Positions 1 through 64,000 of a stretch of DNA of 64,000 bases are shown in pieces. The translations under genes were made by a program, and so were the position numbers. Each line of letters begins with the position of its first letter. The first letter of the stretch is position 1. This DNA comes from Vicinamibacteraceae bacterium (GTDB taxonomy: Bacteria > Planctomycetota > Phycisphaerae > Phycisphaerales > UBA5793): positions 62,001 to 126,000 of the forward strand of contig WYBR01000028.1 of NCBI GenBank assembly GCA_011525805.1. Reading direction: 5' to 3'. Below the pieces are notes generated by a model. It worked only from the letters and a program-made list of their open reading frames with translations, did no database searches and had not been told where the DNA came from.

Positions 1-334
1 GCGCCCCCTCCTCCGGATGCCCCAGACCCGCCGCCAGCACCGCCCCGACCACCATCAGCACGTCGATGTTGAAGTCGAGATCGCGGATTGCCTCCCACGC
101 CGCCCGCCCGCCATAGACCAGCCCGATCCCCAGGCTCAACCACACCAGCCACTCCCCGCCCGACTGCGGCAGCCGAACGCCGGGTCCCTCCGCCGCCCCA
201 TCACCCGACCCCACGCCCCCCCCATCCGCCAACTTCACCAGCACAAAACCGATCGCCAGAAACACGCCCGCGAAGATCGCGGCCACGAGTTCATGGCTGC
301 CGGCAATGCGCGTGTGCCACGCCGGCGACTTCAT
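1..334 (-). CDS. Heavy-metal translocating P-type ATPase, N-terminal part (cut by window start)
   Basis: Read on the minus strand from an ATG at 334, the frame stays open to base 1 and gives about 111 residues. A first membrane segment (ELVAAIFAGVFLAIGFVLV) is followed by a short Gly-rich loop and a second one (WLVWLSLGIGLVY). Then comes the block AAWEAIRDLDFNIDVLMVVG with an acidic tail (GHPEEGA), which is the family pattern of heavy-metal P1B ATPases at the start of their transmembrane core (W.AI.....NIDVLM....A). No N-terminal HMA CXXC domain is present, so this would be a short-headed metal exporter in the inner membrane. The catalytic DKTG and CPC motifs lie outside the window, so the metal cannot be told. 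An upstream in-frame GTG (near 367) is an alternative start. Confidence 0.72.
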   Translation of the reverse strand, partial: MKSPAWHTRIAGSHELVAAIFAGVFLAIGFVLVKLADGGGVGSGDGAAEGPGVRLPQSGGEWLVWLSLGIGLVYGGRAAWEAIRDLDFNIDVLMVVGAVLAAGLGHPEEGA

Positions 335-495
335 CACGGGTTGGTCAGGCGCAACCAGCGGCGTCACGACCAAGTGTACTCGACCCGACAGACGCGCGGC
401 ACACGGTTAGCCGCGACGCGATGGCCTCGGAGCGGAGCGCGGCAGGCCGGAATCAAAAGCCGGGGTTCACCGCAGAGATCGCAAAGGACGCGGAG

Positions 496-905
496 CCCGG
501 CATCGATCCGAGCCCCGACCATGAGGGAGCGGTCCGGCCTTCCACGCTCAATCCGAACCCCGACCGCAAGGGAGCGGTCCGGCCCTCTCGGCATCAATCC
601 GAGCCCCGACCGTGAGGGAGCGGTCCGGCTCTCTCGCCCTCAATCCGAGCCCCGACCGTAAGGGAGCGGTCCGGCCCTCTCGGCATCAATCCGAGCCCCG
701 ACCGTAAGGGAGCGGTCCGGCTCTCTCGGCATCAATCCGAACCCCGACCGTGAGGGAGCGGTCCGGCCCTCTCGGCATCAATCCGAGCCCCGACCATGAG
801 GGAGCGGTCCGGCTTTCCACGCTCAAACCGAGCCCCGACCGTGAGGGAGCGGTCCGGCTTTCCACGCTCAATCCGAGCCCCGACCGTGAGGGAGCGGTCC
901 GGCTT
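496..905. repeat. Tandem array of 45/46-bp units, nine copies
   Basis: The core GAGGGAGCGGTCCGG recurs with a period of 45 or 46 bp (anchors at 521, 566, 612, 658, 704, 750, 796, 841, 886). Two unit flavours alternate, differing in the stretch before 'atccga' (a 'tttccacgctca' type of 45 bp and a 'ctctcggcatca' type of 46 bp). There are no unique spacers. Translated, the frames give peptides such as GPLPHGRGSD, but no real gene is evident. The core closely resembles the 24-bp element found near 1093 and inside the SBBP gene at 14.2-15.0 kb, so this is an expanded member of a dispersed family. Confidence 0.9.
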
Positions 906-1120
906 TGCCAGACCGAGGAGTCCCACCCCCAAGGCCCAAAGGCTCCAGGAAACGCATGTCACCACAGAGAACACAGAGAGCACCGAGGGGAGTGTGCGGT
1001 TCGGTGGTACAGGCTTTCGAGCCTGTACGATCGTGCAGGCTGGAAAGCCTGCACCACCATTCTGTGAGCCGCCCGAAGCGACGAAGCAGCAACGACGAGC
1101 CGCGCCCGTGAGGAAGCGGG
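906..1120. repeat. Mixed repeat DNA: 'cacagag' junk repeat, two-hairpin element (copy A), GC-rich core repeat
   Basis: No gene is seen here. 959-990 is a degenerate 'cacagagaacacagagag' stretch. 1003-1075 is the two-hairpin dispersed element: perfect hairpin 1007-1028 (GTACAGGCT, loop TTCG, AGCCTGTAC), linker GATC, and hairpin 1033-1054 (GTGCAGGCT-GGAA-AGCCTGCAC). The same unit occurs at 31432-31530 and, inverted, at 44010-44112. 1093-1120 is one copy of the 'gagccgcgcccgtgaggaagcggg' family that also lies within the gene at 13900. Confidence 0.85.
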
Positions 1121-1189
1121 CGCTCGGCGACTGATCCACCAGCGCCGCCCGACCAGCAATCGCGTCCGTGCCGACCCGGCCCTCCCGCC

Positions 1190-1723
1190 TCATCCGCCCA
1201 GCGCCCGTCCGACCTCCGCTTCGATCTGCGCCGCGTCATAAGCCGCGCGCGCCGGCACGTGCAGAGTCGGCAGACCCGCCGCCCCCAGCGCCCGATCCAC
1301 GAACGCATCGCGCTGCCGCCGATCCTCGCGCTCGTGCGAGCGATCATCGAGTTCAATCACCAGCAGCGGCCGCAGGGCGTCGGCCGAGCAGATCACGAAA
1401 TCGACGTGCTTCGATTGGATCCGGTTCCTGTGCGGCTGCTGCTCTGGCGCTCCCTTGGGCAGCCAGAGCAGATCGGACAGCCGCACCTTGCAGAAGATGC
1501 GATGCCGGTTCACGTTCACCGCCATGCACAGCACGTCATAGAACGCCTTTTCACCCTTGGTCAGCAGCCAGTCCTTGCGCCGATAGGGCAGCGTCTCATC
1601 CCGCCCGGCCGACTCGCCGCCCTTCTCCGCCCCCGCGCCGGCAAGCAAGCGGGCCAAAAACCCGAGACATCCCGTCCGAGTCGAAAGACTACTCTCCGCC
1701 GACACAGTGCGTTCATCCACCAT
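1190..1723 (-). CDS. DUF2726 domain protein
   Basis: 177 aa. The middle and end match the DUF2726 pattern: a KGEKAFYDVL opening, the KVRLSDLL strand, HVDFVIC, and then VIELDDRSHEREDRRQRDAFVD followed by a 'GLPTLHVPA' strand. DUF2726 folds like a PD-(D/E)XK nuclease relative; here the D (HVDF) and the E..D of IELDD are present but a clear ExK is not, so nuclease activity is uncertain. The N-terminal 45 residues are low complexity. It is the last gene of the minus-strand run that begins with the type IIG enzyme, 24 bp after the preceding stop. A function linked to nucleic acid processing or defence is inferred from context only. Confidence 0.8.
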   Translation of the reverse strand: MVDERTVSAESSLSTRTGCLGFLARLLAGAGAEKGGESAGRDETLPYRRKDWLLTKGEKAFYDVLCMAVNVNRHRIFCKVRLSDLLWLPKGAPEQQPHRNRIQSKHVDFVICSADALRPLLVIELDDRSHEREDRRQRDAFVDRALGAAGLPTLHVPARAAYDAAQIEAEVGRALGG

Positions 1724-1747
1724 CGCCGATTCCCTTTCACAGACCTC

Positions 1748-2470
1748 TCAGCCGCCGGCTTTACCGGGCGACTGGCTCTGAGGTTCGTCGTCGTCCATTG
1801 CCGTGGCAAAGGCGCGCAATTCCGGCACGAGGGTCGCGGCGTCGATCATCCTCACATCATGCTGCCGGAATCGAAAGTAATCGCCGACTTTTGCAAAGCG
1901 ACCGCCGTACTTCCCTTCAAACTGCGCCTTCAACTTCACGTTGCGGCTGAGCACGCTCGCAATCGCCCTCCCTCCCCTGAGAAACTGCCTCGGGTACGTC
2001 GGATCGAGGACGTACAACTCCTTGCGTTTCGGGCTTTCGTGCTCAGCGAGCAGATAGAAGTCTTTGAACAACGAGTTTTGCCGAATGGCCTCCGCTCCCC
2101 CTCGCCAGTTGATGAACTTGAACTCCGCCACGCGCCGGTCGGTCTCAAGGTCGAAGGCCCGACCCGTATTGCCGGCACCGAGCGACACATACTCGACGCG
2201 CTCGCCCTCCTCCAGAATCTTTGGCACAACCAGCAAAACCCCCAGTGTGTGAACAACAACATTGATCTGACCGACGGCCGACTTGACGGCGCACGCAGCC
2301 GCCAGCAATTGTGCCGTGACACCGGAATCGGCAAGCAGTTCAATGCAGGCGCTTCGATCGCAGCCGCACGCCTGCCATTCCAGATCTGCGATGCGACTGC
2401 CAAGACTCTCGCCGCCAAAGGTGCTCAAAAGCCGCATCGCCTCAATGATGCCAACGCCGAAGTCGCTCAC
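1748..2470 (-). CDS. Unknown protein with PD-(D/E)XK-like motif, in R-M operon
   Basis: 240 aa from a GTG whose GTGA overlaps the TGA of the preceding small gene, a sign of coupled translation. I do not recognise the family. A stretch near residues 104-117 reads AFDLETDRRVAEFKF: D, then a strand with E-x-K, as in restriction-endonuclease-like folds. It is preceded by a hydrophobic helix (INVVVHTLGVLLVVPKIL) and followed by basic, aromatic segments (FKDFYLLAEHESPKRKELYV). The C-terminus is acidic and Gln/Ser rich. Placement downstream of a type IIG enzyme, an HNH nuclease and a IIG-tail ORF suggests a restriction or accessory nuclease role, but this is inference. Confidence 0.6.
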   Translation of the reverse strand: MSDFGVGIIEAMRLLSTFGGESLGSRIADLEWQACGCDRSACIELLADSGVTAQLLAAACAVKSAVGQINVVVHTLGVLLVVPKILEEGERVEYVSLGAGNTGRAFDLETDRRVAEFKFINWRGGAEAIRQNSLFKDFYLLAEHESPKRKELYVLDPTYPRQFLRGGRAIASVLSRNVKLKAQFEGKYGGRFAKVGDYFRFRQHDVRMIDAATLVPELRAFATAMDDDEPQSQSPGKAGG

Positions 2471-2649
2471 TTGGTCCCCTCCTCCACAACCGCAATCTCC
2501 CCCTCCGTCAACCCGTAGAGATCGTAGACCAGCCGGTCAATCTGCCGGTCCGTCGTCTCGATGTCGCGCTGAATCACCGTCCGCTCATGCGCCGTCTTCG
2601 CCCCCGCCAGACCCTTGTGCAGGTCCAGCATCCGCTGGATTCGATCCAT
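2467..2649 (-). CDS. Orphan type IIG C-terminal-tail small protein
   Basis: About 60 aa from ATG 2649 (a TTG at 2670 would add 7 residues and overlap the HNH stop). The sequence QRMLDLHKGLAGAKTAHERT followed by VIQRDIETTDRQIDRLVYDLYGL resembles the last 60 residues of the full type IIG enzyme encoded at 3426-6368 (QRMIELNRQLRSLKTAQERT, then VLQRDINHTDAGIDRLVYALYGL), at roughly half identity by eye. It is the coiled helical end of Eco57I/TaqI-like enzymes. Either it is the remnant of a second, deleted IIG gene or a retained small protein. The GTGA junction with the next gene favours translation. Confidence 0.6.
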   Translation of the reverse strand: MDRIQRMLDLHKGLAGAKTAHERTVIQRDIETTDRQIDRLVYDLYGLTEGEIAVVEEGTK

Positions 2650-2662
2650 CCTATGCGAGGGG

Positions 2663-3415
2663 CTACGCAACTTCCAAACAAGTCAAGTCACGAGCAATCC
2701 GCAGCAATCCGCCTGCCGTTGACAGGACGACGCAATCGCCATCGTGCTGAACAGTCCATGGTCCATATCCGTGAATCAATGCATGGTGATTCGCGCAAAT
2801 GACGCACACATTCCGTGGATGATGATCCGCTTTCCGGGCAATCGCCTCTATGTGATGGACTTGCAATATTGCAATGCCGGCCGCAGTATCGTGCCATCTT
2901 TCAGTCTCAGATTCGGCGGCTCCGCAGCCTTCGACCTGGCACTCTGTACCCATTAGCCCCAATATCATGCGTCGCAAGCCAGCAGGTCGCAAAAGACGCG
3001 AGTACGCCGCGCGACGCGGGCGATCCGAAGCCCACTGATCGGCAAGTTGAAGGAGTCTCGACAAGTCGCCACCCGTAAGATTGCCACTCCGAACTCGGCT
3101 TGTGCTAATTCGCGCCTGCTCCGCGAGCGGTACGGCGTCTTCTACCGCATAGAGCCTCCAGAGTCGCCCCCCAACGTCGATAAGAGCTGCCGCGTTACGC
3201 CCAAATGGCTGCCGCCTCTTTATGTACTGTACCAGAGCCCGCCCACTGATGTTGGGATTTGCCGGATGACGGCGAAAGTGCCCGACCACGACATGTCTAT
3301 TCGGAAGTTCAACCATCACATCGACGTCATCATTCGGCAGATCGGCAAGCTGTGAGGGGCGGAAGCGAATCATGGTGCCTGTGTGATGGACAAGTGTACA
3401 CCCTAGCAGCGACAT
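2663..3415 (-). CDS. HNH endonuclease-domain protein
   Basis: 250 aa. Start chosen at ATG 3415, which has AGGAG 8 nt upstream and lies 10 bp after the type IIG stop. The C-terminal third carries an HNH/zinc-finger nuclease: C-x4-C (ECQVEGC), then LQVHHIEAIARKADHH, NVCVICANHHALIH with the CxxC pair and the final HH. The N-terminal part (about residues 15-150) is a separate domain with a beta-rich start (VDVMVELPNRHVVVGHF), perhaps a reader or DNA-binding module; I do not recognise it. Co-directional with the IIG R-M gene, it may be a second restriction nuclease of that locus (modification-dependent HNH enzymes often join an N-terminal reader to a C-terminal HNH), or an unrelated passenger. Confidence 0.85.
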   Translation of the reverse strand: MSLLGCTLVHHTGTMIRFRPSQLADLPNDDVDVMVELPNRHVVVGHFRRHPANPNISGRALVQYIKRRQPFGRNAAALIDVGGRLWRLYAVEDAVPLAEQARISTSRVRSGNLTGGDLSRLLQLADQWASDRPRRAAYSRLLRPAGLRRMILGLMGTECQVEGCGAAESETERWHDTAAGIAILQVHHIEAIARKADHHPRNVCVICANHHALIHGYGPWTVQHDGDCVVLSTAGGLLRIARDLTCLEVA

Positions 3416-3425
3416 CGGCCGTCTC

Positions 3426-6368
3426 CTATCTGGGGGATCCCTGTTCGAACCTGGCAAGACTCTCCTCAACCATGGCTACGTCTGCATCATCCAACCCGTA
3501 GAGCGCGTACACAAGTCGGTCAATGCCGGCGTCTGTGTGGTTGATATCGCGTTGGAGAACTGTCCGCTCCTGCGCCGTTTTGAGCGACCGGAGTTGCCTA
3601 TTCAGCTCAATCATGCGTTGCACTAGCGCCACCAAGTCGTCGTGTCGGCGTCGGTCATCGGGGCTGTCCATGTCCGGCCAGTAGACTGGTAGCTGCCGGA
3701 TCGACCGGACCTTCACCTGCGGAAAGGCTCGCTGGTGTGACTCCTGGACTGTTGCTGTATAGAGATACCGCATCAGACTGGAATTCAGGAGGCCCACAAA
3801 ATATCGAATGTCATAGGGCGAGGGAGGATCGTACAGCGCAAGTAGTGAGTTGCGGAAGTAGTCCGCTCCCTCGCGCGGGCCAACGATCGGATACGCGGCC
3901 GTCTGGCGAAGCACAAAACGGGCATCGCGGTAGCGCTCCAGTTTGCGAATTGTGAAGTACTCACCGTCCTTTGGCTGATACGCAAGATCGACCGCCTTTG
4001 TTGGTCGTTCGCAGCGATAGCGAAAGATCTGTTTACCCTCCAGCACCGGGACGCACATGCCATTCGTCGAGCCCAAGAACGGCACGATGAGTCGTTTCGA
4101 GCAGTTCCCCGTGTGAACGCCGGGGTCTGCCACCATTGATCCCAGTGTTTGGCCGATACGGCTAAGGCGAGTGGCCAAGGCATCGTCTGACCGCATTATC
4201 CACTTGCTTCCGGCTTCGACCGTCCGCTCTGAAGATGAACCAGCCACATCGAGAATCCGCACTGCGTTGGAGTAATCGCGATCAGAGACAAACGTGAGAG
4301 CGGGTGTAATGACACCCGGGAAGACGTGCTCGCCCCAATACTTGACCTCAACCAAGCCTCCTCTACTCGCCACCACATCGCGAAGTACTTGGTAACCGTC
4401 CAGGTGGCCAACTTGGTCGGGCACTATAAAACCAACGCATCGAGCGGTCAAGTCTCGCACGGCGCGTTCAACAAAGAGTCCATGCGACGTGGGCCAGCCC
4501 CCTGCCGAGAAGTGGTTCTCAAAGTACCGACGTTCGTTGGAGGAGAGATCGACTGCTTGTCTGCCAGAATACGAGACATACGGCGGATTCCCAATCACCG
4601 CATCAAATCCACCCTCATCCTTCCCCCCCGCGAACACCTCCGCGAACTCCGCCTTCCAGTCGAACGCGTTGATCCGGTGCCGTTCCTCCTCATCAAACAT
4701 CATCTGCTGCGCGTTGTCGTAGAAGTCCGGCCCGATGAGCGAGTTGCCGCATTTGATGTTGCCGCTCAGGTCCGGAAGCGCCCGCTCCTTCTCGTACCAC
4801 AGGTGCGATCCCAGCGAGTGGGCCGTCTCGCCCTCGAGCACCTTCAGAAGCAGCGAGAGTTTCGTCACCTCCACCGCCTGGGCATCGATGTCCACGCCGT
4901 AGATATGCTCAAGAAGAATCCGCTTGCGCTCCGGGATCGTCAGGCGGTACTCGCCGCGCTGGTTGGCCGCGATCGGCGGCCTCTTGCGCTTCGCCCACTT
5001 CTCAGGCTCGTGCTCCAGATACCACTTGAGGTGCCAGTCCAGCAGGTGCTGGTACGCGCCGATGAGAAACGAACCCGACCCGCACGCCGGATCGAGCACC
5101 CGCAGCGTCCGGCTCAGCCGCGGCTGGTCCACCGCCCGGCCCTTCTCCGCGCCGATCCACTTCACGCTCTGCCCTTCGAGCAGTTTGCCCACCGTATGCG
5201 TCACGATGTAATCGACGATGTACGTCGGGGTGTAGTACACGCCCCCGGCCTTGCGGACCTCGGGCTTCTCTTCGATCTGCGCCCGGTGCCCCTTGGTGAG
5301 GCGGATCACCTTGCCGAGGAACTGCTCGTAGACGTGGCCGAGGATGTCGGCCGACAGAACCGAGAACTCGTAGGGGCTGTCGGGGTAGTAGAGGCCCTTG
5401 ATGATGCCCTTGAGCACCTTGTCGTCGATGGTGAGTCCGGGGGTGAGGGTGTCCGGCTCGCCGCGCCCCTTCTCGACCTTGAAGTAGAACAGCCCGGAGT
5501 TGTATCGCTGATCGGCCTGCTCGAAGAGTTCAAAGAGGCGTTTGTAGACGCGATCGCCGTTGAGCAGGGCCTGGAGGCGGCCGTAGTCCTCGATGCCGCG
5601 ATCCTCGCAGATGCGCAGGAAGATGATGCGGTCAACGGTGAGTTGCACGGCGCTGTTGAGTTGCCGCTGGGTGATGTCGGGATTGCGCAGGGCGATGTTC
5701 CGCGCCAGTTCATCGCGCCACTGCTCGATCTCGGCGAGGAAGGCGTCATCGACCTCGGCCGTGCCCTTCTTGCGCTTCGTCGATTGCGCGTAGCGGTCGA
5801 ACGAGCCTTTGAGAATCGCCTCGCGCGCGAAGACCGAGGCGATCTCGCCCCACACCTTCGGATCGGTGAACTGGTCGAAGGTGTAGTACGCGATCCGCGC
5901 CGTCGAGGATTTGTCTCCCTTGTCCGGCTTGACGCGGCAGTCGTAGACCGCGAACTCCTCGAAATCCGTCAGGATGGAGAGCGGCAGTTTGCCCGACCAG
6001 GCGTAGCGGCGGAGTTGATACGCCGGCGTCGGATCGCCCTTGATGTCCACTGAAGGCTTCTTCGCTTCGAGGAAAAACTTCCGCGCCCCTCCGACGCGAA
6101 AGCAGTAGTCCGGTGCCTTGACCGCGCCGCCGATGCGGATCGAGTCTTCGTGGATGACGTCTTTGTACGCCTCGGCGTAGCCGGCCGTGTTGTCAACGTC
6201 CCAGCCCAGCGCCTTGAAGAGCGGGTCGATGAACTCGCGGCGGAGTTGCGCTTCGTTGTACGTGCCCCCGCGGTACGCCTCGCGGTGGTCGGCGAAACGC
6301 TGGACGAGGGCGGTCACCTCGGGCGGGACCGGTGTCGCGGGCGCGGCTTCATTCCTTCGCTTCGCCAT
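3426..6368 (-). CDS. Type IIG restriction enzyme / N6-adenine methyltransferase (Eco57I-like)
   Basis: 980 aa, start at ATG 6368 (MAKRRNEAAP); longer in-frame starts upstream have no homology-like content. One chain cuts and methylates DNA. The N-terminal nuclease shows PD-(D/E)XK residues (D87 in APDY, E101 and K103 in FLEAKKP). A helical linker follows. The methyltransferase has motif I DPACGSGSF at 426-434 and motif IV NPPY at 594-597, typical of N6-adenine gamma-class enzymes. The rest is a TaqI-C-like target recognition region ending in a helical tail (ERTVLQRDI...LVYALYGL). The length is full for the family and the frame is intact, so it is probably active. The target-recognition part and the following genes contain AGCT sites that are rare in resident genes, consistent with acquisition. 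Confidence 0.93.
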   Translation of the reverse strand: MAKRRNEAAPATPVPPEVTALVQRFADHREAYRGGTYNEAQLRREFIDPLFKALGWDVDNTAGYAEAYKDVIHEDSIRIGGAVKAPDYCFRVGGARKFFLEAKKPSVDIKGDPTPAYQLRRYAWSGKLPLSILTDFEEFAVYDCRVKPDKGDKSSTARIAYYTFDQFTDPKVWGEIASVFAREAILKGSFDRYAQSTKRKKGTAEVDDAFLAEIEQWRDELARNIALRNPDITQRQLNSAVQLTVDRIIFLRICEDRGIEDYGRLQALLNGDRVYKRLFELFEQADQRYNSGLFYFKVEKGRGEPDTLTPGLTIDDKVLKGIIKGLYYPDSPYEFSVLSADILGHVYEQFLGKVIRLTKGHRAQIEEKPEVRKAGGVYYTPTYIVDYIVTHTVGKLLEGQSVKWIGAEKGRAVDQPRLSRTLRVLDPACGSGSFLIGAYQHLLDWHLKWYLEHEPEKWAKRKRPPIAANQRGEYRLTIPERKRILLEHIYGVDIDAQAVEVTKLSLLLKVLEGETAHSLGSHLWYEKERALPDLSGNIKCGNSLIGPDFYDNAQQMMFDEEERHRINAFDWKAEFAEVFAGGKDEGGFDAVIGNPPYVSYSGRQAVDLSSNERRYFENHFSAGGWPTSHGLFVERAVRDLTARCVGFIVPDQVGHLDGYQVLRDVVASRGGLVEVKYWGEHVFPGVITPALTFVSDRDYSNAVRILDVAGSSSERTVEAGSKWIMRSDDALATRLSRIGQTLGSMVADPGVHTGNCSKRLIVPFLGSTNGMCVPVLEGKQIFRYRCERPTKAVDLAYQPKDGEYFTIRKLERYRDARFVLRQTAAYPIVGPREGADYFRNSLLALYDPPSPYDIRYFVGLLNSSLMRYLYTATVQESHQRAFPQVKVRSIRQLPVYWPDMDSPDDRRRHDDLVALVQRMIELNRQLRSLKTAQERTVLQRDINHTDAGIDRLVYALYGLDDADVAMVEESLARFEQGSPR

Positions 6369-7150
6369 CGGCCGCAGTGTATGTGCTCGCGCAGAATCGT
6401 GCAAGAGGTCCCGCCGCGAAACGCGGGGACAGTTGACAGTAGATCGTTGAGCAGGAGAACAGTCCCGAGTCCCGAGCCTCAGCGGTCTGACTTTTCTCAT
6501 TGTGAAAGCATGGACCACTCCCTCACCATTCGGTTCCGCTCACAGCCTCGCGGCGGTCGGGTTTGGATCAATGCTCCCCCTTCGTGGCCCCTGGTGGTCC
6601 CTCGTGTCTTCGTGGTGAAAAGGCCTTGCACACCCGCGCGCTGCACCCGCCGCGCATTGCGTGCGCCGACCTTCCGAAAACGCAGAAAAACGCGCGAAAA
6701 CTCCGCGACTCCCCCCTCAGAAAAACGAAAATCGTCGAAAATTCCCGAAAGCGATGGTCTCATAATCGCAAAACGGCCCTTTTTGCACCGGCGCGCGCAC
6801 ACTCGCGCTCGGATTCGGCGCACAGGAGCGCTCCGGCGCGCGCATGTTGCGCCTCCGATGGCGCGCCCTTGTGCTGGCACGCACTTTGCCCCCCACATTC
6901 CCGGCTATCGCCCCTGGCGCTGCGCCGGCCGCGATCTTTTTCCCGCCCGCCCGTCGCCGACCAACCGCCGACCCCCGCGCCACGGCCGCCAATCCGCCCC
7001 GCCCCGCACACCGGCGCACCATACCCGCCCACCTGGGACACACTCTCCCGGCACGCTGTGCCGATAGTATTCGATCCGCTCCCGCGGCGCCGGCCCCGGC
7101 AATGCAACGGCCCGCAACGCCGCCTGCCTCACGAAAGGATGATCGCCTCC
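6369..7150. other. Intergenic region between divergent R-M operon and pfk
   Basis: About 780 bp without a convincing gene. 6590-6630 holds a 'cttcgtggtgaaaaggcc' scrap of the dispersed 'cacagag/cttcgtgg' junk repeat. 6690-6770 is A-rich for this genome (runs such as gaaaaacgaaaatcgtcgaaaa) and could carry promoter elements. 6780-7040 is very GC rich. At 7050-7070 the motif CGGCAC-GCT-GTGCCGATAGT lies about 80 bp upstream of pfk; a near copy precedes the gene at 26332. Confidence 0.5.
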
Positions 7151-8266
7151 ATGGCCTCCAACGGCATCAGACGCATCGGCGTGCTCACCGGCGGTGGCGA
7201 CTGCCCCGGACTCAACGCCGTCATCCGCGCCGTCACCAAGACCGCCATCATGAACCACGGCGTGCAGGTCTGCGGCATCGAGGACGGATTCCTCGGCCTG
7301 GTCCAGAACCGCATCAAGGAACTCCGCCAGGAAGACGTCTCGGGCATCCTCACCGTCGGCGGCACGATCCTGGGCACTTCCAACAAGTGCAACCCCTCAC
7401 GCTACTGCACCGGCATGGATGAGCAGGGCAAGCCGATCTTCAAGGACGTCACCGACCGCTGCATGGACCACCTCCAGCACTGGCGACTCGACGCCCTCGT
7501 CGTCATCGGCGGCGACGGGACGATGAGTTGCGCCAAGGACTTCATCCGCCGCGGCGTCAACTGCATCGGCGTCCCCAAGACCATCGACAACGACCTCATC
7601 GGCACCGACATCACCTTCGGCTTCCAGACCGCGGTCGAAACCGCGACGTGCGCCATCGACCGCATCCACACCACCGCCGCCAGCCACCACCGCGTCATGG
7701 TCGTCGAGGTCATGGGGCGCAACGCGGGCTGGATCGCGCTGCACGCCGGCGTCGCGTCGGGATCGGACATCATCCTCCTGCCCGAGATCCCCTTCGACTA
7801 CGGCGTCATCTGCGAGTTCATCACCCAGCGCCACCTGCACCATCGCAGTTGCACCATCGCCTGCGTGAGCGAAGGGGCGCGGCCGGTGGGCGGCAGGCAG
7901 GTCGTCAATCACCACGATCCGACCAGCCCGGATCCCGTCCGCCTCGGCGGCATCGGAAAGATCGTCGCCGACGAGATCGAGAAGCGAACCGGCGCCGAGA
8001 GCCGCGTGACCGTGCTCGGTCACGTGCAGCGCGGCGGCACGCCGATCCACTCCGACCGCCTGCTGGGCACGCGCTTCGGATTCCACGCCATCGAACTGCT
8101 CATGGGCGGCCAGCGCAACCGCCTCGTCGTGATGCGCAACCACAAGGTGACGGACATCGACCTGCTCGACGCCGCGGACAAGCAGCGCCTCGTGCCGCTC
8201 GACGACACGCTCATCGCGGCGGCCCGCGCCGTGGGAACGTGCTTCGGCGACGCCCCCGTCGCTTGA
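7151..8266 (+). CDS. pfkA: 6-phosphofructokinase
   Basis: 371 aa. Phosphorylates fructose-6-phosphate to the 1,6-bisphosphate in cytosolic glycolysis. Visible family motifs: GGGDCPGLNAVIR at the phosphoryl-donor loop, VIGGDGTM, the catalytic PKTIDNDL, VVEVMGRNAGWIAL, and VLGHVQRGGTP. At the two donor-determining sites it has Gly in GGDG (as in ATP enzymes) but Lys in PKTIDND (the Lys seen in PPi enzymes and in some ATP enzymes such as trypanosomal ones); ATP use is the better guess. Start: ATG 7151 is used (AAAGG 12 nt upstream); an ATG at 7139 would add MIAS but directly abuts the same AAAGG. It stands alone. Confidence 0.95.
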   Translation: MASNGIRRIGVLTGGGDCPGLNAVIRAVTKTAIMNHGVQVCGIEDGFLGLVQNRIKELRQEDVSGILTVGGTILGTSNKCNPSRYCTGMDEQGKPIFKDVTDRCMDHLQHWRLDALVVIGGDGTMSCAKDFIRRGVNCIGVPKTIDNDLIGTDITFGFQTAVETATCAIDRIHTTAASHHRVMVVEVMGRNAGWIALHAGVASGSDIILLPEIPFDYGVICEFITQRHLHHRSCTIACVSEGARPVGGRQVVNHHDPTSPDPVRLGGIGKIVADEIEKRTGAESRVTVLGHVQRGGTPIHSDRLLGTRFGFHAIELLMGGQRNRLVVMRNHKVTDIDLLDAADKQRLVPLDDTLIAAARAVGTCFGDAPVA

Positions 8267-8311
8267 CGCCGCGGTCGCTTGACGCCGCGCGCTCCGCGGC
8301 AAGGATGGTTC

Positions 8312-9298
8312 ATGCGACATCTTCAACTCATCGCCGCCCTGTTCCTCGCGCCCGCCCTCGCCTCTTGCGCCTCGACGGAATCGTCGCCGGCGCCCTCCTC
8401 CGCGGACCCGGCGCCGGAGCGAGTCGAGGCCGTCTCGCTGCTCGGCCGGCCGCTGGCGGCGCCGACGTTCACGCCCGCGGAACTCGGACCGCGCCTCGTT
8501 GACTACGCCGAGGCCCTTCGCGCCCACGACGCCGACCCCGAGAGCGAAGAGGCCGCGATCTGGCTTGGCCGCCGCGCCGCCTATCTCGGCCGCTACCGCC
8601 ACGCCGTCGACGTCTTCACCCAGGGGCTCGAAAAGCACCCGCAGAGTTACCGCCTGCTGCGCCACCGCGGCCACCGCTGGATCACGCTGCGCCAGTTCGA
8701 CAAGGCCGTGGCGGATCTTGCGCTCGCCTCGCACCTCGCGGAAGACGTGTGGGATGAGATCGAGCCCGACGGCCAGCCCAACGCGCTCAACGAGCCGACG
8801 AGCACGGTGAAGTCGAACATCGAGTACCACCTCGGCCTGGCGCACTACCTGCGCGGCGAGTTCGCCGACGCTCGCACCGCCTACGAGCGGTGCATGGCGG
8901 TCTCAACGACCGACGACATGCGGGTGGCGACGGCCTACTGGCTCTGGATCACCCTTCAGCGCCTCGGCGAACCCGAAGCGGCGGCGGAAGTGATCGCTCC
9001 CTTCACGGCGCAGACGCGGGTCATCGAGAACAAGGCGTACCACCGCCTCATCCTGCTTTTCAAGGGCGAGATCTCACCCGAGGACGGGCAGCCGCTTGTT
9101 GCGCCCGGCGCCGGCGTCACGGAACTGGAGAGCGTCACCTACGCCTACGGCCTGGGCGCGTGGCATCTCGTGAACGGCCGGACCGATCGCGCGACGGGCG
9201 TCTTCAGCGACATCGTGTCGGTCGAGACGGCCTGGCCGGCCTTCGGCTTCATCGCCGCCGAGGCGGAGTTGGCGCGGGCGCGCCGGCCGAAGCGGTAG
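8312..9298 (+). CDS. TPR-repeat lipoprotein
   Basis: 328 aa from ATG 8312 (AAGGA upstream). A signal peptide ends in a lipobox (PALASC), so Cys19 should be lipidated and the protein anchored in a membrane facing the periplasm. After a Pro/Ser/Ala-rich linker come TPR-like helical pairs (residues about 75-240), e.g. AAIWLGRRAAYLGRYRHAV and YHLGLAHYLRGEFADARTAY. No enzymatic motif is seen. Such proteins are usually scaffolds or assembly factors; the partner is unknown. It follows pfk by 45 bp in the same direction and may share its transcript. Confidence 0.85.
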   Translation: MRHLQLIAALFLAPALASCASTESSPAPSSADPAPERVEAVSLLGRPLAAPTFTPAELGPRLVDYAEALRAHDADPESEEAAIWLGRRAAYLGRYRHAVDVFTQGLEKHPQSYRLLRHRGHRWITLRQFDKAVADLALASHLAEDVWDEIEPDGQPNALNEPTSTVKSNIEYHLGLAHYLRGEFADARTAYERCMAVSTTDDMRVATAYWLWITLQRLGEPEAAAEVIAPFTAQTRVIENKAYHRLILLFKGEISPEDGQPLVAPGAGVTELESVTYAYGLGAWHLVNGRTDRATGVFSDIVSVETAWPAFGFIAAEAELARARRPKR

Positions 9299-9378
9299 CG
9301 GCGTTTCAATTCAGACGTAGCGGGCGCCGCTGCACGCTCGCGGCTCTGAGCGAGAGTGCAGTGCGGCGGAGGGGCGCG

Positions 9379-9843
9379 TCAGCGGCGCGAGGAGACGCCG
9401 ATCTTCACGAGCCGGTCCTCGCGGCAGAGCACGCCGTTGGGCGCTCCGTCGATGACGTCCTGGATCGTCATGGCGCCGAGTCGCTTTTCCATGAGTTCCA
9501 TGATGTTGTCCATCTCGCTGTGCAACGGGCACAGGTGCGTCTTGTGGGTGATGCGGTCGAGCGGGCAGGTGCGGATGCGCGGCAGGGGGTCGATGGCGTT
9601 GACGATCTCCAGAAGCGAGGTGCGGCGCGGATCGCACAGGACGCGGAAGCCGCCGCCCCGGCCGCGCCGGCCGCGGACGAGCTTTGCCCTGGCGAGGGTC
9701 TGGAGCACTTTGACGGTGTAGTCCGCGGGCACCTTGGTCTCCCGCGCGATCTGGACTGCCGTCATGACGCCGCCATCCTTCGAGCCTGATTCGGCGAGGA
9801 TGATCATGATGCGCAGGGCGTACTCCGCGGTGGTGGACATCAT
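9379..9843 (-). CDS. Rrf2-family transcriptional regulator
   Basis: 154 aa. N-terminal winged helix (STTAEYALRIMIILAE, MTAVQIARETKVPADYTVKVLQTL, GGFRV wing) is diagnostic of Rrf2/IscR/NsrR/CymR. In the C-terminal part only two of the three cluster cysteines usual in Fe-S members are visible (RTCPL and HLCPLHSEMD), with His residues between and beside them, so either an unusual cluster ligation or a cluster-free sensor is possible. Divergent or regulated targets are not evident; it lies 43 bp before the serC stop on the same strand, so it may belong to the end of that transcript or be independent. Confidence 0.9.
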   Translation of the reverse strand: MMSTTAEYALRIMIILAESGSKDGGVMTAVQIARETKVPADYTVKVLQTLARAKLVRGRRGRGGGFRVLCDPRRTSLLEIVNAIDPLPRIRTCPLDRITHKTHLCPLHSEMDNIMELMEKRLGAMTIQDVIDGAPNGVLCREDRLVKIGVSSRR

Positions 9844-9886
9844 GGCGATGCGGACTCCTGTCAGTTCGCGGCCGAGGAGCGATGCC

Positions 9887-10975
9887 TCAGCGATTGGTTC
9901 GCTCGAACGCTTTCATGAAGTCGGCCAGCCGTTCGCACGCCTCGGGCGGGAGCGCGTTGTAGACGCTGGCGCGCATGCCGCCAACGCTGCGGTGGCCCTT
10001 GAGGCCGTCGAATCCGGCGGCCTTCGCCTCCGTGATGAACTTCGTCTCCAGTTCCTCACTCGGAGCCCGGAAGCAGATGTTCATGAGCGAGCGGCTGTCG
10101 GGCTGTGCCGTGCCCTTGAAGAAGTCGCTGTTGTCGATGGCGTCGTGGATGACCTTCGCCTTCGCCTCGTTGCGCTCCGCCATCGCCTTGAGTCCACCGA
10201 GTTGCCGGATCCACTTGAAGGACTGGCCCATGACGTAGATGCCGAAGGTGTTGGGGGTGTTGTAGAGCGAGTTGTTCTCGGCGTGGACGCTGTACTTGAG
10301 CATGGTCGGTATGTCGTCGCGCACCGACTTGAGCAGGTCGTTGCGGATGATGACGAGGACGACGCCCGAAGGACCGAGGTTTTTCTGCGCGCCCGCGTAG
10401 ATCAGGCCGTACTTCGACACGTCGATCGGCCGCGAGAAGATGTCGCTCGAGGCGTCGCAGATGAGCGGCACGCCGGGTGGAACCGGCGGCTCGGTCTTCC
10501 ACTGCGTCCCGAAAATCGTGTTGTTCGAGGTGAAGTGGACGTACGCCGGCCGCGCGGAGAACTTCAGGTCGCCCGGTGCCGGGATCCGGTCGAAGTTCGT
10601 CGGCTTGCTCGATCCGGCGATGTGCACTTCGCCGAAGAGTTTCGCCTCCTCGACCGCTTTCTTCGACCATGTGCCGGTGACGATGTAGTCCGCGGTGGCG
10701 TGCTTGTTGAGCAGGTTCATCGGCACCATGGCGAACTGGAGCGACGCACCGCCCTGGAGAAACAGCACGCGGTAGCGGTCGGAGATGCCGGCGATCTCGC
10801 GGCAGTCCGCCTCCGCCTCCTCGACCACTTTCGTGAACGCCTTTCCGCGGTGACTGTGCTCGAGAATGCCCACGCCGCTGCCGGCCAGGTTCCACAGGTC
10901 CTGTTGGGCCTGCCTGAGCACCGGCTCCGGAAGAACCGCCGGACCCGCGCTGAAGTTGAAGATGCGATCGCTCAT
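9887..10975 (-). CDS. serC: Phosphoserine aminotransferase
   Basis: 362 aa, the normal length of SerC. PLP enzyme converting 3-phosphohydroxypyruvate plus glutamate to phosphoserine; second step of serine synthesis. Family signs: N-terminal FNFSAGPAVLPEPVL, GGASLQFAMVPMNLL, the PLP-lysine region YAGAQKNLGPSG (Lys in AQKN), TPNTFGIYVMG, and GGMRASVYNALP near the C-terminus. It follows serA (gap 46 bp) and the DUF1015 gene in a minus-strand serine operon. Confidence 0.97.
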   Translation of the reverse strand: MSDRIFNFSAGPAVLPEPVLRQAQQDLWNLAGSGVGILEHSHRGKAFTKVVEEAEADCREIAGISDRYRVLFLQGGASLQFAMVPMNLLNKHATADYIVTGTWSKKAVEEAKLFGEVHIAGSSKPTNFDRIPAPGDLKFSARPAYVHFTSNNTIFGTQWKTEPPVPPGVPLICDASSDIFSRPIDVSKYGLIYAGAQKNLGPSGVVLVIIRNDLLKSVRDDIPTMLKYSVHAENNSLYNTPNTFGIYVMGQSFKWIRQLGGLKAMAERNEAKAKVIHDAIDNSDFFKGTAQPDSRSLMNICFRAPSEELETKFITEAKAAGFDGLKGHRSVGGMRASVYNALPPEACERLADFMKAFERTNR

Positions 10976-11021
10976 GGTTTCACCGGTCTTTCACGCGATG
11001 GACGACTGCCTCGACCTCGAC

Positions 11022-12236
11022 TCACGCCTGCCGGATCGGCCGCAGGCTCACGCTGATGATGTTCTCATTGCCCGTGCGGATTCGCTCGAGCGTCGACTCC
11101 TTCGGACACCCGACGAGGTGCACTCGCGCGCAGGTGGCTTCCCCGCCGTGGTAGTTGATGTTCTCCACTTCCTCGACGTTGATCGATTCGTCGGCGATGG
11201 CCCTGAAGACGTGCGACAGAACGCCGGGCCGATTGCGGTGCCGGACCGAGAGCACGTGGGTCGCCGGACTCGCCTCGTGCAGGTTCACGCAGTTGAGCAC
11301 TTCGTGAGTCGAGACGTAACCGCTCATGATGCGGATGACTTCGTGGGCGATGGCGATCTGCGCCTGGTCCGTCGAGGCGCCGACGTGGTGGGTTCCGTAG
11401 ACGCCGCGGTGCTGCGCCAGTTCGCTGCGGAACTCGCCGACGGGGCTGCCCGGCTCACCGCGGTAGACGTCCAGACCGCAGCGCAGCCCTTTTTTCTCGA
11501 TCGCGGCGAGCAGCGCCGCCTCGTCGATCACGTTGCCGCGCGAGGTGTTGATGAGATAGGCGCCCGGCTTCATCGCATCGAGAAACTCAGCGTTGATGAA
11601 CTTCTCGGTCTCCACGTTGCCCGCGACGTTGATCGTGAGCACGTCGCTGTGCCGCGCCACGTCCAGCGGCGTGGCGCAGTACTCCACGCCCATGCGCTCG
11701 GCGTCCTCGGTCGTCAGGTTGCGCGACCAGGCGACGACGCGCATGCCGAAGGCCTGCGCCCTGCGGCGCACCTCGTTGCCGATCTGCCCCATTCCCACGA
11801 TGCCGAGCGTGCGGCCGTAGAGTCCGCGGGCCTTGCTGTACTCCTTCTTGTTCCATCGGCCGGCGCGCAGGTCGGCCGTCTGATCGGGGATGCGCCGGTC
11901 GCAGGCACAGATGAGGCCGATGACGAGTTCGGCCACGGCGATGGAGTTCTTGCCGGGACAGTTGGCGACGAACACGCCAAGATTCGACGCGGCTTTGACG
12001 TCGATGCTGTCCACCCCGGCGCCGGCGCGGATGACCAGGCTCAGCCGCGTCCCAGCCTTGATCGCCTCGCCCGAGACCTTCTTGCCGCGCACGATGAGCA
12101 CGTCAGGCTCGATCTCGCGCATCAGCGCCGGCAGGTCTTCGGCCGGAACGTCAGGGTTGTGGATGACGTCGCAGCCGAGTTCTTTGAGACCGTCCACGCC
12201 GACCTTCTCGAACTTTTCCGCAATGAGCACTCGCAT
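11022..12236 (-). CDS. serA: D-3-phosphoglycerate dehydrogenase
   Basis: 404 aa from ATG 12236, with GGAG 7 nt upstream (an in-frame ATG at 12284 lacks family sequence). First enzyme of serine synthesis, oxidising 3-phosphoglycerate with NAD. Motifs: NAD-binding GIVGMGQIGNEV, RAGAGVDSIDV, NTSRGNVIDEAAL, the catalytic Glu/His region GTHHVGAST, and a short C-terminal ACT domain (VLSVRHRNRPGVLSHVFRAI) that normally binds serine for feedback control. Size fits the short SerA type without the intervening domain. Sits between the DUF1015 gene and serC. Confidence 0.96.
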   Translation of the reverse strand: MRVLIAEKFEKVGVDGLKELGCDVIHNPDVPAEDLPALMREIEPDVLIVRGKKVSGEAIKAGTRLSLVIRAGAGVDSIDVKAASNLGVFVANCPGKNSIAVAELVIGLICACDRRIPDQTADLRAGRWNKKEYSKARGLYGRTLGIVGMGQIGNEVRRRAQAFGMRVVAWSRNLTTEDAERMGVEYCATPLDVARHSDVLTINVAGNVETEKFINAEFLDAMKPGAYLINTSRGNVIDEAALLAAIEKKGLRCGLDVYRGEPGSPVGEFRSELAQHRGVYGTHHVGASTDQAQIAIAHEVIRIMSGYVSTHEVLNCVNLHEASPATHVLSVRHRNRPGVLSHVFRAIADESINVEEVENINYHGGEATCARVHLVGCPKESTLERIRTGNENIISVSLRPIRQA

Positions 12237-12280
12237 GACTCGCTCCGCCTCAAACTGGCCCGCAGTATCCGCTTCACCGG

Positions 12281-13507
12281 TCAATCGAGTGTATGCACGA
12301 GCAGGCCGCTGCGGAGTTTCGGCTCAAACCACGTGCTCTTGGGGGGCATGATCCTGCCCGCGTCCGACACGGCCATCAATTGCGCCACTGTGGTGGGATA
12401 CATCGAAAACGCGATGGCCATCTCTCCGGTGTTCACCCGTTTCTCGAGTTCCGCCGTGCCGCGGATGCCGCCGACGAAGTCGATCCGCTTGTCTGTGCGA
12501 ATGTCGCCGATGCCGAGGATCGGTTCGAGGATGCGCGACTCGAGCAGGGCCACGTCGAGCGAGTTGATCGGGTCGGCGCGGTCGATGCTCTTCTCATCGA
12601 TTTCAAGGAGATGCCAGGTGCGATCGAGGTAGAGGCACAGCGATCCTGGAGTCGGGGGCGCCGGCGACGATGCCCGGCTCAGCCGCCCGACGCGTCGCAG
12701 CCGCTCGAGAACCCGGGCCGGCGATTGGCCGTTGAGGTCCTTCACCACCCGGTTGTAGGGCAGTATCCGGACTTCCGAGGCAGGGAAGAGCACGGCGAGG
12801 AACCAGTTGTATTCCTCGCGGCCCGTGTGGCGGGGGTTCTTCTCGCGCAGCGCCTTGCCCGCCCGCCACGCGCTGGCGCAGCGATGGTGCCCGTCGGCCA
12901 CGTAGACGTGCGGCACGTTGCCGAACGCGCGGACCAGCGCCGCCGCGTCGGGCGCTTTCCACATCGTGTGCCGCACGCCGTCCACGGCGGTGAAGTCGTA
13001 GAGCGCTTCGCCCTTCACCGCCTCGGCGATCAGCCGCCCCACTTCCGCTTCGTCCCGGTACGTGAGGAAGACCGGCTCGGCGTTGGCGTTCATCTCCAGC
13101 ACATGCCGCGTGCGGTCATCCTCCTTGTCGCGCCGCGTCTTCTCGTGCTTCTTGATCAGGTCGTGCTCGTAGTCGTCGATGTGCACGCAGCCGACCAGGC
13201 CGGTTTGTGCCTTGCCGTCCATCACGAGGCGGTAGATGTAGATCGCGGGGCTCTCATCGCGGGCGAGCGTGCCCTCGGCCTGGAAGCGATCGAGGTTCGC
13301 GCGCCCCTTCGCGTAGATGCGGTCATCATGCGGATCGACATCCGCGGGCAGATCGATGTCCGGCCGGCAGACATGCAGGAAACTCAAGGGGTTGCCGCGG
13401 GCCAGTTCCGCCGCTTCGTCGCGGTTCACGACGTCGTAAGGCACCGACGCAACTTTCGCAGCGAGTCCGCGCGGCGGGCGAAGGGCACGAAAGGGACTGA
13501 TACGCAT
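12281..13507 (-). CDS. DUF1015 family protein, first gene of serine operon
   Basis: 408 aa from ATG 13507 (MRISPFRALRP). DUF1015 signs: VASVPYDVVNRDEAAELARG-N-PLSFLHVCRP near the N-terminus, YIYRLVMDGKAQTGLVGCV, the KKHEKTRRDKEDDRTRH block, FGNVPHVYVADGHHRCASA (His-rich, probably active-site) and NWFLAVLFP. The biochemical function of DUF1015 is not established to my knowledge. Being the first gene of an operon with serA and serC, with no serB-like HAD phosphatase in the window, makes a role in the missing phosphoserine phosphatase step or in serine metabolism plausible, as an inference. Confidence 0.9.
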   Translation of the reverse strand: MRISPFRALRPPRGLAAKVASVPYDVVNRDEAAELARGNPLSFLHVCRPDIDLPADVDPHDDRIYAKGRANLDRFQAEGTLARDESPAIYIYRLVMDGKAQTGLVGCVHIDDYEHDLIKKHEKTRRDKEDDRTRHVLEMNANAEPVFLTYRDEAEVGRLIAEAVKGEALYDFTAVDGVRHTMWKAPDAAALVRAFGNVPHVYVADGHHRCASAWRAGKALREKNPRHTGREEYNWFLAVLFPASEVRILPYNRVVKDLNGQSPARVLERLRRVGRLSRASSPAPPTPGSLCLYLDRTWHLLEIDEKSIDRADPINSLDVALLESRILEPILGIGDIRTDKRIDFVGGIRGTAELEKRVNTGEMAIAFSMYPTTVAQLMAVSDAGRIMPPKSTWFEPKLRSGLLVHTLD

Positions 13508-13519
13508 TGGAGACTCCAA

Positions 13520-13580
13520 GGGGCGAGGGCGTCAAGGCATCGGGGCATCAAGACATCAAGGCATCGAGGCGTCGTTTCGC
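13520..13580. repeat. Short imperfect tandem repeat (about 9-10 bp)
   Basis: A run of 'ggcatc', 'agacatc' and 'gaggcgtc' words (gggcgtcaaggcatcgg, then catcaagacatcaaggcatc) occupies the promoter side of the DUF1015-serA-serC operon. It is a low-complexity array of a kind also seen at 18305-18355, 34886-34950 and 38771-38866, in each case just upstream or downstream of genes. The remaining 300 bp up to 13899 hold no gene that I can support. Confidence 0.6.
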
Positions 13581-13899
13581 CGTGACCCGAAGGCTCGGCG
13601 CAGGGGAGCGCGCCGAGGGTGGCATGGTCCCGGCCAGCAACATTAGCGGGCCGCTGCGGGCGGCGACGGTGAGTCCGTTTCCTTGATTTCCGGGCCGTCG
13701 GACGCCTCTCCGCGACCCCGTCTGCCGGGAAGTCCACGATCGGACCCACGGCCGAGCCGGCGAATTTCCTGAAAAACCCTGTGCAACCTCTTGGCGCAGA
13801 GGCCGACGTGCGCCATAATCCGAAGCACGTTCGCTGGTGGAGGCCCCGCCACCGGAACGGATCGCGCTGTATTCTGCTTTACTCAATGGAGACGCCCCC

Positions 13900-16677
13900 A
13901 TGCCGTTCCACTCCGCCGCCGCACTCACCCTCCTGGCCGCCGCCGCGTTCGCCGTTGCCGCGCCGCCCGCCGCGGTGGAATCCCGATCCCAGTCGCCGGA
14001 TCCGGTCGGTCGCGCGGTCGAGCGATTCAACCTCGGCCTGCGCGGGGTCTACTTCGTCGAGAATCGTGGGCAGTGGAGCGATGGGTCGGTCTGCTTCGGC
14101 CTCAAGTCGCGCGGCCTCGATGTTGCCTTCCGCGAGTCGTCGTTCACGATGCATCTCTCGCGCGAGTGCAGCGAGCCGGGGTGTGCCACCCCGACGAGCC
14201 GCGCCCGTGAGGATGCGGGTCTGGGCGAGGAGGGTGAGCATCCGTCCATCGACCTCCGTGTCCCATACGGCCTCGTCTCGGACTACGGCGGGCACTTCGC
14301 CGATCACCGCGTGCCGCTGTCGCGCGGTCGTCGCGCACCGCTTCCTCACGGGCGCGGCTCGTCGGGGGATCTGCTGCACCACGAAATCCGGGGCGTCGAA
14401 GACTCTGCCCCGGCGTACGAACACCTCACGCTCACCGTTTCCTTCCCCGGCAGCAACCCGGTGACCCCGCGCGGCGCGCGGGAGCAGACGGCGAAGTTCA
14501 ACTACTTCGTCGGCGGCGAGGGACGCGGCACCGCGAGCAATGTGCCGTCCTTCGGCGCGGTCGTGTACGAGAACCTCTACAACGGCATCGACCTGCTCGT
14601 GACCGGCAACGACGATGGCGTGATGAAGTACGAATTCCACTGCGCCCCGGGCGCTGATTACCCCCAAATCAGAATCCACTACGAGGGCATCGACTCGCTG
14701 TGCGTCAATGACGATGGCGATCTCGAAATCGCCACAAGTTTCGGCACGCTGCTGGATGGCGCGCCGATTGTGTGGCAGGAGGAGGATGGCTCAACGAGCC
14801 GCGCCCGTGAGGAAGCGGGTTTTTGTCAGTCCCCCGGCTCTGCTCGCGGTGAGCACGGCCGAACTGCGGGGGAGGGCCGGGGTGGTGGCGATTCAGCGAC
14901 CCGCGCCCTTGAGCAAGCGGGTTGCTCCGCCACATCAAGCGTCCACCAGAACCCGCTCCTTTACAGTCGCGGCTCGTCCGACTCGACCATCCCCGCCCGC
15001 TTCGAACTCATCGACGCGACGACCTACCGCATCGCCCTCGCCAGCGACATCGACCCGACTCGCATGTTGATCATCGATCCGGAGGTGGAGTGGATGCGCT
15101 ATTTAGGCGGCACAGGTCTTGACAGCGCAAACCAAGTGGCGACGGATCATGAAGAACACGCTTACGTCACCGGCGAGACCACGTCCTTCGACTTTGAGGG
15201 TCGCAATAACAACAGATTCGGCGGAAACGATGATACCTTCATCGTAAAGGTCGCCCCTTCCGGAGAGGTTTTCTGGATGACTTACATCGGAGGCACAGGC
15301 GGGGAGGTCGGCTTCGGACTTTCTGTTGCGCAAGGTGGCACCGTCTATGTCGCCGGAACCACCACGTCATCCGATTTCGAGGGCGCGCTGAATTCCTACC
15401 ACGGCGGGGAAAGTGATGGTTACATTGCGGCAATCGATGTGAACGGCCACATTGCCTGGATGAACTACATTGGCGGCACCAACGAGGATCGCGCGCGAGC
15501 CATCGCGATTGACTCAGTAGGACACCTCTTCGTGGCTGGCACAACCGCATCCGCGGATTTCGCCGGGCGAACAAACACTCATCATGGTGGCGTCAATGAT
15601 GCCTTCGCCCTTAGAATCCATCCCAGCGGTAATACTGAGTGGATGATCTTTACCGGCGGGGAGCTCGAAGATGACTGCTGGGCTGTCGCGGCAGATGAGT
15701 CCGGACGGGCGTTGCTCGTCGGACAAACAAATTCACATCAGTTCTTCAGTCGCACGAATCAGTATCACGGTGGACCGACGGACGCGTTCCTGACCACGAT
15801 CACCTCTTCAGGGATCCCGGCTGCGACACAATACATCGGGGGAACCGGCGAAGATGTTGCTCAGAGCGTCGCTTCTGCGATGGATGGGGTTGTCCTGGTC
15901 AGCGGGAGGACAAACTCCCTCGACATTATAAGGCATACCAACTCATATCATGGCGGGAGGGCCGACGCATTTGTCATGGCCACTCGGAATCCGGGCACGA
16001 TTCTCTGGGCGACGTATCTGGGCGGATCCGACTACGAGTACGGCAGAAGCCTCGACATTGACGAAGAGCAGAATGTCCTGGTGAGCGGGTGGACCGAGTC
16101 ACCGGACTTCGAGTGGCGCAACAACTCCCTACGCGGCATCATCGATGGCTTTGTGGCCAGATTGAACGTAACGGGTGACACACTCTGGATGACATACCTT
16201 GGAGGTGGTGGCTTCGACTGGTCTCAGTCCATCACGGTGCTCGATTCGGGCACGGCAATGATCAGCGGGTATACACATTCTTATGACTTTGAAGGGAGAC
16301 AGAACGTCTTTCATGGAGGAGGCGATGCATACCTACTCCGTATGAGCATCACGGACTCGCCGCGCCTGCTTGTCAACTCCTCATGCCCGCAGGGCGGGCC
16401 CATCCAGATTGAGTGGAGCGGCGCATCTCCTGACGGGCGCGTGGCACTGATCTATGCTCGGAACTCTGGCCGGTTTCTGATTCCGGCTCGACAGCCATGT
16501 AGCGGGCGCCGCCTCGGCCTGGGAGTGGACAGCATCAGAGTCGTGTACGATGGCAACGCGGGAACCAATGGTTCCCGCATCCTCCGAACGATCGCAGACC
16601 CCTCTGCCTGCGGCGGCTACCTGCAACTCCTCGACCTCACCACCTGCGCCACCAGCAACGTCGCACGCATCGAGTAG
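13900..16677 (+). CDS. Large secreted SBBP beta-propeller repeat protein
   Basis: 925 aa from ATG 13900 (GGAG 8 nt upstream). Signal peptide (ALTLLAAAAFAVAAPPA), then the YFVENRGQW motif of the domain that usually precedes SBBP repeats. From about residue 395 to 830 lie eight or so repeats of roughly 50 residues, each with a WMxYIGGTG-like strand, SVA/AVD, VAGTTxSxDF and H/YHGGxxDAFV pattern (e.g. YIGGTNEDRARAIAIDS, TYLGGSDYEYGRSLDID), forming a propeller. A C-terminal beta domain (SCPQGGPIQIEWSG...) resembles that of the protein at 33520. Probable cell-surface or extracellular role, ligand unknown. The N-terminal third contains five in-frame copies of a genomic repeat (see 14193-14978). Confidence 0.88.
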   Translation: MPFHSAAALTLLAAAAFAVAAPPAAVESRSQSPDPVGRAVERFNLGLRGVYFVENRGQWSDGSVCFGLKSRGLDVAFRESSFTMHLSRECSEPGCATPTSRAREDAGLGEEGEHPSIDLRVPYGLVSDYGGHFADHRVPLSRGRRAPLPHGRGSSGDLLHHEIRGVEDSAPAYEHLTLTVSFPGSNPVTPRGAREQTAKFNYFVGGEGRGTASNVPSFGAVVYENLYNGIDLLVTGNDDGVMKYEFHCAPGADYPQIRIHYEGIDSLCVNDDGDLEIATSFGTLLDGAPIVWQEEDGSTSRAREEAGFCQSPGSARGEHGRTAGEGRGGGDSATRALEQAGCSATSSVHQNPLLYSRGSSDSTIPARFELIDATTYRIALASDIDPTRMLIIDPEVEWMRYLGGTGLDSANQVATDHEEHAYVTGETTSFDFEGRNNNRFGGNDDTFIVKVAPSGEVFWMTYIGGTGGEVGFGLSVAQGGTVYVAGTTTSSDFEGALNSYHGGESDGYIAAIDVNGHIAWMNYIGGTNEDRARAIAIDSVGHLFVAGTTASADFAGRTNTHHGGVNDAFALRIHPSGNTEWMIFTGGELEDDCWAVAADESGRALLVGQTNSHQFFSRTNQYHGGPTDAFLTTITSSGIPAATQYIGGTGEDVAQSVASAMDGVVLVSGRTNSLDIIRHTNSYHGGRADAFVMATRNPGTILWATYLGGSDYEYGRSLDIDEEQNVLVSGWTESPDFEWRNNSLRGIIDGFVARLNVTGDTLWMTYLGGGGFDWSQSITVLDSGTAMISGYTHSYDFEGRQNVFHGGGDAYLLRMSITDSPRLLVNSSCPQGGPIQIEWSGASPDGRVALIYARNSGRFLIPARQPCSGRRLGLGVDSIRVVYDGNAGTNGSRILRTIADPSACGGYLQLLDLTTCATSNVARIE
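14193..14978. repeat. Five copies of a dispersed 24-bp-core repeat inside the SBBP gene
   Basis: Copies of the element 'gagccgcgcccgtgaggaagcggg' occur at about 14193-14220 (+), 14334-14364 (-), 14791-14820 (+), 14894-14931 (+, degenerate) and 14951-14978 (-, degenerate). They are translated in frame as TSRAREDAG, RAPLPHGRGSSG, TSRAREEAG, TRALEQAG and LLYSRGSS. Neighbouring residues are low complexity (Gly/Arg/Ala). The reading frame survives all insertions. The same core, differing at a few bases, makes the 9-copy array at 496-905. Confidence 0.85.
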
Positions 16678-16791
16678 GCCGTATCATCTTGCTCAGCCGT
16701 CATCCAGTGTTCCGATATCTCTCCGCGATCTTCCCTCGACCCTGAGGCGCTCGGGACCGAAGGGCAGCGCTCTCTGCGGTGAATACTCCCG

Positions 16792-18264
16792 CTACGGTGT
16801 CGCCGGCTCCGGCACGCGCAGTTCGCGGCGCATGATTTTGCCCGTCGGGTTGCGCGGCAGGTGCTCCATCATGAAGATGTCGCGGGGCACTTTGTATTGC
16901 GCGAGATACTTCCGGCAGTGCGAGCGCAGGGCCGTCTCGTCGAACCTCGCACCATCGATCATCTCCACAAAAGCGACCGGCACCTCGCCGCGCGACTCGT
17001 CTCGCACGCCGATCACCCCGGACGCGGCCACGTCGGGGTGCCTGTTGAGGACCTCTTCGATCTCGCGCGGGAAGACGTTTTCGCCGCCGATGATCATCAT
17101 CTCCTTGATGCGGCCTGTAATATACACGAATCCGTCCTGGTCGATGCGGGCCATGTCGCCGGTGCGAAGGTATCCCTCCTCGTCGAACGCCTTCGCCGTC
17201 TCCTCTGGCAGTTTGTAATATCCCTGCATGATGTTGGGGCCGCGGAGGCGCAGCTCGCCGTCCTCGTTGACGCCGCAGACGCGGCCGGAGGCGTCGACGA
17301 TGCGGTGCTCGATGTGCGGGAGCGCGCGGCCCACGCTGTGCCGCCGCACTTCGCTCGGCCGACACCAGTGGCTCACGGCGCTGGTCTCGGTCATTCCGAA
17401 GCCTTCGTTGAGCGTCACGTTGAGCCGTTGGCGGAACTCCTGCGCCACGGCGTCGGGCAGCGGCTCGCCGCCGGAGACAACGTACTTGAGGCTCGCCCAG
17501 TCTTCCGACGACTGGTCCTTGACGGTGAGCAGCGCGCCGTACATCGACGCGATGCCCATGAAGGCCGTGGGCCGGTGCCGGCGGAGCAACTGGATGATCT
17601 TGCGCGGCATGAAGCGGGCCGTATAGACGACCTTGAGCCCGCGGCTGAGCGGCAGGAGGGTGAGCACGGTGAGGCCGAAGACGTGGAACTGCGGCAGGAC
17701 GCCGAGGAGCACGTCGGTGTGGTCGAAGTGGGCCCAGCGGCAGCACTGGTCGATGTTGGCCTCGAGGTTGCCGTGCGAGAGCATGACGCCCTTGGGCCGG
17801 CCGCTCGTTCCGGAGGTGTAGAGGAGGACCGCGAGGTCGTCGCGCGCGGGCCACGCCGGCCAGCGCAGCGCGGGGACTCCTTTGAAGTTCATTTCGTCGA
17901 GGCGGATGAGGCGCGGCCCGCGCGGCGCCCGGCCGACGAACTCGATCATCGGGCCGACGGTGATGATCGAGTCGATCTCCGAGTCGTCGCAGACGTACTG
18001 GAGGTCGCTGCCCTTGAGGAGGTAGTTGAGCGGGACGACGGTGCGGCCGAGCATCCACGCCGCGAGGACTGACATGGGAAACAGGCCGCTGGTGGGGAGC
18101 ATGACGCCGACGTGGCGCGACTCGCTGACGCGCTCGATTTCCGCGGCGAGGTGCAGCGAGCCGACGAGCAGTTCGATGCCCCGCCAGGAGCGCTGGTCAT
18201 CGACGATCACCACGCGCCCCGGCCGGCAGGCGAGTTGCCGGAGGATCGCCCACGGTGTGTTCAT
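16792..18264 (-). CDS. AMP-dependent acyl-CoA synthetase / ligase
   Basis: 490 aa from ATG 18264 (MNTPWAILRQ). Class I adenylate-forming enzyme that activates a carboxylic acid with ATP and transfers it to CoA. Motifs in order: LLYTSGTSGRPKGVMLSHGN (P-loop), GVLPQFHVFGLTV, GGEPLPDAV, GFGMTETSAVSHW, YLRTGDMARIDQDGFVYI, GRIKEMMIIGGENVFP and the C-terminal catalytic lysine motif NPTGKIMRREL. The substrate is probably a medium or long-chain fatty acid, but the acyl pocket cannot be read by eye. Convergent with the SBBP gene and divergent from the HTH gene at 18464. Confidence 0.93.
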   Translation of the reverse strand: MNTPWAILRQLACRPGRVVIVDDQRSWRGIELLVGSLHLAAEIERVSESRHVGVMLPTSGLFPMSVLAAWMLGRTVVPLNYLLKGSDLQYVCDDSEIDSIITVGPMIEFVGRAPRGPRLIRLDEMNFKGVPALRWPAWPARDDLAVLLYTSGTSGRPKGVMLSHGNLEANIDQCCRWAHFDHTDVLLGVLPQFHVFGLTVLTLLPLSRGLKVVYTARFMPRKIIQLLRRHRPTAFMGIASMYGALLTVKDQSSEDWASLKYVVSGGEPLPDAVAQEFRQRLNVTLNEGFGMTETSAVSHWCRPSEVRRHSVGRALPHIEHRIVDASGRVCGVNEDGELRLRGPNIMQGYYKLPEETAKAFDEEGYLRTGDMARIDQDGFVYITGRIKEMMIIGGENVFPREIEEVLNRHPDVAASGVIGVRDESRGEVPVAFVEMIDGARFDETALRSHCRKYLAQYKVPRDIFMMEHLPRNPTGKIMRRELRVPEPATP

Positions 18265-18304
18265 GTGCGGGATTCTCGGCTGATTGCAGACGGAGTCAAC
18301 AGAA

Positions 18305-18355
18305 AGGGGGGCGTCGAGGGATCGAGGCATGGAGGAATCGAGGGGTCGAGCGGGC
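18305..18355. repeat. Short imperfect tandem repeat between divergent genes
   Basis: Words of the type 'gaggxatcga' (gcgtcgagggatcgaggc, atggaggaatcgaggggtc) repeat about every 10 bp. The arrangement is the same low-complexity type as at 13520. No gene is seen in 18265-18463, which must also hold the promoters of the two divergent genes; 'cgctatcaaggtag' at about 18407 is a weak -10-like string before the gene at 18464. Confidence 0.5.
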
Positions 18356-18463
18356 CGTGCGGCGCGTCCCCTCGCGCGATCCCCTTGATCGGACCGCCGC
18401 GCCTCGCTATCAAGGTAGTCGCTGCTTGGCCCCGTTCCGACCTTTCAGAGCGCTGATCCCCCC

Positions 18464-18940
18464 ATGACCCGCCCCTCCGAGGAAGCCGCCGACTCGCCCG
18501 ATCTGCCGTCCCAGGCCTTTCGCGCCCTCATCGAAAGCGTCGGAGTGAAGCGATTCGCGGCGGGCATGGGGCTGTCCACGCGGCAGGTGAACCGCATGCT
18601 TTCGGGCGCCCAGCCCAATCCCGTGGAGCGCCTTATCCGGAGCCTGGCGTGCGCGGCGCCGGAGGCCGGGGACCGGGTCCTCGATCTGGTTTGCCAGGAG
18701 ATGGGCGGGTACTTCATCCGCGAGGAGACGATCGACTCGGCGGCGGTGAACGCGGTGCGCGAGTGCGCCGAGGCGATCGCGGCGATCAGCGACGGGCACA
18801 TCTCGAAGATGGACGAAGTGGCGATCCGCGAGGCGGTCGCGGCGCTCACGGGGCTGGCGAAACTGGTTAGGCAGCAGAAGGTGCGGCGGGTCAACGTCCT
18901 CGCGGGCGAGTCGCGCGCGCCGGCGCCGGGCGGGGCGTAG
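18464..18940 (+). CDS. Small helix-turn-helix protein
   Basis: 158 aa, not recognised as a named family. Residues about 18-60 read as a lambda-repressor-like HTH (FRALIESVGVKRFAAGMGLS, then TRQVNRMLSG and NPVERLIRSL), similar in layout to phage CII-type or bacterial toxin-antitoxin regulators. The C-terminal half is helical with heptad-like spacing (AVNAVRECAEAIAAISDGHI, AIREAVAALTGLAKLVRQQK), suggesting oligomerisation. It ends 23 bp before the recA stop, convergent with it. A role as a DNA-binding regulator is likely; the target is unknown. Confidence 0.75.
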   Translation: MTRPSEEAADSPDLPSQAFRALIESVGVKRFAAGMGLSTRQVNRMLSGAQPNPVERLIRSLACAAPEAGDRVLDLVCQEMGGYFIREETIDSAAVNAVRECAEAIAAISDGHISKMDEVAIREAVAALTGLAKLVRQQKVRRVNVLAGESRAPAPGGA

Positions 18941-18963
18941 GGGCCGAGCAGCGCCTCCGCGCC

Positions 18964-20154
18964 CTACTTGCGGCCGCGGGCGGCCGTCTTCGCTTCGGTC
19001 GTCTCCTCTTCGTTCTTCTCGATCGGCGCGGCCGGCTCGGGGAGGGCGCCGTTCTTGATGAGCACCTTCCTGCGGATCTCGTTGAAGAGATCGGCGTTGT
19101 CCTTGAGGAACTGCTTGGCGTTCTCGCGGCCCTGGCCGAGGCGCAGGTCGCCGTAGGAGAACCACGCGCCGGACTTCTGCACGATGTTGTCCTTCTCGGC
19201 AAGGTCGATGAGATCGCCGGCGGCGGAGATGCCCTCGGTGAACATGATATCGAACTCGGCGTCGCGGAAAGGCGGCGCGACCTTGTTCTTGACGACGCGG
19301 GCGCGGACGCGGTTGCCGACGTTGACGTCGCCGTCCTTGATCGCGCTGATGCGGCGGATGTCGATTCGGACGGAGGAGTAGAACTTGAGCGCCCGGCCGC
19401 CGGGGGTGGTCTCGGGCGAGCCGAACATCACGCCGATCTTCTCGCGGATCTGGTTGATGAAGATGACGGTGGTCTTGCTTTTGGAGATGGCGCCGGTGAG
19501 TTTGCGCAGGGCCTGGCTCATGAGGCGGGCCTGGAGGCCGACGTGGGTGTCGCCCATTTCGCCTTCGATTTCGGCCCGCGGAATGAGGGCGGCGACGGAG
19601 TCGACCACGACGACATCGACCGCGTTGGAGCGCACGAGCAGTTCGCAGATTTCCATCGCCTGCTCGCCGGTGTCGGGCTGGCTGACGAGAAGTTCATCGA
19701 CATTGACGCCGACGCGTCGGGCCCAGGAGGGATCGAGGGCGTGCTCGGCATCGATGAAGGCGGCGACGCCGCCGTTCTTCTGCGCGCTGGCGATGACGTG
19801 CAGGGCGAGGGTGGTCTTGCCGGAGGACTCGGGACCGAAGAGTTCGGCCACGCGGCCGCGGGGCACGCCGACGCCGCCGAGTGCGAGGTCGAGGCTGATG
19901 GCGCCGGTGCTGATGCCCTCGATGGCCTGGATGTGCTGGCCGTCGAGTTTCATGATGGCGCCCTTGCCGAAGGCGCGTTCGATCTGGGTGATGGTGCGTT
20001 CGAGGGCCTGGGCGCGCCCCTGGAGGTCGCGTTCGGTGGCGGCGGTGCTCATGTCGGCTGTCGTGCCCTTTCTGGCGGAGAGGTCGGCGGGCGAGGGGGC
20101 GGACGACCGCGGACCGCGGCCGTTGACGGCGGGTTTGCTCTCAATCATAACCAC
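18964..20154 (-). CDS. recA: Recombinase RecA
   Basis: 396 aa. ATP-dependent strand exchange protein for homologous recombination and the SOS response. Motifs: Walker [13 protein letters not shown], Walker [35 protein letters not shown], loop L2 region [20 protein letters not shown], and [15 protein letters not shown]. Start: GTG 20154 has GAAGGAG 6 nt upstream; the internal ATG 20052 would give a 362-aa protein without the 34-residue Pro/Ser/Ala-rich N-terminal extension but has a poorly spaced SD. The C-terminus is acidic then Lys/Arg rich. No recX or lexA adjoins. A perfect inverted repeat overlaps the promoter (20206-20232). Confidence 0.98.
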
Positions 20155-20205
20155 GGGAGGCTCCTTCTCTTGGATCGGGCCGGCTGGTGATCACCGTCCG
20201 GCAAT

Positions 20206-20248
20206 GTTCGGTATACGATAGGATTACCGAACGGAAGGCGAAAGTCAA
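20206..20248 (-). promoter_or_regulatory. recA promoter with overlapping perfect inverted repeat (candidate SOS operator)
   Basis: On the minus strand, TTGACT (20248-20243) is a good -35; TAATCC (16-bp spacing) is a modest -10. Overlapping the -10 and spacer is a perfect inverted repeat, GTTCGGTA-N11-TACCGAAC, at 20206-20232, about 50 bp upstream of the recA GTG. Neither a proteobacterial CTG-N10-CAG box nor a Bacillus GAAC-N4-GTTC box is seen there. Its place makes it a natural candidate for the LexA or other damage-response operator of this lineage. Confidence 0.5.
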
Positions 20249-20302
20249 CAGGAAAGTGAACAAAAACCGTACAATCGTCGAAAAAGCCTGGAAAGCCCCG
20301 GA

Positions 20303-20423
20303 ATGGCCGCAAAAAGGCTCAAGAGACACAAAAAGGAACTTCGAGTTTCAATGGCGCTGGCGGGCGCGGCTCCTTGATGTTCCTTTTTGAGCCTTCTGTG
20401 CCTCTTTGCGGCTGCTTTCGGGC
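20303..20423. repeat. Long imperfect inverted repeat of the 'ggccgcaaagaggc' family
   Basis: Left arm 20303-20343 (ggccgcaaaaaggctc, aagagacacaaaaaggaact) and right arm 20376-20418 (gttcctttttgagcc, ttctgtgcctctttgcggc) are near reverse complements, separated by about 35 bp. It sits between the recA promoter and the mutS stop, so may also act as a transcription terminator for mutS. Relatives lie in mutS (22339-22411) and at 30246-30405. Confidence 0.8.
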
Positions 20424-20425
20424 TC

Positions 20426-23176
20426 TCAGGTCGACTTCTCCGCCATCTCGCGCAGGCGGCGGAGGGCGTCGAAGGCCTGCATCGGGGTCAGGCCGTCGAG
20501 GTTCAACTTTCGCAGTTCCTCGAGCACCGGGCTGGAGACGTACTCGGTGAAGAGGTGGAGTTGAGCGTCGCCACGGGTCGGCTTGCTCGGCGCGGCAGGC
20601 GGGCGGAGTTTGCCGTTGCCCCCCTCCGTATGCACCTCCAGCGTGTCGAGCAGCCCCAGCGCCCGCTGCACGACGCTGCTCGGCAGGCCGGCGATCTTGG
20701 CGACGTGAATGCCGTAACTGCGATCCGTCCGCCCCGGCACGATGCGATAGAGGAAGATGATCTCATCGGCCCACTCGCGCACAGCGACGTGGAGGTTGCA
20801 CACGCTTTCATCCTGGTCGGCGATGGCGGTGAGCTCGTGGTAGTGAGTGGCGAAGAGGGTGCGGGCCCTGGTGCGCGCGAGTTGCTCGGCGATGGCCCAG
20901 GCGAGGCTCAGGCCGTCGAGCGTCGAGGTGCCGCGCCCGATCTCGTCGAGAATCACGAGGCTGCGGTCGGTCGCGTGATGGAGGATGTTGGCCGTCTCGG
21001 TCATCTCGACCATGAAGGTGGAGCGGCCGGCGTGGAGTTCATCGCTGGCGCCGATGCGCGTGAAGAGGCGGTCGGTGAGGCCGATCGTCGCCGACTCGGC
21101 GGGGACGGACGAGCCGGTGTGGGCGAGGAGGGTGATGATGGCGACCTGGCGGATGTAGGTGCTCTTGCCGGCCATGTTGGGGCCGGTGATGAGTGCGAGC
21201 GTGGCGGCTCGACTCGGGCCGTCGCCGCCGTCGCCGGCGGCCGTCATGCCGAGGCGGCAGTCATTGGGCACGAAGCGGTCCTTGAGAATCTCATCGAGCA
21301 CGGGGTGCCGGCCCGCGACGACGTCGATGCACGGCTGAGCGACGATCGTCGGCCGCGTGTAGCGACCGCGCACCGCCTGCTCGGCAAAGCCGCGCAGCAC
21401 GTCGAGTTGGGCGATCGTCTGTGCGAACGACGCGAGCGATGCGGAATGCCCCGCCGCCTCGCGGCACATCTGCGCAAAGAGCATCTGCTCGCGGTCGATG
21501 GCCCGGTCGCGGGCGGTGAGGATTCTGCTCTCGTAGTCTTTGAGTTCGGGGGTGATGTAGCGTTCGGCGTTCTTGAGCGTCTGCTTGCGCGAGAACATCT
21601 CGGGCACGCGGCTGGAATGCACGCTGGTGACTTCGATGTAGTAGCCAAAGACGCGGTTGTAGCCGACCTTGAGGGAGTTGATTCCCGTCTGTTCGATGAG
21701 TTTCTTCTGGTAGTGGGCGAGCCAGTCGTTGGCGTTCTTCGTCAGTCCGCGGCACTCGTCGAGTTGCGTGTCCACGCGGTCGCGAATCAGATTGCCTTCG
21801 CGCATGTGGTTCGGCGGATTCTCGACGCATCGCTGCACGATCGACTGCCCCAGCGATCCGAGTGTCTCGCGCAGCGCATCGAGCGCCAGGCCGAAGGATT
21901 CGAGCGATCGACTCGTCGAGATGAGCAGGTGGAGGTCGTCGATGTCGGCGATGCTGCGGCCGAGCGCGACGAGGTCGCGCGGCGTGGCGCGGCCCATGTT
22001 CAGGCGTCCCGCGATGCGCGCCACATCATTCATCGCGCCCAGCCGCTCGCCGAGGCGGCGCGCGATTTCGCGGTCCTCGACGAAGCCCTGGACCGCCTGC
22101 TGGCGGGCGCTGATCGACTCGACGTCGCGCAGCGGAAAGCAGAGCCACTCGCGCAGGAGTCGCTTGCCCATCGGGCTGCGGACGTGGCGGGCAAAGACGC
22201 CCAGGAGCGAGCCGTCCGTCTCGCCGCTGCGCATGGTGCGCTCGACTTCGAGACTGTGCAGGCTGGTGGCGTCGATGGTGAGGTACTGGGTCAGGGCGCG
22301 GCGGATCGGCGGGCGGATGTGGGCGAGGCGCCCGGTCGATTGGCCGCAAAAAGGCTCAGAAGGCTCAGAAAGATCTTCTTTGTGACTCTTGTGCCTCTTT
22401 GCGGCCGAATCTCCGCCGCCCTGAGTTTCGCTGAGGTAGCGCAGCAGGGCGCCGGCGGGAGCGAGGCCGGCGTCGTCGTCGCTGAGGCCGAAGCCCGCGA
22501 GCGTCGCGACTCCGTAATGGGTGCGCAGCGCCTCCAGCGCATCGCTGTGGCGGAAGTGCCAGGAGGGACGGCCGGTGAGGGCGCACTGGCGCACGCCGCG
22601 CACGGCGGCGACGCGCGGCGGCGCTTCGCCCGTGGCCGTTTCGCTGTAGAGCAGTTCATCCACGCCGAGGCGGTTCACCTCGTCCGCCAGCGCCCCGGCC
22701 GCAATGTCGATGATCTCGAATGAGCCGGTTGAGAGTTCGGCGAGCGCAAGCACCGCCGGCGAATCGTCGCCGGCGTCGGTGAAGCACACGGCCGCGACGT
22801 GGTTCGACCGGGCGTCGTCGAGGAGCGTCTCATCGACGAGGGTGCCGGCGGTAAGCACGCGCGTCACGGCCCGATCGACGACCCCCTTGGCCTCTTTCGG
22901 ATCCTGCACCTGGTCGGCGACGGCCACGCGGTAGCCCATCTCGATCATGCGGCGCAGGTAGTTCTCGACGGCGTGGTAGGGCACGCCGGCCATGGGCACG
23001 CCCTTGGTCCGCTCCGTGAGGGTGATGCCGAGCACCTTGTGGCACAGGAGGGCGTCGTCGAAGAACATCTCGTAGAAGTCGCCCATGCGGAAGAAGAGCA
23101 CGCACTCAGGGTGCTGCTTCTTGAACGCCAGGTACTGGCGCATCGCCGGTGTGTCTGCGGGATCGCTGGCGGCCAT
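20426..23176 (-). CDS. mutS: DNA mismatch repair protein MutS (with repeat-derived insert)
   Basis: 916 aa from ATG 23176. Recognises base mismatches and starts repair together with MutL (not in the window). The N-terminal domain has the mismatch-wedging FYE (residues 34-36 in MGDFYEMF) and GVPYHAVENYL. The ATPase has Walker A GPNMAGKSTYIRQ, SELHAGRSTFMVEM, Walker B LVILDEIGRGTSTLDGLSL, and FATHYHEL. Unusual: residues about 254-283 (DSAAKRHKSHKEDLSEPSEP) are not MutS-like; they are the translation of a genomic palindromic repeat inserted in frame in a loop between the connector and core domains. The rest is complete, so it is probably functional. Confidence 0.97.
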   Translation of the reverse strand: MAASDPADTPAMRQYLAFKKQHPECVLFFRMGDFYEMFFDDALLCHKVLGITLTERTKGVPMAGVPYHAVENYLRRMIEMGYRVAVADQVQDPKEAKGVVDRAVTRVLTAGTLVDETLLDDARSNHVAAVCFTDAGDDSPAVLALAELSTGSFEIIDIAAGALADEVNRLGVDELLYSETATGEAPPRVAAVRGVRQCALTGRPSWHFRHSDALEALRTHYGVATLAGFGLSDDDAGLAPAGALLRYLSETQGGGDSAAKRHKSHKEDLSEPSEPFCGQSTGRLAHIRPPIRRALTQYLTIDATSLHSLEVERTMRSGETDGSLLGVFARHVRSPMGKRLLREWLCFPLRDVESISARQQAVQGFVEDREIARRLGERLGAMNDVARIAGRLNMGRATPRDLVALGRSIADIDDLHLLISTSRSLESFGLALDALRETLGSLGQSIVQRCVENPPNHMREGNLIRDRVDTQLDECRGLTKNANDWLAHYQKKLIEQTGINSLKVGYNRVFGYYIEVTSVHSSRVPEMFSRKQTLKNAERYITPELKDYESRILTARDRAIDREQMLFAQMCREAAGHSASLASFAQTIAQLDVLRGFAEQAVRGRYTRPTIVAQPCIDVVAGRHPVLDEILKDRFVPNDCRLGMTAAGDGGDGPSRAATLALITGPNMAGKSTYIRQVAIITLLAHTGSSVPAESATIGLTDRLFTRIGASDELHAGRSTFMVEMTETANILHHATDRSLVILDEIGRGTSTLDGLSLAWAIAEQLARTRARTLFATHYHELTAIADQDESVCNLHVAVREWADEIIFLYRIVPGRTDRSYGIHVAKIAGLPSSVVQRALGLLDTLEVHTEGGNGKLRPPAAPSKPTRGDAQLHLFTEYVSSPVLEELRKLNLDGLTPMQAFDALRRLREMAEKST
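22339..22411. repeat. Palindromic repeat inserted in frame within mutS
   Basis: Ends are inverted: GGCCGCAAAAAGGC at 22341 and GCCTCTTTGCGGCC at 22394-22407; the interior (ctcagaaggctcagaaag, tcttctttgtgactcttg) is also partly self-complementary. Belongs to the same family as 20303-20423 and 30246-30405. Its length keeps the MutS reading frame open and contains no stop in that frame. Confidence 0.85.
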
Positions 23177-23304
23177 GGTTGAGGTCAGTTTAGGACGGAA
23201 CGGCCGCGAGGCGGCGCGAAAGCAAGCCCGAAGTGTGACTGATCGCAACGAGGCACAAGAGCCGCAAAGAGGGCAAGCCGCCGGATCGTCCGCGCGAATG
23301 GAAC
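23177..23304. other. Gap between mutS and pabA/trpG
   Basis: Short spacer (128 bp) with a 'gaggcacaagagccgcaaag' scrap at 23255-23275, another degraded piece of the 'ggccgcaaagaggc' repeat family. Nothing else is seen. Confidence 0.5.
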
Positions 23305-23919
23305 TCACTCAACCCGAGTTTGAGCAACGGCTCGCGTCAGGCCGAGGAAGTTCGCCAGCAGCAGTGGCCCCTCAGTTGTGAGAAAACTCTCGGGGTGAAA
23401 CTGCACGCCGTCGAGGGGCGCTGCGCCGGACGGGGCCTGCCAGCGCAGGCCCATCACCACGTCATCCGCCGTCCACGCGGAGATCTCAAACTCATCGAGC
23501 GGGATCGTGTCGCGCTGCACGATGAGGCTGTGGTAGCGCGTGGCGGTGAAGGGGTCGGGCAGGCCGGCGAAGAGGCCGCGGCCGTCGTGGTGAATGAGCG
23601 AGGTCTTGCCGTGCATGATGGTCGCCGCGCGGCGCACGACCATGCCGTGCGTCGCGCCGATGCACTGATGGCCGAGGCACACGCCGAGGATCGGAACCTT
23701 GCCGCGCAACGCGCGGACGACTTCGTTGCACACGCCCGCCTCGTTGGGAGTGCAGGGACCGGGCGAAAGGATGATGCGCTCTGGCCGCAGCGCCTCGATC
23801 TCCCCTGCCGTCATCTCGTCGTTGCGCACGACGCGCAGGTCCACCTGCGGATCGAGTTCGCCGATTCGCTGGACGAGGTTGAAGGTGAAGGAGTCGTAGT
23901 TGTCGATGAGGAGGATCAT
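23305..23919 (-). CDS. Anthranilate / aminodeoxychorismate synthase glutaminase subunit
   Basis: 204 aa from ATG 23919 (MILLIDNYDSFTFN); the upstream in-frame extension is repeat DNA. Class I glutamine amidotransferase that supplies ammonia from glutamine to chorismate. Motifs: LSPGPCTPNEAG (oxyanion loop), nucleophile Cys in GVCLGHQCIGA, and the His-Glu pair in VQFHPESFLT. Partners TrpE or PabB are not in the window, so tryptophan (trpG) versus folate (pabA) use cannot be decided; many bacteria share one. Same strand as mutS. Confidence 0.93.
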   Translation of the reverse strand: MILLIDNYDSFTFNLVQRIGELDPQVDLRVVRNDEMTAGEIEALRPERIILSPGPCTPNEAGVCNEVVRALRGKVPILGVCLGHQCIGATHGMVVRRAATIMHGKTSLIHHDGRGLFAGLPDPFTATRYHSLIVQRDTIPLDEFEISAWTADDVVMGLRWQAPSGAAPLDGVQFHPESFLTTEGPLLLANFLGLTRAVAQTRVE

Positions 23920-24390
23920 CGGGGCGTCGTCCAGGATTGTGGCTGGCGCGCCGCCGGCGACAGCCGGTTGCACTTGGGACTCCGGAGGGGTCGGCGAATG
24001 CAGCCACGGGTGCAGCGAAGCGAAGCGAGCGGAACCCGTGGGATCGAACGTTGCGATCGCCCTCTTCGCCCCGTGAGGGTCGATGGAGGCCTGCGAGGAG
24101 CAAGTGTGCGCCTCTCCTGACGACCGCTCACACAGGAACGTCGCATGCCTCCGCCGCCCCTTCGGGGCGGTGAAACCTCTGCGCGCCGCTGACCACGGGT
24201 TCCGCTCGCGGGTCTGCGCCCCCGCTCGCTCCACCCGTGGCTACACTCGCGCGCCCCTCCGGGGCGAAGTCCGCCGCGCACGGCGCCGCGCGGGAAGGCT
24301 GGAAGCGATCCACTCCATCCGGATTCACAACGCGATGATTCTGGACTACACCTGATCATCGGCGGGGATGATAGGTGCCCGCCGACGGCG
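23920..24390. repeat. Intergenic hairpin repeats
   Basis: About 470 bp without a gene. 23998-24036 contains an interrupted inverted repeat (ccacgggt...acccgtgg around gcagcgaagcgaagcgagcg). 24150-24172 is a GC-rich hairpin (cgccgcccc ttcg gggcgg). 24185-24250 is a second, inverted copy of the ccacgggt unit (accacgggttccgctcg ... ctccacccgtggctac), followed by another 'gcccctccggggc' hairpin near 24252. Together these form a composite repeat with mirrored ends at about 24000 and 24240. 'caacgcgatgattctgg' at about 24328 is unremarkable. Confidence 0.6.
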
Positions 24391-25179
24391 CTACGCCGCG
24401 GTGCCCGCGATGCCGTCCATTGTGACGAGGAAGAACCGGTCGGTGATGGGATAGGGCAGGCGTTTGTAGTCGATCTCGACGCGCTGGTGGACGCGCTGGG
24501 CGAAATCCTCCGGGTTGGAGGTAACGGCGAGAAAGGCGTCGCGGGCGGGCGCGGCGACGAGGAAATTCGGCCCGAGCACCGGCGCGAGGCGCCCGTGCAG
24601 CGAGCCGAGCAGCAGCCGGCTGGCGTCGTAGCCGTCGTTCTCCTGGAAGACGGCCGCGCGGCCGCCGCTGCTTGCCTCGATGATGCGCAACTTGAGTTCT
24701 TCGGAGTAGGCCGCGAGGTTCCGCCGCGCGAGGGAATCGATCTCCTCCACGTCGGCGCCCCACTTGAGCATCTGCTCGACGGTGATGCTCACGGTCAGGT
24801 GCGGCATGTCGATCACGTAGAGCACCACGGTCTCGTTGACGAAGGGCTGGTGGACGACGAGTTGCGCATCGAGGTGCTGGAAGATCGACTCGGGCTGGAT
24901 GCGCGGCATGATGCGCGGCTTGGCAAGGTCGAAGGGGAGCAGGACGTTGGCCGCCTCCTCGCCTTCCATGAGGTGGTCGAGGAACTGTTCGACGATCTCG
25001 ACGCCGCGGTCCGGATCGTTGAGCACCATGCGGTAGAGGTTTTCCAGGGCGAGATGCCGGCCGTCGATGAGCATCTCGAAGGTGCCGACGAGTTCGACGT
25101 GGCGACTGGGGCTGAGGCGGTTGAGCAGCGTCATGACCGCTTCGCAGAAGGCTTCGGGTTCGTGCGGCATTCGTGCCAT
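24391..25179 (-). CDS. DUF1444 family protein
   Basis: 262 aa. Matches the DUF1444 (YtpQ-like) pattern: an opening about EAVMTLLNRLSPSRHVELVG, IDGRHLALENLYRMV, a central LPFDLAKPRIMPRIQP, and PFVNETVVLYVIDMPHLTVS, ending with RLPYPITDRFFLV. The function of the family is unknown. Cytosolic, no signal or membrane segments. GGGAG lies 11 nt before the ATG. It is divergent from kdsA, 195 bp apart, with no operon partner. Confidence 0.85.
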   Translation of the reverse strand: MARMPHEPEAFCEAVMTLLNRLSPSRHVELVGTFEMLIDGRHLALENLYRMVLNDPDRGVEIVEQFLDHLMEGEEAANVLLPFDLAKPRIMPRIQPESIFQHLDAQLVVHQPFVNETVVLYVIDMPHLTVSITVEQMLKWGADVEEIDSLARRNLAAYSEELKLRIIEASSGGRAAVFQENDGYDASRLLLGSLHGRLAPVLGPNFLVAAPARDAFLAVTSNPEDFAQRVHQRVEIDYKRLPYPITDRFFLVTMDGIAGTAA

Positions 25180-25374
25180 CGTTCGCGCTGCTCCCGCCGG
25201 CGCATCAACAGACCCCCGTGCCGTTATCGGCGCGGCGGGCGCGGTTCTTTGAGCGATGTCCGGCAGCCCGAGACCGGGGAGGACGTCTGTGATGCGCCTC
25301 CCCGCATCAGCCTGTACGTCTGCCGCACCGGGTTGGTTCCGCGTTCGGGCGGCGGCCGCGGCGGCCTATCGTTG

Positions 25375-26190
25375 ATGATGGAGCAGACGTGCCGCATCGG
25401 CGACATTGTTATCGGCCCGGACCGGCCCCTGTGCATCATCGCCGGACCCTGTGCGCTCGAATCGGTCGATCTGTGCCTGCGCATCGGCGAGACCGTCGGC
25501 GGCGCATGCGCTGACCTCGGCCTGCCGTACATCTTCAAGGCCAGTTTCGACAAGGCGAATCGATCGAGCATCGCCTCGAAGCGCGGGCCCGGCGTCGCGC
25601 AGGGGCTGCGCGACCTCTCGACCATTCGCCGGCGGCTGGGCGTGCCGGTGACGACGGACATTCACGAGCGCGAGCAGGCGAGCGCTGCGGCGGAGCACGT
25701 GGACCTCCTGCAGATTCCCGCGTTCCTGTGCCGTCAGACGGACCTGCTCGCCGCGGCCGCGGCAACGGGCCGGCCCGTGAACGTGAAGAAGGGACAGTTT
25801 CTCTCCCCCGCCGAGATGAAGCACGTCGTGCGCAAACTCGAAGAGGCGGGCTGCACCGACATGATGCTCACAGAGCGAGGCACGTTCTTCGGCTACCACC
25901 GGCTGGTGAACGACTTCATCGGCCTGGGCGACCTGATGGAGATCGGGCCGCCGGTCTGCTTTGACGCGACGCACTCGACGCAACTGCCCGGCGCGACGGA
26001 GACGAGCGGCGGGAGGCCGGAGCGAGCGCCGCTGCTGGCGCGGGCGGCCGTCGCCGCGGGGGTGCATTGCATCTTCCTCGAGTGCCACCCGGAGCCGGCC
26101 GCGGCGCTCTCCGACGCTTCGAACATGCTCCCGCTGGACCAGGTTGCCGCGCTGCTCCGATCGCTTGCGGCGATCCGGGGCGCGATGTAG
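25375..26190 (+). CDS. kdsA: 3-deoxy-8-phosphooctulonate synthase
   Basis: 271 aa. Condenses phosphoenolpyruvate with arabinose-5-phosphate to Kdo-8-phosphate, the sugar that links lipid A to the LPS core; its presence indicates an outer membrane. Motifs: CIIAGPCALES, FKASFDKANRSS, DIHEREQA, LQIPAFLCRQTDLL, VNVKKGQFLSP, CFDATHSTQLPG and FLECHPEP. The Cys in PAFLCRQT is normal. Two adjacent ATGs (25375, 25378); SD weak. In metal-dependent KdsA forms a Cys sits near AGPC; here the C of GPCA is present, suggesting a metal enzyme. Confidence 0.95.
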   Translation: MMEQTCRIGDIVIGPDRPLCIIAGPCALESVDLCLRIGETVGGACADLGLPYIFKASFDKANRSSIASKRGPGVAQGLRDLSTIRRRLGVPVTTDIHEREQASAAAEHVDLLQIPAFLCRQTDLLAAAAATGRPVNVKKGQFLSPAEMKHVVRKLEEAGCTDMMLTERGTFFGYHRLVNDFIGLGDLMEIGPPVCFDATHSTQLPGATETSGGRPERAPLLARAAVAAGVHCIFLECHPEPAAALSDASNMLPLDQVAALLRSLAAIRGAM

Positions 26191-26331
26191 CCCGACGGAT
26201 GGTCCGGCAGTTCTTGCGCTCCTACCTCGGCACGCGTTGTGCCGATTCAGGATAATGTGAAAGCGCCACTTGACAGGGCCGGGACAGCGGCGCATCCTTG
26301 AGGAGCAGCAGGCGGGCAGGGACGCGGCCTC

Positions 26332-26715
26332 ATGAGAATCGAAGCACATCAGGGCGGGTATCGGATGGTGCCGTCGACGAGCGCGACATCGCCGGTCGTG
26401 CGCGCGTACGAGCAGGGGCGGCAGACCGCGCTCCCCTGTGAAGACGGCGCAACGCCGGTGCGAACGCGCGATGCAGACCGCATCGAACTGACCTCGCTGC
26501 CGATCGCCGCGGCGATGCGCGAGGTGTCGCGCGCTGACCTCGTGCAGCAGCGCCTCCGCGAGCGGCTTGTGGCCGGGCAGGTTGATGGGCCGATCGACCT
26601 CGCCGGACCCGCCGGGCCCAACCGCGTACTCAACCGCGCGTACTTCCTCAGCGAGCAGTCGGTGGCGGAGCGGAACATCTCCGCCGTCGGCCGGCGCCTC
26701 GACGTGCACGGCTGA
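26332..26715 (+). CDS. Small unknown protein, faintly FlgM-like
   Basis: 127 aa, ATG 26332. No confident family. The middle has DRIELTSLP, then DLVQQRLRERLVAGQVDGPI, which resembles the anti-sigma-28 factor FlgM pattern (DRVELS... then R..V..LR..I..G.Y.vd), but the ending (NRVLNRAYFLSEQSVAERNI) is not FlgM-like. Composition is hydrophilic with no signal peptide. No other flagellar gene is in the window. Upstream at 26229-26247 is a copy of the CGGCAC...GTGCCGAT motif seen before pfk, and GATAAT at 26251 could be a -10. Confidence 0.55.
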   Translation: MRIEAHQGGYRMVPSTSATSPVVRAYEQGRQTALPCEDGATPVRTRDADRIELTSLPIAAAMREVSRADLVQQRLRERLVAGQVDGPIDLAGPAGPNRVLNRAYFLSEQSVAERNISAVGRRLDVHG

Positions 26716-26718
26716 TCC

Positions 26719-26902
26719 CCCCACGCCCACGATGAGGCTTTGCGAATCGCGGTGTTCCCCACGCCCACGATGAGGCTTTGCGAATCGCGGTGTTCCCCAC
26801 GCCCACGATGAGTCTTTGCGAGTCGCGGTGTTCCCCACGCCCACGATGAGGCTTTGCGAATCGCGGTGTTCCCCACGCCCACGATGAGGCTTTGCGAATC
26901 GT
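26719..26902. repeat. 38-bp tandem array, about five copies
   Basis: Units 'ccacgcccacgatgaggc' + 'tttgcgaatcgcggtgttcc' repeat with an exact 38-bp period (acgatgag at 26729, 26767, 26805, 26843, 26881). Copies are almost identical (single changes such as gaggc to gagtc). There are no spacers, so it is not a CRISPR array. It lies between two co-directional genes, starting just after the first stop and ending 30 bp before the next ATG. Confidence 0.93.
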
Positions 26903-26933
26903 GGGATGCGTTTAAGCCGACACTTGAAATGCA

Positions 26934-27758
26934 ATGACCGACGTCTCACCCCCCCGCCCCGATGCCGACCCCGCGCGCCTCATGCAGTTCCTCTGGATCG
27001 ACACGGGCGAAGCGCACCTCGCCGCGTCGATCGACCTGCCTTCCGCGGCCCCGCCCTGGCCCGTCGTGGTGCTCGTCCACGGCCTGAGCGGCGACCGCAT
27101 CGGGCGCAGTTATCACTTCGTCGAGTTCGGCCGCCGCCTCGCCAACCGCGGGATCGCCTGCGTGCGCTTCGACCACGCGGGCTGCGGCGAATCGACGGGC
27201 GATCAGTTGAGCCTGAGCATGCACACCGTCGAGCGCGATGCGCTGGCGGTGATGGACCACCTTCGGCGCGATCGGCGGTTTGACGCCGCGCGGCTCGGCG
27301 TGGTGGGTTCGAGCCTCGGCGGCCTGGGGGCGGTGATGCTCGCGGCCCGGTGCGGCGCGCGCGGCCTGTGCCTCTGGGCCCCGGTGTGCGACCTGCCGGG
27401 AATGACGCGGGCCCTCGCCGCCCGTACGCCTCTGCGCGAGACGCTCGAAGCGATCGGCTACGCCCCGTTCAAGGGCCTGCGCCTCGGGCCGGACTACTTC
27501 CAGAGCCTCGATCACCTCGACCCCGGCGCGAACCTTGCGACCTATCGCGGTCCGGTCTTCATTGCCCACGCGCGCGACGACCAGGCCGTGCCTATCAGCG
27601 AGTCGCACCGATACGTGCAGTTGTGCGAGGAGCGCGGCGTGCCGTGCGAACTGCTCGAGTTTGACGGCAACACGCATGACTTCCACGAAGAGCCGGCGCG
27701 GTCGAAACTTCTCGGCGAGTCGATCGGACGCCTGTGCCGCTGGCTCGGCGTTGCATGA
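26934..27758 (+). CDS. Alpha/beta hydrolase
   Basis: 274 aa. Serine hydrolase of the esterase/peptidase type (the closest-looking group is the S9/'YitV, fermentation-respiration switch' hydrolases). Oxyanion HGLSGDRIG, CVRFDHAGCGESTG, nucleophile Ser in GSSLGGLGA, acid in HARDDQAVP, and catalytic His in GNTHDFHEE. A cap region at about residues 160-210 could set substrate specificity. No signal peptide, so cytosolic. Substrate unknown. It precedes hflX by 219 bp. Confidence 0.9.
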   Translation: MTDVSPPRPDADPARLMQFLWIDTGEAHLAASIDLPSAAPPWPVVVLVHGLSGDRIGRSYHFVEFGRRLANRGIACVRFDHAGCGESTGDQLSLSMHTVERDALAVMDHLRRDRRFDAARLGVVGSSLGGLGAVMLAARCGARGLCLWAPVCDLPGMTRALAARTPLRETLEAIGYAPFKGLRLGPDYFQSLDHLDPGANLATYRGPVFIAHARDDQAVPISESHRYVQLCEERGVPCELLEFDGNTHDFHEEPARSKLLGESIGRLCRWLGVA

Positions 27759-27977
27759 GCACTGGCCCGCCGCGCGCCGCGCCTCTATCATCCCTCGCCA
27801 TGCGCTTCTGACGCACGCATTCCGACGGCTGACTTCCGGCCCGCGCGACCGCTCGTCGGGGCAGACCCCTTCGTCGCGGCCGCGACTGTGAATGCGATCG
27901 CTTCCTCATCGTACAATCAACCGTCTCCCACGCGCCCGGTCCGCAGGCGGCGCGGCATTTCAACGGCCCACGACTCC

Positions 27978-29384
27978 ATGACATCCATCTCACAGGAACA
28001 ACTCCAGTCGCGCACCCTCTCCGAGCGAGCGATCCTCGTCGCCTGCCACCTGCCCGGTTCGCGGCACGATCCGCGCGACCCGTTGGGCGAACTGCGCCTC
28101 CTCGCCGAGACGGCGGGGGCGACGGTCGTGGGAGAGGCGATGCAGTCGCGCCGCGCGCCCGAGCCGGGCACCTACATCGGCACCGGCAAACTCGAGGAAC
28201 TCAAGCGCCTCGCGGGCGAACTCGAGGCGTCGCTGGTCATCTTCGACAACGACCTCAGCCCTTCGCAGATCCGCAATATCGAGAAGATCGTGGGGGTCAA
28301 AATCATCGACCGCAGCGAACTGATCCTCGACATCTTCGCCGGCCGGGCGACGACGGCGGCGGCGCGGCTCCAGGTCGAACTGGCGCAACTCGAATACACC
28401 TATCCGCGCCTGCGCGCCATGTGGTCGCACCTCGGGCAGATCACCGGCGGCGCGCCGCTGGGCATCGGCACACGCGGGCCGGGCGAGACGCAGATCGAGA
28501 CCGACCGCCGCCTCGTCCAGCGGCGCAAGAGCGTCCTCAAGGCGCGGTTGGCGGAAGTGTTGGCGCGGCGGGTGCGCGAAGTGGCCCACCGGCGCTCCGA
28601 GCACCGCACCGTCTGCCTCGTCGGCTACACCAACGCGGGAAAGTCCACGCTCTTCAACGCCCTCACCGGCCCGTCGGGCGGCGGCGGGGCGTATGCCGAT
28701 GATCGACTGTTCGCCACGCTCACGACGCGCACGCGCCGCTGGCCTCTGGGCAACGGTCAGGAAGCGCTGCTCTCGGACACGGTCGGCTTCGTGCGCGACC
28801 TGCCGCACCATCTCATCGCATCCTTCCGCGCCACGCTCGAAGAAGCCATCCACGCCGACCTGCTGCTCATCGTTATCGACGTGGCCGACCCGATGGCAGC
28901 GGTGCAGTATGAGATCGTGCGCGAGACGCTCAACGACCTGCTCAGACCGGACTCGCGCCGCCGCGCAGCGCGCATTGCGGATGAATCAAGCAACGGCGAG
29001 TGGGTGGAGGAGGAGGTTGAATCGCCCCCTCCGGCAATCGACCCCCACCTGCCGCGCCACATCCTCGTGCTCAACAAGGTGGACCGCCTCGAGGACGAGA
29101 CTGAACTGGCGGTGTGGCACCAGCGCGACGCGTCGGCGATCGCAATCAGCGCGAAGTCCGGCCGGGGCCTGGACGACCTGCGCCGCGCGGTCCAGGAGCG
29201 GCTCATGGGCGAGATCGTCGAGATCGAGTTCACCGCGCCCTACTCGGCGGCGAAGGCGATCGCCTACGCCGAGTCGCGCGGCGAAGTGGTCCAGCGCGAT
29301 TACGCAGAGGGCGGCGTGCGGCTGCGCCTGCGCATCGGCGAGAGCCACCTCGACCGCCTGCGGTCAATGGGACTGGCGGTGTGA
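27978..29384 (+). CDS. hflX: GTPase HflX
   Basis: 468 aa from ATG 27978; a longer ORF from 27888 has no SD and no family sequence. Ribosome-associated GTPase that splits stalled 70S ribosomes. N-terminal HflX domain (ILVACHLPGS, LAETAGATVVGEAMQSR, GTYIGTGKLEELK, IIDRSELILDIF), glycine-rich linker, then G domain: G1 GYTNAGKSTLFNAL, G3 LSDTVGFVRDLPHHL, G4 LNKVDRL and G5-like AISAKSG. Residues near 345-360 carry an acidic insert. The last 21 bp overlap convergently with bioD. Confidence 0.96.
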   Translation: MTSISQEQLQSRTLSERAILVACHLPGSRHDPRDPLGELRLLAETAGATVVGEAMQSRRAPEPGTYIGTGKLEELKRLAGELEASLVIFDNDLSPSQIRNIEKIVGVKIIDRSELILDIFAGRATTAAARLQVELAQLEYTYPRLRAMWSHLGQITGGAPLGIGTRGPGETQIETDRRLVQRRKSVLKARLAEVLARRVREVAHRRSEHRTVCLVGYTNAGKSTLFNALTGPSGGGGAYADDRLFATLTTRTRRWPLGNGQEALLSDTVGFVRDLPHHLIASFRATLEEAIHADLLLIVIDVADPMAAVQYEIVRETLNDLLRPDSRRRAARIADESSNGEWVEEEVESPPPAIDPHLPRHILVLNKVDRLEDETELAVWHQRDASAIAISAKSGRGLDDLRRAVQERLMGEIVEIEFTAPYSAAKAIAYAESRGEVVQRDYAEGGVRLRLRIGESHLDRLRSMGLAV

Positions 29385-30185
29385 GCGATCTTCGCGGCGG
29401 CGCGGGGGTCTGGCGTATGGCCGCCAGTCCGTCAGCGCCACGGCGGCGCGCACCTCGTCATGCAGCACGCCCTCGGCCACGTTGAGGTCGCGCTCGCTCA
29501 CGCGCGGCACCGTGGCGAGGATCGGCAGGCGGTTCATTCGCCCGAGCCAGTCGCGATTCGTCTGCATCGCTGGGTCGGGATCATCCGGCTCGTAGAAGTT
29601 CACAATCAGCCCGGCGATGCGGCAACCGGCGCGGCGCAGCGCCTCGACGGTGAGCGCGGTGTGATTGAGCGTGCCGAGGTCGGCGCGGCAGACGATGAGG
29701 ACGGGGTAGTCTGCCTCGGCGATGAGATCGAGGACGGTGCGCTGCGCATCGTTGGGATCGATGGGCACCATCACGCCGCCCACGCCTTCCATGAGGACGA
29801 TGTCGCAGCCGGCGTCGATGGCGGCGAGGCTGCGCCGAATCGGCGCGACATCGAGCGATCGCCGGCTGCGCTCCATCGCCACCGCCGGCGCCACGGGCAA
29901 TCGTTCGAGAATGGGCGAGACGAGCGGCAGGCCGCCGATCGCCGGGTCGAACTGCGAGAAGTACGCCAGCGCCTGCGCATCATCGCTCACCAGCCCCTCT
30001 CGCTCGGACCGCGCGCCTGTGGCGAAGGGCTTGCACACGCCGACGCGCAGGCCGAGGCGCACGAGAATGTCGGCGATGGCGCAGGTGATGACCGTCTTGC
30101 CCACGCCGGTGTCGGTCGCGGTAATGAACAGCCCGGGCTTGTCACGCGGCGGGAGGTCGAAGGAACTGGCGAGTGCGTGCTGCAT
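29364..30185 (-). CDS. bioD: Dethiobiotin synthetase
   Basis: 273 aa. Closes the ureido ring of biotin from 7,8-diaminopelargonic acid, CO2 and ATP. Motifs: FITATDTGVGKTVITCAIAD (P-loop), VCKPFATGA, VLMEGVGGVMVPI and PVLIVCRADLGTLNHT, then GLIVNF. No other bio gene is present in the window. The C-terminal 20 residues are Arg-rich and overlap the end of hflX on the opposite strand, so the end may be ragged. Upstream is repeat DNA. Confidence 0.93.
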   Translation of the reverse strand: MQHALASSFDLPPRDKPGLFITATDTGVGKTVITCAIADILVRLGLRVGVCKPFATGARSEREGLVSDDAQALAYFSQFDPAIGGLPLVSPILERLPVAPAVAMERSRRSLDVAPIRRSLAAIDAGCDIVLMEGVGGVMVPIDPNDAQRTVLDLIAEADYPVLIVCRADLGTLNHTALTVEALRRAGCRIAGLIVNFYEPDDPDPAMQTNRDWLGRMNRLPILATVPRVSERDLNVAEGVLHDEVRAAVALTDWRPYARPPRRREDRSHRQSH

Positions 30186-30245
30186 GTCGATTCAGAGCCA
30201 AGCACAGAGGCACAGAGGACGCTGAGGGTGCACAGAGAGAAGACA

Positions 30246-30405
30246 AGGAGTCATGGCCTCAAAGAGGCACAGAAGTCACAAAATGAGATTAGATGGGATT
30301 CACTCAAAAGTCTGTGCACGGCAACAGATACTCAGCCATGAATCGACGGCGTCCTTTCATCTGATCTCCTTTGTGCATTCTGCGCCTCTTTGTGGCCATT
30401 GCTCT
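30246..30405. repeat. Imperfect inverted repeat of the 'ggccgcaaagaggc' family
   Basis: Left arm about 30253-30296 (ggcctcaaagaggcacag, aagtcacaaaatgagattag) and right arm about 30357-30400 (catctgatctcctttgtgc, attctgcgcctctttgtggcc) are near reverse complements around a 60-bp middle. 30190-30240 and 30405-30470 carry more 'cacagaggcacagagg' words. The whole 280-bp gap between bioD and nnrD is repeat DNA; no gene is seen. Confidence 0.8.
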
Positions 30406-30465
30406 TGGCTCTCTCCTTCTCTCTCTGTGCGCCCTCAGCGTCCTCTGTGCCTCAGTGGTTGGCCT

Positions 30466-31395
30466 TCATGCGGAGCGGATGTCGCGCAGGACGTGCGGGA
30501 GTTCGTCGGCGAGTTCGGCGGCGAGCAGGCCGGCCGAGCCGCGCGACTTCGCCCAGCGCTCGCCGGCGAGTCCGTGCAGCGCCACGCCCCAGCGGGCCGC
30601 GTCGTAGAGATCAAGCCCGCCGAGTTGGGTTGGACTCACGCGCCCCATGTGCGGCTTCCACCACTGCGCCACGGCCGAGGCGATCGCGCCGGTCAGGACG
30701 TCGCCGGTGCCCGCGGTGGCCAGCGCCGGGTTGTGGAAGGCGGCGGTCCAGGCGCGCTGCCCGTCGGTGACGATCGTCGCCGCGCCCTTGAGAACGACGA
30801 CGCAGCCGAGGCGCTGGGCCATCTCGACGGCGGCCGCAGCGCGATCGCGCTCCGCGCCGGGCATGCCCAGCGTTGCCGCGAGGCGCGCAAACTCGCCGGG
30901 ATGCGGCGTGAGGATCAGCGGGGCGCGCAGATCCGCGGAAAACTCGCGCACTTCGGCGAGGTTGTTGAGCCCATCGGCGTCGAGAACGATCGGCGCCTCA
31001 TCCTGCGCGAGGAGCCACATGAGCAGTTGCTGGCGGTCAAAGCCCACGCCCCAGCCCGGCCCGACGGCGAGGCACGCCGCCCGCTCGATCTCCGGCGCGA
31101 GCAGGGCCGCCGCGTCGCTGGGCAACAGCCGCATGCCATCGTCGAGGGGCAGCGCGATGCCCGTCGCGCTCGGCGCGATGGCGATCGCCGGCGCGAGCAC
31201 CGTGCCCGGCAGCGCGAGTTTCGCCAAACCGCAGCCGGTGCGCAGAGCCGCGAGCGCCGCGAGCGCCGGCGCGCCGATCATGGTGTGTACCCCGTCGTCG
31301 CATCCGCCGATGACGAGCACCGTGCCGAAGTGGCCCTTGTGCGAATCGGCCGGTCGCGGCGGGAGCGGCGGAAGATCGGTCAGGTCGATCGACAT
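30466..31395 (-). CDS. nnrD: ADP-/ATP-dependent NAD(P)H-hydrate dehydratase
   Basis: 309 aa. Repairs hydrated NADH and NADPH; corresponds to the C-terminal half of YjeF, here as a stand-alone protein without the epimerase domain (NnrE). Family signs: HKGHFGTVLVIGGCDDGVHT, MIGAPALAALAALRTGCGLA, ILTPHPGEFARL, VVLKGAATIVTDG, and ALATAGTGDVLTGAIA (nucleotide loop). Full length for the domain. Isolated minus-strand gene bounded by repeat elements on both sides. Confidence 0.94.
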   Translation of the reverse strand: MSIDLTDLPPLPPRPADSHKGHFGTVLVIGGCDDGVHTMIGAPALAALAALRTGCGLAKLALPGTVLAPAIAIAPSATGIALPLDDGMRLLPSDAAALLAPEIERAACLAVGPGWGVGFDRQQLLMWLLAQDEAPIVLDADGLNNLAEVREFSADLRAPLILTPHPGEFARLAATLGMPGAERDRAAAAVEMAQRLGCVVVLKGAATIVTDGQRAWTAAFHNPALATAGTGDVLTGAIASAVAQWWKPHMGRVSPTQLGGLDLYDAARWGVALHGLAGERWAKSRGSAGLLAAELADELPHVLRDIRSA

Positions 31396-31431
31396 GCGGC
31401 CTCAAGTATAGCGGGGGGCGAATCGCGCTAA

Positions 31432-31530
31432 GAACGCCTCTCAGAATGAGCCGTCCGGATCGGCGGTACAGGCTCTCGAGCCTGTACGATCGTGCAGGCT
31501 GGAAAGCCTGCACCACCATTCCGTGAGCCG
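31432..31530 (+). repeat. Two-hairpin dispersed element, copy B
   Basis: Hairpin 31466-31487 (GTACAGGCTCTCGAGCCTGTAC split by its loop) and hairpin 31492-31513 (GTGCAGGCT...AGCCTGCAC), joined by GATC. The surrounding 30 bp on the left and 15 bp on the right also match copy C (44010-44112, reversed), so the mobile or amplified unit is close to 100 bp. It lies between nnrD and the transglutaminase gene. Confidence 0.9.
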
Positions 31531-31532
31531 CC

Positions 31533-33065
31533 CTAATACTCGAGTTCGACGACGTCGATGCGCAGGCGCCCCATGAGCGGGAGGATCGACGTGATCTCGG
31601 AGAGCAGCGCGCCGTCGTCCAGCGCCGAGACGCTCAGCGCGATGTGCGTCGCGTCAAAGCGGTGCGCCTGCGCCGCGTCGAAGTCCACCCAGCAGCCGTC
31701 GATGAGCGCCTGCGTCCACATGTGGTAGCCGAAGATGGACTTGCGGCCGGCGATCTCATCGACGAGGACGAGGCCCGTGGCGACGCGGGCGGGGATGCCT
31801 TGCGTGCGAAGCATCGCGGCGGTGAGCACGGCGTGCTCGGTGCAGTCGCCCTCGCGGCTGCGCGCGACGTCCGCGGCCGAGGCAAGGCCGACGCCCAGGC
31901 TCTTGCGACGGATGTAGCGGTTGACGTAGGCCCGGATCGCCTCGGCGCGCTTCAGCGGGTCATCGCGCACGCCGCGCACCGCCCGGCCGGCGAGTTCGAC
32001 GACGCGCGCATCGGTGGTGTTGATGAGGTCCGACGCGCCGAGGCACTGGTTCGCGTCCTCCGCCTGCTCGGTCTGCCGGCGCGCGACGTCGACGGTGAGG
32101 CGCTGCCGGGCGCCGCCTTCGATCGCTTCGACGCTCTGCGCGCCGGTCGATGGAAGTTCGGGCATCCCACCCTCGGCGACGGAGAGGTCGAAGACGGCGC
32201 GCCGCAGATGCGCCGGCCGCGCGATGGGGCGGCTCGGTTCGACGAAGGTGCTGAGCATCATCTCCGGCCCGGCGCCGACGCGCTTCGCCTGCGCCTCGTC
32301 GGCCAGCAGCGTGACGATCACCATCCCCCCGAGATCGACTTCACTGCGCACCAGAACGCCCTGCGGGTCGAAGTACTCCGTCGCGGCGAAGTTCGGCAGA
32401 TTCGCCTGCACGGTCTTCCAGCGCGTCGCGCGGACCTTCTTGCCGCGCACTTCGATCGTCTGATCGCGATGCAGCAGTTCGCGCGTGATGGTGACGGGCG
32501 CGGCCTCGCCGAGCGCGTCGATGGCCGTGAGCGTGATCGAGTCGGCCCCGCCGCGCACCCGCGCGGCGAGAAACTCCGCGGCCTGGTGCGGCGTCTTCCA
32601 CTCGCCGCCGGGCATCGGACGCGTCGTCGTGGTGGTGCGGCCCGCTTCGGTGATGCGAACGGTGACCTGTTCGGGCCCGAACTCATACTCCGCCTCGCGC
32701 GGCGCCGAACCGAGGTCCTGGAGCGACCACATTGAGATGGGCCGGCCGTCGGCCGTTTCGATGAAGCGCCCCTGCTTGCGCGAGGCGACGGAGGTTCCGG
32801 CGCGCGAGACGGTGAGCGTCCACTCCATCTCCGTGGTGATGCGCTCGCCGCCGCCCGCGGCGTCGTCGGCCTGCCGCGTCGTCTGCACGTGCATCCACCC
32901 GGCGTGCTGGCCCTGGAGGGTGACGAGGTACCAGAGATCGGCGTTGGAGGTCGGGGCGGCGAAACCGCACGCGCTCCCCGCCGGCCGCCCGCACGCGAGG
33001 AGCAGCACGACAAGGCTCACGCACCGCACGAGAATCCGACCGCGGCGGCCCATCAACAGGATCAT
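31533..33065 (-). CDS. Secreted transglutaminase-like protein
   Basis: 510 aa with an N-terminal signal sequence (ILVRCVSLVVLLLACG); the Cys25-Gly could also be a lipobox-like site. The long middle is beta-rich with no known motif. The transglutaminase-like core sits at about residues 370-465 with the thiol triad: Cys408 in GDCTEH, His448 in GYHMW, Asp461/463 in VDFDAA. Such periplasmic domains act as proteases, cross-linkers or peptide-bond modifiers; the substrate is unknown. Two ATGs (33065, 33053) are possible starts. It starts a minus-strand unit whose upstream neighbour is a possible gene remnant. Confidence 0.88.
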   Translation of the reverse strand: MILLMGRRGRILVRCVSLVVLLLACGRPAGSACGFAAPTSNADLWYLVTLQGQHAGWMHVQTTRQADDAAGGGERITTEMEWTLTVSRAGTSVASRKQGRFIETADGRPISMWSLQDLGSAPREAEYEFGPEQVTVRITEAGRTTTTTRPMPGGEWKTPHQAAEFLAARVRGGADSITLTAIDALGEAAPVTITRELLHRDQTIEVRGKKVRATRWKTVQANLPNFAATEYFDPQGVLVRSEVDLGGMVIVTLLADEAQAKRVGAGPEMMLSTFVEPSRPIARPAHLRRAVFDLSVAEGGMPELPSTGAQSVEAIEGGARQRLTVDVARRQTEQAEDANQCLGASDLINTTDARVVELAGRAVRGVRDDPLKRAEAIRAYVNRYIRRKSLGVGLASAADVARSREGDCTEHAVLTAAMLRTQGIPARVATGLVLVDEIAGRKSIFGYHMWTQALIDGCWVDFDAAQAHRFDATHIALSVSALDDGALLSEITSILPLMGRLRIDVVELEY

Positions 33066-33134
33066 ACCACGACCGGGCCGCCCCGAGCGGACTCCCGACG
33101 CACCCGACGCACGTCGCCCACCTCTTCTCCCGCC

Positions 33135-33326
33135 TCACTCCCGCACCAACGTCAGGCGCAGCACCGCGTCACGGAGGAAGTTGATGTGCCGGTCGCCGGC
33201 GAGGCCGTCGAGTTCTTCGGCGATCGGGACCACGCCGTGGTTGGTGCTCGGCGTCGTGGCCCAATCGGCAACGACGCTGAGCAGTTCCTGACTGTGTCCG
33301 AAACTGATCGGCGTGCCCTCCGGCAT
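33135..33326 (-). CDS. Short ORF, possibly a remnant of a longer gene
   Basis: 63 aa (MPEGTPISFGHSQELLSVVA...). The same frame is open for a further 33 codons upstream without a start codon (…NAIPFNTGEAAKIRVLP), until a TGA, and the protein-like composition continues across the ATG. This suggests the 3' end of a truncated or frameshifted gene; a neighbouring frame ends in 'MGEVTLK'. Not recognised. Low confidence that it is expressed. Confidence 0.35.
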   Translation of the reverse strand: MPEGTPISFGHSQELLSVVADWATTPSTNHGVVPIAEELDGLAGDRHINFLRDAVLRLTLVRE

Positions 33327-33519
33327 CGGCAGGACGCGAATCTTCGCCGCCTCGCCTGTGTTGAACGGAATCGCATTGATGTGCGGATGGGGATCGGATC
33401 TGGCCGCGCCGTCGTCATTTCAGGGTGACTTCCCCCATGAGAGTGACGGAGCGCCATGAGGCGCAGAGCGGCAACTGCGTTATACTCCCTGAGACTCGAC
33501 ATTTCCGAAGGAGCGTGCC

Positions 33520-34878
33520 ATGAGGTCTGTGCGGCTCCATGCATCATGGGTGGGCGCGTATGCCGCGTTGTTCGCAGCGCACGCGATCGCCCAGCCCACC
33601 GGCGTCAGCGGTTACGACCTCATCGAATTGCGGCCGGTGGAATGGCATCTCACAACGGCAGTTGATGCGCTGGATGACTATGCGCGAGTTCTGGTCACTT
33701 CGGGCAACGCTCCATCCACGCCGCTCGTCTGGATCAACGGGGAGCGGTTCATAATTCCATCTCCTCGGGGTTTCGGTCTCGTGCTCGCTCAGGACATCGG
33801 TTCCGCAGGAGTGGTCGTCGGCATTGCCTTCGAGGATCCCGGTCTGTTGATTCGTTCATTCGCGTGGACGGTCAGGGACGGCATTCATCTGTTGGATCTC
33901 CTGCCGGGCACCAGTACTGATTCGGTGCGAGCGGTCGATGAACGTCCATGGCCCGAATGTCTCATTGGCTGCGATTGTGGATTCACCATTACATATGCGA
34001 CGCTGTGGCGCGGCACAACGCCCACACAGGTCGGCGGCCCACGCAGCGCGATCGGCGCCGTGAACAACCTCGGCCACGCGGTTGGGGCGTCATACAACGA
34101 ACTCTACAGAGTCTCGCGTCCGACCCTCTGGCGCGACGGGCAGACCATCGACATCGGCGGCGAACCCGCCTGGCAGGACGGCGCGGCCATCTCAATCAAT
34201 GATCGCGACGAAGTCGTGGCCAGATTGACGGGATTCGGAGTCTTCCACTGGTATGCCGATCAGCGAACGCTGCTGCCGGACATCGGCGACTGCTCCTCTC
34301 GCGGCTGGGCCATCAACAACGCGGGACTGATCGCCGGCGAGTCGAATCCGGACCCACGGTGCCGCAGCGGTCGGCAGCATGCCGTGGCCTGGGAGCGCGA
34401 CGGCCAGCAATACACCCTCTTCGACCTCAATGAGTTCATCACGAGGCACCCTGGGATCACCCTGATCCTGGCCAAGGACATTAACGACGCCGGCCAGATT
34501 GCGGCCTTCGGTGAGTACGATGATGGGCGCGAACGGGGCTTCCTCGTGACGCCATACCGCTTCGAGATGTCCGATCCCGTGCCCGGCCGCGCGGGGACAA
34601 CGAACACGATCACCGTGACGGGCCTGCAACCGAATCAGCGCGTGCATCTCGTCTGGGGCACGCAGGAAGGCGCGCAGAAGGTTCGAGCCGCCTGCCCCGG
34701 CGGGACGCTGCTCATCCGCGACCCCATCGCCCTCCCCGCCGTCCGCGCCGACGTGAATGGAGTTGCGACGATCACAGTGAACGTCCCCCTCATCGCCCGC
34801 GGCCGCACAGTCCGCCTCCAGGCCGTCGCGCCGGTCGAGTGCGAGATCAGCCACACGATCACGTGGACGTTTGAGTGA
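33520..34878 (+). CDS. Secreted HAF-repeat-like protein
   Basis: 452 aa, ATG 33520 with AAGGAG at 7 nt: a strong start. N-terminal signal peptide (WVGAYAALFAAHAIAQP). The central part has repeats like AINDxGxIAG / INNAGLIAGESN, SINDRDEVVA, DINDAGQIAAFGEYDD and 'LWRDGQTIDIG', which are the HAF-type beta-strand repeats of exported proteins. The C-terminal 100 residues form a beta domain (GTTNTITVTGLQPNQRVHLV, VRAACPGGTLLI, PVECEISHT) that resembles the end of the SBBP protein at 13900. TATACT at 33481 may be a -10. Confidence 0.8.
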   Translation: MRSVRLHASWVGAYAALFAAHAIAQPTGVSGYDLIELRPVEWHLTTAVDALDDYARVLVTSGNAPSTPLVWINGERFIIPSPRGFGLVLAQDIGSAGVVVGIAFEDPGLLIRSFAWTVRDGIHLLDLLPGTSTDSVRAVDERPWPECLIGCDCGFTITYATLWRGTTPTQVGGPRSAIGAVNNLGHAVGASYNELYRVSRPTLWRDGQTIDIGGEPAWQDGAAISINDRDEVVARLTGFGVFHWYADQRTLLPDIGDCSSRGWAINNAGLIAGESNPDPRCRSGRQHAVAWERDGQQYTLFDLNEFITRHPGITLILAKDINDAGQIAAFGEYDDGRERGFLVTPYRFEMSDPVPGRAGTTNTITVTGLQPNQRVHLVWGTQEGAQKVRAACPGGTLLIRDPIALPAVRADVNGVATITVNVPLIARGRTVRLQAVAPVECEISHTITWTFE

Positions 34879-34885
34879 GGGGGGC

Positions 34886-34950
34886 AAAAGGCATTGGGCA
34901 CGGGACGCTGGGCACTGGGCACTGGGCACTGGGCACTTGGCACTTGGGGG
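34886..34950. repeat. 9-bp low-complexity tandem repeat
   Basis: 'gggcact' words repeat with a 9-10 bp period (e.g. gctgggcactgggcactggg). It follows the stop of the HAF protein gene and precedes coaE. Simple repeat, no coding content. The rest of the gap to 35041 carries 'cgcttatagttgcc' at about 35029, a possible -10 for coaE. Confidence 0.8.
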
Positions 34951-35041
34951 AAGGGGCCGGCGGCGGCGGATGGCCGGAGGGCCGCCTTGACCGCTCGCGA
35001 GTGCGTCGGGTGCGTTGCCGCTGGCCGCTTATAGTTGCCTC

Positions 35042-35716
35042 ATGACGAATGCCCCAGGCCCCTCCGCGAGCGGATCGGATCGCGCGCTCCCCGCCCCCGT
35101 CATCGGGATCGCGGGCGGGATCGGTTCGGGCAAGAGCGAGGTGGCGCGGCTGTTGGGGACGATGGGCTGCGCTGTGAGCCACTCGGACGACGACGTTCGG
35201 GAAGTGCTTGCGCGGCCGGAAGTTCGCGACACCCTGGCTCAGTGGTGGGGCCGAGGCATGCTCACCGCATCCGGAGAAGTCGATCGGAAGGCGGTGGCGC
35301 GGCTCGTCTTTGGCGACGAGGCGCAACGCCGCCGTCTTGAGGATTTGGTGCATCCGCTGGTCGAGGAGAAGCGTATGAGGAGTTGGCAGGACGCGGCCGC
35401 CGAGGGGTCGGTCGCGGCCTTTGTGATCGACGCCCCGCTGCTGTTTGAGGCGGGGCTGGACCGCCAGTGCGACGCGGTGATTTTCGTGGATGCTGCGGAA
35501 CCGGTTCGCGTGGAACGGGTGCGGGCGAGCCGGGGCTGGGACGCTGCGGAACTGCATCGCCGAGAAAAAAATCAGTGGCCCCTTGAAACGAAGCGGGAGC
35601 GGGCCGATCATTTGATTATCAACGACGGGGATGTCGCCGACCTTCAACGGCGCGTCCGGTCGATTCTCGACGAGATCCGGGCGAAGTTCGCCGACGCACG
35701 CTTCGACGAGGCGTGA
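35042..35716 (+). CDS. coaE: Dephospho-CoA kinase
   Basis: 224 aa from ATG 35042. Last step of coenzyme A synthesis, phosphorylating the ribose 3'-OH of dephospho-CoA. Motifs: P-loop [29 protein letters not shown], the lid [11 protein letters not shown], and [17 protein letters not shown]. The first 20 residues are a Pro/Ser-rich extension. Followed by rho after 172 bp, same strand. Confidence 0.96.
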
Positions 35717-35888
35717 ACCGCGGCTCACCGGAGTCGGCCTTTCGGGCCAAGGTTTCCCCCCTGCACGCAATCCGGTTGTCCGGACGCCTCGCCCCGGGGC
35801 CGACAGCCGACGCATTCCGGTCCTTGAGCGACGTTCCCGATCCGGGATGCGCCCCCTCCCCTCCGGTAATCCAAGAGCCGGTTCCATC

Positions 35889-37460
35889 ATGACAGCCGAA
35901 TCACCAAGTTCGCCCCCCGCAGACCAGGCCTCCGCAGGCCGCCCCTCGACAACGTGGAGTTCAACCGTGGACAGCAATCAGCAGACCGCGACGAAGCGCA
36001 AGAACGGCCAGAAGAAGGCGAACCGTCGCCGCCGCAAGAAGGGCAACGGCATGGGAGGCGGAGGCGGAGGCGGCGCCAGCAGCATCCAGCCGCCAGTGAA
36101 CCCGGCTGCGCTTCCCAAGGACGAAGACCTCGAAGCCGAAGCCCAGGCCCTGGCGACGCTTCCGCCGATGGACGCGTCGGGGGGCGGCGAAGGCGGCGAG
36201 GTCCTCCACATCTCGGAACTCCAGAACATGGAACTCGACGACCTGCTCAAGGTCGCCGAGAGCGAAGGCGTTACCGACACCGCCGGACTCAAGAAGCAGG
36301 AACTCATCTTCCGCATCCTCAAGGCGCGGATGGCCAACCAGGGTCTGATGGTCGGCGAGGGCGTGCTCGAGATTCTTCCCGACGGCTTTGGCTTTCTGCG
36401 CTCGCCCGCCTACTCGTACCTGCCCTGCCCCGACGACATTTATGTCAGCCCGAGCCAGATCCGGCGCTTCGGACTGCGGCAGGGGTGCATCATCGAAGGC
36501 ACCGTGCGCCCGCCCAAAGAGTCGGAGCGGTACTTCGCCCTGCTGCGGGTGGACCGGGTGAACGGCCGCACGCCCGACGCCCTGCACCATCTGCCGACGT
36601 TCGAGGATCTCACCCCGCTCCACCCGGACAAGCGGCTGGTGCTCGAAACGACGTCGAAAGAGATCAACATGCGGGTGGTCGATCTCGTGACGCCGCTGGG
36701 CAAGGGCCAGCGGGCGCTGATCGTCGCCCCGCCGCGCACCGGCAAGACGGTGCTGCTGCAGAAGATGGCCAACGCGATCATCAAGAACTGCCCGGGGACG
36801 AAGATCATCGTGCTGCTCATCGACGAGCGTCCCGAGGAGGTGACGGACTTCCGCCGCAACACGCCGCCCGAGGTCGAAGTCATTGCCTCGACCTTCGACG
36901 AGCAGACGGCCCGTCACGTGCAGGTCGCGGAGATGGTCATCGACAAGGCGAAGCGCTACGTGGAGTTCGGCGAGGACTGCGTGATCCTGCTCGACTCGAT
37001 CACGCGACTGGCGCGGGCGTACAACAACGAGATGCCGCACTCGGGCAAGATCGGGACGGGCGGCATCGACACGGGCGCGCTTCAGAAGCCCAAGAAGTTT
37101 TTCGGGGCGGCCCGCAACATCGAGAACGGCGGCTCTCTCACCATCATCGCCACCGCCCTCATCGACACCGGCAGCCGGGCGGATGACATCATCTTCGAGG
37201 AGTTCAAGGGCACGGGCAACAGCGAATTGCACCTTGACCGCCGCCTCGTCGCCAAGCGCATCTATCCGTCCATTGACATCAGCGCCTCGGGGACGCGGCG
37301 CGAGGAACTGCTGCTCGATCCCAAGGAACTCGAACTCGTCTACCGGCTGCGCAAGGTGCTCAGCGACATGAACGTGGTGGAGGCGATGGAACTGCTCAAG
37401 TCGCGCCTGGAGAAGACCAGTTCCAACGCCGAGTTCCTCATGACGATGAACCTGAGTTAG
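35889..37460 (+). CDS. rho: Transcription termination factor Rho
   Basis: 523 aa from ATG 35889. RNA-dependent hexameric ATPase/translocase. The first about 70 residues are Ser/Pro then very basic ([16 protein letters not shown]) and Gly-rich, followed by an Ala/Glu linker: an extra N-terminal RNA-contact region, common in GC-rich bacteria. The Rho N-domain begins at [43 protein letters not shown]; Walker [13 protein letters not shown]; Walker B-like [17 protein letters not shown]-loop/R-loop [21 protein letters not shown]-terminus normal. Complete gene. Confidence 0.97.
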
Positions 37461-37545
37461 CACTCTCCGGCCCGGACGGGCCGCGCCGCGCGAAGATCGA
37501 CCGGCCCGCCGTTTGCGGGCACCGGGCGCCGCGGCGGAAAGTGGG

Positions 37546-38691
37546 ATGCGCGACGTGGTGGAAATGGCGTCCAGGCCCGAGGGGACAGCGGAGAGCGAGG
37601 GGCGGCCCGTGCCCGCCGGCGGCGCCTGCCACGCCTTCTTCGCCTTTGACGTCGGATTCGCCATCGACCTCGACGAGGCGGAGCGGGCGCTCGCAACCGC
37701 GAGCCGGCGCGCCGTCATCCAGAAGAAGAAGCGGGCGCCGCAGTCGATCCAGACGCAGTCGCGTCCGCTGCGCCTGACGCTCGCTTCGGAGCCGTTCGAG
37801 GCGGCCGGCTCGGTTTCGGCCGCGACGGTGGACGTGAACCTGTACGATTTCGGCGCGGCGTCGGTGCGCTTCACCTTTCCTCTGAACTGCGCGCTTGGGG
37901 ACCTCGTGGCGCTGAGCGAGGCGCTCTACGACCACGGACCATTGGCGCTGGAGGCGCGGCGGCACCTTGAAGGCGTGATCGGCGCCCTCGGACGGGCGGT
38001 GAGCAAACCCGGCCTCGCGCCGGCGGTTGAGGACTACGTCGTCTTTGAGATCGACCAGCCCCCGGGCGCGTCGGTGGACGCCTTCCTGACGGGCCACCGG
38101 GAGATCATCGCCCGCATCCTCCGGGCCGAGCATGACTTCCTCTCTCAGCAGGAAGTTGGCGATGCGCTGGCGCAGACGACGGCGTACGGCTCGCGCGACG
38201 CCGCCGTCATCGACTGGCACGCGGCGCTGCTCCTCGGGCCCGACGCCGAGGATGTCCGCTCGATCCTCGAATACGCCAACGTGCAACTCGTGCAGATGCG
38301 CTCGCTGGACGACGAACTGGAGCGCATTCTCGACGCGTCGTACGAATTGCTCGCCCGCTTCAAGGGCTGGCGTCAGACGTTTCTGGGGATCGGCGGAAGC
38401 GAACTTCGGCGCCTGGGCGCGCTGCACGCCGATTCAGCCGTGCTCTTCGAGGCCGCCACGCACTCGATGAAACTCGTCGGCGACCAGTACCTCTCTCGCG
38501 TCTACCGCGCCGTCTCGCAGCGATTCCACCTGCCGCAGTGGGGCGCCAACATCAACCGCAAACTTGAGACGATCGACACCATCTACGACCGCATGAACGA
38601 GCGGCAGTCATCGGTGCGAATGGAACTGCTTGAGTGGATTATCATCATCTTGATTCTGATCGAAGTTGTGAAGGGGTTTCTGCCCGCGTGA
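37546..38691 (+). CDS. RMD1/DUF155 family membrane-anchored protein
   Basis: 381 aa from ATG 37546 (GGAAAG upstream); ATG 37564 is an alternative. The body has the DUF155 pattern: VNLYDFGAASVRFTFPL, EALYDHGPLALEARRHLEGV, EDYVVFEI, then helical ILEYANVQLVQMRSLDDELE. The protein ends in one transmembrane helix (LLEWIIIILILIEVVKGFL), so it is likely tail-anchored in the inner membrane with its body in the cytosol. In yeast, relatives (Rmd1, Rmd8) affect meiosis; the bacterial function is unknown. It follows rho by 85 bp. Confidence 0.88.
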   Translation: MRDVVEMASRPEGTAESEGRPVPAGGACHAFFAFDVGFAIDLDEAERALATASRRAVIQKKKRAPQSIQTQSRPLRLTLASEPFEAAGSVSAATVDVNLYDFGAASVRFTFPLNCALGDLVALSEALYDHGPLALEARRHLEGVIGALGRAVSKPGLAPAVEDYVVFEIDQPPGASVDAFLTGHREIIARILRAEHDFLSQQEVGDALAQTTAYGSRDAAVIDWHAALLLGPDAEDVRSILEYANVQLVQMRSLDDELERILDASYELLARFKGWRQTFLGIGGSELRRLGALHADSAVLFEAATHSMKLVGDQYLSRVYRAVSQRFHLPQWGANINRKLETIDTIYDRMNERQSSVRMELLEWIIIILILIEVVKGFLPA

Positions 38692-38770
38692 GGCGCTTTG
38701 GAGCGCCGCGCCCAGCGCCGCGGGGTCATGATGCGAAGACGCAAGCGGTCTCGTACGGCGCATGGCGCCC

Positions 38771-38866
38771 TCATGCCTGATGCCTAATGCCTATTGCCTA
38801 TTGCCTGATGCCTGATGCCTAGTGCCTGGTGCCCAGTGCCTATTGCCCAATGCCTGACGCCTCTTC
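38771..38866. repeat. 9-10 bp low-complexity tandem repeat upstream of peptide-ligase operon
   Basis: About ten words 'tgatgcct', 'attgcct', 'agtgcct' and 'cctggtgcc' repeat with a 9-10 bp period up to the C39-like gene start at 38870. No SD is visible within it, so the operon's initiation region is embedded in repeat DNA. No gene. Confidence 0.85.
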
Positions 38867-38869
38867 CCC

Positions 38870-39628
38870 ATGAAGACCCACCTCCAGTTCGACATCAAGG
38901 CGCAGCCCGACGACACGACGTGCGGACCGACGTGCCTGCAGGCGGTCTACGAGTATTACGGAGACGAGATCGAACTCGATGACGTGATCCGCGAAACGGG
39001 GCGACTGGCCGACGGGGGCACCCTCGCCGTCATGCTCGCCAATCATGCGATCAGGCGGGGCTACAAGGCCCGTATTTACACCTGGAATCTCGACCTCTTC
39101 GACCCGACGTGGTTCGGCCCCGACGCGCCCGACCTCGCCGAGCGCCTCACGCGGCAACTCGCGTTCAAGACCTCGCCGCGCCTCCATCACGCCACGCATC
39201 TTTATCTCGACTTCCTCACGCACGGTGGAGAGGTCCGGTTCACCGACATGAACGCGGCCTTGTTTCGCAAGTACCTCAAGCGCGGCATCCCGATCCTCAC
39301 CGGGCTGAGCGCGACCTACCTCTACGACTGCTCGCGCGAGATTTTCCCGAACGACCGGGCGGTCGCGGACGACCTGCGAGGCGAGCCGACCGGCCACTTT
39401 GTCGTGCTATGCGGCTACGACCCGAAGGATCGTCAGGTGCTCGTCGCCGACCCGCTGGGCTCCAATCCGCAGACCCCCGACCGGCGCTACCACGTGGACA
39501 TCGACCGGCTCATCTGCTCGATCATGCTCGGGACGATCACCTACGACGCCAACCTGTTGATCCTCAGACCCCTCGAGTCCAAAGAAAGAGTAGAGGCGAC
39601 GCATGTCCGCCCTGATCGTCGTCAGTGA
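38870..39628 (+). CDS. C39-like papain-fold peptidase
   Basis: 252 aa. Peptidase C39-like domain: the oxyanion Gln is in FDIKAQPDDTTCGPTCLQA with nucleophile Cys (TTCGPTC), then YYGDEIELDDVI; the catalytic His is in PTGHFVVLCGYD and the Asp in VLVADPLGSN. Family members cut peptides, often at a Gly-Gly leader, or remove modifying groups. There is no signal or transmembrane segment here, so it is cytosolic. First gene of a four-gene operon: its last 26 bp overlap the ATP-grasp start. A likely role is trimming or maturation of a peptide made by the neighbouring ligases (inference). Confidence 0.85.
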   Translation: MKTHLQFDIKAQPDDTTCGPTCLQAVYEYYGDEIELDDVIRETGRLADGGTLAVMLANHAIRRGYKARIYTWNLDLFDPTWFGPDAPDLAERLTRQLAFKTSPRLHHATHLYLDFLTHGGEVRFTDMNAALFRKYLKRGIPILTGLSATYLYDCSREIFPNDRAVADDLRGEPTGHFVVLCGYDPKDRQVLVADPLGSNPQTPDRRYHVDIDRLICSIMLGTITYDANLLILRPLESKERVEATHVRPDRRQ

Positions 39629-41072
39629 TCCTGACGACTGGCCTTCCAGCGTGCCCGGTGTGGAGGTCGTGTCCGGCCGCAGTTACCTCACGGACGCGGC
39701 CTACAGCGAGCGGCGCCGCACACGGGTCTTCAACCTCAGCCGCTCCTACCGCTACCAGTCCACCGGCTACTACGTGTCGCTTCTCGCCGCCGCCCGCGGC
39801 CACCGGCCCCTGCCGAGCGTCACCACCATTCAGGACATGCGCTCGCTGACGATCGTCCGCTCTGTCACCGACGACCTCGACGATCTCGTGCAGCACTGCC
39901 TCGGGCCGATCCAGTCGGACCATTTCGTGCTCAGCGTGTACTTCGGGCACAACATGGCGCAGCGCTACACGCGGCTGGCGCTGCAACTGTTCAACCTCTT
40001 CCCGGCGCCGATGCTGAGGGCGCACTTCGTGCGCGACGACCGCTGGCGGCTGGTTCACATCAAGCCGATCCCGGCCAGCGACGTACCGGATTCGCACTGG
40101 CCGTATCTCATCGACGTGGCGACGCGGCACTTCGCCGGGCACACGCGGAGCGTCTCTCGTCCCCGGGCGGCTCAGTACGACATGGCCGTTCTCCACGACC
40201 CGAAGGCCGACGACTCGCCCTCCAACGAGAAGGCCTTGCGGAAGTTCACCCGCGCCGCCGAGCAGGTCGGCTTTGACGCCACGATGATCACCAAGGACGA
40301 CTACGGTCGCATCGGCGAGTTTGACGCCCTCTTCATCCGCGAGACGACCGCGGTCAATCATCACACGTTCCGCTTCTCCCGCCGCGCCGCCGCCGAGGGG
40401 CTCGTCGTGATCGACGACCCCGAGTCGATCGTCCGCTGCACGAACAAGGTCTACCTCGCCGAGGCGCTGCTCCGCCACCACATCCCCTCGCCGCGCACGC
40501 TCATCGTTCACCGTGGCAACGTGGACCAGATCGTGCCCACGCTCGGCCTGCCCTGCGTGCTCAAGCAGCCCGACAGTTCCTTTTCGCACGGCGTCGTGAA
40601 GGTAACCACGGATGAGGAACTCGGCGCCCGCGTCGAGGAACTGCTCGAGAAGTCCGACCTGCTCGTGGCGCAGGAGTTTCTGCCGACGGACTTCGACTGG
40701 CGCATCGGCGTCTTCGCGGGCCAGCCCTTGTGGGCCTGCCGCTACCACATGGCCCGCAAGCACTGGCAGATCGTCAAGCACGACCGCGATGGATCGCACT
40801 CCTACGGCAAGGTCGATTGCTGCCCCGTCGATGAGGCGCCCCGGCCCATCGTCCGCGCCGCCGTCCGCGCCGCGCGCCTCATGGGCAACGGGCTTTACGG
40901 CGTCGATCTCAAGGAGGTGAAGCGCAAGGGCATCGTCGTCGAAGTCAACGACAACCCCAACATCGACGCCGGCTTCGAGGACCGGATCCTCAAGGATGAT
41001 CTCTATCTCCGCATCATGAACGGCTTTCTCACCCGCGTCCGTGCGCGAACCGAAGGAAAGGCTCGACTGTGA
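39603..41072 (+). CDS. RimK-like ATP-grasp ligase with RLAN N-terminal domain
   Basis: 489 aa. ATP-dependent carboxylate-amine ligase. Residues 1-190 form the RLAN-type domain (MSALIVVSDPDDWPSSVPGV, VFNLSRSYRYQSTGYYVSLL, RGHRPLPSV), known only beside RimK-like ATP-grasp modules. The ATP-grasp core has VLKQPDSSFSHGVVKV (Lys contact), LVAQEFLPTDFDWRIGVF and the metal-binding VEVNDNPNIDAGFED with paired Asn/Glu. RimK relatives add glutamate or other amino acids to proteins or peptides. Overlaps with the genes on both sides (26 bp with the peptidase, GTGA with GCS2), so products are probably made in fixed ratio. Confidence 0.92.
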   Translation: MSALIVVSDPDDWPSSVPGVEVVSGRSYLTDAAYSERRRTRVFNLSRSYRYQSTGYYVSLLAAARGHRPLPSVTTIQDMRSLTIVRSVTDDLDDLVQHCLGPIQSDHFVLSVYFGHNMAQRYTRLALQLFNLFPAPMLRAHFVRDDRWRLVHIKPIPASDVPDSHWPYLIDVATRHFAGHTRSVSRPRAAQYDMAVLHDPKADDSPSNEKALRKFTRAAEQVGFDATMITKDDYGRIGEFDALFIRETTAVNHHTFRFSRRAAAEGLVVIDDPESIVRCTNKVYLAEALLRHHIPSPRTLIVHRGNVDQIVPTLGLPCVLKQPDSSFSHGVVKVTTDEELGARVEELLEKSDLLVAQEFLPTDFDWRIGVFAGQPLWACRYHMARKHWQIVKHDRDGSHSYGKVDCCPVDEAPRPIVRAAVRAARLMGNGLYGVDLKEVKRKGIVVEVNDNPNIDAGFEDRILKDDLYLRIMNGFLTRVRARTEGKARL

Positions 41073-42322
41073 TCGAACCCACGCGAACGCTCCGCCTGTT
41101 CGAGGCCTTCGGCGTCGAACTCGAATACATGATCGTCCGGGACGGCACGCTGGACGTCATGCCGATCTGCGATGAGGTCATCCGCAGCGCCGCCGGGTCG
41201 TACGCGTCGGACTTCGAGGCCGGGGAGATCACCTGGTCCAACGAACTCGCCCTGCACGTCATCGAACTCAAGACCACCGAGCCGGCCCGCGCCATCGATC
41301 CGCTGATCGATCCGTTCAATGCGCAGGTCCGCGCGATCAACTCCATCCTCGAGCCGATGGGCGGCCGCCTCATGCCCGGCGCCATGCACCCCTGGATGGA
41401 TCCGCACGCTGAAATGCGCCTCTGGCCGCATGAGTACAGCCCGACGTACGAGGCCTTTGACCGCATCTTCTCCTGCCAGGGGCACGGCTGGGCGAATCTC
41501 CAGAGCGCGCATCTCAACCTGCCCTTCGGCAGCGACGAAGAGTTCGGCCGTCTCCACGCGGCGATTCGCCTCGTCCTGCCCATTCTCCCGGCGCTCGCCG
41601 CGAGTTCGCCCGTTGTGGATGGGAAGGTGACGGGCGTGCTCGACAACCGCCTCGAAGTCTACCGCCGCAACGCCCAGCGCGTGCCGAGCGTGAGCGGGGC
41701 GGTGATTCCCGAGGCCGTCTATACCCGCGCTGCCTACGAGACGGAGATCCTGGCGCGCCTCTACGCCGACATCGCCCCCCTCGATCCCGCCGGCATCCTC
41801 CAGCACGAGTGGCTCAACGCCCGCGGCGCCATCGCCCGCTTTGATCGCCATGCCATCGAGATCCGCGTCCTCGACGTGCAGGAGACCGTTTCGGCCGATC
41901 TCGCCGTCCTGCGCGCCGTCGTCGAAGTCGTCCGTGCGCTGTGCGCGCAGAAGTGGTGCGACACGCGCTCGCAGATGGCCTGGCCGATCGCGCCGCTCGC
42001 CGACATCTTCCTCGCCACCGTGCGCGCCGCCGAGAATGCGCCGATCAACGACGCCGCCTACCTCGAACTCTTCGGCCTGCGCGGCTCGCGCCCCTGCACG
42101 GCCGGGCAACTCTGGCATCACCTCGCCGAGTCGCTCCTCTTTCCAAACCCGAGCATCTCCGCCGACCTCAAGAGCGCCCTGCGGACGATCCTCTCGCAGG
42201 GCACGCTTGCGACGCGATTGACCCGCGCCCTCGGCCCTCAGCCCGATCGAAGGGCGCTCTCGCAGACCTACGGCCGCCTGTGCGAATGCCTCGAGCAGGG
42301 AGAGATGTTCGTTGAAGCGTAA
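41069..42322 (+). CDS. GCS2-type carboxylate-amine ligase
   Basis: 417 aa from a GTG overlapping the previous stop (GTGA). Glutamate-cysteine-ligase-2 family: forms a gamma-glutamyl or similar amide bond at the expense of ATP. Signs: FGVELEYMIVRDG (Glu ligands of Mg), NELALHVIELKTTEPA, GAMHPWMDPHAEM, the SAHLNLPFGSDEEFGRLH block, NRLEVYRRN and the basic RFDRHAIEIRVLDVQE. No cysteine-ligase-specific N-terminal part. Together with the ATP-grasp, peptidase and formylglutamate amidohydrolase genes it makes a likely peptide-synthesis operon. Overlaps the next gene by 11 bp. Confidence 0.92.
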   Translation: MIEPTRTLRLFEAFGVELEYMIVRDGTLDVMPICDEVIRSAAGSYASDFEAGEITWSNELALHVIELKTTEPARAIDPLIDPFNAQVRAINSILEPMGGRLMPGAMHPWMDPHAEMRLWPHEYSPTYEAFDRIFSCQGHGWANLQSAHLNLPFGSDEEFGRLHAAIRLVLPILPALAASSPVVDGKVTGVLDNRLEVYRRNAQRVPSVSGAVIPEAVYTRAAYETEILARLYADIAPLDPAGILQHEWLNARGAIARFDRHAIEIRVLDVQETVSADLAVLRAVVEVVRALCAQKWCDTRSQMAWPIAPLADIFLATVRAAENAPINDAAYLELFGLRGSRPCTAGQLWHHLAESLLFPNPSISADLKSALRTILSQGTLATRLTRALGPQPDRRALSQTYGRLCECLEQGEMFVEA

Positions 42323-43028
42323 GCGGGCGCCGGCGATTCTCATCACCTGCGAGCACGGGGGCAACCGCGTGCCGCCGCGCTACGCCGTCCTCTTCGCGCC
42401 ACACCAGGCCCTGCTCCAAACGCACCGCGGCTGGGATCCCGGCGCGCTCGACCTGGCCCGCGTCTTCGCCCGCGACCTTCGCGCGCCGCTCATTTACTCG
42501 ACGACGACTCGGCTGCTCGTTGAACTCAACCGCTCCGAGCATCATCGCTCGCTCTTCTCGGCGATCACGCGCGACCTGCCGGCGCCCGAGAAGCAGCGCA
42601 TCCTTGAGCGCTGGTATTACCCGCATCGGCGCCGGGTCGTCGAGCGCGCCCAGCGCGGCATCGACGAAGCCGGCGCCGTCCTCCACCTCGCCATGCACAC
42701 CTTCACTCCCGTGCTTGACGGCGTGACGCGCCCCACCGACGTCGGCCTGCTCTTCGACCCCTCGCGCGCTTTCGAGCGACGCTTCTGCACGCGCTGGCAG
42801 AGCCTCCTGCGCGAGGCCCGGCCGGACCTGACCATTCACCGCAACCGGCCCTACCGCGGCGTCTCCGACGGCCTGGGCACTTCGCTGCGCCGGCGCTGGC
42901 CCGCCTCGAAGTACGCCGCCGTCGAACTTGAAGTGAATCAGAAGTTCGCCATCGGGCCGCGCGCCGCGTGGCGCGCGCTCATTGGCGATCTCATGGCCAC
43001 GGCCCGCGCCGCCGCCGCCGGTCAATAG
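42312..43028 (+). CDS. N-formylglutamate amidohydrolase family protein
   Basis: 238 aa, starting at a TTG (42312) inside the end of the GCS2 gene with GGGAG 9 nt upstream. Family signs: ILITCEHGGNRVPPRY, THRGWDPGALDLARVFA, LVELNRSEHHRSLFS, HTFTPVLDG, and DVGLLFDPSR, with His/Glu/Asp pattern for a Zn-dependent hydrolase. It is not next to histidine-degradation (hut) genes; instead it ends the ligase operon, so its amide substrate is more likely the operon's product or an intermediate. Its stop is 6 bp from the stop of the convergent amidotransferase. Confidence 0.9.
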   Translation: MKRKRAPAILITCEHGGNRVPPRYAVLFAPHQALLQTHRGWDPGALDLARVFARDLRAPLIYSTTTRLLVELNRSEHHRSLFSAITRDLPAPEKQRILERWYYPHRRRVVERAQRGIDEAGAVLHLAMHTFTPVLDGVTRPTDVGLLFDPSRAFERRFCTRWQSLLREARPDLTIHRNRPYRGVSDGLGTSLRRRWPASKYAAVELEVNQKFAIGPRAAWRALIGDLMATARAAAAGQ

Positions 43029-43034
43029 GGCGAA

Positions 43035-43898
43035 TCACAGGGCGCAGGGCCTCATGCTCACCGTGCGGTCCTCATTGATCACCACGAGGTGGTTCACCGG
43101 AACTTCCGTCCAGCCGGGGTCGTCGCTGAGCGGCTCGGAACTGACGATGACCGTCGGCCCGCCGCCGTCCGTCGGCTCGATCATTCGGCACACGCCGCCT
43201 TCGCACACGTAGCGCCGACCCATGTGGACGTAGAGCGTGTCGGCGCGCCCGCGCGGATCGGTCGTGCAGCGCGACGCCGCCGCGTGCCGACCGTCCGAGA
43301 CCGCCACGTTCAGGAACGACGGTTCATCGGCGCCGATCGCCCGGCCGTGCGCCGCGAGGCGCTGAAGCGTGCGCTCCAGAGCGCCGGCGAGCGACTCGCC
43401 TGTTGCCGCGCCGCCGCCGACCGCCTCGTGCTCGTCGAGGAACATCCCGAAGAGGTGCTCGGAGTCCGTCGTGCCCTGCATGGCATGAAACGCCCGTTCG
43501 GAAAGTTCGCCGATGATCTTCCGCCGCATGAGATGAAACCCGCCGACGTCGCCGTTGTGCATCAGCGCGAATCGGTCGTGCGTGAAGGGATGGCAATTCG
43601 TCTCCGTCACCGGGATGCCGCGCGTCGCCGCCCGCACGTGCGCCAGCAGGCAGTGCGTCTTCGTGACCCGGCAAAGTTCGAGAAGATTCCGGTTGCTCCA
43701 CGCCGGCGAGATCGAGCGAAAGACCGCCGGCCGCTCGCTCATGCTCGGCACGTACCACGCCAGCCCGAACCCATCGCCGTTGAGCGGCTCCTCGCGCTCG
43801 CGGCTCTCGAAACTCTGGTGAATCAGCGAGTGGGTCGGCTCGGTGATGAGCAAACTGAGCGCGATCGGCGGGCCGAGATAGAGAGTGAAGCGGCACAT
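43035..43898 (-). CDS. Class II glutamine amidotransferase (YafJ/EgtC-like)
   Basis: 287 aa from ATG 43898 (MCRFTLYLG); Cys2 becomes the N-terminal nucleophile after Met removal, as in Ntn-type amidotransferases. Other signs: EPLNGDGFGLAWYVP, LLAHVRAATRG, NCHPFTHDRFALMHNGDVGG, SEHLFGMFLDEHE, VIVSSEPL. No fused synthase domain, so it is a YafJ/EgtC-type stand-alone enzyme. EgtC relatives remove gamma-glutamyl groups, which is notable given the converging GCS2-type ligase, but EgtB/EgtD-like genes are absent here. Repeat copy C lies in its 5' region. Confidence 0.9.
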   Translation of the reverse strand: MCRFTLYLGPPIALSLLITEPTHSLIHQSFESREREEPLNGDGFGLAWYVPSMSERPAVFRSISPAWSNRNLLELCRVTKTHCLLAHVRAATRGIPVTETNCHPFTHDRFALMHNGDVGGFHLMRRKIIGELSERAFHAMQGTTDSEHLFGMFLDEHEAVGGGAATGESLAGALERTLQRLAAHGRAIGADEPSFLNVAVSDGRHAAASRCTTDPRGRADTLYVHMGRRYVCEGGVCRMIEPTDGGGPTVIVSSEPLSDDPGWTEVPVNHLVVINEDRTVSMRPCAL

Positions 43899-44009
43899 GC
43901 AAAACTCCGCACGCCGGGTCGCCGCCCACGCGGCCGCCGGACACTGATCGACGCGACCGGCCGCCGCCGGCGAACGACGCCGGCCTGACCCGGCCCGGCG
44001 CGCGAGGGC

Positions 44010-44112
44010 GGCACACAGAATGGAGGTGCAGGCTCTCCAGCCTGCACGATCGTACAGGCTCGAAAGCCTGTACCGCCGACCCGGACGGCTCAATCTGAGA
44101 GGCGTTCTGCGC
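44010..44112 (-). repeat. Two-hairpin dispersed element, copy C (inverted)
   Basis: Hairpins 44026-44047 (GTGCAGGCT...AGCCTGCAC) and 44052-44073 (GTACAGGCT...AGCCTGTAC) with the GATC linker; orientation opposite to copies A and B. Outside the hairpins 25-30 bp to the right (gacccggacggctcaatc, tgagaggcgttctgcg) match the reverse complement of the left flank of copy B. Confidence 0.9.
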
Positions 44113-44273
44113 CGGCCTGCGCCTCAACCATCGGCCGGAAGCGGGGCGAAACCGCATTCGAACCTGATCGAGGGGCGGGATTGTTGACGCTCCCCCCGGC
44201 CGAGCCTAACCTCCCTTTCCGCAAGTCGGCGCCCCCATGGCCCGACATGCGGCGTGCCGCAAGGCACATGGAT

Positions 44274-44347
<74 letters not shown>

Positions 44348-44351
44348 TTGA

Positions 44352-44420
44352 CGGGCCGGTTGCAGACGCAGCCGGCCCCGTGGTTTAACGGAGACGCCGC
44401 CGAGAGACCTCGGCGGCGTT
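44352..44420 (+). terminator. Hairpins after the tRNA, probable terminator
   Basis: Two stem-loops follow the tRNA by a few bases: 44353-44378 (GGGCCGG...CCGGCCC) and 44396-44417 (GCCGCCGAG-AGAC-CTCGGCGGC, nine perfect pairs), the second followed by 'gtttgcgttt'. Only a weak T-tract is present, so it may be an intrinsic terminator of modest strength. Confidence 0.6.
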
Positions 44421-44605
44421 TGCGTTTACAGGCCACTGTTGTGCAAGGACTTGCAGGAGGCGTCGATGCGAGGCCTTGTCTCCGCGCGAGCCGAGGTCAT
44501 GACCGATGGGCGCGGCCGGGGACGCCCAAAGCGCCGGTTTGGGCCAAAAGTCTCTGCGGGTCTCTGTTTCGAAGGGTACTGGGTTATGAGGGTGTTGTCT
44601 CCCCT

Positions 44606-44663
44606 ATAGGGAGCGCAACCCCCACTGTTGCGCTCGGTGAGGGGGCGCAACGGTGTTCGCATG
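44606..44663 (+). repeat. Hairpin-bearing direct repeat, left copy
   Basis: About 54 bp nearly identical to 47852-47909 (about five changes by eye). Each copy has an internal hairpin GAGCGCAAC-N7-GTTGCGCTC followed by GGTGAGGGGGCGC. The two copies bracket the RHH-GIY-YIG/methylase/zinc-ribbon genes in the same orientation. From 44421 to 44605 and from 44664 to 44939 no gene is seen. Confidence 0.85.
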
Positions 44664-44939
44664 GCCTCGGACCTTCGAGCGGGATTCGCGGTCACACAGC
44701 GTATCGGCGGCATAGATGAAACGTGGCGGATCACCGGTCGGGGACTCCTGTTGGATGAAGCACTCGCCGACCAAACCGTTCGTATCCGGAGCGATGCCCG
44801 CATGGCAAGCCAACATCTCAATCTACTCTCATCGTGACACGCCGCATTCACAAAAGCTGCACCAACGGGCCACGCTTGCCATCGCCACTGGGAGGTTGCA
44901 CCGTCCCCCATTTGACCCGCTGTAGCAGCGACTGCCCAG

Positions 44940-44967
44940 TGGACGGCGATATCGCGGGCGATATCAT
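44940..44967 (+). promoter_or_regulatory. Promoter with 18-bp perfect palindromic operator for the R-M-like cassette
   Basis: TGGACG (44940-44945) and TATCAT (44962-44967) are 16 bp apart and resemble -35/-10 boxes. Between and overlapping them is the perfect inverted repeat GATATCGC-GG-GCGATATC (44948-44965). It lies 26 bp upstream of the first ATG (44991). A repressor bound there would block the promoter. The RHH domain encoded by the second gene of the operon is an attractive candidate. Confidence 0.6.
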
Positions 44968-44990
44968 CTCTTGTAGTGCAGAAATGCGTC

Positions 44991-45323
44991 ATGCTCATTC
45001 CGCTGACGTACAACGACGGGACAGAGATCCCCCCTCAGGTGGTCACGCGCCTCACAGATCGGTTTCTGGACTTGTTTGGCGGATTCACAATTCGGGGCAC
45101 CGTGAACGGTGCCTACCGAATGGCTGACGGCAGCCGGGCGGAGGATGTGTCGCTTGAAGTCTGGGTGGCCATCGATGGCCGGCGCGTGGATGAGATGCGA
45201 TGCGAAGTCTCACGGGCATGTCGGGAGTTGGGGCAGGAAAGCATTTACTTCGAAGTTACGGAATCCCAGGTTGAACTTGTTGACGGACGGCTGTTTGCAC
45301 CATCGGGTCACGGGAATGACTAA
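44991..45323 (+). CDS. Small unknown protein, first gene of R-M-like cassette
   Basis: 110 aa from ATG 44991; a GTG at 44976 would add five residues. Reads MLIPLTYNDGTEIPPQVVTR..., a compact alpha/beta protein with strands EVWVAIDG and SIYFEVTESQVELVDG. I do not recognise it. It ends inside the start of the next gene (ATG 45316, 8-bp overlap), so it is co-translated with the RHH-GIY-YIG protein. Possible roles: adaptor, antitoxin-like partner or regulator of the nuclease; the sequence does not decide. Confidence 0.7.
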   Translation: MLIPLTYNDGTEIPPQVVTRLTDRFLDLFGGFTIRGTVNGAYRMADGSRAEDVSLEVWVAIDGRRVDEMRCEVSRACRELGQESIYFEVTESQVELVDGRLFAPSGHGND

Positions 45324-46467
45324 AGCCAGCGACATCTTGGGAGAAGCGAGGCAGAAGCTTGAATCAGCCTCGACATGGGCCGACGCATCTAACGCCGTCT
45401 TCGATCCCATCGATGGGCTGATCGCCAGAGCCTATCGGTCGCTTGAGGATCGACGAGCGTTTCGGGGCACGCCGGAATACCAGTCACTCCAGCGCCTTCT
45501 GGAGGCCGCCATCTCCAAGTTCGGGGTCATCAACGGAGCCGCGCCAAAGAAGAGTGGTCGCTTTGTCGTTCGACTTCCACGGTCCTTGCACTCCGCGCTC
45601 GATCTTGAGGCCAAGACAGAAGGCGTCAGCCTAAATCAGCTCGTTGTGGCGAAACTCGCATGCCAGCTCGAACACCTTGCAAACGATCCCAAGTCCGCCG
45701 TCATTCAAGCATTCCTCGAGGTCCGACGGGGTTTCTCCACCGATCGCGTAGTAGCCGATCCCGACCTCAACCGGCAATTCCTCAATCGATGTCGGGAGCT
45801 AGGTGGCAAGGGCACGGACTTCGACCTGAACTGGGAGCTGTACAACGCCAGAAAGAACGGGCACCTGACAAACCTCCCCACGAAGACGAAGACCTTCAAG
45901 ATCAAGAACGCGGATGAGTTTGAGTACGCGAGCGAGATTGCGGTCGCCTACATGAAACATCGCGAGAAGGTCGATTGGAACCGCGAGGTGTCACTGGATC
46001 GCATCATCTGCGATCCCGATCTTGCAACGGAGTTCGATCGGATCGCCGACCGACTCGCTCCAGGATTCACACCACTGGAGTATCGGTGGATCGCGCTCGG
46101 AATTCGCAAAGCCGGCCGACTCGTGAAGACCGCTGCTCAACTGGAGCTTCCTGATTTCGACACCCTCGGGTTGGCCAGGTCGATTCGACTGCGGCTCGTG
46201 CCAGAGGAGCCGGGCCTCTATGTGTTCGAGTCTCAAGATCGGGTCGCATATGTCGCTCAGACCGAGAATCTTCGGCACCGGATCGAGAAGCATTTGGAGT
46301 ACAGTAATGATCGTGGTCTTCCCGCTTGGCTCTACGGCGACCGAAGCCCGCGACTGAATCTGCGGATCGCGTGCCTTCCTGGATTGGGAGTGACAACGCG
46401 CCGTGCCCTCGAACTCAAGGCAGTTGAAGCGCTTACACCGGTGTGGAACGTGGCGAGAGTGGCTTGA
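45316..46467 (+). CDS. Ribbon-helix-helix / GIY-YIG nuclease fusion protein
   Basis: 383 aa, ATG 45316. Residues 81-122 (GRFVVRLPRSLHSALDLEAK, then EGVSLNQLVVAKLA) are a HicB/Arc-type ribbon-helix-helix. Residues 137-183 and 226-268 are two copies of a module (STDRVVADPDLNRQF...NARKNG; SLDRIICDPDLATEF...IRKAG). Residues 298-380 are GIY-YIG-like: PGLYVFESQDRVAYVAQTEN, LRHRIEKH (catalytic Arg), Glu371 and Asn378. The second half of the signature is YVA rather than YIG. I infer a nuclease that binds DNA through RHH and the repeats. Followed 18 bp later by an adenine methylase gene, it could be the restriction part of a type II R-M system. Confidence 0.72.
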   Translation: MTKASDILGEARQKLESASTWADASNAVFDPIDGLIARAYRSLEDRRAFRGTPEYQSLQRLLEAAISKFGVINGAAPKKSGRFVVRLPRSLHSALDLEAKTEGVSLNQLVVAKLACQLEHLANDPKSAVIQAFLEVRRGFSTDRVVADPDLNRQFLNRCRELGGKGTDFDLNWELYNARKNGHLTNLPTKTKTFKIKNADEFEYASEIAVAYMKHREKVDWNREVSLDRIICDPDLATEFDRIADRLAPGFTPLEYRWIALGIRKAGRLVKTAAQLELPDFDTLGLARSIRLRLVPEEPGLYVFESQDRVAYVAQTENLRHRIEKHLEYSNDRGLPAWLYGDRSPRLNLRIACLPGLGVTTRRALELKAVEALTPVWNVARVA

Positions 46468-46485
46468 TGGCATGGAGGCTCGAAC

Positions 46486-47280
46486 GTGGCGCCGATACGA
46501 CCACCGGTGAAGTGGCATGGTGGAAAGCACTATTTGGCGCGACGCATTATCGCGGAGTTCCCAATGCACCACACTTACGTGGAGCCATTTGGAGGTGCTG
46601 CGTCGGTCTTGCTCAACAAGCCTCCCGCCGAGGTCGAGGTCTACAACGATCTCGATGAACGCATCTATCGCTTCTTCCGCATCCTCAGGGAGCATGGCGA
46701 TGAACTTCGACGCCGACTGACACTTACTCCATACAGTGAGTCCGAATTTGACGGTGCCGTTGGCGCCGTGACTGATGAAATCGAGCAAGCTCGACGTGAC
46801 TTTGTGCGGTGGCGGCAATCGCTCGGCGGTCGAGGAGATTCTTTTAGCTTTACGCTGCACAGAGTTCGCCGAGGAATGGCTGACGTCGTCTCGGGCTACC
46901 TGTCTGCCATTGACGATCAGTTACCCCTAATCATCAGTCGTCTTCGAACGGTTCAGTTCGTCTCTAGGCCCGCCGTTGAAGTCATTCGGCAATGGGACAG
47001 CCCAGACACGCTCTTCTACTGCGATCCGCCGTATCTTCCTGAGACTCGACACAAGGGCAGTCGGGATGTCTACGGCGTGGAGATGAGCGAGACAGATCAC
47101 CGTGAGTTGGCTGATGTGCTGGGTGCATGTCGCGGGAAAGTCATAGTTAGTGGGTATCCGTCTCCTCTCTATGATCAGTGGTACGCCTCATGGCGCGCAG
47201 TTGAAATGCTGATCCCAAACCACGCAGCCGGCGGGCGCACGAAGATGAGAATGAGGGAGATGCTATGGCTCAATTTCTAA
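46486..47280 (+). CDS. DNA N6-adenine methyltransferase, D12 (Dam) class
   Basis: 264 aa from GTG 46486 with GGAG 8 nt upstream. D12-class alpha-type enzyme that methylates adenine in duplex DNA. Motif I PVKWHGGKHYLARR and VEPFGGAASVLLNK (34-45), then motif IV DPPY (180-183), and the C-terminal IVSGYPSPLYD. It is complete for the family. Third gene of the cassette; the methyl mark would protect host DNA from the GIY-YIG nuclease encoded upstream. The same frame continues for 42 codons after the TAA without a start (see 47281-47409). Confidence 0.92.
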   Translation: MAPIRPPVKWHGGKHYLARRIIAEFPMHHTYVEPFGGAASVLLNKPPAEVEVYNDLDERIYRFFRILREHGDELRRRLTLTPYSESEFDGAVGAVTDEIEQARRDFVRWRQSLGGRGDSFSFTLHRVRRGMADVVSGYLSAIDDQLPLIISRLRTVQFVSRPAVEVIRQWDSPDTLFYCDPPYLPETRHKGSRDVYGVEMSETDHRELADVLGACRGKVIVSGYPSPLYDQWYASWRAVEMLIPNHAAGGRTKMRMREMLWLNF

Positions 47281-47409
47281 CTCCACGAACCATCGTTCGA
47301 TCCAACCGAAAATGGACCCGTTCCCACAGAGCACGAGGATGAATGGCACTTGGATGGCGGCCTGCAGTTCAAGCGATGCACAAAATTTCTGAAGCGCGCC
47401 TATCATTGA
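47281..47409 (+). other. Open frame continuing past the methylase stop
   Basis: In the methylase frame the TAA at 47278-47280 is followed by 42 sense codons (LHEPSFDPTENGPVPTEHED, then EWHLDGGLQFKRCTKFLKRA) to a TGA. It has no start codon of its own. The composition is protein-like (Glu/Pro rich then basic), so either a once-longer methylase, a degraded neighbouring gene, or chance. Confidence 0.35.
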
Positions 47410-47425
47410 CGCAAGGAAACTACGA

Positions 47426-47818
47426 ATGGAATGGAATTCAGAACAGATTGGCGGGATGATCGAGGACTACTGGCTGCAGCGTTCTGTACGTTGCCCAATC
47501 GACGGGACGGTGCTCACGCCAGCGCACAACCGTCTCGGTGAGGATGGATACCTGCTCTACTTCTCGTGCGTCCGATGTGGCAATGAACATCAAGCCACAC
47601 AAGACGACGATCCTCGGCGCAGCACCTTTCGAGAGTGGACACCGATCGAGATCGAAGGAGCCGTTGATGCGCATTTTCAGAAGCGGGCTGCAAAATGTCC
47701 CGTCTGTCACACGACGATCAAGGTAATCGACTCATTATTGATTCACGGCGGTCCAGTGAATTTCCGCTGTCCGCGCTGTTTCAACAGCCATACGTGGTCG
47801 CGTGACAAAGCAGGATAG
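47426..47818 (+). CDS. Small double zinc-ribbon protein
   Basis: 130 aa. Two treble-clef or ribbon knuckle pairs: RCPIDG...SCVRCGN and KCPVCHT...RCPRCFN, so it probably binds two zinc ions. Between them a basic/acidic linker (HQATQDDDPRRSTFREWTPI). No enzyme motif. Follows the methylase by 145 bp on the same strand, inside the pair of direct repeats; likely an accessory DNA- or RNA-binding protein of the cassette. Confidence 0.75.
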   Translation: MEWNSEQIGGMIEDYWLQRSVRCPIDGTVLTPAHNRLGEDGYLLYFSCVRCGNEHQATQDDDPRRSTFREWTPIEIEGAVDAHFQKRAAKCPVCHTTIKVIDSLLIHGGPVNFRCPRCFNSHTWSRDKAG

Positions 47819-47851
47819 GGCCGGGTCCCGATGTCCAAATGGAGCCAGCAC

Positions 47852-47909
47852 ATAGGGAGCGCAACCTCCACCGTTGCGCTCGGTGAGGGGGCGCGACAGA
47901 GTTCGCTCG
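47852..47909 (+). repeat. Hairpin-bearing direct repeat, right copy
   Basis: Counterpart of 44606-44663, with hairpin GAGCGCAAC-CTCCACC-GTTGCGCTC. It lies between the convergent ends of the zinc-ribbon gene and the gene at 47918, so it marks the right border of the cassette and may also terminate transcription from both sides. Confidence 0.85.
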
Positions 47910-47917
47910 CCCACAGG

Positions 47918-48532
47918 CTATCTTCGATCCAAGGAACGACCAAGCCGCTCGGCCTTCGTCGCCAAGTACTGGGTGTCATCGGGCGTCAGATTCAGCACTT
48001 GGCACGTCCGCGCTACGTCTAGTGCTCGCTCGACGTGCCCAGACTTCTCCAGGATGATCACGAGGCGCTTCGGCACACCCATGCGTACGAATCGACCTGT
48101 AGAGAACTCCTGGCGCATGGCTTCAATCAAGATGGGTGCCTCCATGAGCCATTGCCAGCAAGCCCACTCAGACCATGTCAGGGCATCGGATCGATTCTGC
48201 CGCTGCTTGTACGCCAATTCAGCCATCTGCTGCAGGAAAAAGTGTCGTTCCACCGCGTGACAGTCGCGGTCGCGGAGTCCAAGCATCTCATCGAGGCTCT
48301 GCGACTGTGTCGCGTCCCACACGGCGGACCGAGGCACGATCTGGCCACCGCGCATGGTGCCTCCTCCACTGGCCGACCGCAAAAACACTGGGTGAACAGG
48401 TTCAGGGGTGGCGATGATGAATCCCCACCCCATCGGAACACTTCGAGCTTCGTCGGCATCAGCGCCAAGAAGTCGCAGCAGAAAGGTACGTCCGGTCTGC
48501 TTGTCCACGCACTCGGCTTGAAAGTGACCCAC
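47918..48532 (-). CDS. Unknown protein, partner of the gene at 48560
   Basis: 204 aa, start ATG 48532. Not recognised. The N-terminal part is beta-rich (MGHFQAECVDKQTGRTFLLR, GWGFIIATPE), the rest helical with Trp-rich SEWACWQWLMEAP and a terminal basic YLATKAERLGRSLDRR. It follows the nuclease-like gene (48560-49591) by 27 bp in the same direction and is probably co-transcribed. Its association suggests an immunity, adaptor or restriction partner (inference). Confidence 0.6.
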   Translation of the reverse strand: MGHFQAECVDKQTGRTFLLRLLGADADEARSVPMGWGFIIATPEPVHPVFLRSASGGGTMRGGQIVPRSAVWDATQSQSLDEMLGLRDRDCHAVERHFFLQQMAELAYKQRQNRSDALTWSEWACWQWLMEAPILIEAMRQEFSTGRFVRMGVPKRLVIILEKSGHVERALDVARTCQVLNLTPDDTQYLATKAERLGRSLDRR

Positions 48533-48559
48533 CTCTCATCCTCCCGCGCATTGCACGCC

Positions 48560-49591
48560 TCACGAATCCGGGACCACTCCGAGCGAGGTTCGCTCCTTCA
48601 GAAACGGCTCGGGCGTCCGTGATGTCAGAACGCGATCACTCTCATCGAAGCTACACACCGTGACCCCGTGCGCGAAGAAGGCGTCCGGGTTGACCGCGTG
48701 CCGGGCATGAGAGTTGAGCAGGAGATACCCTCCATCCGCCAATGACTCACGATGTTCCGAGGGATGAACGTGGCCAGCGCGAATCTCACCGATCGATGGG
48801 AAGTACCAAACAGCACTGACCCGATCATCCTTGTGCGATTTGCGGAGTGGATCAGCGAAGACTTTGCTCACGGTTGCCCGCGGGTTGAAGAACACACCGC
48901 TGATCGGCGCATACTCTCGATCGAGGAACAGCCCGAGTTGAACCTTGGTTCCATTCGGCTTGGTCACGGATGCAACGCGCTGATGGCCAGTCTCGACCAT
49001 TGCCCCAGTCTTGTCAAAGCCGACTATGGGATCGCCATACTGGTAGAGCACCCGAGTGATCGCTCCGAAGCCTTGAACAACAAACCAAGGGTGATCAAAC
49101 GGGCTCAAGCACAGCAGGAATGGACGATCTTTGACGTGTGGCTCGCTGGCGTATTCAAGGAATGATCTGAGCTTGGTCGCCATCGCTCCGGCAAGTTTTA
49201 TGCTGGACCGCTCGTAGAACTCATCACGGTTGAATGCAACCTCTTGCTTCGGTGTCCATTCCGGTGCATCGCCCGGACTGGGTTCCGTCACCTTGGCCTC
49301 GGCAGCGATCGCTCCATGCGGAGTGTTGAGGACGAAATCAGGGCGGAGCGCTGGGCGTGCGACTCCAAATCCAAGACTCCGAAACATCGCGTGGAGATAC
49401 AGCTCCCAGAATGCGGGCGAAAACTTCGTCTGGAACTCCTGGACGATCGTGTTGTTGACGTCCTCGAAACCGTCCGCCCAACGCGTAATGGTCCGCTGAG
49501 TCTCCGGCATCTGCGTCAGTTTCTGGAAATGCGAATGCAATCGCCCGGCAGGATACCTCGGAGTCCAGAGATCGATCGGTTGACGGGGCAT
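48560..49591 (-). CDS. PD-(D/E)XK-nuclease-like protein of unknown type
   Basis: 343 aa from ATG 49591 (MPRQPIDLW). Residues about 75-100 read ARPALRPDFVLNTPHGAIAA followed by EAKVTEP: an Asp in PDF and an E-x-K in AEAKV at the spacing of PD-(D/E)XK nucleases. An N-terminal helical part (FSPAFWELYLHAMFRSLGFG) and a long C-terminal beta-rich part follow (VQLGLFLDREYAPISGVFFN). Not a named family that I recall. It is the first gene of a two-gene minus-strand unit in the island. A restriction or defence nuclease is a reasonable inference. Confidence 0.62.
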   Translation of the reverse strand: MPRQPIDLWTPRYPAGRLHSHFQKLTQMPETQRTITRWADGFEDVNNTIVQEFQTKFSPAFWELYLHAMFRSLGFGVARPALRPDFVLNTPHGAIAAEAKVTEPSPGDAPEWTPKQEVAFNRDEFYERSSIKLAGAMATKLRSFLEYASEPHVKDRPFLLCLSPFDHPWFVVQGFGAITRVLYQYGDPIVGFDKTGAMVETGHQRVASVTKPNGTKVQLGLFLDREYAPISGVFFNPRATVSKVFADPLRKSHKDDRVSAVWYFPSIGEIRAGHVHPSEHRESLADGGYLLLNSHARHAVNPDAFFAHGVTVCSFDESDRVLTSRTPEPFLKERTSLGVVPDS

Positions 49592-49746
49592 TTCGGGTAG
49601 TGAGCATATTCCTGAATCGTCTCGCCGGCTGAGCGCGCAACTCCCCCACGCCCGGCATAGGTAACCCATGACGGCGCTCCTCGTTTGGCGCCGCTTCGTG
49701 TCCTGTGCCGGAGCCCGCTGTGCCCCCCATCACCGACCCCGCCACC

Positions 49747-49929
49747 ATGTCCGCCGCCGAGCGTCGCACCGAGATCGCCCGCATCCTCGCATGTGGCCTC
49801 GTGCGATACGCCCGGGCCGCCCGGGCGCGAGCATCTTCGCCGCCCGCCCAATCCGCAGATTCCGGCGACATCGCACTTGAACTCGGCGAGCCTTCGCGCC
49901 TCACTGTGGTGAACCGGCCCCGCGGTTAG
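49747..49929 (+). CDS. Small protein upstream of the recombinase module
   Basis: 60 aa, ATG 49747 (MSAAERRTEIARILACGL...). The opening MSAAERR-EIA-IL followed by RY.RAARARA resembles the very small proteins commonly found immediately upstream of DUF2924-recombinase modules. No function known. A longer frame from 49705 exists but the internal ATG gives the family-like start. Confidence 0.6.
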   Translation: MSAAERRTEIARILACGLVRYARAARARASSPPAQSADSGDIALELGEPSRLTVVNRPRG

Positions 49930-49961
49930 GGCCGGGTCTCCATGCCGAAAGGAGCCGCCAC

Positions 49962-50468
49962 ATGCCGACGACCATCGAACGCGAGATCGACGCCCTGCAC
50001 CGGATGACCACGAGTGAACTCGTGGAGCGCTACGAGCAACTTTGCAACCAGCCCTGCCGCACGCGGCACCGGGCGTACCTCATCCGCAAGATCGCCTGGC
50101 GGATGCAGTCCAACGCTGAGGGCGATCTGTCCGAGCGTGCCCGCCGCCGCGCGGCCGAACTGGCCGACGATGCCGAGGTGCGCGTCATGGCGCCGCGCAC
50201 GCAGATTCACCCGCCCCAGCCGGGCGCCCCTCCCACTGCCACGCGAGCGGTCTCTACCGCTGAACCGCGCGACCCGCGCCTGCCACCGCCCGGCTCGGCG
50301 ATCGTCCGCAAGTACAAGGGCCGCACTATTCGCGTCGTGGTGCTCGACGATGGTCAGGGATTCGAGTGGGACGGCCAGCGCTACCGCACCCTCACCGCGA
50401 TCGCCAAGAAGGTGACCGGCAGCCACCTCAATGGGTTCAGGTTCTTCCAGCTGGAGGCCAAGCCGTGA
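49962..50468 (+). CDS. DUF2924 family protein
   Basis: 168 aa. Pattern of DUF2924: N-terminal helical IEREIDALHRMTTSELVERY and RTRHRAYLIRKIAWRMQS, a Pro-rich middle, and the C-terminal beta part with YKGRTIRVVVLDDGQGFEWD, GQRYRTLTAIAKKVTGS and NGFRFFQLE. It ends with a GTGA overlap into the serine recombinase gene, the standard arrangement of this mobile or integrative module. Its biochemical role is unknown; it may help target or regulate the recombinase. Confidence 0.88.
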   Translation: MPTTIEREIDALHRMTTSELVERYEQLCNQPCRTRHRAYLIRKIAWRMQSNAEGDLSERARRRAAELADDAEVRVMAPRTQIHPPQPGAPPTATRAVSTAEPRDPRLPPPGSAIVRKYKGRTIRVVVLDDGQGFEWDGQRYRTLTAIAKKVTGSHLNGFRFFQLEAKP

Positions 50469-52057
50469 GCCGGCGAAGCACGACCGCCGCTGCGAGCGGC
50501 CACAGCAAGGCCGAGACGCGGCGGATTCGCTGCGCCATCTACACCCGCAAATCCAGCGAGGAGGGTCTGGACCAGGAGTTCAACAGTCTCGACGCCCAGC
50601 GCGAGGGTGCCGAAGCGTTCATCGCCAGCCAGAAGGCCGAGGGCTGGACCTGTCTGCCGGACCGCTACGACGACGGCGGCTTCTCGGGCGGCAGCATGGA
50701 ACGGCCGGCGCTGGCCCGGCTCCTCCGCGACATCGATGCTGGCGGGATCGACTGCGTGGTCGTCTACAAAGTCGATCGCCTCAGCCGCTCGCTCCTCGAC
50801 TTCTCGCGCATCATGGAAACCTTCGAGAAGCACGGCGTCTCGTTCGTCTCCGTCACCCAGCAGTTCAACACCACCCACTCGATGGGCCGGCTCACGCTCA
50901 ACATCCTCCTGTCGTTCGCCCAGTTCGAGCGCGAGATCATCGGCGAGCGCATCCGCGACAAGGTCGCCGCCCAGAAGCGCAAGGGCAAGTGGGCCGGCGG
51001 CGTGCCGGTCCTCGGCTACGACGTCGATCGCAGCGGCCCGAGTCCACGACTGGTCATCAACGCCCGGGAGGCGGCGCGGGTGCGCGACATCTTCGCCCTG
51101 TACCTCGAGAAGGGCTCGCTCCAGCCGGTGGTGAGCGAACTGGCGCGGCGGGGCTGGGTCAACAAGCGTCGGCTCACCAAGAAGGGCGACAAACTCGGCG
51201 GGCGGCCATTCGACAAGGCGACGCTGCACGTGCTGCTCACCAACCCGATACTCACGGGCAAGATCGTTCACAAGGGCGAGGCCTATGAAGGTGAGCACGA
51301 CGCGATCATCGACCAGGACCTGTTCGATCAGGTCCAGTCGCTGCTCAAGTCCAATGGCCGGACCGGCGGCGCCGAGGTCCGCAACAAGTACGGGGCATTG
51401 CTCCGCGGCCTGCTCAAGTGCAAGGGCTGCGGCCACGCGATGACGCATACTTTCAGCAGTGGTCGCAAAGGGCGGTTCTACCGCTACTACCGCTGCGTGC
51501 GCGCGATCAAGAGCGGCGCCCACGTGTGTGATTCGGGCTCGCTGCCCGCGGCCGAGATCGAGCGGGTTGTCGTCGATGAGGTGCGGGCACTGGCAACGGA
51601 CAAGGCGCTCCTCGCCGAAGTTCTGGCGGAGGCTCAGGCATCTGTCGCCGGCGAGCAGTCGACTCTGGCGACAGAGCGCGACGATCTGAAAGGCGAAATT
51701 CGTCGCCAGCATCAGGACCTGCGGCGGCTCGTCAAGGATGGCCGGACGGACCGCGAGGTCACGGCTCGAATCGCCGACCTCACCGAACGCATCCGGACCG
51801 GAGACCAGCGGCTGCGGGAACTGGATGCCCGCATCGCCGAACTCGAACGCGAGACCATCACGCGCGCGGAGGCCGAAGCAGCTTTCGCCGACTTCGATGG
51901 GCTGTGGGCCAACCTGAGCCCACGCGAGCAGGCGCGAGTGCTCAACCTGCTCATTTCCGCCGTCGAGTACGACGCCAGGGCCGGCAACGTGTCCGTCACT
52001 TTCCGGCCAACCAGCATCGGGGCGCTCGCCCGCCGTCGCAGTGAGGTAGCAGCATGA
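50465..52057 (+). CDS. Large serine recombinase (site-specific integrase)
   Basis: 530 aa from GTG 50465. Serine recombinase catalytic domain at the N-terminus: CAIYTRKSSEEGLDQEFNSL with the nucleophile Ser30, VYKVDRLSRSLLDFSRI, and FEREIIGERIRDKVAAQKRK. Then the recombinase domain (LGYDVDRSGPSPRLVINARE...), a zinc ribbon CKGCGHAMTH...YRCVRAIKSGAHVC at about residue 318, and a long coiled coil (EVLAEAQASVAGEQSTL... ELDARIAELERE), as in large serine integrases. It could move the island or part of it. Overlaps the next gene by 4 bp (ATGA). Confidence 0.95.
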   Translation: MSRRSTTAAASGHSKAETRRIRCAIYTRKSSEEGLDQEFNSLDAQREGAEAFIASQKAEGWTCLPDRYDDGGFSGGSMERPALARLLRDIDAGGIDCVVVYKVDRLSRSLLDFSRIMETFEKHGVSFVSVTQQFNTTHSMGRLTLNILLSFAQFEREIIGERIRDKVAAQKRKGKWAGGVPVLGYDVDRSGPSPRLVINAREAARVRDIFALYLEKGSLQPVVSELARRGWVNKRRLTKKGDKLGGRPFDKATLHVLLTNPILTGKIVHKGEAYEGEHDAIIDQDLFDQVQSLLKSNGRTGGAEVRNKYGALLRGLLKCKGCGHAMTHTFSSGRKGRFYRYYRCVRAIKSGAHVCDSGSLPAAEIERVVVDEVRALATDKALLAEVLAEAQASVAGEQSTLATERDDLKGEIRRQHQDLRRLVKDGRTDREVTARIADLTERIRTGDQRLRELDARIAELERETITRAEAEAAFADFDGLWANLSPREQARVLNLLISAVEYDARAGNVSVTFRPTSIGALARRRSEVAA

Positions 52058-52443
52058 CCGTCACTCGCCAGATTCACTTCGCTGTCAAGGGCAACCGCAA
52101 GCGCGCCATCGCCGGCCCGGCACCGGAGAAGACCGCGCCTCAGAGTCGCATCCCGCGCATCTCCAAACTGATGGCCCTCGCGATCCGCTTCGACCAACTC
52201 CTCAAGGACGGCGTCGTTGCCAACCAGTCCGAACTCGCCCGCCTCGCCCACGTCACCCAGCCACGGATGACGCAGATCATGAACCTGCTCAGTCTGGCAC
52301 CGGACATTCAGGAGGAGATTCTGCATCTGCCGGAGGTCACGGAGGGACGCGACCGGATCACGGAGCGTGACCTGCGCAGTGTCTACGCCATGTCGGCATG
52401 GAGGCGACAGAGATTCGCATGGCGGCAACTACTTGCAGGATAA
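52054..52443 (+). CDS. HTH protein of the recombinase module
   Basis: 129 aa, ATGA overlap with the recombinase. Residues about 60-95 (NQSELARLAHVTQPRMTQIM) are a clear helix-turn-helix; the N-terminal part is basic (HFAVKGNRKRAIAGP). Such proteins regularly follow DUF2924-recombinase pairs; likely a regulator or directionality factor. The C-terminal LRSVYAMSAWRRQRFAWRQ is basic. Confidence 0.82.
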   Translation: MTVTRQIHFAVKGNRKRAIAGPAPEKTAPQSRIPRISKLMALAIRFDQLLKDGVVANQSELARLAHVTQPRMTQIMNLLSLAPDIQEEILHLPEVTEGRDRITERDLRSVYAMSAWRRQRFAWRQLLAG

Positions 52444-52483
52444 TCGCTTGTGAATCGTACAGCATGCGGCTTTTCTGGCCCTG

Positions 52484-52512
52484 TTGACGAGCCCTGACCC
52501 CCGGGTTATCAT
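52484..52512 (+). promoter_or_regulatory. Probable sigma-70 promoter of the helicase-hsdRMS operon
   Basis: TTGACG (52484-52489), exactly 17 bp spacer, TATCAT (52507-52512); the best consensus promoter noticed in the window. Start would be near 52519, about 24 nt before the ATG at 52543. The operon runs unbroken from 52543 to 62582. Confidence 0.7.
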
Positions 52513-52542
52513 CCGTTCACTGTTTCATGGACATGGACGACG

Positions 52543-55500
52543 ATGATTCACCCTCCTCCGCTGAAACATGTCTCGATCCGTGTACCTTGGCACGACACTG
52601 GCTGGGACGGACGTGTCTGCGCAAGTCCCCGGCTTAATGGTTCATGCCTCCGATTGAAGCGAATCGCCAATGATCGCAATGACGATGCGGAGGAAGCCAC
52701 CGCTGGTTTAGCGCTCGATGTACTATCGCAAGAGAAGTGGCCCTGCTGCATTGCAGAACGCATGGCGTTCATGGCGCCCTTCGAATACACGCGCATGGCG
52801 AACCATCCGTACAGACGGACGTCGGAGGGTTCGCATGGACATTTCGCACCGACGCCGATCCGGCATCCATCATATTCGGCCGCCGCTGTGCCATTTGCAT
52901 GGCTGCTGCGCGAGACCTTCGAGGCGCTCGGCGAGGAGCACGCGCTGGACGTGAAGGCCGAGCGCGAGCCAGACCTCGGCTTCAAAACGCAGTGGATTCA
53001 ACATCACGAAAACCAGCGGGCCCTTCTCGACTGCTTCGCTGGCCATCTGAAGCCGGAGGAATCACTGTGCTTCTTTTATGCGAAGTCCGTCCCGTTCGTC
53101 GAAGACACGAATGGCCGGCGCATCATCATCGGTGTGGGGCGCGTGAAGCACGTGGCGCCGTGCATCGAGTATCGATACGACACACAGGACCTCAGTGGGA
53201 AGCTGCGGTCCACGCTGTGGGAGCGGGTGATCCAGCACTCGATCAGGCCGGAGTTCCAGGATGGTTTCATTCTGCCGTATCACGGGGCGTTGGAGCGGGC
53301 AGCCGAAGACTCAGACTTCGATCCAACCGACATCGCGGCGTTCTCGCCCAACGATCGTCTGCTCGAGTTCTCTCACGCATCGCAACTGGTTACGCACGAC
53401 GGCGCGATCGCCAGTCTGCTGTCGTGCGCTGAGGCGTTGCGCCGGGCGAAAGCAGCCCTGGCTGGTCCGTGGGAATCATGCCTGGCATGGATAGACCACC
53501 GCTTAGAGGGGCTGTGGAAGGTGCGCGGACCGTATCCGGGGCTGGGCGCGGCGCTTGCCGCATTCGGCCTCGAGCTGGCCACTTTCATTGCACAATCCAT
53601 CGCGGAGAGGGTTGGCGACAACGGCGACCCTTGGCCCTTGGTTGATCGGGTATTCAACGACCCCAAAGCACACCTGCCATCGCATCTGACCGGGGCCATC
53701 GGCAAGACAGACAGCGCCAAATGGAATCGACTGCCTGATGAACGCCGCGCCCTGCTCAAGCTGGTCAGCCGATTCGAGCTGAGCCGTGAGCAGGCGAAGC
53801 GCGTGTACGTGGAGCAGGAGCGCCAGGCCGCTGGGATCAGCGAGACCGACGGGAAGATCCTCGCCAACCCCTATCTGTTGTATGAATGCACGCGCCTGAC
53901 ATCTGATTCAATCAGCGTGTGGACTGTTGATCGTGGCGCTTTCCCCGACGCGGTCATCCGCGATAAGCACCCGCTTCCTGAGCCGACGGTGCTTGATACT
54001 GGAACAGACGCTAGGCGAGTCCGAGCGTTGTCTGTGGCCGTTCTAGAAGACGCCGCTAGCAGGGGCAGCACCATGCTTCCGCAGGATCAGGTTATCCTCG
54101 GCGTTCGTCGGCTCACGATTTACCCACCCTGCGAGGTTGATACTGATCTACTGAGCGTCGCCAAGGACATCTTCGAGGACGCCATCGTGGAGGCGCCGCT
54201 TTCAAACAACGCGCCGGGCCTCCAACTCCAACGACTGGTCGAAACTGGCGACTCCATCCGTGATCGCATCGCCAAGCGGGTCGCCGGCAAGCGGTTGGAG
54301 GTCAACGCTGATTGGCGCAACATGCTTGATGCGCATCTGGCGACGAAGGGCGCGGGCGAGATCGATGAGATGGAGGGGGCCGCGCGGCAAGAAAAGACTG
54401 CTGCGCTGAAGGAACTCGCGGAATCGCGGCTCTCAGTCCTCATCGGGCCTGCTGGAACGGGCAAAACCACGCTGCTCTCCGTACTCTGCAGCCATCCCCA
54501 AGTTGCTGAAGGCGGAATCCTGTTGCTGGCCCCAACCGGGAAGGCGCGCGTTCGCATGGAGCAGTCAACCAGCGACCTCAAACTCAAGGGCTACACGATT
54601 GCCCAGTTCCTTTCGCCGGAACGCTATGATGCAGGCACGGGCCGGTATCGCCTGTCTGAGAAGGAACCGAAGGCCAGTGCCCGCACAGTGATCATCGATG
54701 AAGCGTCAATGCTGACCGAGGAGATGCTCGGAGCGCTTCTGCAGGCGTTGAAGGGCGTACATCGACTCATCCTGATCGGTGATCCTCGCCAACTTCCACC
54801 GATCGGCAGCGGCCGTCCATTCGTCGATATCGTGAACCACCTTGCTCCAGTTGGCGTATCCCAACTCGCGCAGCGAGTTGGGCAGGGCTACGCCGAACTG
54901 ACCATTCGACGCCGTCAGGCTGGAGACGACCGCGAGGACCTGCGCCTAGCCGAGTGGTTCAGCGGATCCATCATCGCGCCAGGTGAGGATGATGTGTTTG
55001 ACGAAGTTGTCGGCGCTGGGAGGAGTCCCCACGTGGAATTCGTGCAGTGGGATTCAGCCGACGAGCTGCGCTCGTCCATCATCGACGTGCTTGTGCGCGA
55101 GCTGAAATTGAACGGTCCGGACGACATCAAAGGCTTCGATGAGACGCTTGGCGGCACCGATTGGAACGGCATGCGGTTCTTCAACTTCGGCTCGGCAGAG
55201 AAAGCCGAAGGCTGGCAGATTCTCTCGCCGGTTCGCACCGGCGCCCACGGCGTTCCCGATCTCAATCGGCTCATCCACAAGCGCTTCCGTCAGCCGATGA
55301 TCGACTCATCTCGAAAGCAGGGATGGAGCCGCAAGTATCCGAAGTCGATGGGACCGGAGGAAATTGTCTACGGCGACAAGGTCATCAATCTCGTCAACAC
55401 AGACCCCAAGATGTACTGGAATCGGCACCGCAAGGTCTATCCCGACAAGGGCAATCCATACATCGCCAACGGCGAAATCGGCATGGCGGTCGGCTTTTTT

Positions 55501-56289
55501 TGGAAGAAGGGCTTGCCTGACCTGCGCTGGAAACTCGAAGTCGAGTTCTCATCGCAGCCCGGACACAAGTACGACTTCACCAGTCGTGACTTCAACGAGG
55601 ATGGCAATCCGATCCTCGAGCTGGCCTATGCGCTCACTGTGCATAAGGCGCAAGGCAGCGAGTTCGGCACCGTGATTCTCGTTTTGCCGAACCCTTGTCG
55701 CCTGCTGTCGCGCGAAATGCTCTACACGGCACTCACGCGACAGAAGAACCGCGTGGTGATCCTGCATCAGGGGTCGCGGAGCGATCTGCGCCGGTACATT
55801 TCTGATGAGTACTCCGAGACGGCGCGCCGCCTGACAAATTTGTTTGGCCCACCGTCACCGGTCGTCATCAACAACCGGTTCTTCGAGGACAAACTGATTC
55901 ATCGCACTGCTCGCGGGCTCATGGTGCAGTCGAAGTCTGAGGTCATTATCGCGGATCATCTCTCGCGGCGAGAGATCGAGTTCCTCTACAACCAACCGTT
56001 GACGATGGACGGCGCAACACGGTATCCCGACTTCACGATCGAGGATGCCGAATCGGGGCAGAACTACTACTGGGAGCACTGCGGCATGCTGCACGTGCCG
56101 TCGTATCGTCGGCGCTGGGAGGCCAAGCTGGCATGGTACAAGGCGAACGGCATTCTTCCGCTCGACGATGGCGGCGGCTCTCGCGGCTCTCTGATCATCA
56201 CGCGCGACGACGCGATCGGTGCCATCGACTCGGCGCGTATTGACGGCTTGCTCGATCAGTTGTTTGGGCAGAAAGCAGGTGCGAGGTAG
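52543..56289 (+). CDS. RecD-like SF1 helicase with C-terminal nuclease-like domain
   Basis: 1248 aa. About residues 1-600 form a large N-terminal region without a clear named domain. Then the SF1B motor: Walker A LIGPAGTGKTTLL at about 634, LLLAPTGKARVRM, VIIDEASMLTEEM at about 716, LILIGDPRQLPPIG, and the C-terminal UvrD_C_2 part LAYALTVHKAQGSEF at about 1033 with LYTALTRQKNRVVI. The last 120 residues have PDFTIED (about 1162) and YYWEHCG (about 1175), resembling a PD-(D/E)XK-type or Vsr-like nuclease end. It ends 2 bp before HsdR. A helicase in a type I R-M operon is unusual. Confidence 0.88.
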   Translation: MIHPPPLKHVSIRVPWHDTGWDGRVCASPRLNGSCLRLKRIANDRNDDAEEATAGLALDVLSQEKWPCCIAERMAFMAPFEYTRMANHPYRRTSEGSHGHFAPTPIRHPSYSAAAVPFAWLLRETFEALGEEHALDVKAEREPDLGFKTQWIQHHENQRALLDCFAGHLKPEESLCFFYAKSVPFVEDTNGRRIIIGVGRVKHVAPCIEYRYDTQDLSGKLRSTLWERVIQHSIRPEFQDGFILPYHGALERAAEDSDFDPTDIAAFSPNDRLLEFSHASQLVTHDGAIASLLSCAEALRRAKAALAGPWESCLAWIDHRLEGLWKVRGPYPGLGAALAAFGLELATFIAQSIAERVGDNGDPWPLVDRVFNDPKAHLPSHLTGAIGKTDSAKWNRLPDERRALLKLVSRFELSREQAKRVYVEQERQAAGISETDGKILANPYLLYECTRLTSDSISVWTVDRGAFPDAVIRDKHPLPEPTVLDTGTDARRVRALSVAVLEDAASRGSTMLPQDQVILGVRRLTIYPPCEVDTDLLSVAKDIFEDAIVEAPLSNNAPGLQLQRLVETGDSIRDRIAKRVAGKRLEVNADWRNMLDAHLATKGAGEIDEMEGAARQEKTAALKELAESRLSVLIGPAGTGKTTLLSVLCSHPQVAEGGILLLAPTGKARVRMEQSTSDLKLKGYTIAQFLSPERYDAGTGRYRLSEKEPKASARTVIIDEASMLTEEMLGALLQALKGVHRLILIGDPRQLPPIGSGRPFVDIVNHLAPVGVSQLAQRVGQGYAELTIRRRQAGDDREDLRLAEWFSGSIIAPGEDDVFDEVVGAGRSPHVEFVQWDSADELRSSIIDVLVRELKLNGPDDIKGFDETLGGTDWNGMRFFNFGSAEKAEGWQILSPVRTGAHGVPDLNRLIHKRFRQPMIDSSRKQGWSRKYPKSMGPEEIVYGDKVINLVNTDPKMYWNRHRKVYPDKGNPYIANGEIGMAVGFFWKKGLPDLRWKLEVEFSSQPGHKYDFTSRDFNEDGNPILELAYALTVHKAQGSEFGTVILVLPNPCRLLSREMLYTALTRQKNRVVILHQGSRSDLRRYISDEYSETARRLTNLFGPPSPVVINNRFFEDKLIHRTARGLMVQSKSEVIIADHLSRREIEFLYNQPLTMDGATRYPDFTIEDAESGQNYYWEHCGMLHVPSYRRRWEAKLAWYKANGILPLDDGGGSRGSLIITRDDAIGAIDSARIDGLLDQLFGQKAGAR

Positions 56290-56291
56290 CC

Positions 56292-58655
56292 ATGCCCAAT
56301 GAAGCCGATACCTGCCGCCGATTCGTCGTTCCGCGCCTTCAAGCCGCTGGCTGGGAATGCGATCCGCATCGCATCAACGAGCAAGTGACGTTCACAGATG
56401 GTCGCATCGTGGTCACCGGGCGATGCGGTCGTCGCAGACCCGGCAAGCGCGCTGATTACATCCTTCGATACCAGCCAGACCTGCCCATCGCGGTCGTTGA
56501 GGCCAAGCCGACTTATGCGACGCCGGGCGATGGACTTCAGCAGGCAAAGGATTATGCGGAGGTACTGGGATTCAAGTTTGCATACGCCACAAACGGCCAA
56601 GGCATCATTGAGTTCGACTACACGACCGGGCTCGAACGCGAGATCGACACTTTCCCCACGCCCGCGGAGCTCTGGGCACGACTCAGCGTCCACGAATCGA
56701 TCAACAACGCCGCGGCCGACACACTCTTGACGCCGGCATACCACCTCAGCGGCAAGTCCCCTCGCTACTACCAGGAAATTGCCATCAACCGTGCTGTGCA
56801 GGCAATCGCGCAAGGGCATCCTCGGGTGCTCCTGACTATGGCGACGGGCACGGGCAAGACAGTCGTTGCGTTCCAGATCTGCTGGAAACTCTGGTCGTCG
56901 GGCTGGACGCGCACCGGGCAGAATCGAAAGCCGCGCATTTTGTACCTCGCCGATCGCAACATCCTTGTTGACGACCCGATGGCCAAGATCTTCGCGCCGT
57001 TCGGTGAAGCGCGCTGGAAGATCGCCAATGGCAACGCGGTCAAGAGCCGAGAGATGTACTTCGCTATCTACCAGTCGATCGCCAAGGACGTGAATCGGCC
57101 TGGCCTGTATCGCGCGTATGCGCCAGACTTCTTCGATCTGATCATCGTGGACGAGTGCCATCGCGGCAGCGCCAGAGACGACAGCAACTGGCGTGAGATT
57201 CTGGAGTACTTCCGACCGGCGTTCCAGATCGGCATGACGGCGACGCCTCGCCGCCAGGACAACGCCGACACGTACAACTACTTTGGCGATCCTATCTACA
57301 CGTACAGCCTCCGACAGGGCATCGACGACGGCTTTCTCGCGCCCTACCGCGTCCATCGCGTTGTCACGACGTGGGATGCCGCGGGCTGGCGCCCAACGCA
57401 GGGTGACCTCGATCGCTACGGCCGTGAGATTCCCGACGAGGAATACCGCACGAACGACTTCGAGCGACGTATCGCTCTCCGCGCACGAACCGAAGCGGTC
57501 GCGCGGCACCTGAGCGAATACATGCGCCGTACCGATCGATACGCCAAGACCATCGTGTTCTGCGTCGATCAGGAGCACGCCGATGAATTGCGGCGGGCGC
57601 TGAACAACCTCAACCTCGACCTCGTTCGTCACAACGCCGACTTCGTCTGCCGTGTGACCTCCGACGAGGGCGACATTGGGCGCGGCCACCTCAGCAATTT
57701 CCAAGACCTTGAGCGCCGGACGCCCGTAATCCTCACGACATCGCAGTTGCTCACCACCGGAATTGATGCGCCCACTGTACAGAACATCGTCCTGGTCAGG
57801 GTCATCAATTCGATGACCGAGTTCAAACAGATCATCGGGCGCGGCACACGTGTCCGTGATGACTACGGCAAGCTGTTCTTCAGCATTCTCGACTACACCG
57901 GCTCAGCGACTCGGATGTTCGCTGATCCCGACTTCGATGGTGATCCCACGATCGAGACTGAGGAGACCATCGACGAGAATGGCGAGCCAACCGGCGAGGA
58001 GACTGTCGTCACGCCGGAAGAAGAGCTGGCAGATGAAGGTACGCCGGAGGGGTTACTGCCCGATGAGGAGGACGCGCCGCGCCATAAACTCTACTTCGAC
58101 AATGGACAAGTCGAAATTGCAGCGCACTTGGTGTACGAGCTCGATTCCGAGGGCAACCAATTGCGAGTCGTGCAGTTCACCGACTACACGGCCGATCGCG
58201 TCCGTTCGCTCTATCGCAATGCGGCGGTGCTGCGCGGTGAGTGGGCCGATCCAGGGAAGCGCCGCGACATCATCGAACGACTTGCAGAGCGCGGCATCGA
58301 TTTCGATCACCTGGCCGAGACGGCGAACCAGCCCGAGGCCGATCCGCTCGATCTTCTCTGTCACCTCACTTTTAACTCACCCCTGCGCACGCGTCGCGAG
58401 CGGGCGCAGCGGCTTCGTGCCGAACGCCAGGATTTTTTCGACCAGTATGGGCCGGAGGCGAGACAGATCCTCAACGACCTGCTCGATAAGTACACCGAGC
58501 ATGGCACAGCACAGTTCGTCGTTCCCGATGTGCTCGAAGTGCCGCCGATTAACCAACATGGCAACGTGATTGAGATTGCGGCAAAGTTCGGCAGCCCCGA
58601 CCGCCTGCGCGAAGCGGTCAACGAAATTCAGAGACTTCTCTACGCTGCAGCGTAG
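56292..58655 (+). CDS. hsdR: Type I restriction enzyme, subunit R
   Basis: 787 aa. Motor and nuclease subunit that translocates and cuts unmethylated DNA. N-terminal nuclease PD-(D/E)XK: Asp55 (RADYILRY), Glu70 and Lys72 (VVEAKP). DEAD-box motor: LTMATGTGKTVVAFQ (183-190 loop), IIVDECHRGS (287-290), TPRRQDN, and QIIGRGTRVRDDYGK (motif VI). An acidic insert (DEEDAP, EETIDENGEPTG) lies before the C-terminus. Length fits the smaller type IB HsdR. Starts 2 bp after the helicase stop. Confidence 0.95.
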   Translation: MPNEADTCRRFVVPRLQAAGWECDPHRINEQVTFTDGRIVVTGRCGRRRPGKRADYILRYQPDLPIAVVEAKPTYATPGDGLQQAKDYAEVLGFKFAYATNGQGIIEFDYTTGLEREIDTFPTPAELWARLSVHESINNAAADTLLTPAYHLSGKSPRYYQEIAINRAVQAIAQGHPRVLLTMATGTGKTVVAFQICWKLWSSGWTRTGQNRKPRILYLADRNILVDDPMAKIFAPFGEARWKIANGNAVKSREMYFAIYQSIAKDVNRPGLYRAYAPDFFDLIIVDECHRGSARDDSNWREILEYFRPAFQIGMTATPRRQDNADTYNYFGDPIYTYSLRQGIDDGFLAPYRVHRVVTTWDAAGWRPTQGDLDRYGREIPDEEYRTNDFERRIALRARTEAVARHLSEYMRRTDRYAKTIVFCVDQEHADELRRALNNLNLDLVRHNADFVCRVTSDEGDIGRGHLSNFQDLERRTPVILTTSQLLTTGIDAPTVQNIVLVRVINSMTEFKQIIGRGTRVRDDYGKLFFSILDYTGSATRMFADPDFDGDPTIETEETIDENGEPTGEETVVTPEEELADEGTPEGLLPDEEDAPRHKLYFDNGQVEIAAHLVYELDSEGNQLRVVQFTDYTADRVRSLYRNAAVLRGEWADPGKRRDIIERLAERGIDFDHLAETANQPEADPLDLLCHLTFNSPLRTRRERAQRLRAERQDFFDQYGPEARQILNDLLDKYTEHGTAQFVVPDVLEVPPINQHGNVIEIAAKFGSPDRLREAVNEIQRLLYAAA

Positions 58656-58674
58656 AGATACGCAATGAGTCCCA

Positions 58675-60258
58675 ATGCCAAACAAACGATCCAAGCATAA
58701 CGACATCCCGAAGACAACGGCACAGCAATTGAGCGCACTAATCAAGTCAGCACGAGGCATCATGAGAAAGGACAAGGGCCTCAACGGCGATCTCGACCGG
58801 CTGCCCTTGCTCACCTGGATCATGTTTCTGAAGTTTCTCGATGACCGCGAGAAGCTCGAGGAAGCGCGCGCTGGCGTCGCGGGGAAGAAGTACAAGTCTG
58901 CGATTGATGCTCCCTATCGCTGGCGCGATTGGGCGGCCAACAAGGATGGCATCACCGGCGATGCGCTTATCGCCTTCATCAACCAGGACGAGGCGACGCT
59001 CCCGAACGGCAACCGCGGCGCTGGTCTGCTGGCCTACCTGCGTAGCCTGCAATCGAAGAACGGCGATCGGCGACGCGATGTCATCGCGACCGTGTTCGAC
59101 GGCGTGATTAACCGAATGATCTCCGGGTACCTGATGCGAGATGTGATCAACCTCGTCGATGGCATTCACTTCGACTCGTCCGAGGAGATCCACACTCTCG
59201 CGCGGCTGTACGAGTCGATGTTGCGCGAGATGCGCGACGCAGCCGGCGATTCCGGCGAGTTCTACACGCCGCGACCCGTCATCCAATTCATGGTCGCCGT
59301 CACTGATCCTCAGCAGGGCGAAGTCGTGCTCGATCCAGCTTGCGGCACCGGCGGCTTCCTCGCTGAGGCGTTCGCGCACCTTGAGAAGCAGTGCAAGACC
59401 GTGCAGCACCGCAAAACTCTTCAGGAACAGAGCATTCGTGGCGGCGAGGCCAAGCCGCTTCCGTACATGCTTTCGCAGATGAACCTGCTGCTCCACGGCC
59501 TTGATGCGCCGGCGATCGACTACGGCAACAGCCTCGCGGTCAAGATCACGGAGCTGGGCGAGAAGGATCGCGTCGATGTCATTCTCACGAATCCCCCCTT
59601 TGGCGGCGAGGAAGAGATCGGCATTCGCGGCAACTTCCCAGCCGACAAAAAAACCTCCGAAACGGCGCTGCTGTTCCTTCAACTGATCATGCGGAAACTC
59701 CGCAAGCCCGGATCGGGTCATGAGCGAGGCGGACGCGCGGGCATCATCGTCCCCAACGGCACCCTCTTCGGCGATGGCGTCGCGGCTCGAATCAAGGAGG
59801 AGCTGCTCAAGGCATTCAATCTGCACACGATTGTTAGACTGCCGAACGGCGTCTTTGCGCCCTACACCCCGATTCCGACGAACCTGCTCTTCTTCGACCG
59901 CTCAGGCCCGACCAAGGGCATCTGGTACTACGAATTGCCGCCGCCGGAAGGCCGCAGGAACTACTCCAAGACCAAGCCCATTCAGTTCGGGGAGTTCGCC
60001 GACTGCATCAAGTGGTTCCAGTTGAAGCGCCGCAAGGAGATGGATCGCGCCTGGCGAGTGCGTGCAGAGGATGTGCTCAAGTACGACGACGCCGGCAACC
60101 TGCTGTCGTGCAACCTCGATATCAAGAATCCCAACAGCGCCGAGGCGCTTGAACACCTGCCGCCGGAACAGTTGGCCGAGGACATCCTGGCCAAGGAGCG
60201 GCGGATTATCGAGATCATGGAAGAGATCAAGACGGAACTCGTGGGGGCGCATCCATGA
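58675..60258 (+). CDS. hsdM: Type I restriction-modification, subunit M
   Basis: 527 aa. N6-adenine methyltransferase subunit: N-terminal HsdM domain (LTWIMFLKFLDDREKLEEA), GEFYTPRPVIQFMV, motif I VLDPACGTGGFLAEA (220-227), motif IV VILTNPPFGG (306-309), and the C-terminal GTLFGDGVAARIKEELL. 20 bp after hsdR, ATGA overlap with hsdS. With HsdS it sets the methylation pattern that spares self DNA. Confidence 0.96.
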   Translation: MPNKRSKHNDIPKTTAQQLSALIKSARGIMRKDKGLNGDLDRLPLLTWIMFLKFLDDREKLEEARAGVAGKKYKSAIDAPYRWRDWAANKDGITGDALIAFINQDEATLPNGNRGAGLLAYLRSLQSKNGDRRRDVIATVFDGVINRMISGYLMRDVINLVDGIHFDSSEEIHTLARLYESMLREMRDAAGDSGEFYTPRPVIQFMVAVTDPQQGEVVLDPACGTGGFLAEAFAHLEKQCKTVQHRKTLQEQSIRGGEAKPLPYMLSQMNLLLHGLDAPAIDYGNSLAVKITELGEKDRVDVILTNPPFGGEEEIGIRGNFPADKKTSETALLFLQLIMRKLRKPGSGHERGGRAGIIVPNGTLFGDGVAARIKEELLKAFNLHTIVRLPNGVFAPYTPIPTNLLFFDRSGPTKGIWYYELPPPEGRRNYSKTKPIQFGEFADCIKWFQLKRRKEMDRAWRVRAEDVLKYDDAGNLLSCNLDIKNPNSAEALEHLPPEQLAEDILAKERRIIEIMEEIKTELVGAHP

Positions 60259-61457
60259 CCACTGCGACCGCTCATGCTGCCCATCCGACGCGCAGCATCT
60301 CCCCCAATGGCTGGGCCCAGGTGTCGTTGGGCGACATCGTCATCAAATCGGATGCGCGCGTTCCTGTTGTGCCCGATCAGGACTACCCCAATTTCGGGTT
60401 GTTGAGTTTCGGTCGTGGCCTGTTCACCAAGCAACCAATACACGGTGCGAGTTCAAGTGCAACCTCGCTGTACCGGGCAAGTGCAGGTCAATTTGTCTAC
60501 AGCCGACTGTTCGCTTTCGAAGGAGCATATGGCGTTGTGCCGCCCGAGTTTGACGGATGGTTCGTCTCCAATGAATTCCCGCTGTTTGACTGCGACTCAG
60601 ATCGCGTTTTGGCTGGATTCATCGGCTGGTACTTCCGGAATCCGCTGGTGTGGCCAGAAGTGGCGCGACTGACGACTGGAATGGGCAATCGTCGGCAGCG
60701 AATCAAACCTGAGGCCCTATTGACATACCGGCTGCCCTTGCCACCGCTGGAGGAACAGCGTGGCATCGTGGCCCGCATCGACCGCCTCGCCACCAAAATC
60801 GACGATGCCCGACAAATGAAGCAAATGATCGAGGATGAAGCGAACGCGTTGCTTCGTAGTCAGTTTTCGCGGATCGCTGACGATGCGCCTCGGCGCAAGA
60901 TGGCGGATGTAGCACCGTTGGTGCGCCGCAAAGTCGAGGTGCGTTCGGACACGGAGTACGCGGAACTCGGCATTCGATCGTTCGGCAGGGGGACATTTCA
61001 CAAGCCATCGCTCGACTACCTCGCCGTTGGATCGAAGAAGCTCTATCGCATCGCGCCAGGTGACCTCCTCTTCAACAACGTATTCGCATGGGAGGGAGCG
61101 ATTGCCGTCGCTCAACCGGAGGATACCGGGCGCGTCGGATCGCATCGCTTCATCACATGCGTTCCCGAAGAGGGTGTGTCGACGGCGGATTTCCTCTGCT
61201 TCTATTTCATCACCGCTGAGGGTCTGGAGCGGATCGGCGAGGCATCACCAGGTGGCGCCGGTCGCAACCGGACCCTCGGGCTCGAGAAGCTGGCCGAAAT
61301 TGAAGTTCCCGTTCCGCCGATCGGAGAGCAGATCAAGTTCGGCCAATTGATGCGCCGAGTGAAAGCCATGCGGGCGGCGCAGGATGACGCAGAGCGCGAG
61401 CTTGACGCCCTGCTTCCTTCAATCCTCGATCGCGCATTCAAAGGGGGGCTGTCGTGA
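60255..61457 (+). CDS. hsdS: Type I restriction-modification, specificity subunit S
   Basis: 400 aa. Two target-recognition domains (about residues 15-160 and 215-365), each followed by a conserved helical spacer (PPLEEQRGIVARIDRL and PPIGEQIKFGQLMRRV). Both TRDs carry a similar core (YPNFGLLSFGRGLFTKQPI and YAELGIRSFGRGTFHKPSL), so the two half-sites may be related in sequence. Overlaps hsdM by ATGA and the XRE gene by GTGA. Full length for the family. Confidence 0.94.
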   Translation: MTTATAHAAHPTRSISPNGWAQVSLGDIVIKSDARVPVVPDQDYPNFGLLSFGRGLFTKQPIHGASSSATSLYRASAGQFVYSRLFAFEGAYGVVPPEFDGWFVSNEFPLFDCDSDRVLAGFIGWYFRNPLVWPEVARLTTGMGNRRQRIKPEALLTYRLPLPPLEEQRGIVARIDRLATKIDDARQMKQMIEDEANALLRSQFSRIADDAPRRKMADVAPLVRRKVEVRSDTEYAELGIRSFGRGTFHKPSLDYLAVGSKKLYRIAPGDLLFNNVFAWEGAIAVAQPEDTGRVGSHRFITCVPEEGVSTADFLCFYFITAEGLERIGEASPGGAGRNRTLGLEKLAEIEVPVPPIGEQIKFGQLMRRVKAMRAAQDDAERELDALLPSILDRAFKGGLS

Positions 61458-61819
61458 GCAAGAAGCCCTCCCGCAGGCCATTTGGCGTCGTTCTCCGTGA
61501 GAAGCGCATGGAGAAGGGAATCAGTCTGCGGAAATTCGCCAAACTGGTCGGTGTCAGCCCGACGTACCTGTCGCAGGTTGAACAGTTGAAAGTAGACCCG
61601 CCAACGGCGGATCGTGCGAAACGCATGGCGGAGATTCTCGGCGAGAGCGTGGACGAGTGGACCGCGCTGGCCGGGCGTTTGACCGAGGATCTGCCGGACA
61701 TCATTCACGAGCAGCCCACGGATGTGCCTGACCTGCTGCGCGCCGTCCGGGGTTTGACTGGTGAACAACTACGCAGACTGCGCGCCGACGCTGAGCGCAT
61801 GAGGCAGGAGGGCCAGTGA
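61454..61819 (+). CDS. XRE-family helix-turn-helix regulator
   Basis: 121 aa from a GTG overlapping the hsdS stop. XRE HTH at about residues 10-67 (FGVVLREKRMEKGISLRKFA followed by KLVGVSPTYLSQVEQ). The remainder is short and hydrophilic. Paired with the ImmA/IrrE peptidase gene 4 bp downstream, the usual repressor plus antirepressor-protease arrangement, where the peptidase cleaves the repressor on a signal. Confidence 0.92.
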   Translation: MSKKPSRRPFGVVLREKRMEKGISLRKFAKLVGVSPTYLSQVEQLKVDPPTADRAKRMAEILGESVDEWTALAGRLTEDLPDIIHEQPTDVPDLLRAVRGLTGEQLRRLRADAERMRQEGQ

Positions 61820-61823
61820 CAAC

Positions 61824-62582
61824 ATGGCGAAGCGATTCTCCCAACCCAGATCGGAGCTGCCGTTCCTCACTGAGCAAGCGTTCGAAGATGAGGCGGGTCT
61901 CCTGCTCGCCGAGTACGCCAACCAGCATGGTCAAGTCACCGATCCGCCGATCCCGATCGAAGACATCGTCGAGGAGCATTTCAAGATCGTCATTGAGTAT
62001 CCAGATTTGAAGGCCCAGTTTCCCGAGGGCGATGTGTTGGGGGCAATGTATTTCAACAAGAAGAAGATGGTGATCGACCAGAGTCTCGTGCCGGACGACA
62101 ATCCATCGGCGCGCGGCCGGTATCGGTTCACCGTCGCACACGAATTGGCCCACTGGCGCTTGCATCGACACCTCTATCTCCACCGTGCCCATGAGCCTGC
62201 GCTGCTGCAAGGCGCTGATGAACGTCCAGACCACCTGCAGCGTGCACATTCGAGCGATCCCAAGGAAGTTCAAGCCAATCGGCTCGCGGCGTGCATCCTG
62301 ATGCCGCGTGAGATGGTCAAGCGCGCCTGGCACGAGATGCGCGGTGGCATCGAGCCCGTGTATTTGCCCGACCTCCAAAAGATATGGGAACAAATCCTGA
62401 CAGCCGAGGTGGCGCGCCGCGGGGGCTGCAAACCTGAGAACCATGCCCTCGACAACATGCTGCTCGAGCATGTCGCGCGCCCTCTGGCCGCGAAGTTCGA
62501 GGTGTCTCCGGAAGCGATGCGGATCCGGCTCGAGGGCATGTCGCTGCTTATTCGCAAGAAGGAACCATTGCTGTTCACGTGA
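61824..62582 (+). CDS. ImmA/IrrE-family metallopeptidase
   Basis: 252 aa. Zinc peptidase domain with RFTVAHELAHWRLHRHL (HExxH, His/Glu/His) and a second-shell Glu in DPKEVQANRLAACILMPREM, as in ImmA/IrrE proteins. The N-terminal part precedes it; the C-terminal 70 residues include a helical end (EGMSLLIRKKEPLLF). Likely cleaves the XRE regulator encoded just before it and so derepresses or tunes the operon (family knowledge plus context). Confidence 0.92.
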   Translation: MAKRFSQPRSELPFLTEQAFEDEAGLLLAEYANQHGQVTDPPIPIEDIVEEHFKIVIEYPDLKAQFPEGDVLGAMYFNKKKMVIDQSLVPDDNPSARGRYRFTVAHELAHWRLHRHLYLHRAHEPALLQGADERPDHLQRAHSSDPKEVQANRLAACILMPREMVKRAWHEMRGGIEPVYLPDLQKIWEQILTAEVARRGGCKPENHALDNMLLEHVARPLAAKFEVSPEAMRIRLEGMSLLIRKKEPLLFT

Positions 62583-62656
62583 ACCGCATGTTTTTTTTTG
62601 ACTCGGTGTTTACCGTTTATCGTACGGAGACGCCACTTCACTATAAGGAGGCCGCC
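62583..62656. other. Short gap with possible promoter before the gene at 62657
   Basis: Contains a T-run then TTGACT (62596-62603 area), inverted repeat CGGT-GTTT-ACCG and 'cactataagg' just before the SD. A promoter for the next gene is likely but the -10 is not clear; CGGTGTTTACCG could be an operator. Confidence 0.35.
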
Positions 62657-63835
62657 ATGGCCAAGATGTTTGAACCCCGGAAAGTGCTCAAGCACATCGC
62701 CAACCCCCTGCTCCGCGAGTTCTTCACCAGACGCGGTGAACTCCTGGACGTGCCGTGGGATGAAATGACGGAACACAAGATCGAGCCGGTGTTCCAGGCG
62801 TGGCTCGCGCTGCCGCACGCCAACCAGCAGGAGATCAAACTCATCATGCGCGACATCAATGAACTCGCCGACCACCGCGGCCTGGCGGTTCTCGCCGAGG
62901 AGATTCTCTGGCGGCCCGAGCGCGTCGAGGAGTACCGCGCGCAAGTGAGCCGGCACGACAAGGCCATGTGGGTCTACCTCAACATGCCCGAGGCGTTCGA
63001 GCGGGCGGCGGTCTTCGCCCGGGCCGATGCTCTCTCCACCGGCCGGTACTGGATCAAGCGCAACGGGCTTCCGCAGATCGAACTCAAGGTTGACGACGCG
63101 GTGCGAGAGGCGCTGGCCGCGGCGCTCACCGCATTCTACGGTCCGCTCCAACTTCGCGGCCGACAGTGCAAAGTCGAGCACTACGTGCGGGCAGGCAACG
63201 CCGACTACTTCTTCGCGTACCTCGACGACTACCCCGACCGGCACCTGGTGTTCGACGAAGACAGTGACGAGCCCAGGGTCCGGTCCGACCGGTTCGCGTT
63301 CGAGGTCGTCATCGTCTACAACCGCGATGAAGGATCGATGGAACTGTTTGCGCAGGGCGGCCAGCGCGTGTGGGGACCGCTCCAGGTCGCGTTCTGCCGC
63401 GCCGTTCTCAATGAGGACGTCGATCCGGCCGAACCCATCCGCCCGACGTACCACCTCGATCACCTGCTCAATCCGAACTTCGCGCTTCCGACGGACCCCG
63501 CTGATCTCGTCGAAGAGGCTCGGATCACTCGACTGCGCTTCTCGCCTCGCGGCAGCGGCGGCTGGATCGAAGTCAAGGCGGACGCCAAGGCGGCGCCGAA
63601 CGACATCTACCGGAAGCTGGAACGCCACATCAGGAACATCCCCGCCGAAGGGACGCGGGTGACGCAGGCGACGTTTTCGCTCAAGTTCCTTCATGACGGT
63701 AAGGGACGGCAGAAGACGATGACCTTCAACGTCACCGCCCCCAACTCGTCTGATGTCACGCAAAAGCCGGAAGAGCAGCGCGTCGTCGGCGTGCGCTGCC
63801 TGCGACTGTGGGAGGTGTCCCGTGACGCTCAATGA
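62657..63835 (+). CDS. Unknown protein, possibly part of a second mobile or accessory module
   Basis: 392 aa, ATG 62657 with GGAGG 8 nt upstream. Not recognised. Opens with MAKMFEPRKVLKHIANPLLREFF, a helical start with a basic face; the middle has YVRAGNADYFFAYLDDYPDR, HLVFDEDSDEPRVRSDRFAF; a long C-terminal beta part ends with KTMTFNVTAPNSSDVTQKPE. No catalytic motif is evident. The next gene starts inside its end (14-bp overlap), so they are a unit. High GC and few AGCT sites suggest it is older or resident compared with the R-M operon. Confidence 0.7.
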   Translation: MAKMFEPRKVLKHIANPLLREFFTRRGELLDVPWDEMTEHKIEPVFQAWLALPHANQQEIKLIMRDINELADHRGLAVLAEEILWRPERVEEYRAQVSRHDKAMWVYLNMPEAFERAAVFARADALSTGRYWIKRNGLPQIELKVDDAVREALAAALTAFYGPLQLRGRQCKVEHYVRAGNADYFFAYLDDYPDRHLVFDEDSDEPRVRSDRFAFEVVIVYNRDEGSMELFAQGGQRVWGPLQVAFCRAVLNEDVDPAEPIRPTYHLDHLLNPNFALPTDPADLVEEARITRLRFSPRGSGGWIEVKADAKAAPNDIYRKLERHIRNIPAEGTRVTQATFSLKFLHDGKGRQKTMTFNVTAPNSSDVTQKPEEQRVVGVRCLRLWEVSRDAQ

Positions 63836-64000
63836 ACTTCTCCAACTCCTGATCGTCGCGGCTGACGATGTTGGCCGCGTGTTCGATTATGCCGAAATCC
63901 GCACCTGGCCTCCGGGTGCTCTGGATCAGTTCCGGCGGCTCCGACTGCTCCGGGCGTCCTCCGCCGGGCTCATGGCGCCGTGTCCGAACTGCCTCGATGC
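63822..64000 (+). CDS. Unknown protein, N-terminal part (cut by window end)
   Basis: From GTG 63822 (GGAGG 7 nt upstream), overlapping the previous stop, at least 59 residues: VTLNELLQLLIVAADDVGRV... ending MAPCPNCLD, where CPNC may be half of a zinc knuckle. A helical start, basic RRLRLLRASS. No family can be given from the fragment. Confidence 0.6.
   Translation, partial: MTLNELLQLLIVAADDVGRVFDYAEIRTWPPGALDQFRRLRLLRASSAGLMAPCPNCLD

Follow-up and report, generated by a model that had tools for sequence, protein, structure and literature searches.

REP elements read in frame within an SBBP-repeat gene and a candidate RAYT transposase nested in valyl-tRNA synthetase

Introduction

The 64,000-nucleotide stretch of planctomycete DNA analysed here, referred to as the window, contains a gene for an SBBP-repeat protein that carries five copies of a short repeat, and a tandem array of similar units lies upstream. 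A preliminary description of the window had taken these copies to be one active or recently active repeat that invaded the gene five times, always in frame, and thereby added linkers to a surface protein. The locus raises the question of what kind of element these repeats are, how they come to be read as part of a protein, and which enzyme may have moved them. REPs and REPINs served by RAYT transposases, an arrangement called the REPtron, are known from Pseudomonas, E. coli and Stenotrophomonas (PMC3116915, PMC8266576).

Repeat copies in the window

The 23-bp core of the repeat (GAGCCSCGMCCGTGAGGRAGCGG) starts nine times in tandem at positions 510, 555, 601, 647, 693, 739, 785, 830 and 875 (span 510–897), within a plus-strand array at 498–903 that has a period of about 46 bp. 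A single intergenic copy that matches the core is found at 1097–1119 on the plus strand. The remaining five copies lie in the SBBP gene (13837–16677, plus strand), in which Pfam identifies DUF7948 (PF25778) and SBBP repeats (PF06739); by eye, its amino terminus resembles a secretion signal.

Site 1 in the gene is an inverted pair, 142 bp apart, with copy 1 as its left arm (14193–14221, core 14196–14218, plus strand, one mismatch, read TSRAREDAG) and copy 2 as its right arm (14335–14363, core 14338–14360, minus strand, no mismatches, read PLPHGRGSS). Site 2, an inter-domain linker, holds a single copy and a compact inverted pair, or REPIN. The single copy 3 (14793–14821, core 14796–14818, plus strand) has no mismatches and reads TSRAREEAG. 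The REPIN (14895–14978, cores 55 bp apart) joins copy 4 (core 14898–14920, plus strand, three mismatches, TRALEQAG) to copy 5, a D variant (core 14953–14975, minus strand, three mismatches, PLLYSRGSS). The same linker contains another palindromic repeat, CCCCGGCTCTG..GGGAGGGCCGGGGTG, at 14832–14884 on the plus strand, interrupted at this locus by an additional 24 bp; it has five copies in the genome (the window and contigs C6, C59, C79 and C118), two of which are in SBBP-family linkers.

The counts and positions given in the preliminary description (nine in tandem, one near 1093, and five in the gene in both orientations) were reproduced, with three of the gene copies on the plus strand and two on the minus strand. 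The claim of five separate invasions did not hold, as the copies occupy two paired or clustered sites and probably represent two to four insertion events. Codon bias was rejected as the cause of the in-gene copies: none of 300 shuffles of the gene's codons produced a core match, and the mean was 0.44 when synonymous codons were permuted with the protein left unchanged, against five observed. An Rfam search of the window matched a single tRNA and nothing else.

The repeat family in the source genome

Counted genome-wide, as the preliminary description had proposed, and with up to three mismatches allowed, the core has 97 copies in the source genome (G000; 4.54 Mb, 138 contigs), compared to a single match for the reversed control. 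Many contigs break at REP copies, as seen at the starts of C7, C14, C43, C70, C72, C85, C86, C93 and C107, so that 97 is probably an underestimate. A 14-mer within the core is present in 24 of 61 related genomes with up to 70 copies in each.

When all copies were listed with their flanks, subfamilies could be separated. Type A (GACGAGCCGCGCCCGTGAGGAAGCGGGTT) is the dispersed form, to which copies 1 to 3 of the SBBP gene and the intergenic copy at 1097 belong, and the dispersed copies carry GAGCCGCGCCCGTGAGGAAGCGGGTT. Type B consists of array units with a 46-bp period (...CCGAGCCCCGACCGTGAGGGAGCGGTCCGGCTC...), as at 496–905, and type C of tandem units of about 173 bp close to contig ends. Types D and E are variants that face type A in inverted pairs, and these A-D and A-E doublets constitute the REPINs. 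In SBBP-family genes the doublets are spaced by 46 or 55, both of which keep the frame; other spacings occur elsewhere. The array and the gene copies, originally described as the same family, are indeed related, but the array is a non-coding sister subfamily.

From these data, the repeats are REP/REPIN elements, that is, bulged hairpins often found in inverted pairs. Like other such elements they are imperfect palindromes of 20–40 nt, dispersed in high copy, that form inverted doublets and flank a RAYT with the same repeats (contig C60, within valS). The DNA hairpin, CCGC-gc-CC-gtga-GG-aa-GCGG, forms a REP-like bulged stem with modest fold z-scores (−0.9 to −1.8). Membership in the CGTC-tagged REPs (Di Nocera 2013), defined by a terminal CGTC and an 8–9 bp stem starting with A/T pairs, was rejected: here the stem, CCGC/GCGG, contains an internal loop, and the ends are CGTC or CGTT. 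As a separate observation, nine HAF-repeat/DUF3466-like paralogues of the source genome (L118, L124, L109 and six further loci) end in ...ECAISQLVVHQFE and the stop codon, and a type-E REP directly follows the stop codon in each.

Empty sites and reading frame

The syntenic SBBP gene of the congener G003, located between a DUF1015 gene and an AMP-binding gene, is without all five copies, which is the presence/absence difference that the insertion of a repeat had led one to expect. G003 provides the sole informative orthologue by synteny since the gene is missing from this place in G001, G002 and G005, and G004 retains no more than a C-terminal piece. In paralogues and relatives, the same two SBBP-family sites hold type-1 repeats, type-2 repeats (GGTAVPAV...GRDARST), other repeats, or none. 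Many SBBP paralogues carry REPINs at these two sites in the same frames, among them L095 with the same A-D REPIN at a spacing of 55.

Within the source genome, the same repeats are also found in ValRS, ProRS, NrdJ, MnmA, an M61 peptidase and a GNAT protein. ProRS contains 33 extra in-frame nucleotides (ETSRAREEAGS) that are absent from four congeners with 87–91% identity. In NrdJ, the B12-dependent ribonucleotide reductase, the loop after VSKYFRKAGVPQ holds a type-1 REPIN in the source genome and in G004, a type-2 (GTGVSPV) REPIN in G001 and another palindrome in G002, and is empty in G003. At the level of sequence comparison, in-frame insertion is demonstrated by these empty orthologous sites. 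The preliminary view of an active or recently active repeat that makes coding sequence is upheld in part: the repeat is dispersed and of a mobile type, and we infer mobility from the sites in ProRS and NrdJ that are empty in congeners. New in-frame coding sequence is added to the surface protein as suggested, but the surface gene is not a special target. Of separate note, the NrdJ of G004 (L329/L331) has a large insert, with ...HHFVANGIVVHN|C at its end, which resembles a true intein; its REPIN is in another loop.

All five SBBP copies are open, with plus copies reading TSRARE.AG or TRALEQAG and minus copies reading PLPHGRGSS or PLLYSRGSS. By a codon-usage test, more than half of the type-A copies have the same coding frame on both sides, and types B and C are almost never coding. 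Plus copies use the TSRAREEAG frame, and the frame that contains a TGA stop is used solely by variants that have TCA in its place (GAGCCGCGCCCGTCAGGAAGCGG, read EPRPSGSG). Minus copies use the PLPHGRGSS frame alone, though three frames are open. The frames in use are the most hydrophilic (GRAVY −1.59, −1.81 and −1.36, compared to −0.78, −0.07 and −0.07 for the unused frames), and we infer that the choice of frame reflects selection on the linker peptide for hydrophilic sequence. The description of the copies as always in frame is accurate for all five. This pattern is partly one of survivorship, but the strict use of the most hydrophilic frame is genuine.

A RAYT within valyl-tRNA synthetase

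Matches to PF01797 included one on contig C60 (G000:C60:893-1099) within a 1373-aa frame that proved to be valyl-tRNA synthetase with a RAYT inside. Both Pfam and NCBIfam place tRNA-synt_1 and Y1_Tnp in one ORF. The single valS gene, of about 1300 aa, thus encodes an in-frame class-3 RAYT that has no stop codon of its own. The C-terminal part of valS is on contig C87, whose first bases overlap with those of C60, and the KMSKS motif is intact; no second valS was found in the source genome.

Along the coding strand, the RAYT comes after five type-A REPs and before a single inverted type-A REP. The flanking cores are identical at 23 of 23 positions to those of copies 2 and 3 in the window (14338 and 14796). 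The REPs at the borders of the RAYT are read in the two frames that are also used in the SBBP gene, TSRAREEAG on the left and PLPHGRGSS on the right, and further in-frame REPs in the same valS read EPRPSGSG and, in tandem, GRPARTN. An encoded transposase with matching ends, which the preliminary description had suggested should be sought, is therefore present, and it is the only RAYT with type-A ends found in this genome.

The predicted model of the RAYT domain has a pLDDT of 92, and its best match in the PDB is 4er8, the structure of a RAYT in complex with a REP hairpin. For the full ValRS-RAYT fusion the model is weak (pLDDT = 62, pTM = 0.43), so the insert was placed by phmmer against 1gax instead, in the linker between residues 363 and 376 of T. 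thermophilus ValRS. The class-3 motifs NHVH, W[TA] and the Y motif YV..EQ are present in the alignment (A1), with L replacing V/I in the Y motif. The 5' foot CnGA reported for class 3 (PMC6006769) is found in types B and C, which have CCGA, but not in type A, which has ACGA.

Other RAYTs are present in the source genome. Beside the nested copy, contig C86 carries a free class-3 RAYT (L089) flanked by type-C REPs in the classic REPtron layout, and the C101 RAYT is about 1 kb from a type-B array. These two, with their related REPs, could act in trans. Since another array of this type occurs elsewhere in the genome near a further RAYT (L088), the 496–905 array need not be the source.

Nested RAYTs in related genomes

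Most of the genomes compared are MAGs. Of 50 unselected genomes (the source genome and relatives in which the linker was readable), 11 have a RAYT in the ValRS linker, and two RAYT types are represented. When loci fetched by RAYT similarity are added, this becomes 21 of 60, with 17 of the class-3 type and four of a second type, a classic RAYT with other ends. The same valS-RAYT arrangement is seen in G042 and in G032, a genome in a single contig. At the borders of the RAYT of G042 (L137) stands GAGCCGCGACCGTGAGGGAGCGG in inverted orientation, which matches the window core exactly. An alignment of the valS DNA of G042 and G030 is dominated by differing end points, and the left flank and REP ends alone were used.

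When the states of the linker (first RAYT type, second type, or empty) are placed on a ValRS tree, 15 changes are needed, and the starred branches force at least eight for the first type. Sister pairs differ: the linker is filled in G042 but empty in G030, and filled in G060 but empty in G026. The copies nested in ValRS group together on the RAYT tree (17 rows; three label changes versus 15.6 when shuffled). RAYT and ValRS distances are not correlated (Mantel r = 0.135, p = 0.18), though the distances are near saturation. These comparisons fit repeated invasion of one ValRS site, to which repeated loss would be the alternative.

ValRS is not the only host. In a survey of 80 named loci, the best of 161 and biased towards the query, the further hosts of nested class-3 RAYTs are AlaRS, DUF1156 methylases, an ISP restriction enzyme and a CTP-transferase. 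In G337, a class-3 RAYT is nested in a methylase that we take to be PglX-like from a reading of its sequence, and in G035 a RAYT of the second type is nested in LeuRS. One AlaRS ORF of 1686 aa (L310:1203-6260) has two Y1_Tnp stretches, apparently two nested RAYTs. The long-frame RAYTs of G009, G038, G023 and G016 were rejected as nests; on inspection, these are antisense or spurious open frames.

In the catalytic columns of an alignment of 82 rows, all 36 nested RAYTs retain HxH and 35 of them retain the tyrosine. Of 33 nested RAYTs, 11 have an in-frame ATG in the 40 codons upstream, compared to 35 of 45 free ones (p = 1.5e-4), and those nested RAYTs that have one may be separately initiated. 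Translated REP ends are present on both sides of the RAYT in 10 of 14 ValRS nests, five of nine AlaRS nests and four of seven DUF1156 nests.

Proposed mechanism and alternatives

Taken together, the repeats are very probably non-autonomous hairpins mobilised by a class 3 TnpA_Y1 RAYT that is itself nested in ValRS. In this mechanism, the RAYT would act on type-A REP hairpins, and the identity of its ends points to the valS copy as the enzyme. Since this RAYT is in frame and has no stop in valS, it would be made as an internal domain of ValRS, giving a fusion protein that may be active both as a synthetase and as a nuclease, and nesting would protect the RAYT. REP copies would insert into many genes. 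Those that keep the frame and are read as hydrophilic, stop-free peptides would persist where a protein has a loop or an inter-domain linker, the SBBP gene being one example, and others would persist between genes. A wider reading, on which the balance is even, is that REP-bounded RAYTs are stop-less domains in the conserved linkers of essential enzymes (ValRS, AlaRS, LeuRS) and of DNA methylases, where the frame of the essential host would protect them from loss by frameshift or nonsense mutation, and that they re-invade the same sites in a homing-like manner and seed in-frame REPINs as new linkers throughout the proteome.

The SBBP copies might instead be an old linker module that was never transposed and that spread by recombination or gene conversion between paralogues together with tandem slippage. 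Tandem arrays do exist, and the recurrence of REPINs at the same two sites and frames of many SBBP paralogues would be expected. Identical repeats are nevertheless found in unrelated genes (ProRS, NrdJ, MnmA, ValRS and the M61 peptidase), and the REP family that fills a given linker varies between paralogues. The unoccupied orthologous sites in ProRS and NrdJ largely refute paralogue spread as the only process, which leaves this account very unlikely, though gene conversion may add copies within the SBBP family.

Mobilisation by the RAYT in valS could also be questioned from the side of the enzyme. The nested RAYT may be a domesticated, vertically inherited and immobile domain of ValRS, serving tRNA or regulation for example, with the REPs as by-products or binding sites; the clustering of ValRS-nested copies on the RAYT tree and their conserved catalytic residues would suit such a role. 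This is improbable given the 15 state changes on the ValRS tree and the differing sister pairs, two RAYT clades that share one site, the uncorrelated (near-saturated) distances, and nests of the same RAYT class in AlaRS, DUF1156 and PglX-like methylases. Another account makes type B, the form of the 496–905 array, the parent, mobilised by the stand-alone C101 or C86 RAYT, with the valS RAYT as a dead-end passenger. The proximity of the C101 RAYT to its type-B array and the type-C REPs that flank the C86 RAYT speak for it, but types B and C are almost never coding and type A, which forms the ends of the valS RAYT, is the in-gene form, so that this reading too is unlikely.

Relation to known systems

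The proposed RAYT-REP system resembles the REPtron in its short bulged hairpins, inverted doublets, dispersal, HUH-Tyr enzyme flanked by the same repeats and structural match to 4er8. REPtron repeats are mostly extragenic and have a GTAG head, features that are typical of the studied REP families but not strictly required, and their RAYT is a free gene. Here, in contrast, type-A REPs are mostly coding, no GTAG was found in the repeat consensus, and the RAYT is an internal domain of ValRS. The motifs, the occurrence in Planctomycetes and Acidobacteria and the high-copy REP-like flanks are all shared with class 3 TnpA_Y1, which a study that discarded unusually long proteins as fusions or errors described as free genes encoding about 178 aa (PMC6006769).

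Rickettsia palindromic elements and other intragenic REPs (PMC3733652, PMC2996958) are likewise in-frame palindromes in tolerant loops of housekeeping genes, including tRNA synthetases. No transposase is known for these elements, and the CGTC repeats, Rickettsia forms included, are stated to have no dedicated one (PMC3733652), whereas a RAYT with matching ends, itself nested in frame, is present here. Like an intein, the nested RAYT is a selfish in-frame insert that recurs at one site of conserved essential genes. It differs in that the insert would stay in the protein and its ends are REP hairpins; by Pfam, the nested ORFs contain only host domains and Y1_Tnp and no Hint domain.

In-frame intragenic REPs, REPINs, RAYTs and class-3 TnpA are thus already known, and the recurrent nesting of a RAYT in essential genes appears to be new. 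No account of a transposase nested in a tRNA synthetase, or of RAYTs recurrently in essential genes, was found in open-access text. The locus would offer a simple case in which nesting, and not splicing, protects a selfish gene, a little-described way to inhabit an essential gene, and annotation pipelines may dismiss such nested ORFs as fusions or errors. With a candidate enzyme that has matching ends, the origin of in-gene repeats becomes testable with one ORF and a 29-mer.

Two further repeats were observed in the window. An inverted repeat, tggtggtacaggctttcgagcctgtacg..., at 1001–1061 is another palindromic element beside the REP at 1097, and 38-bp tandem units at 26719–26901 are present in 4.8 copies that are 97% alike.
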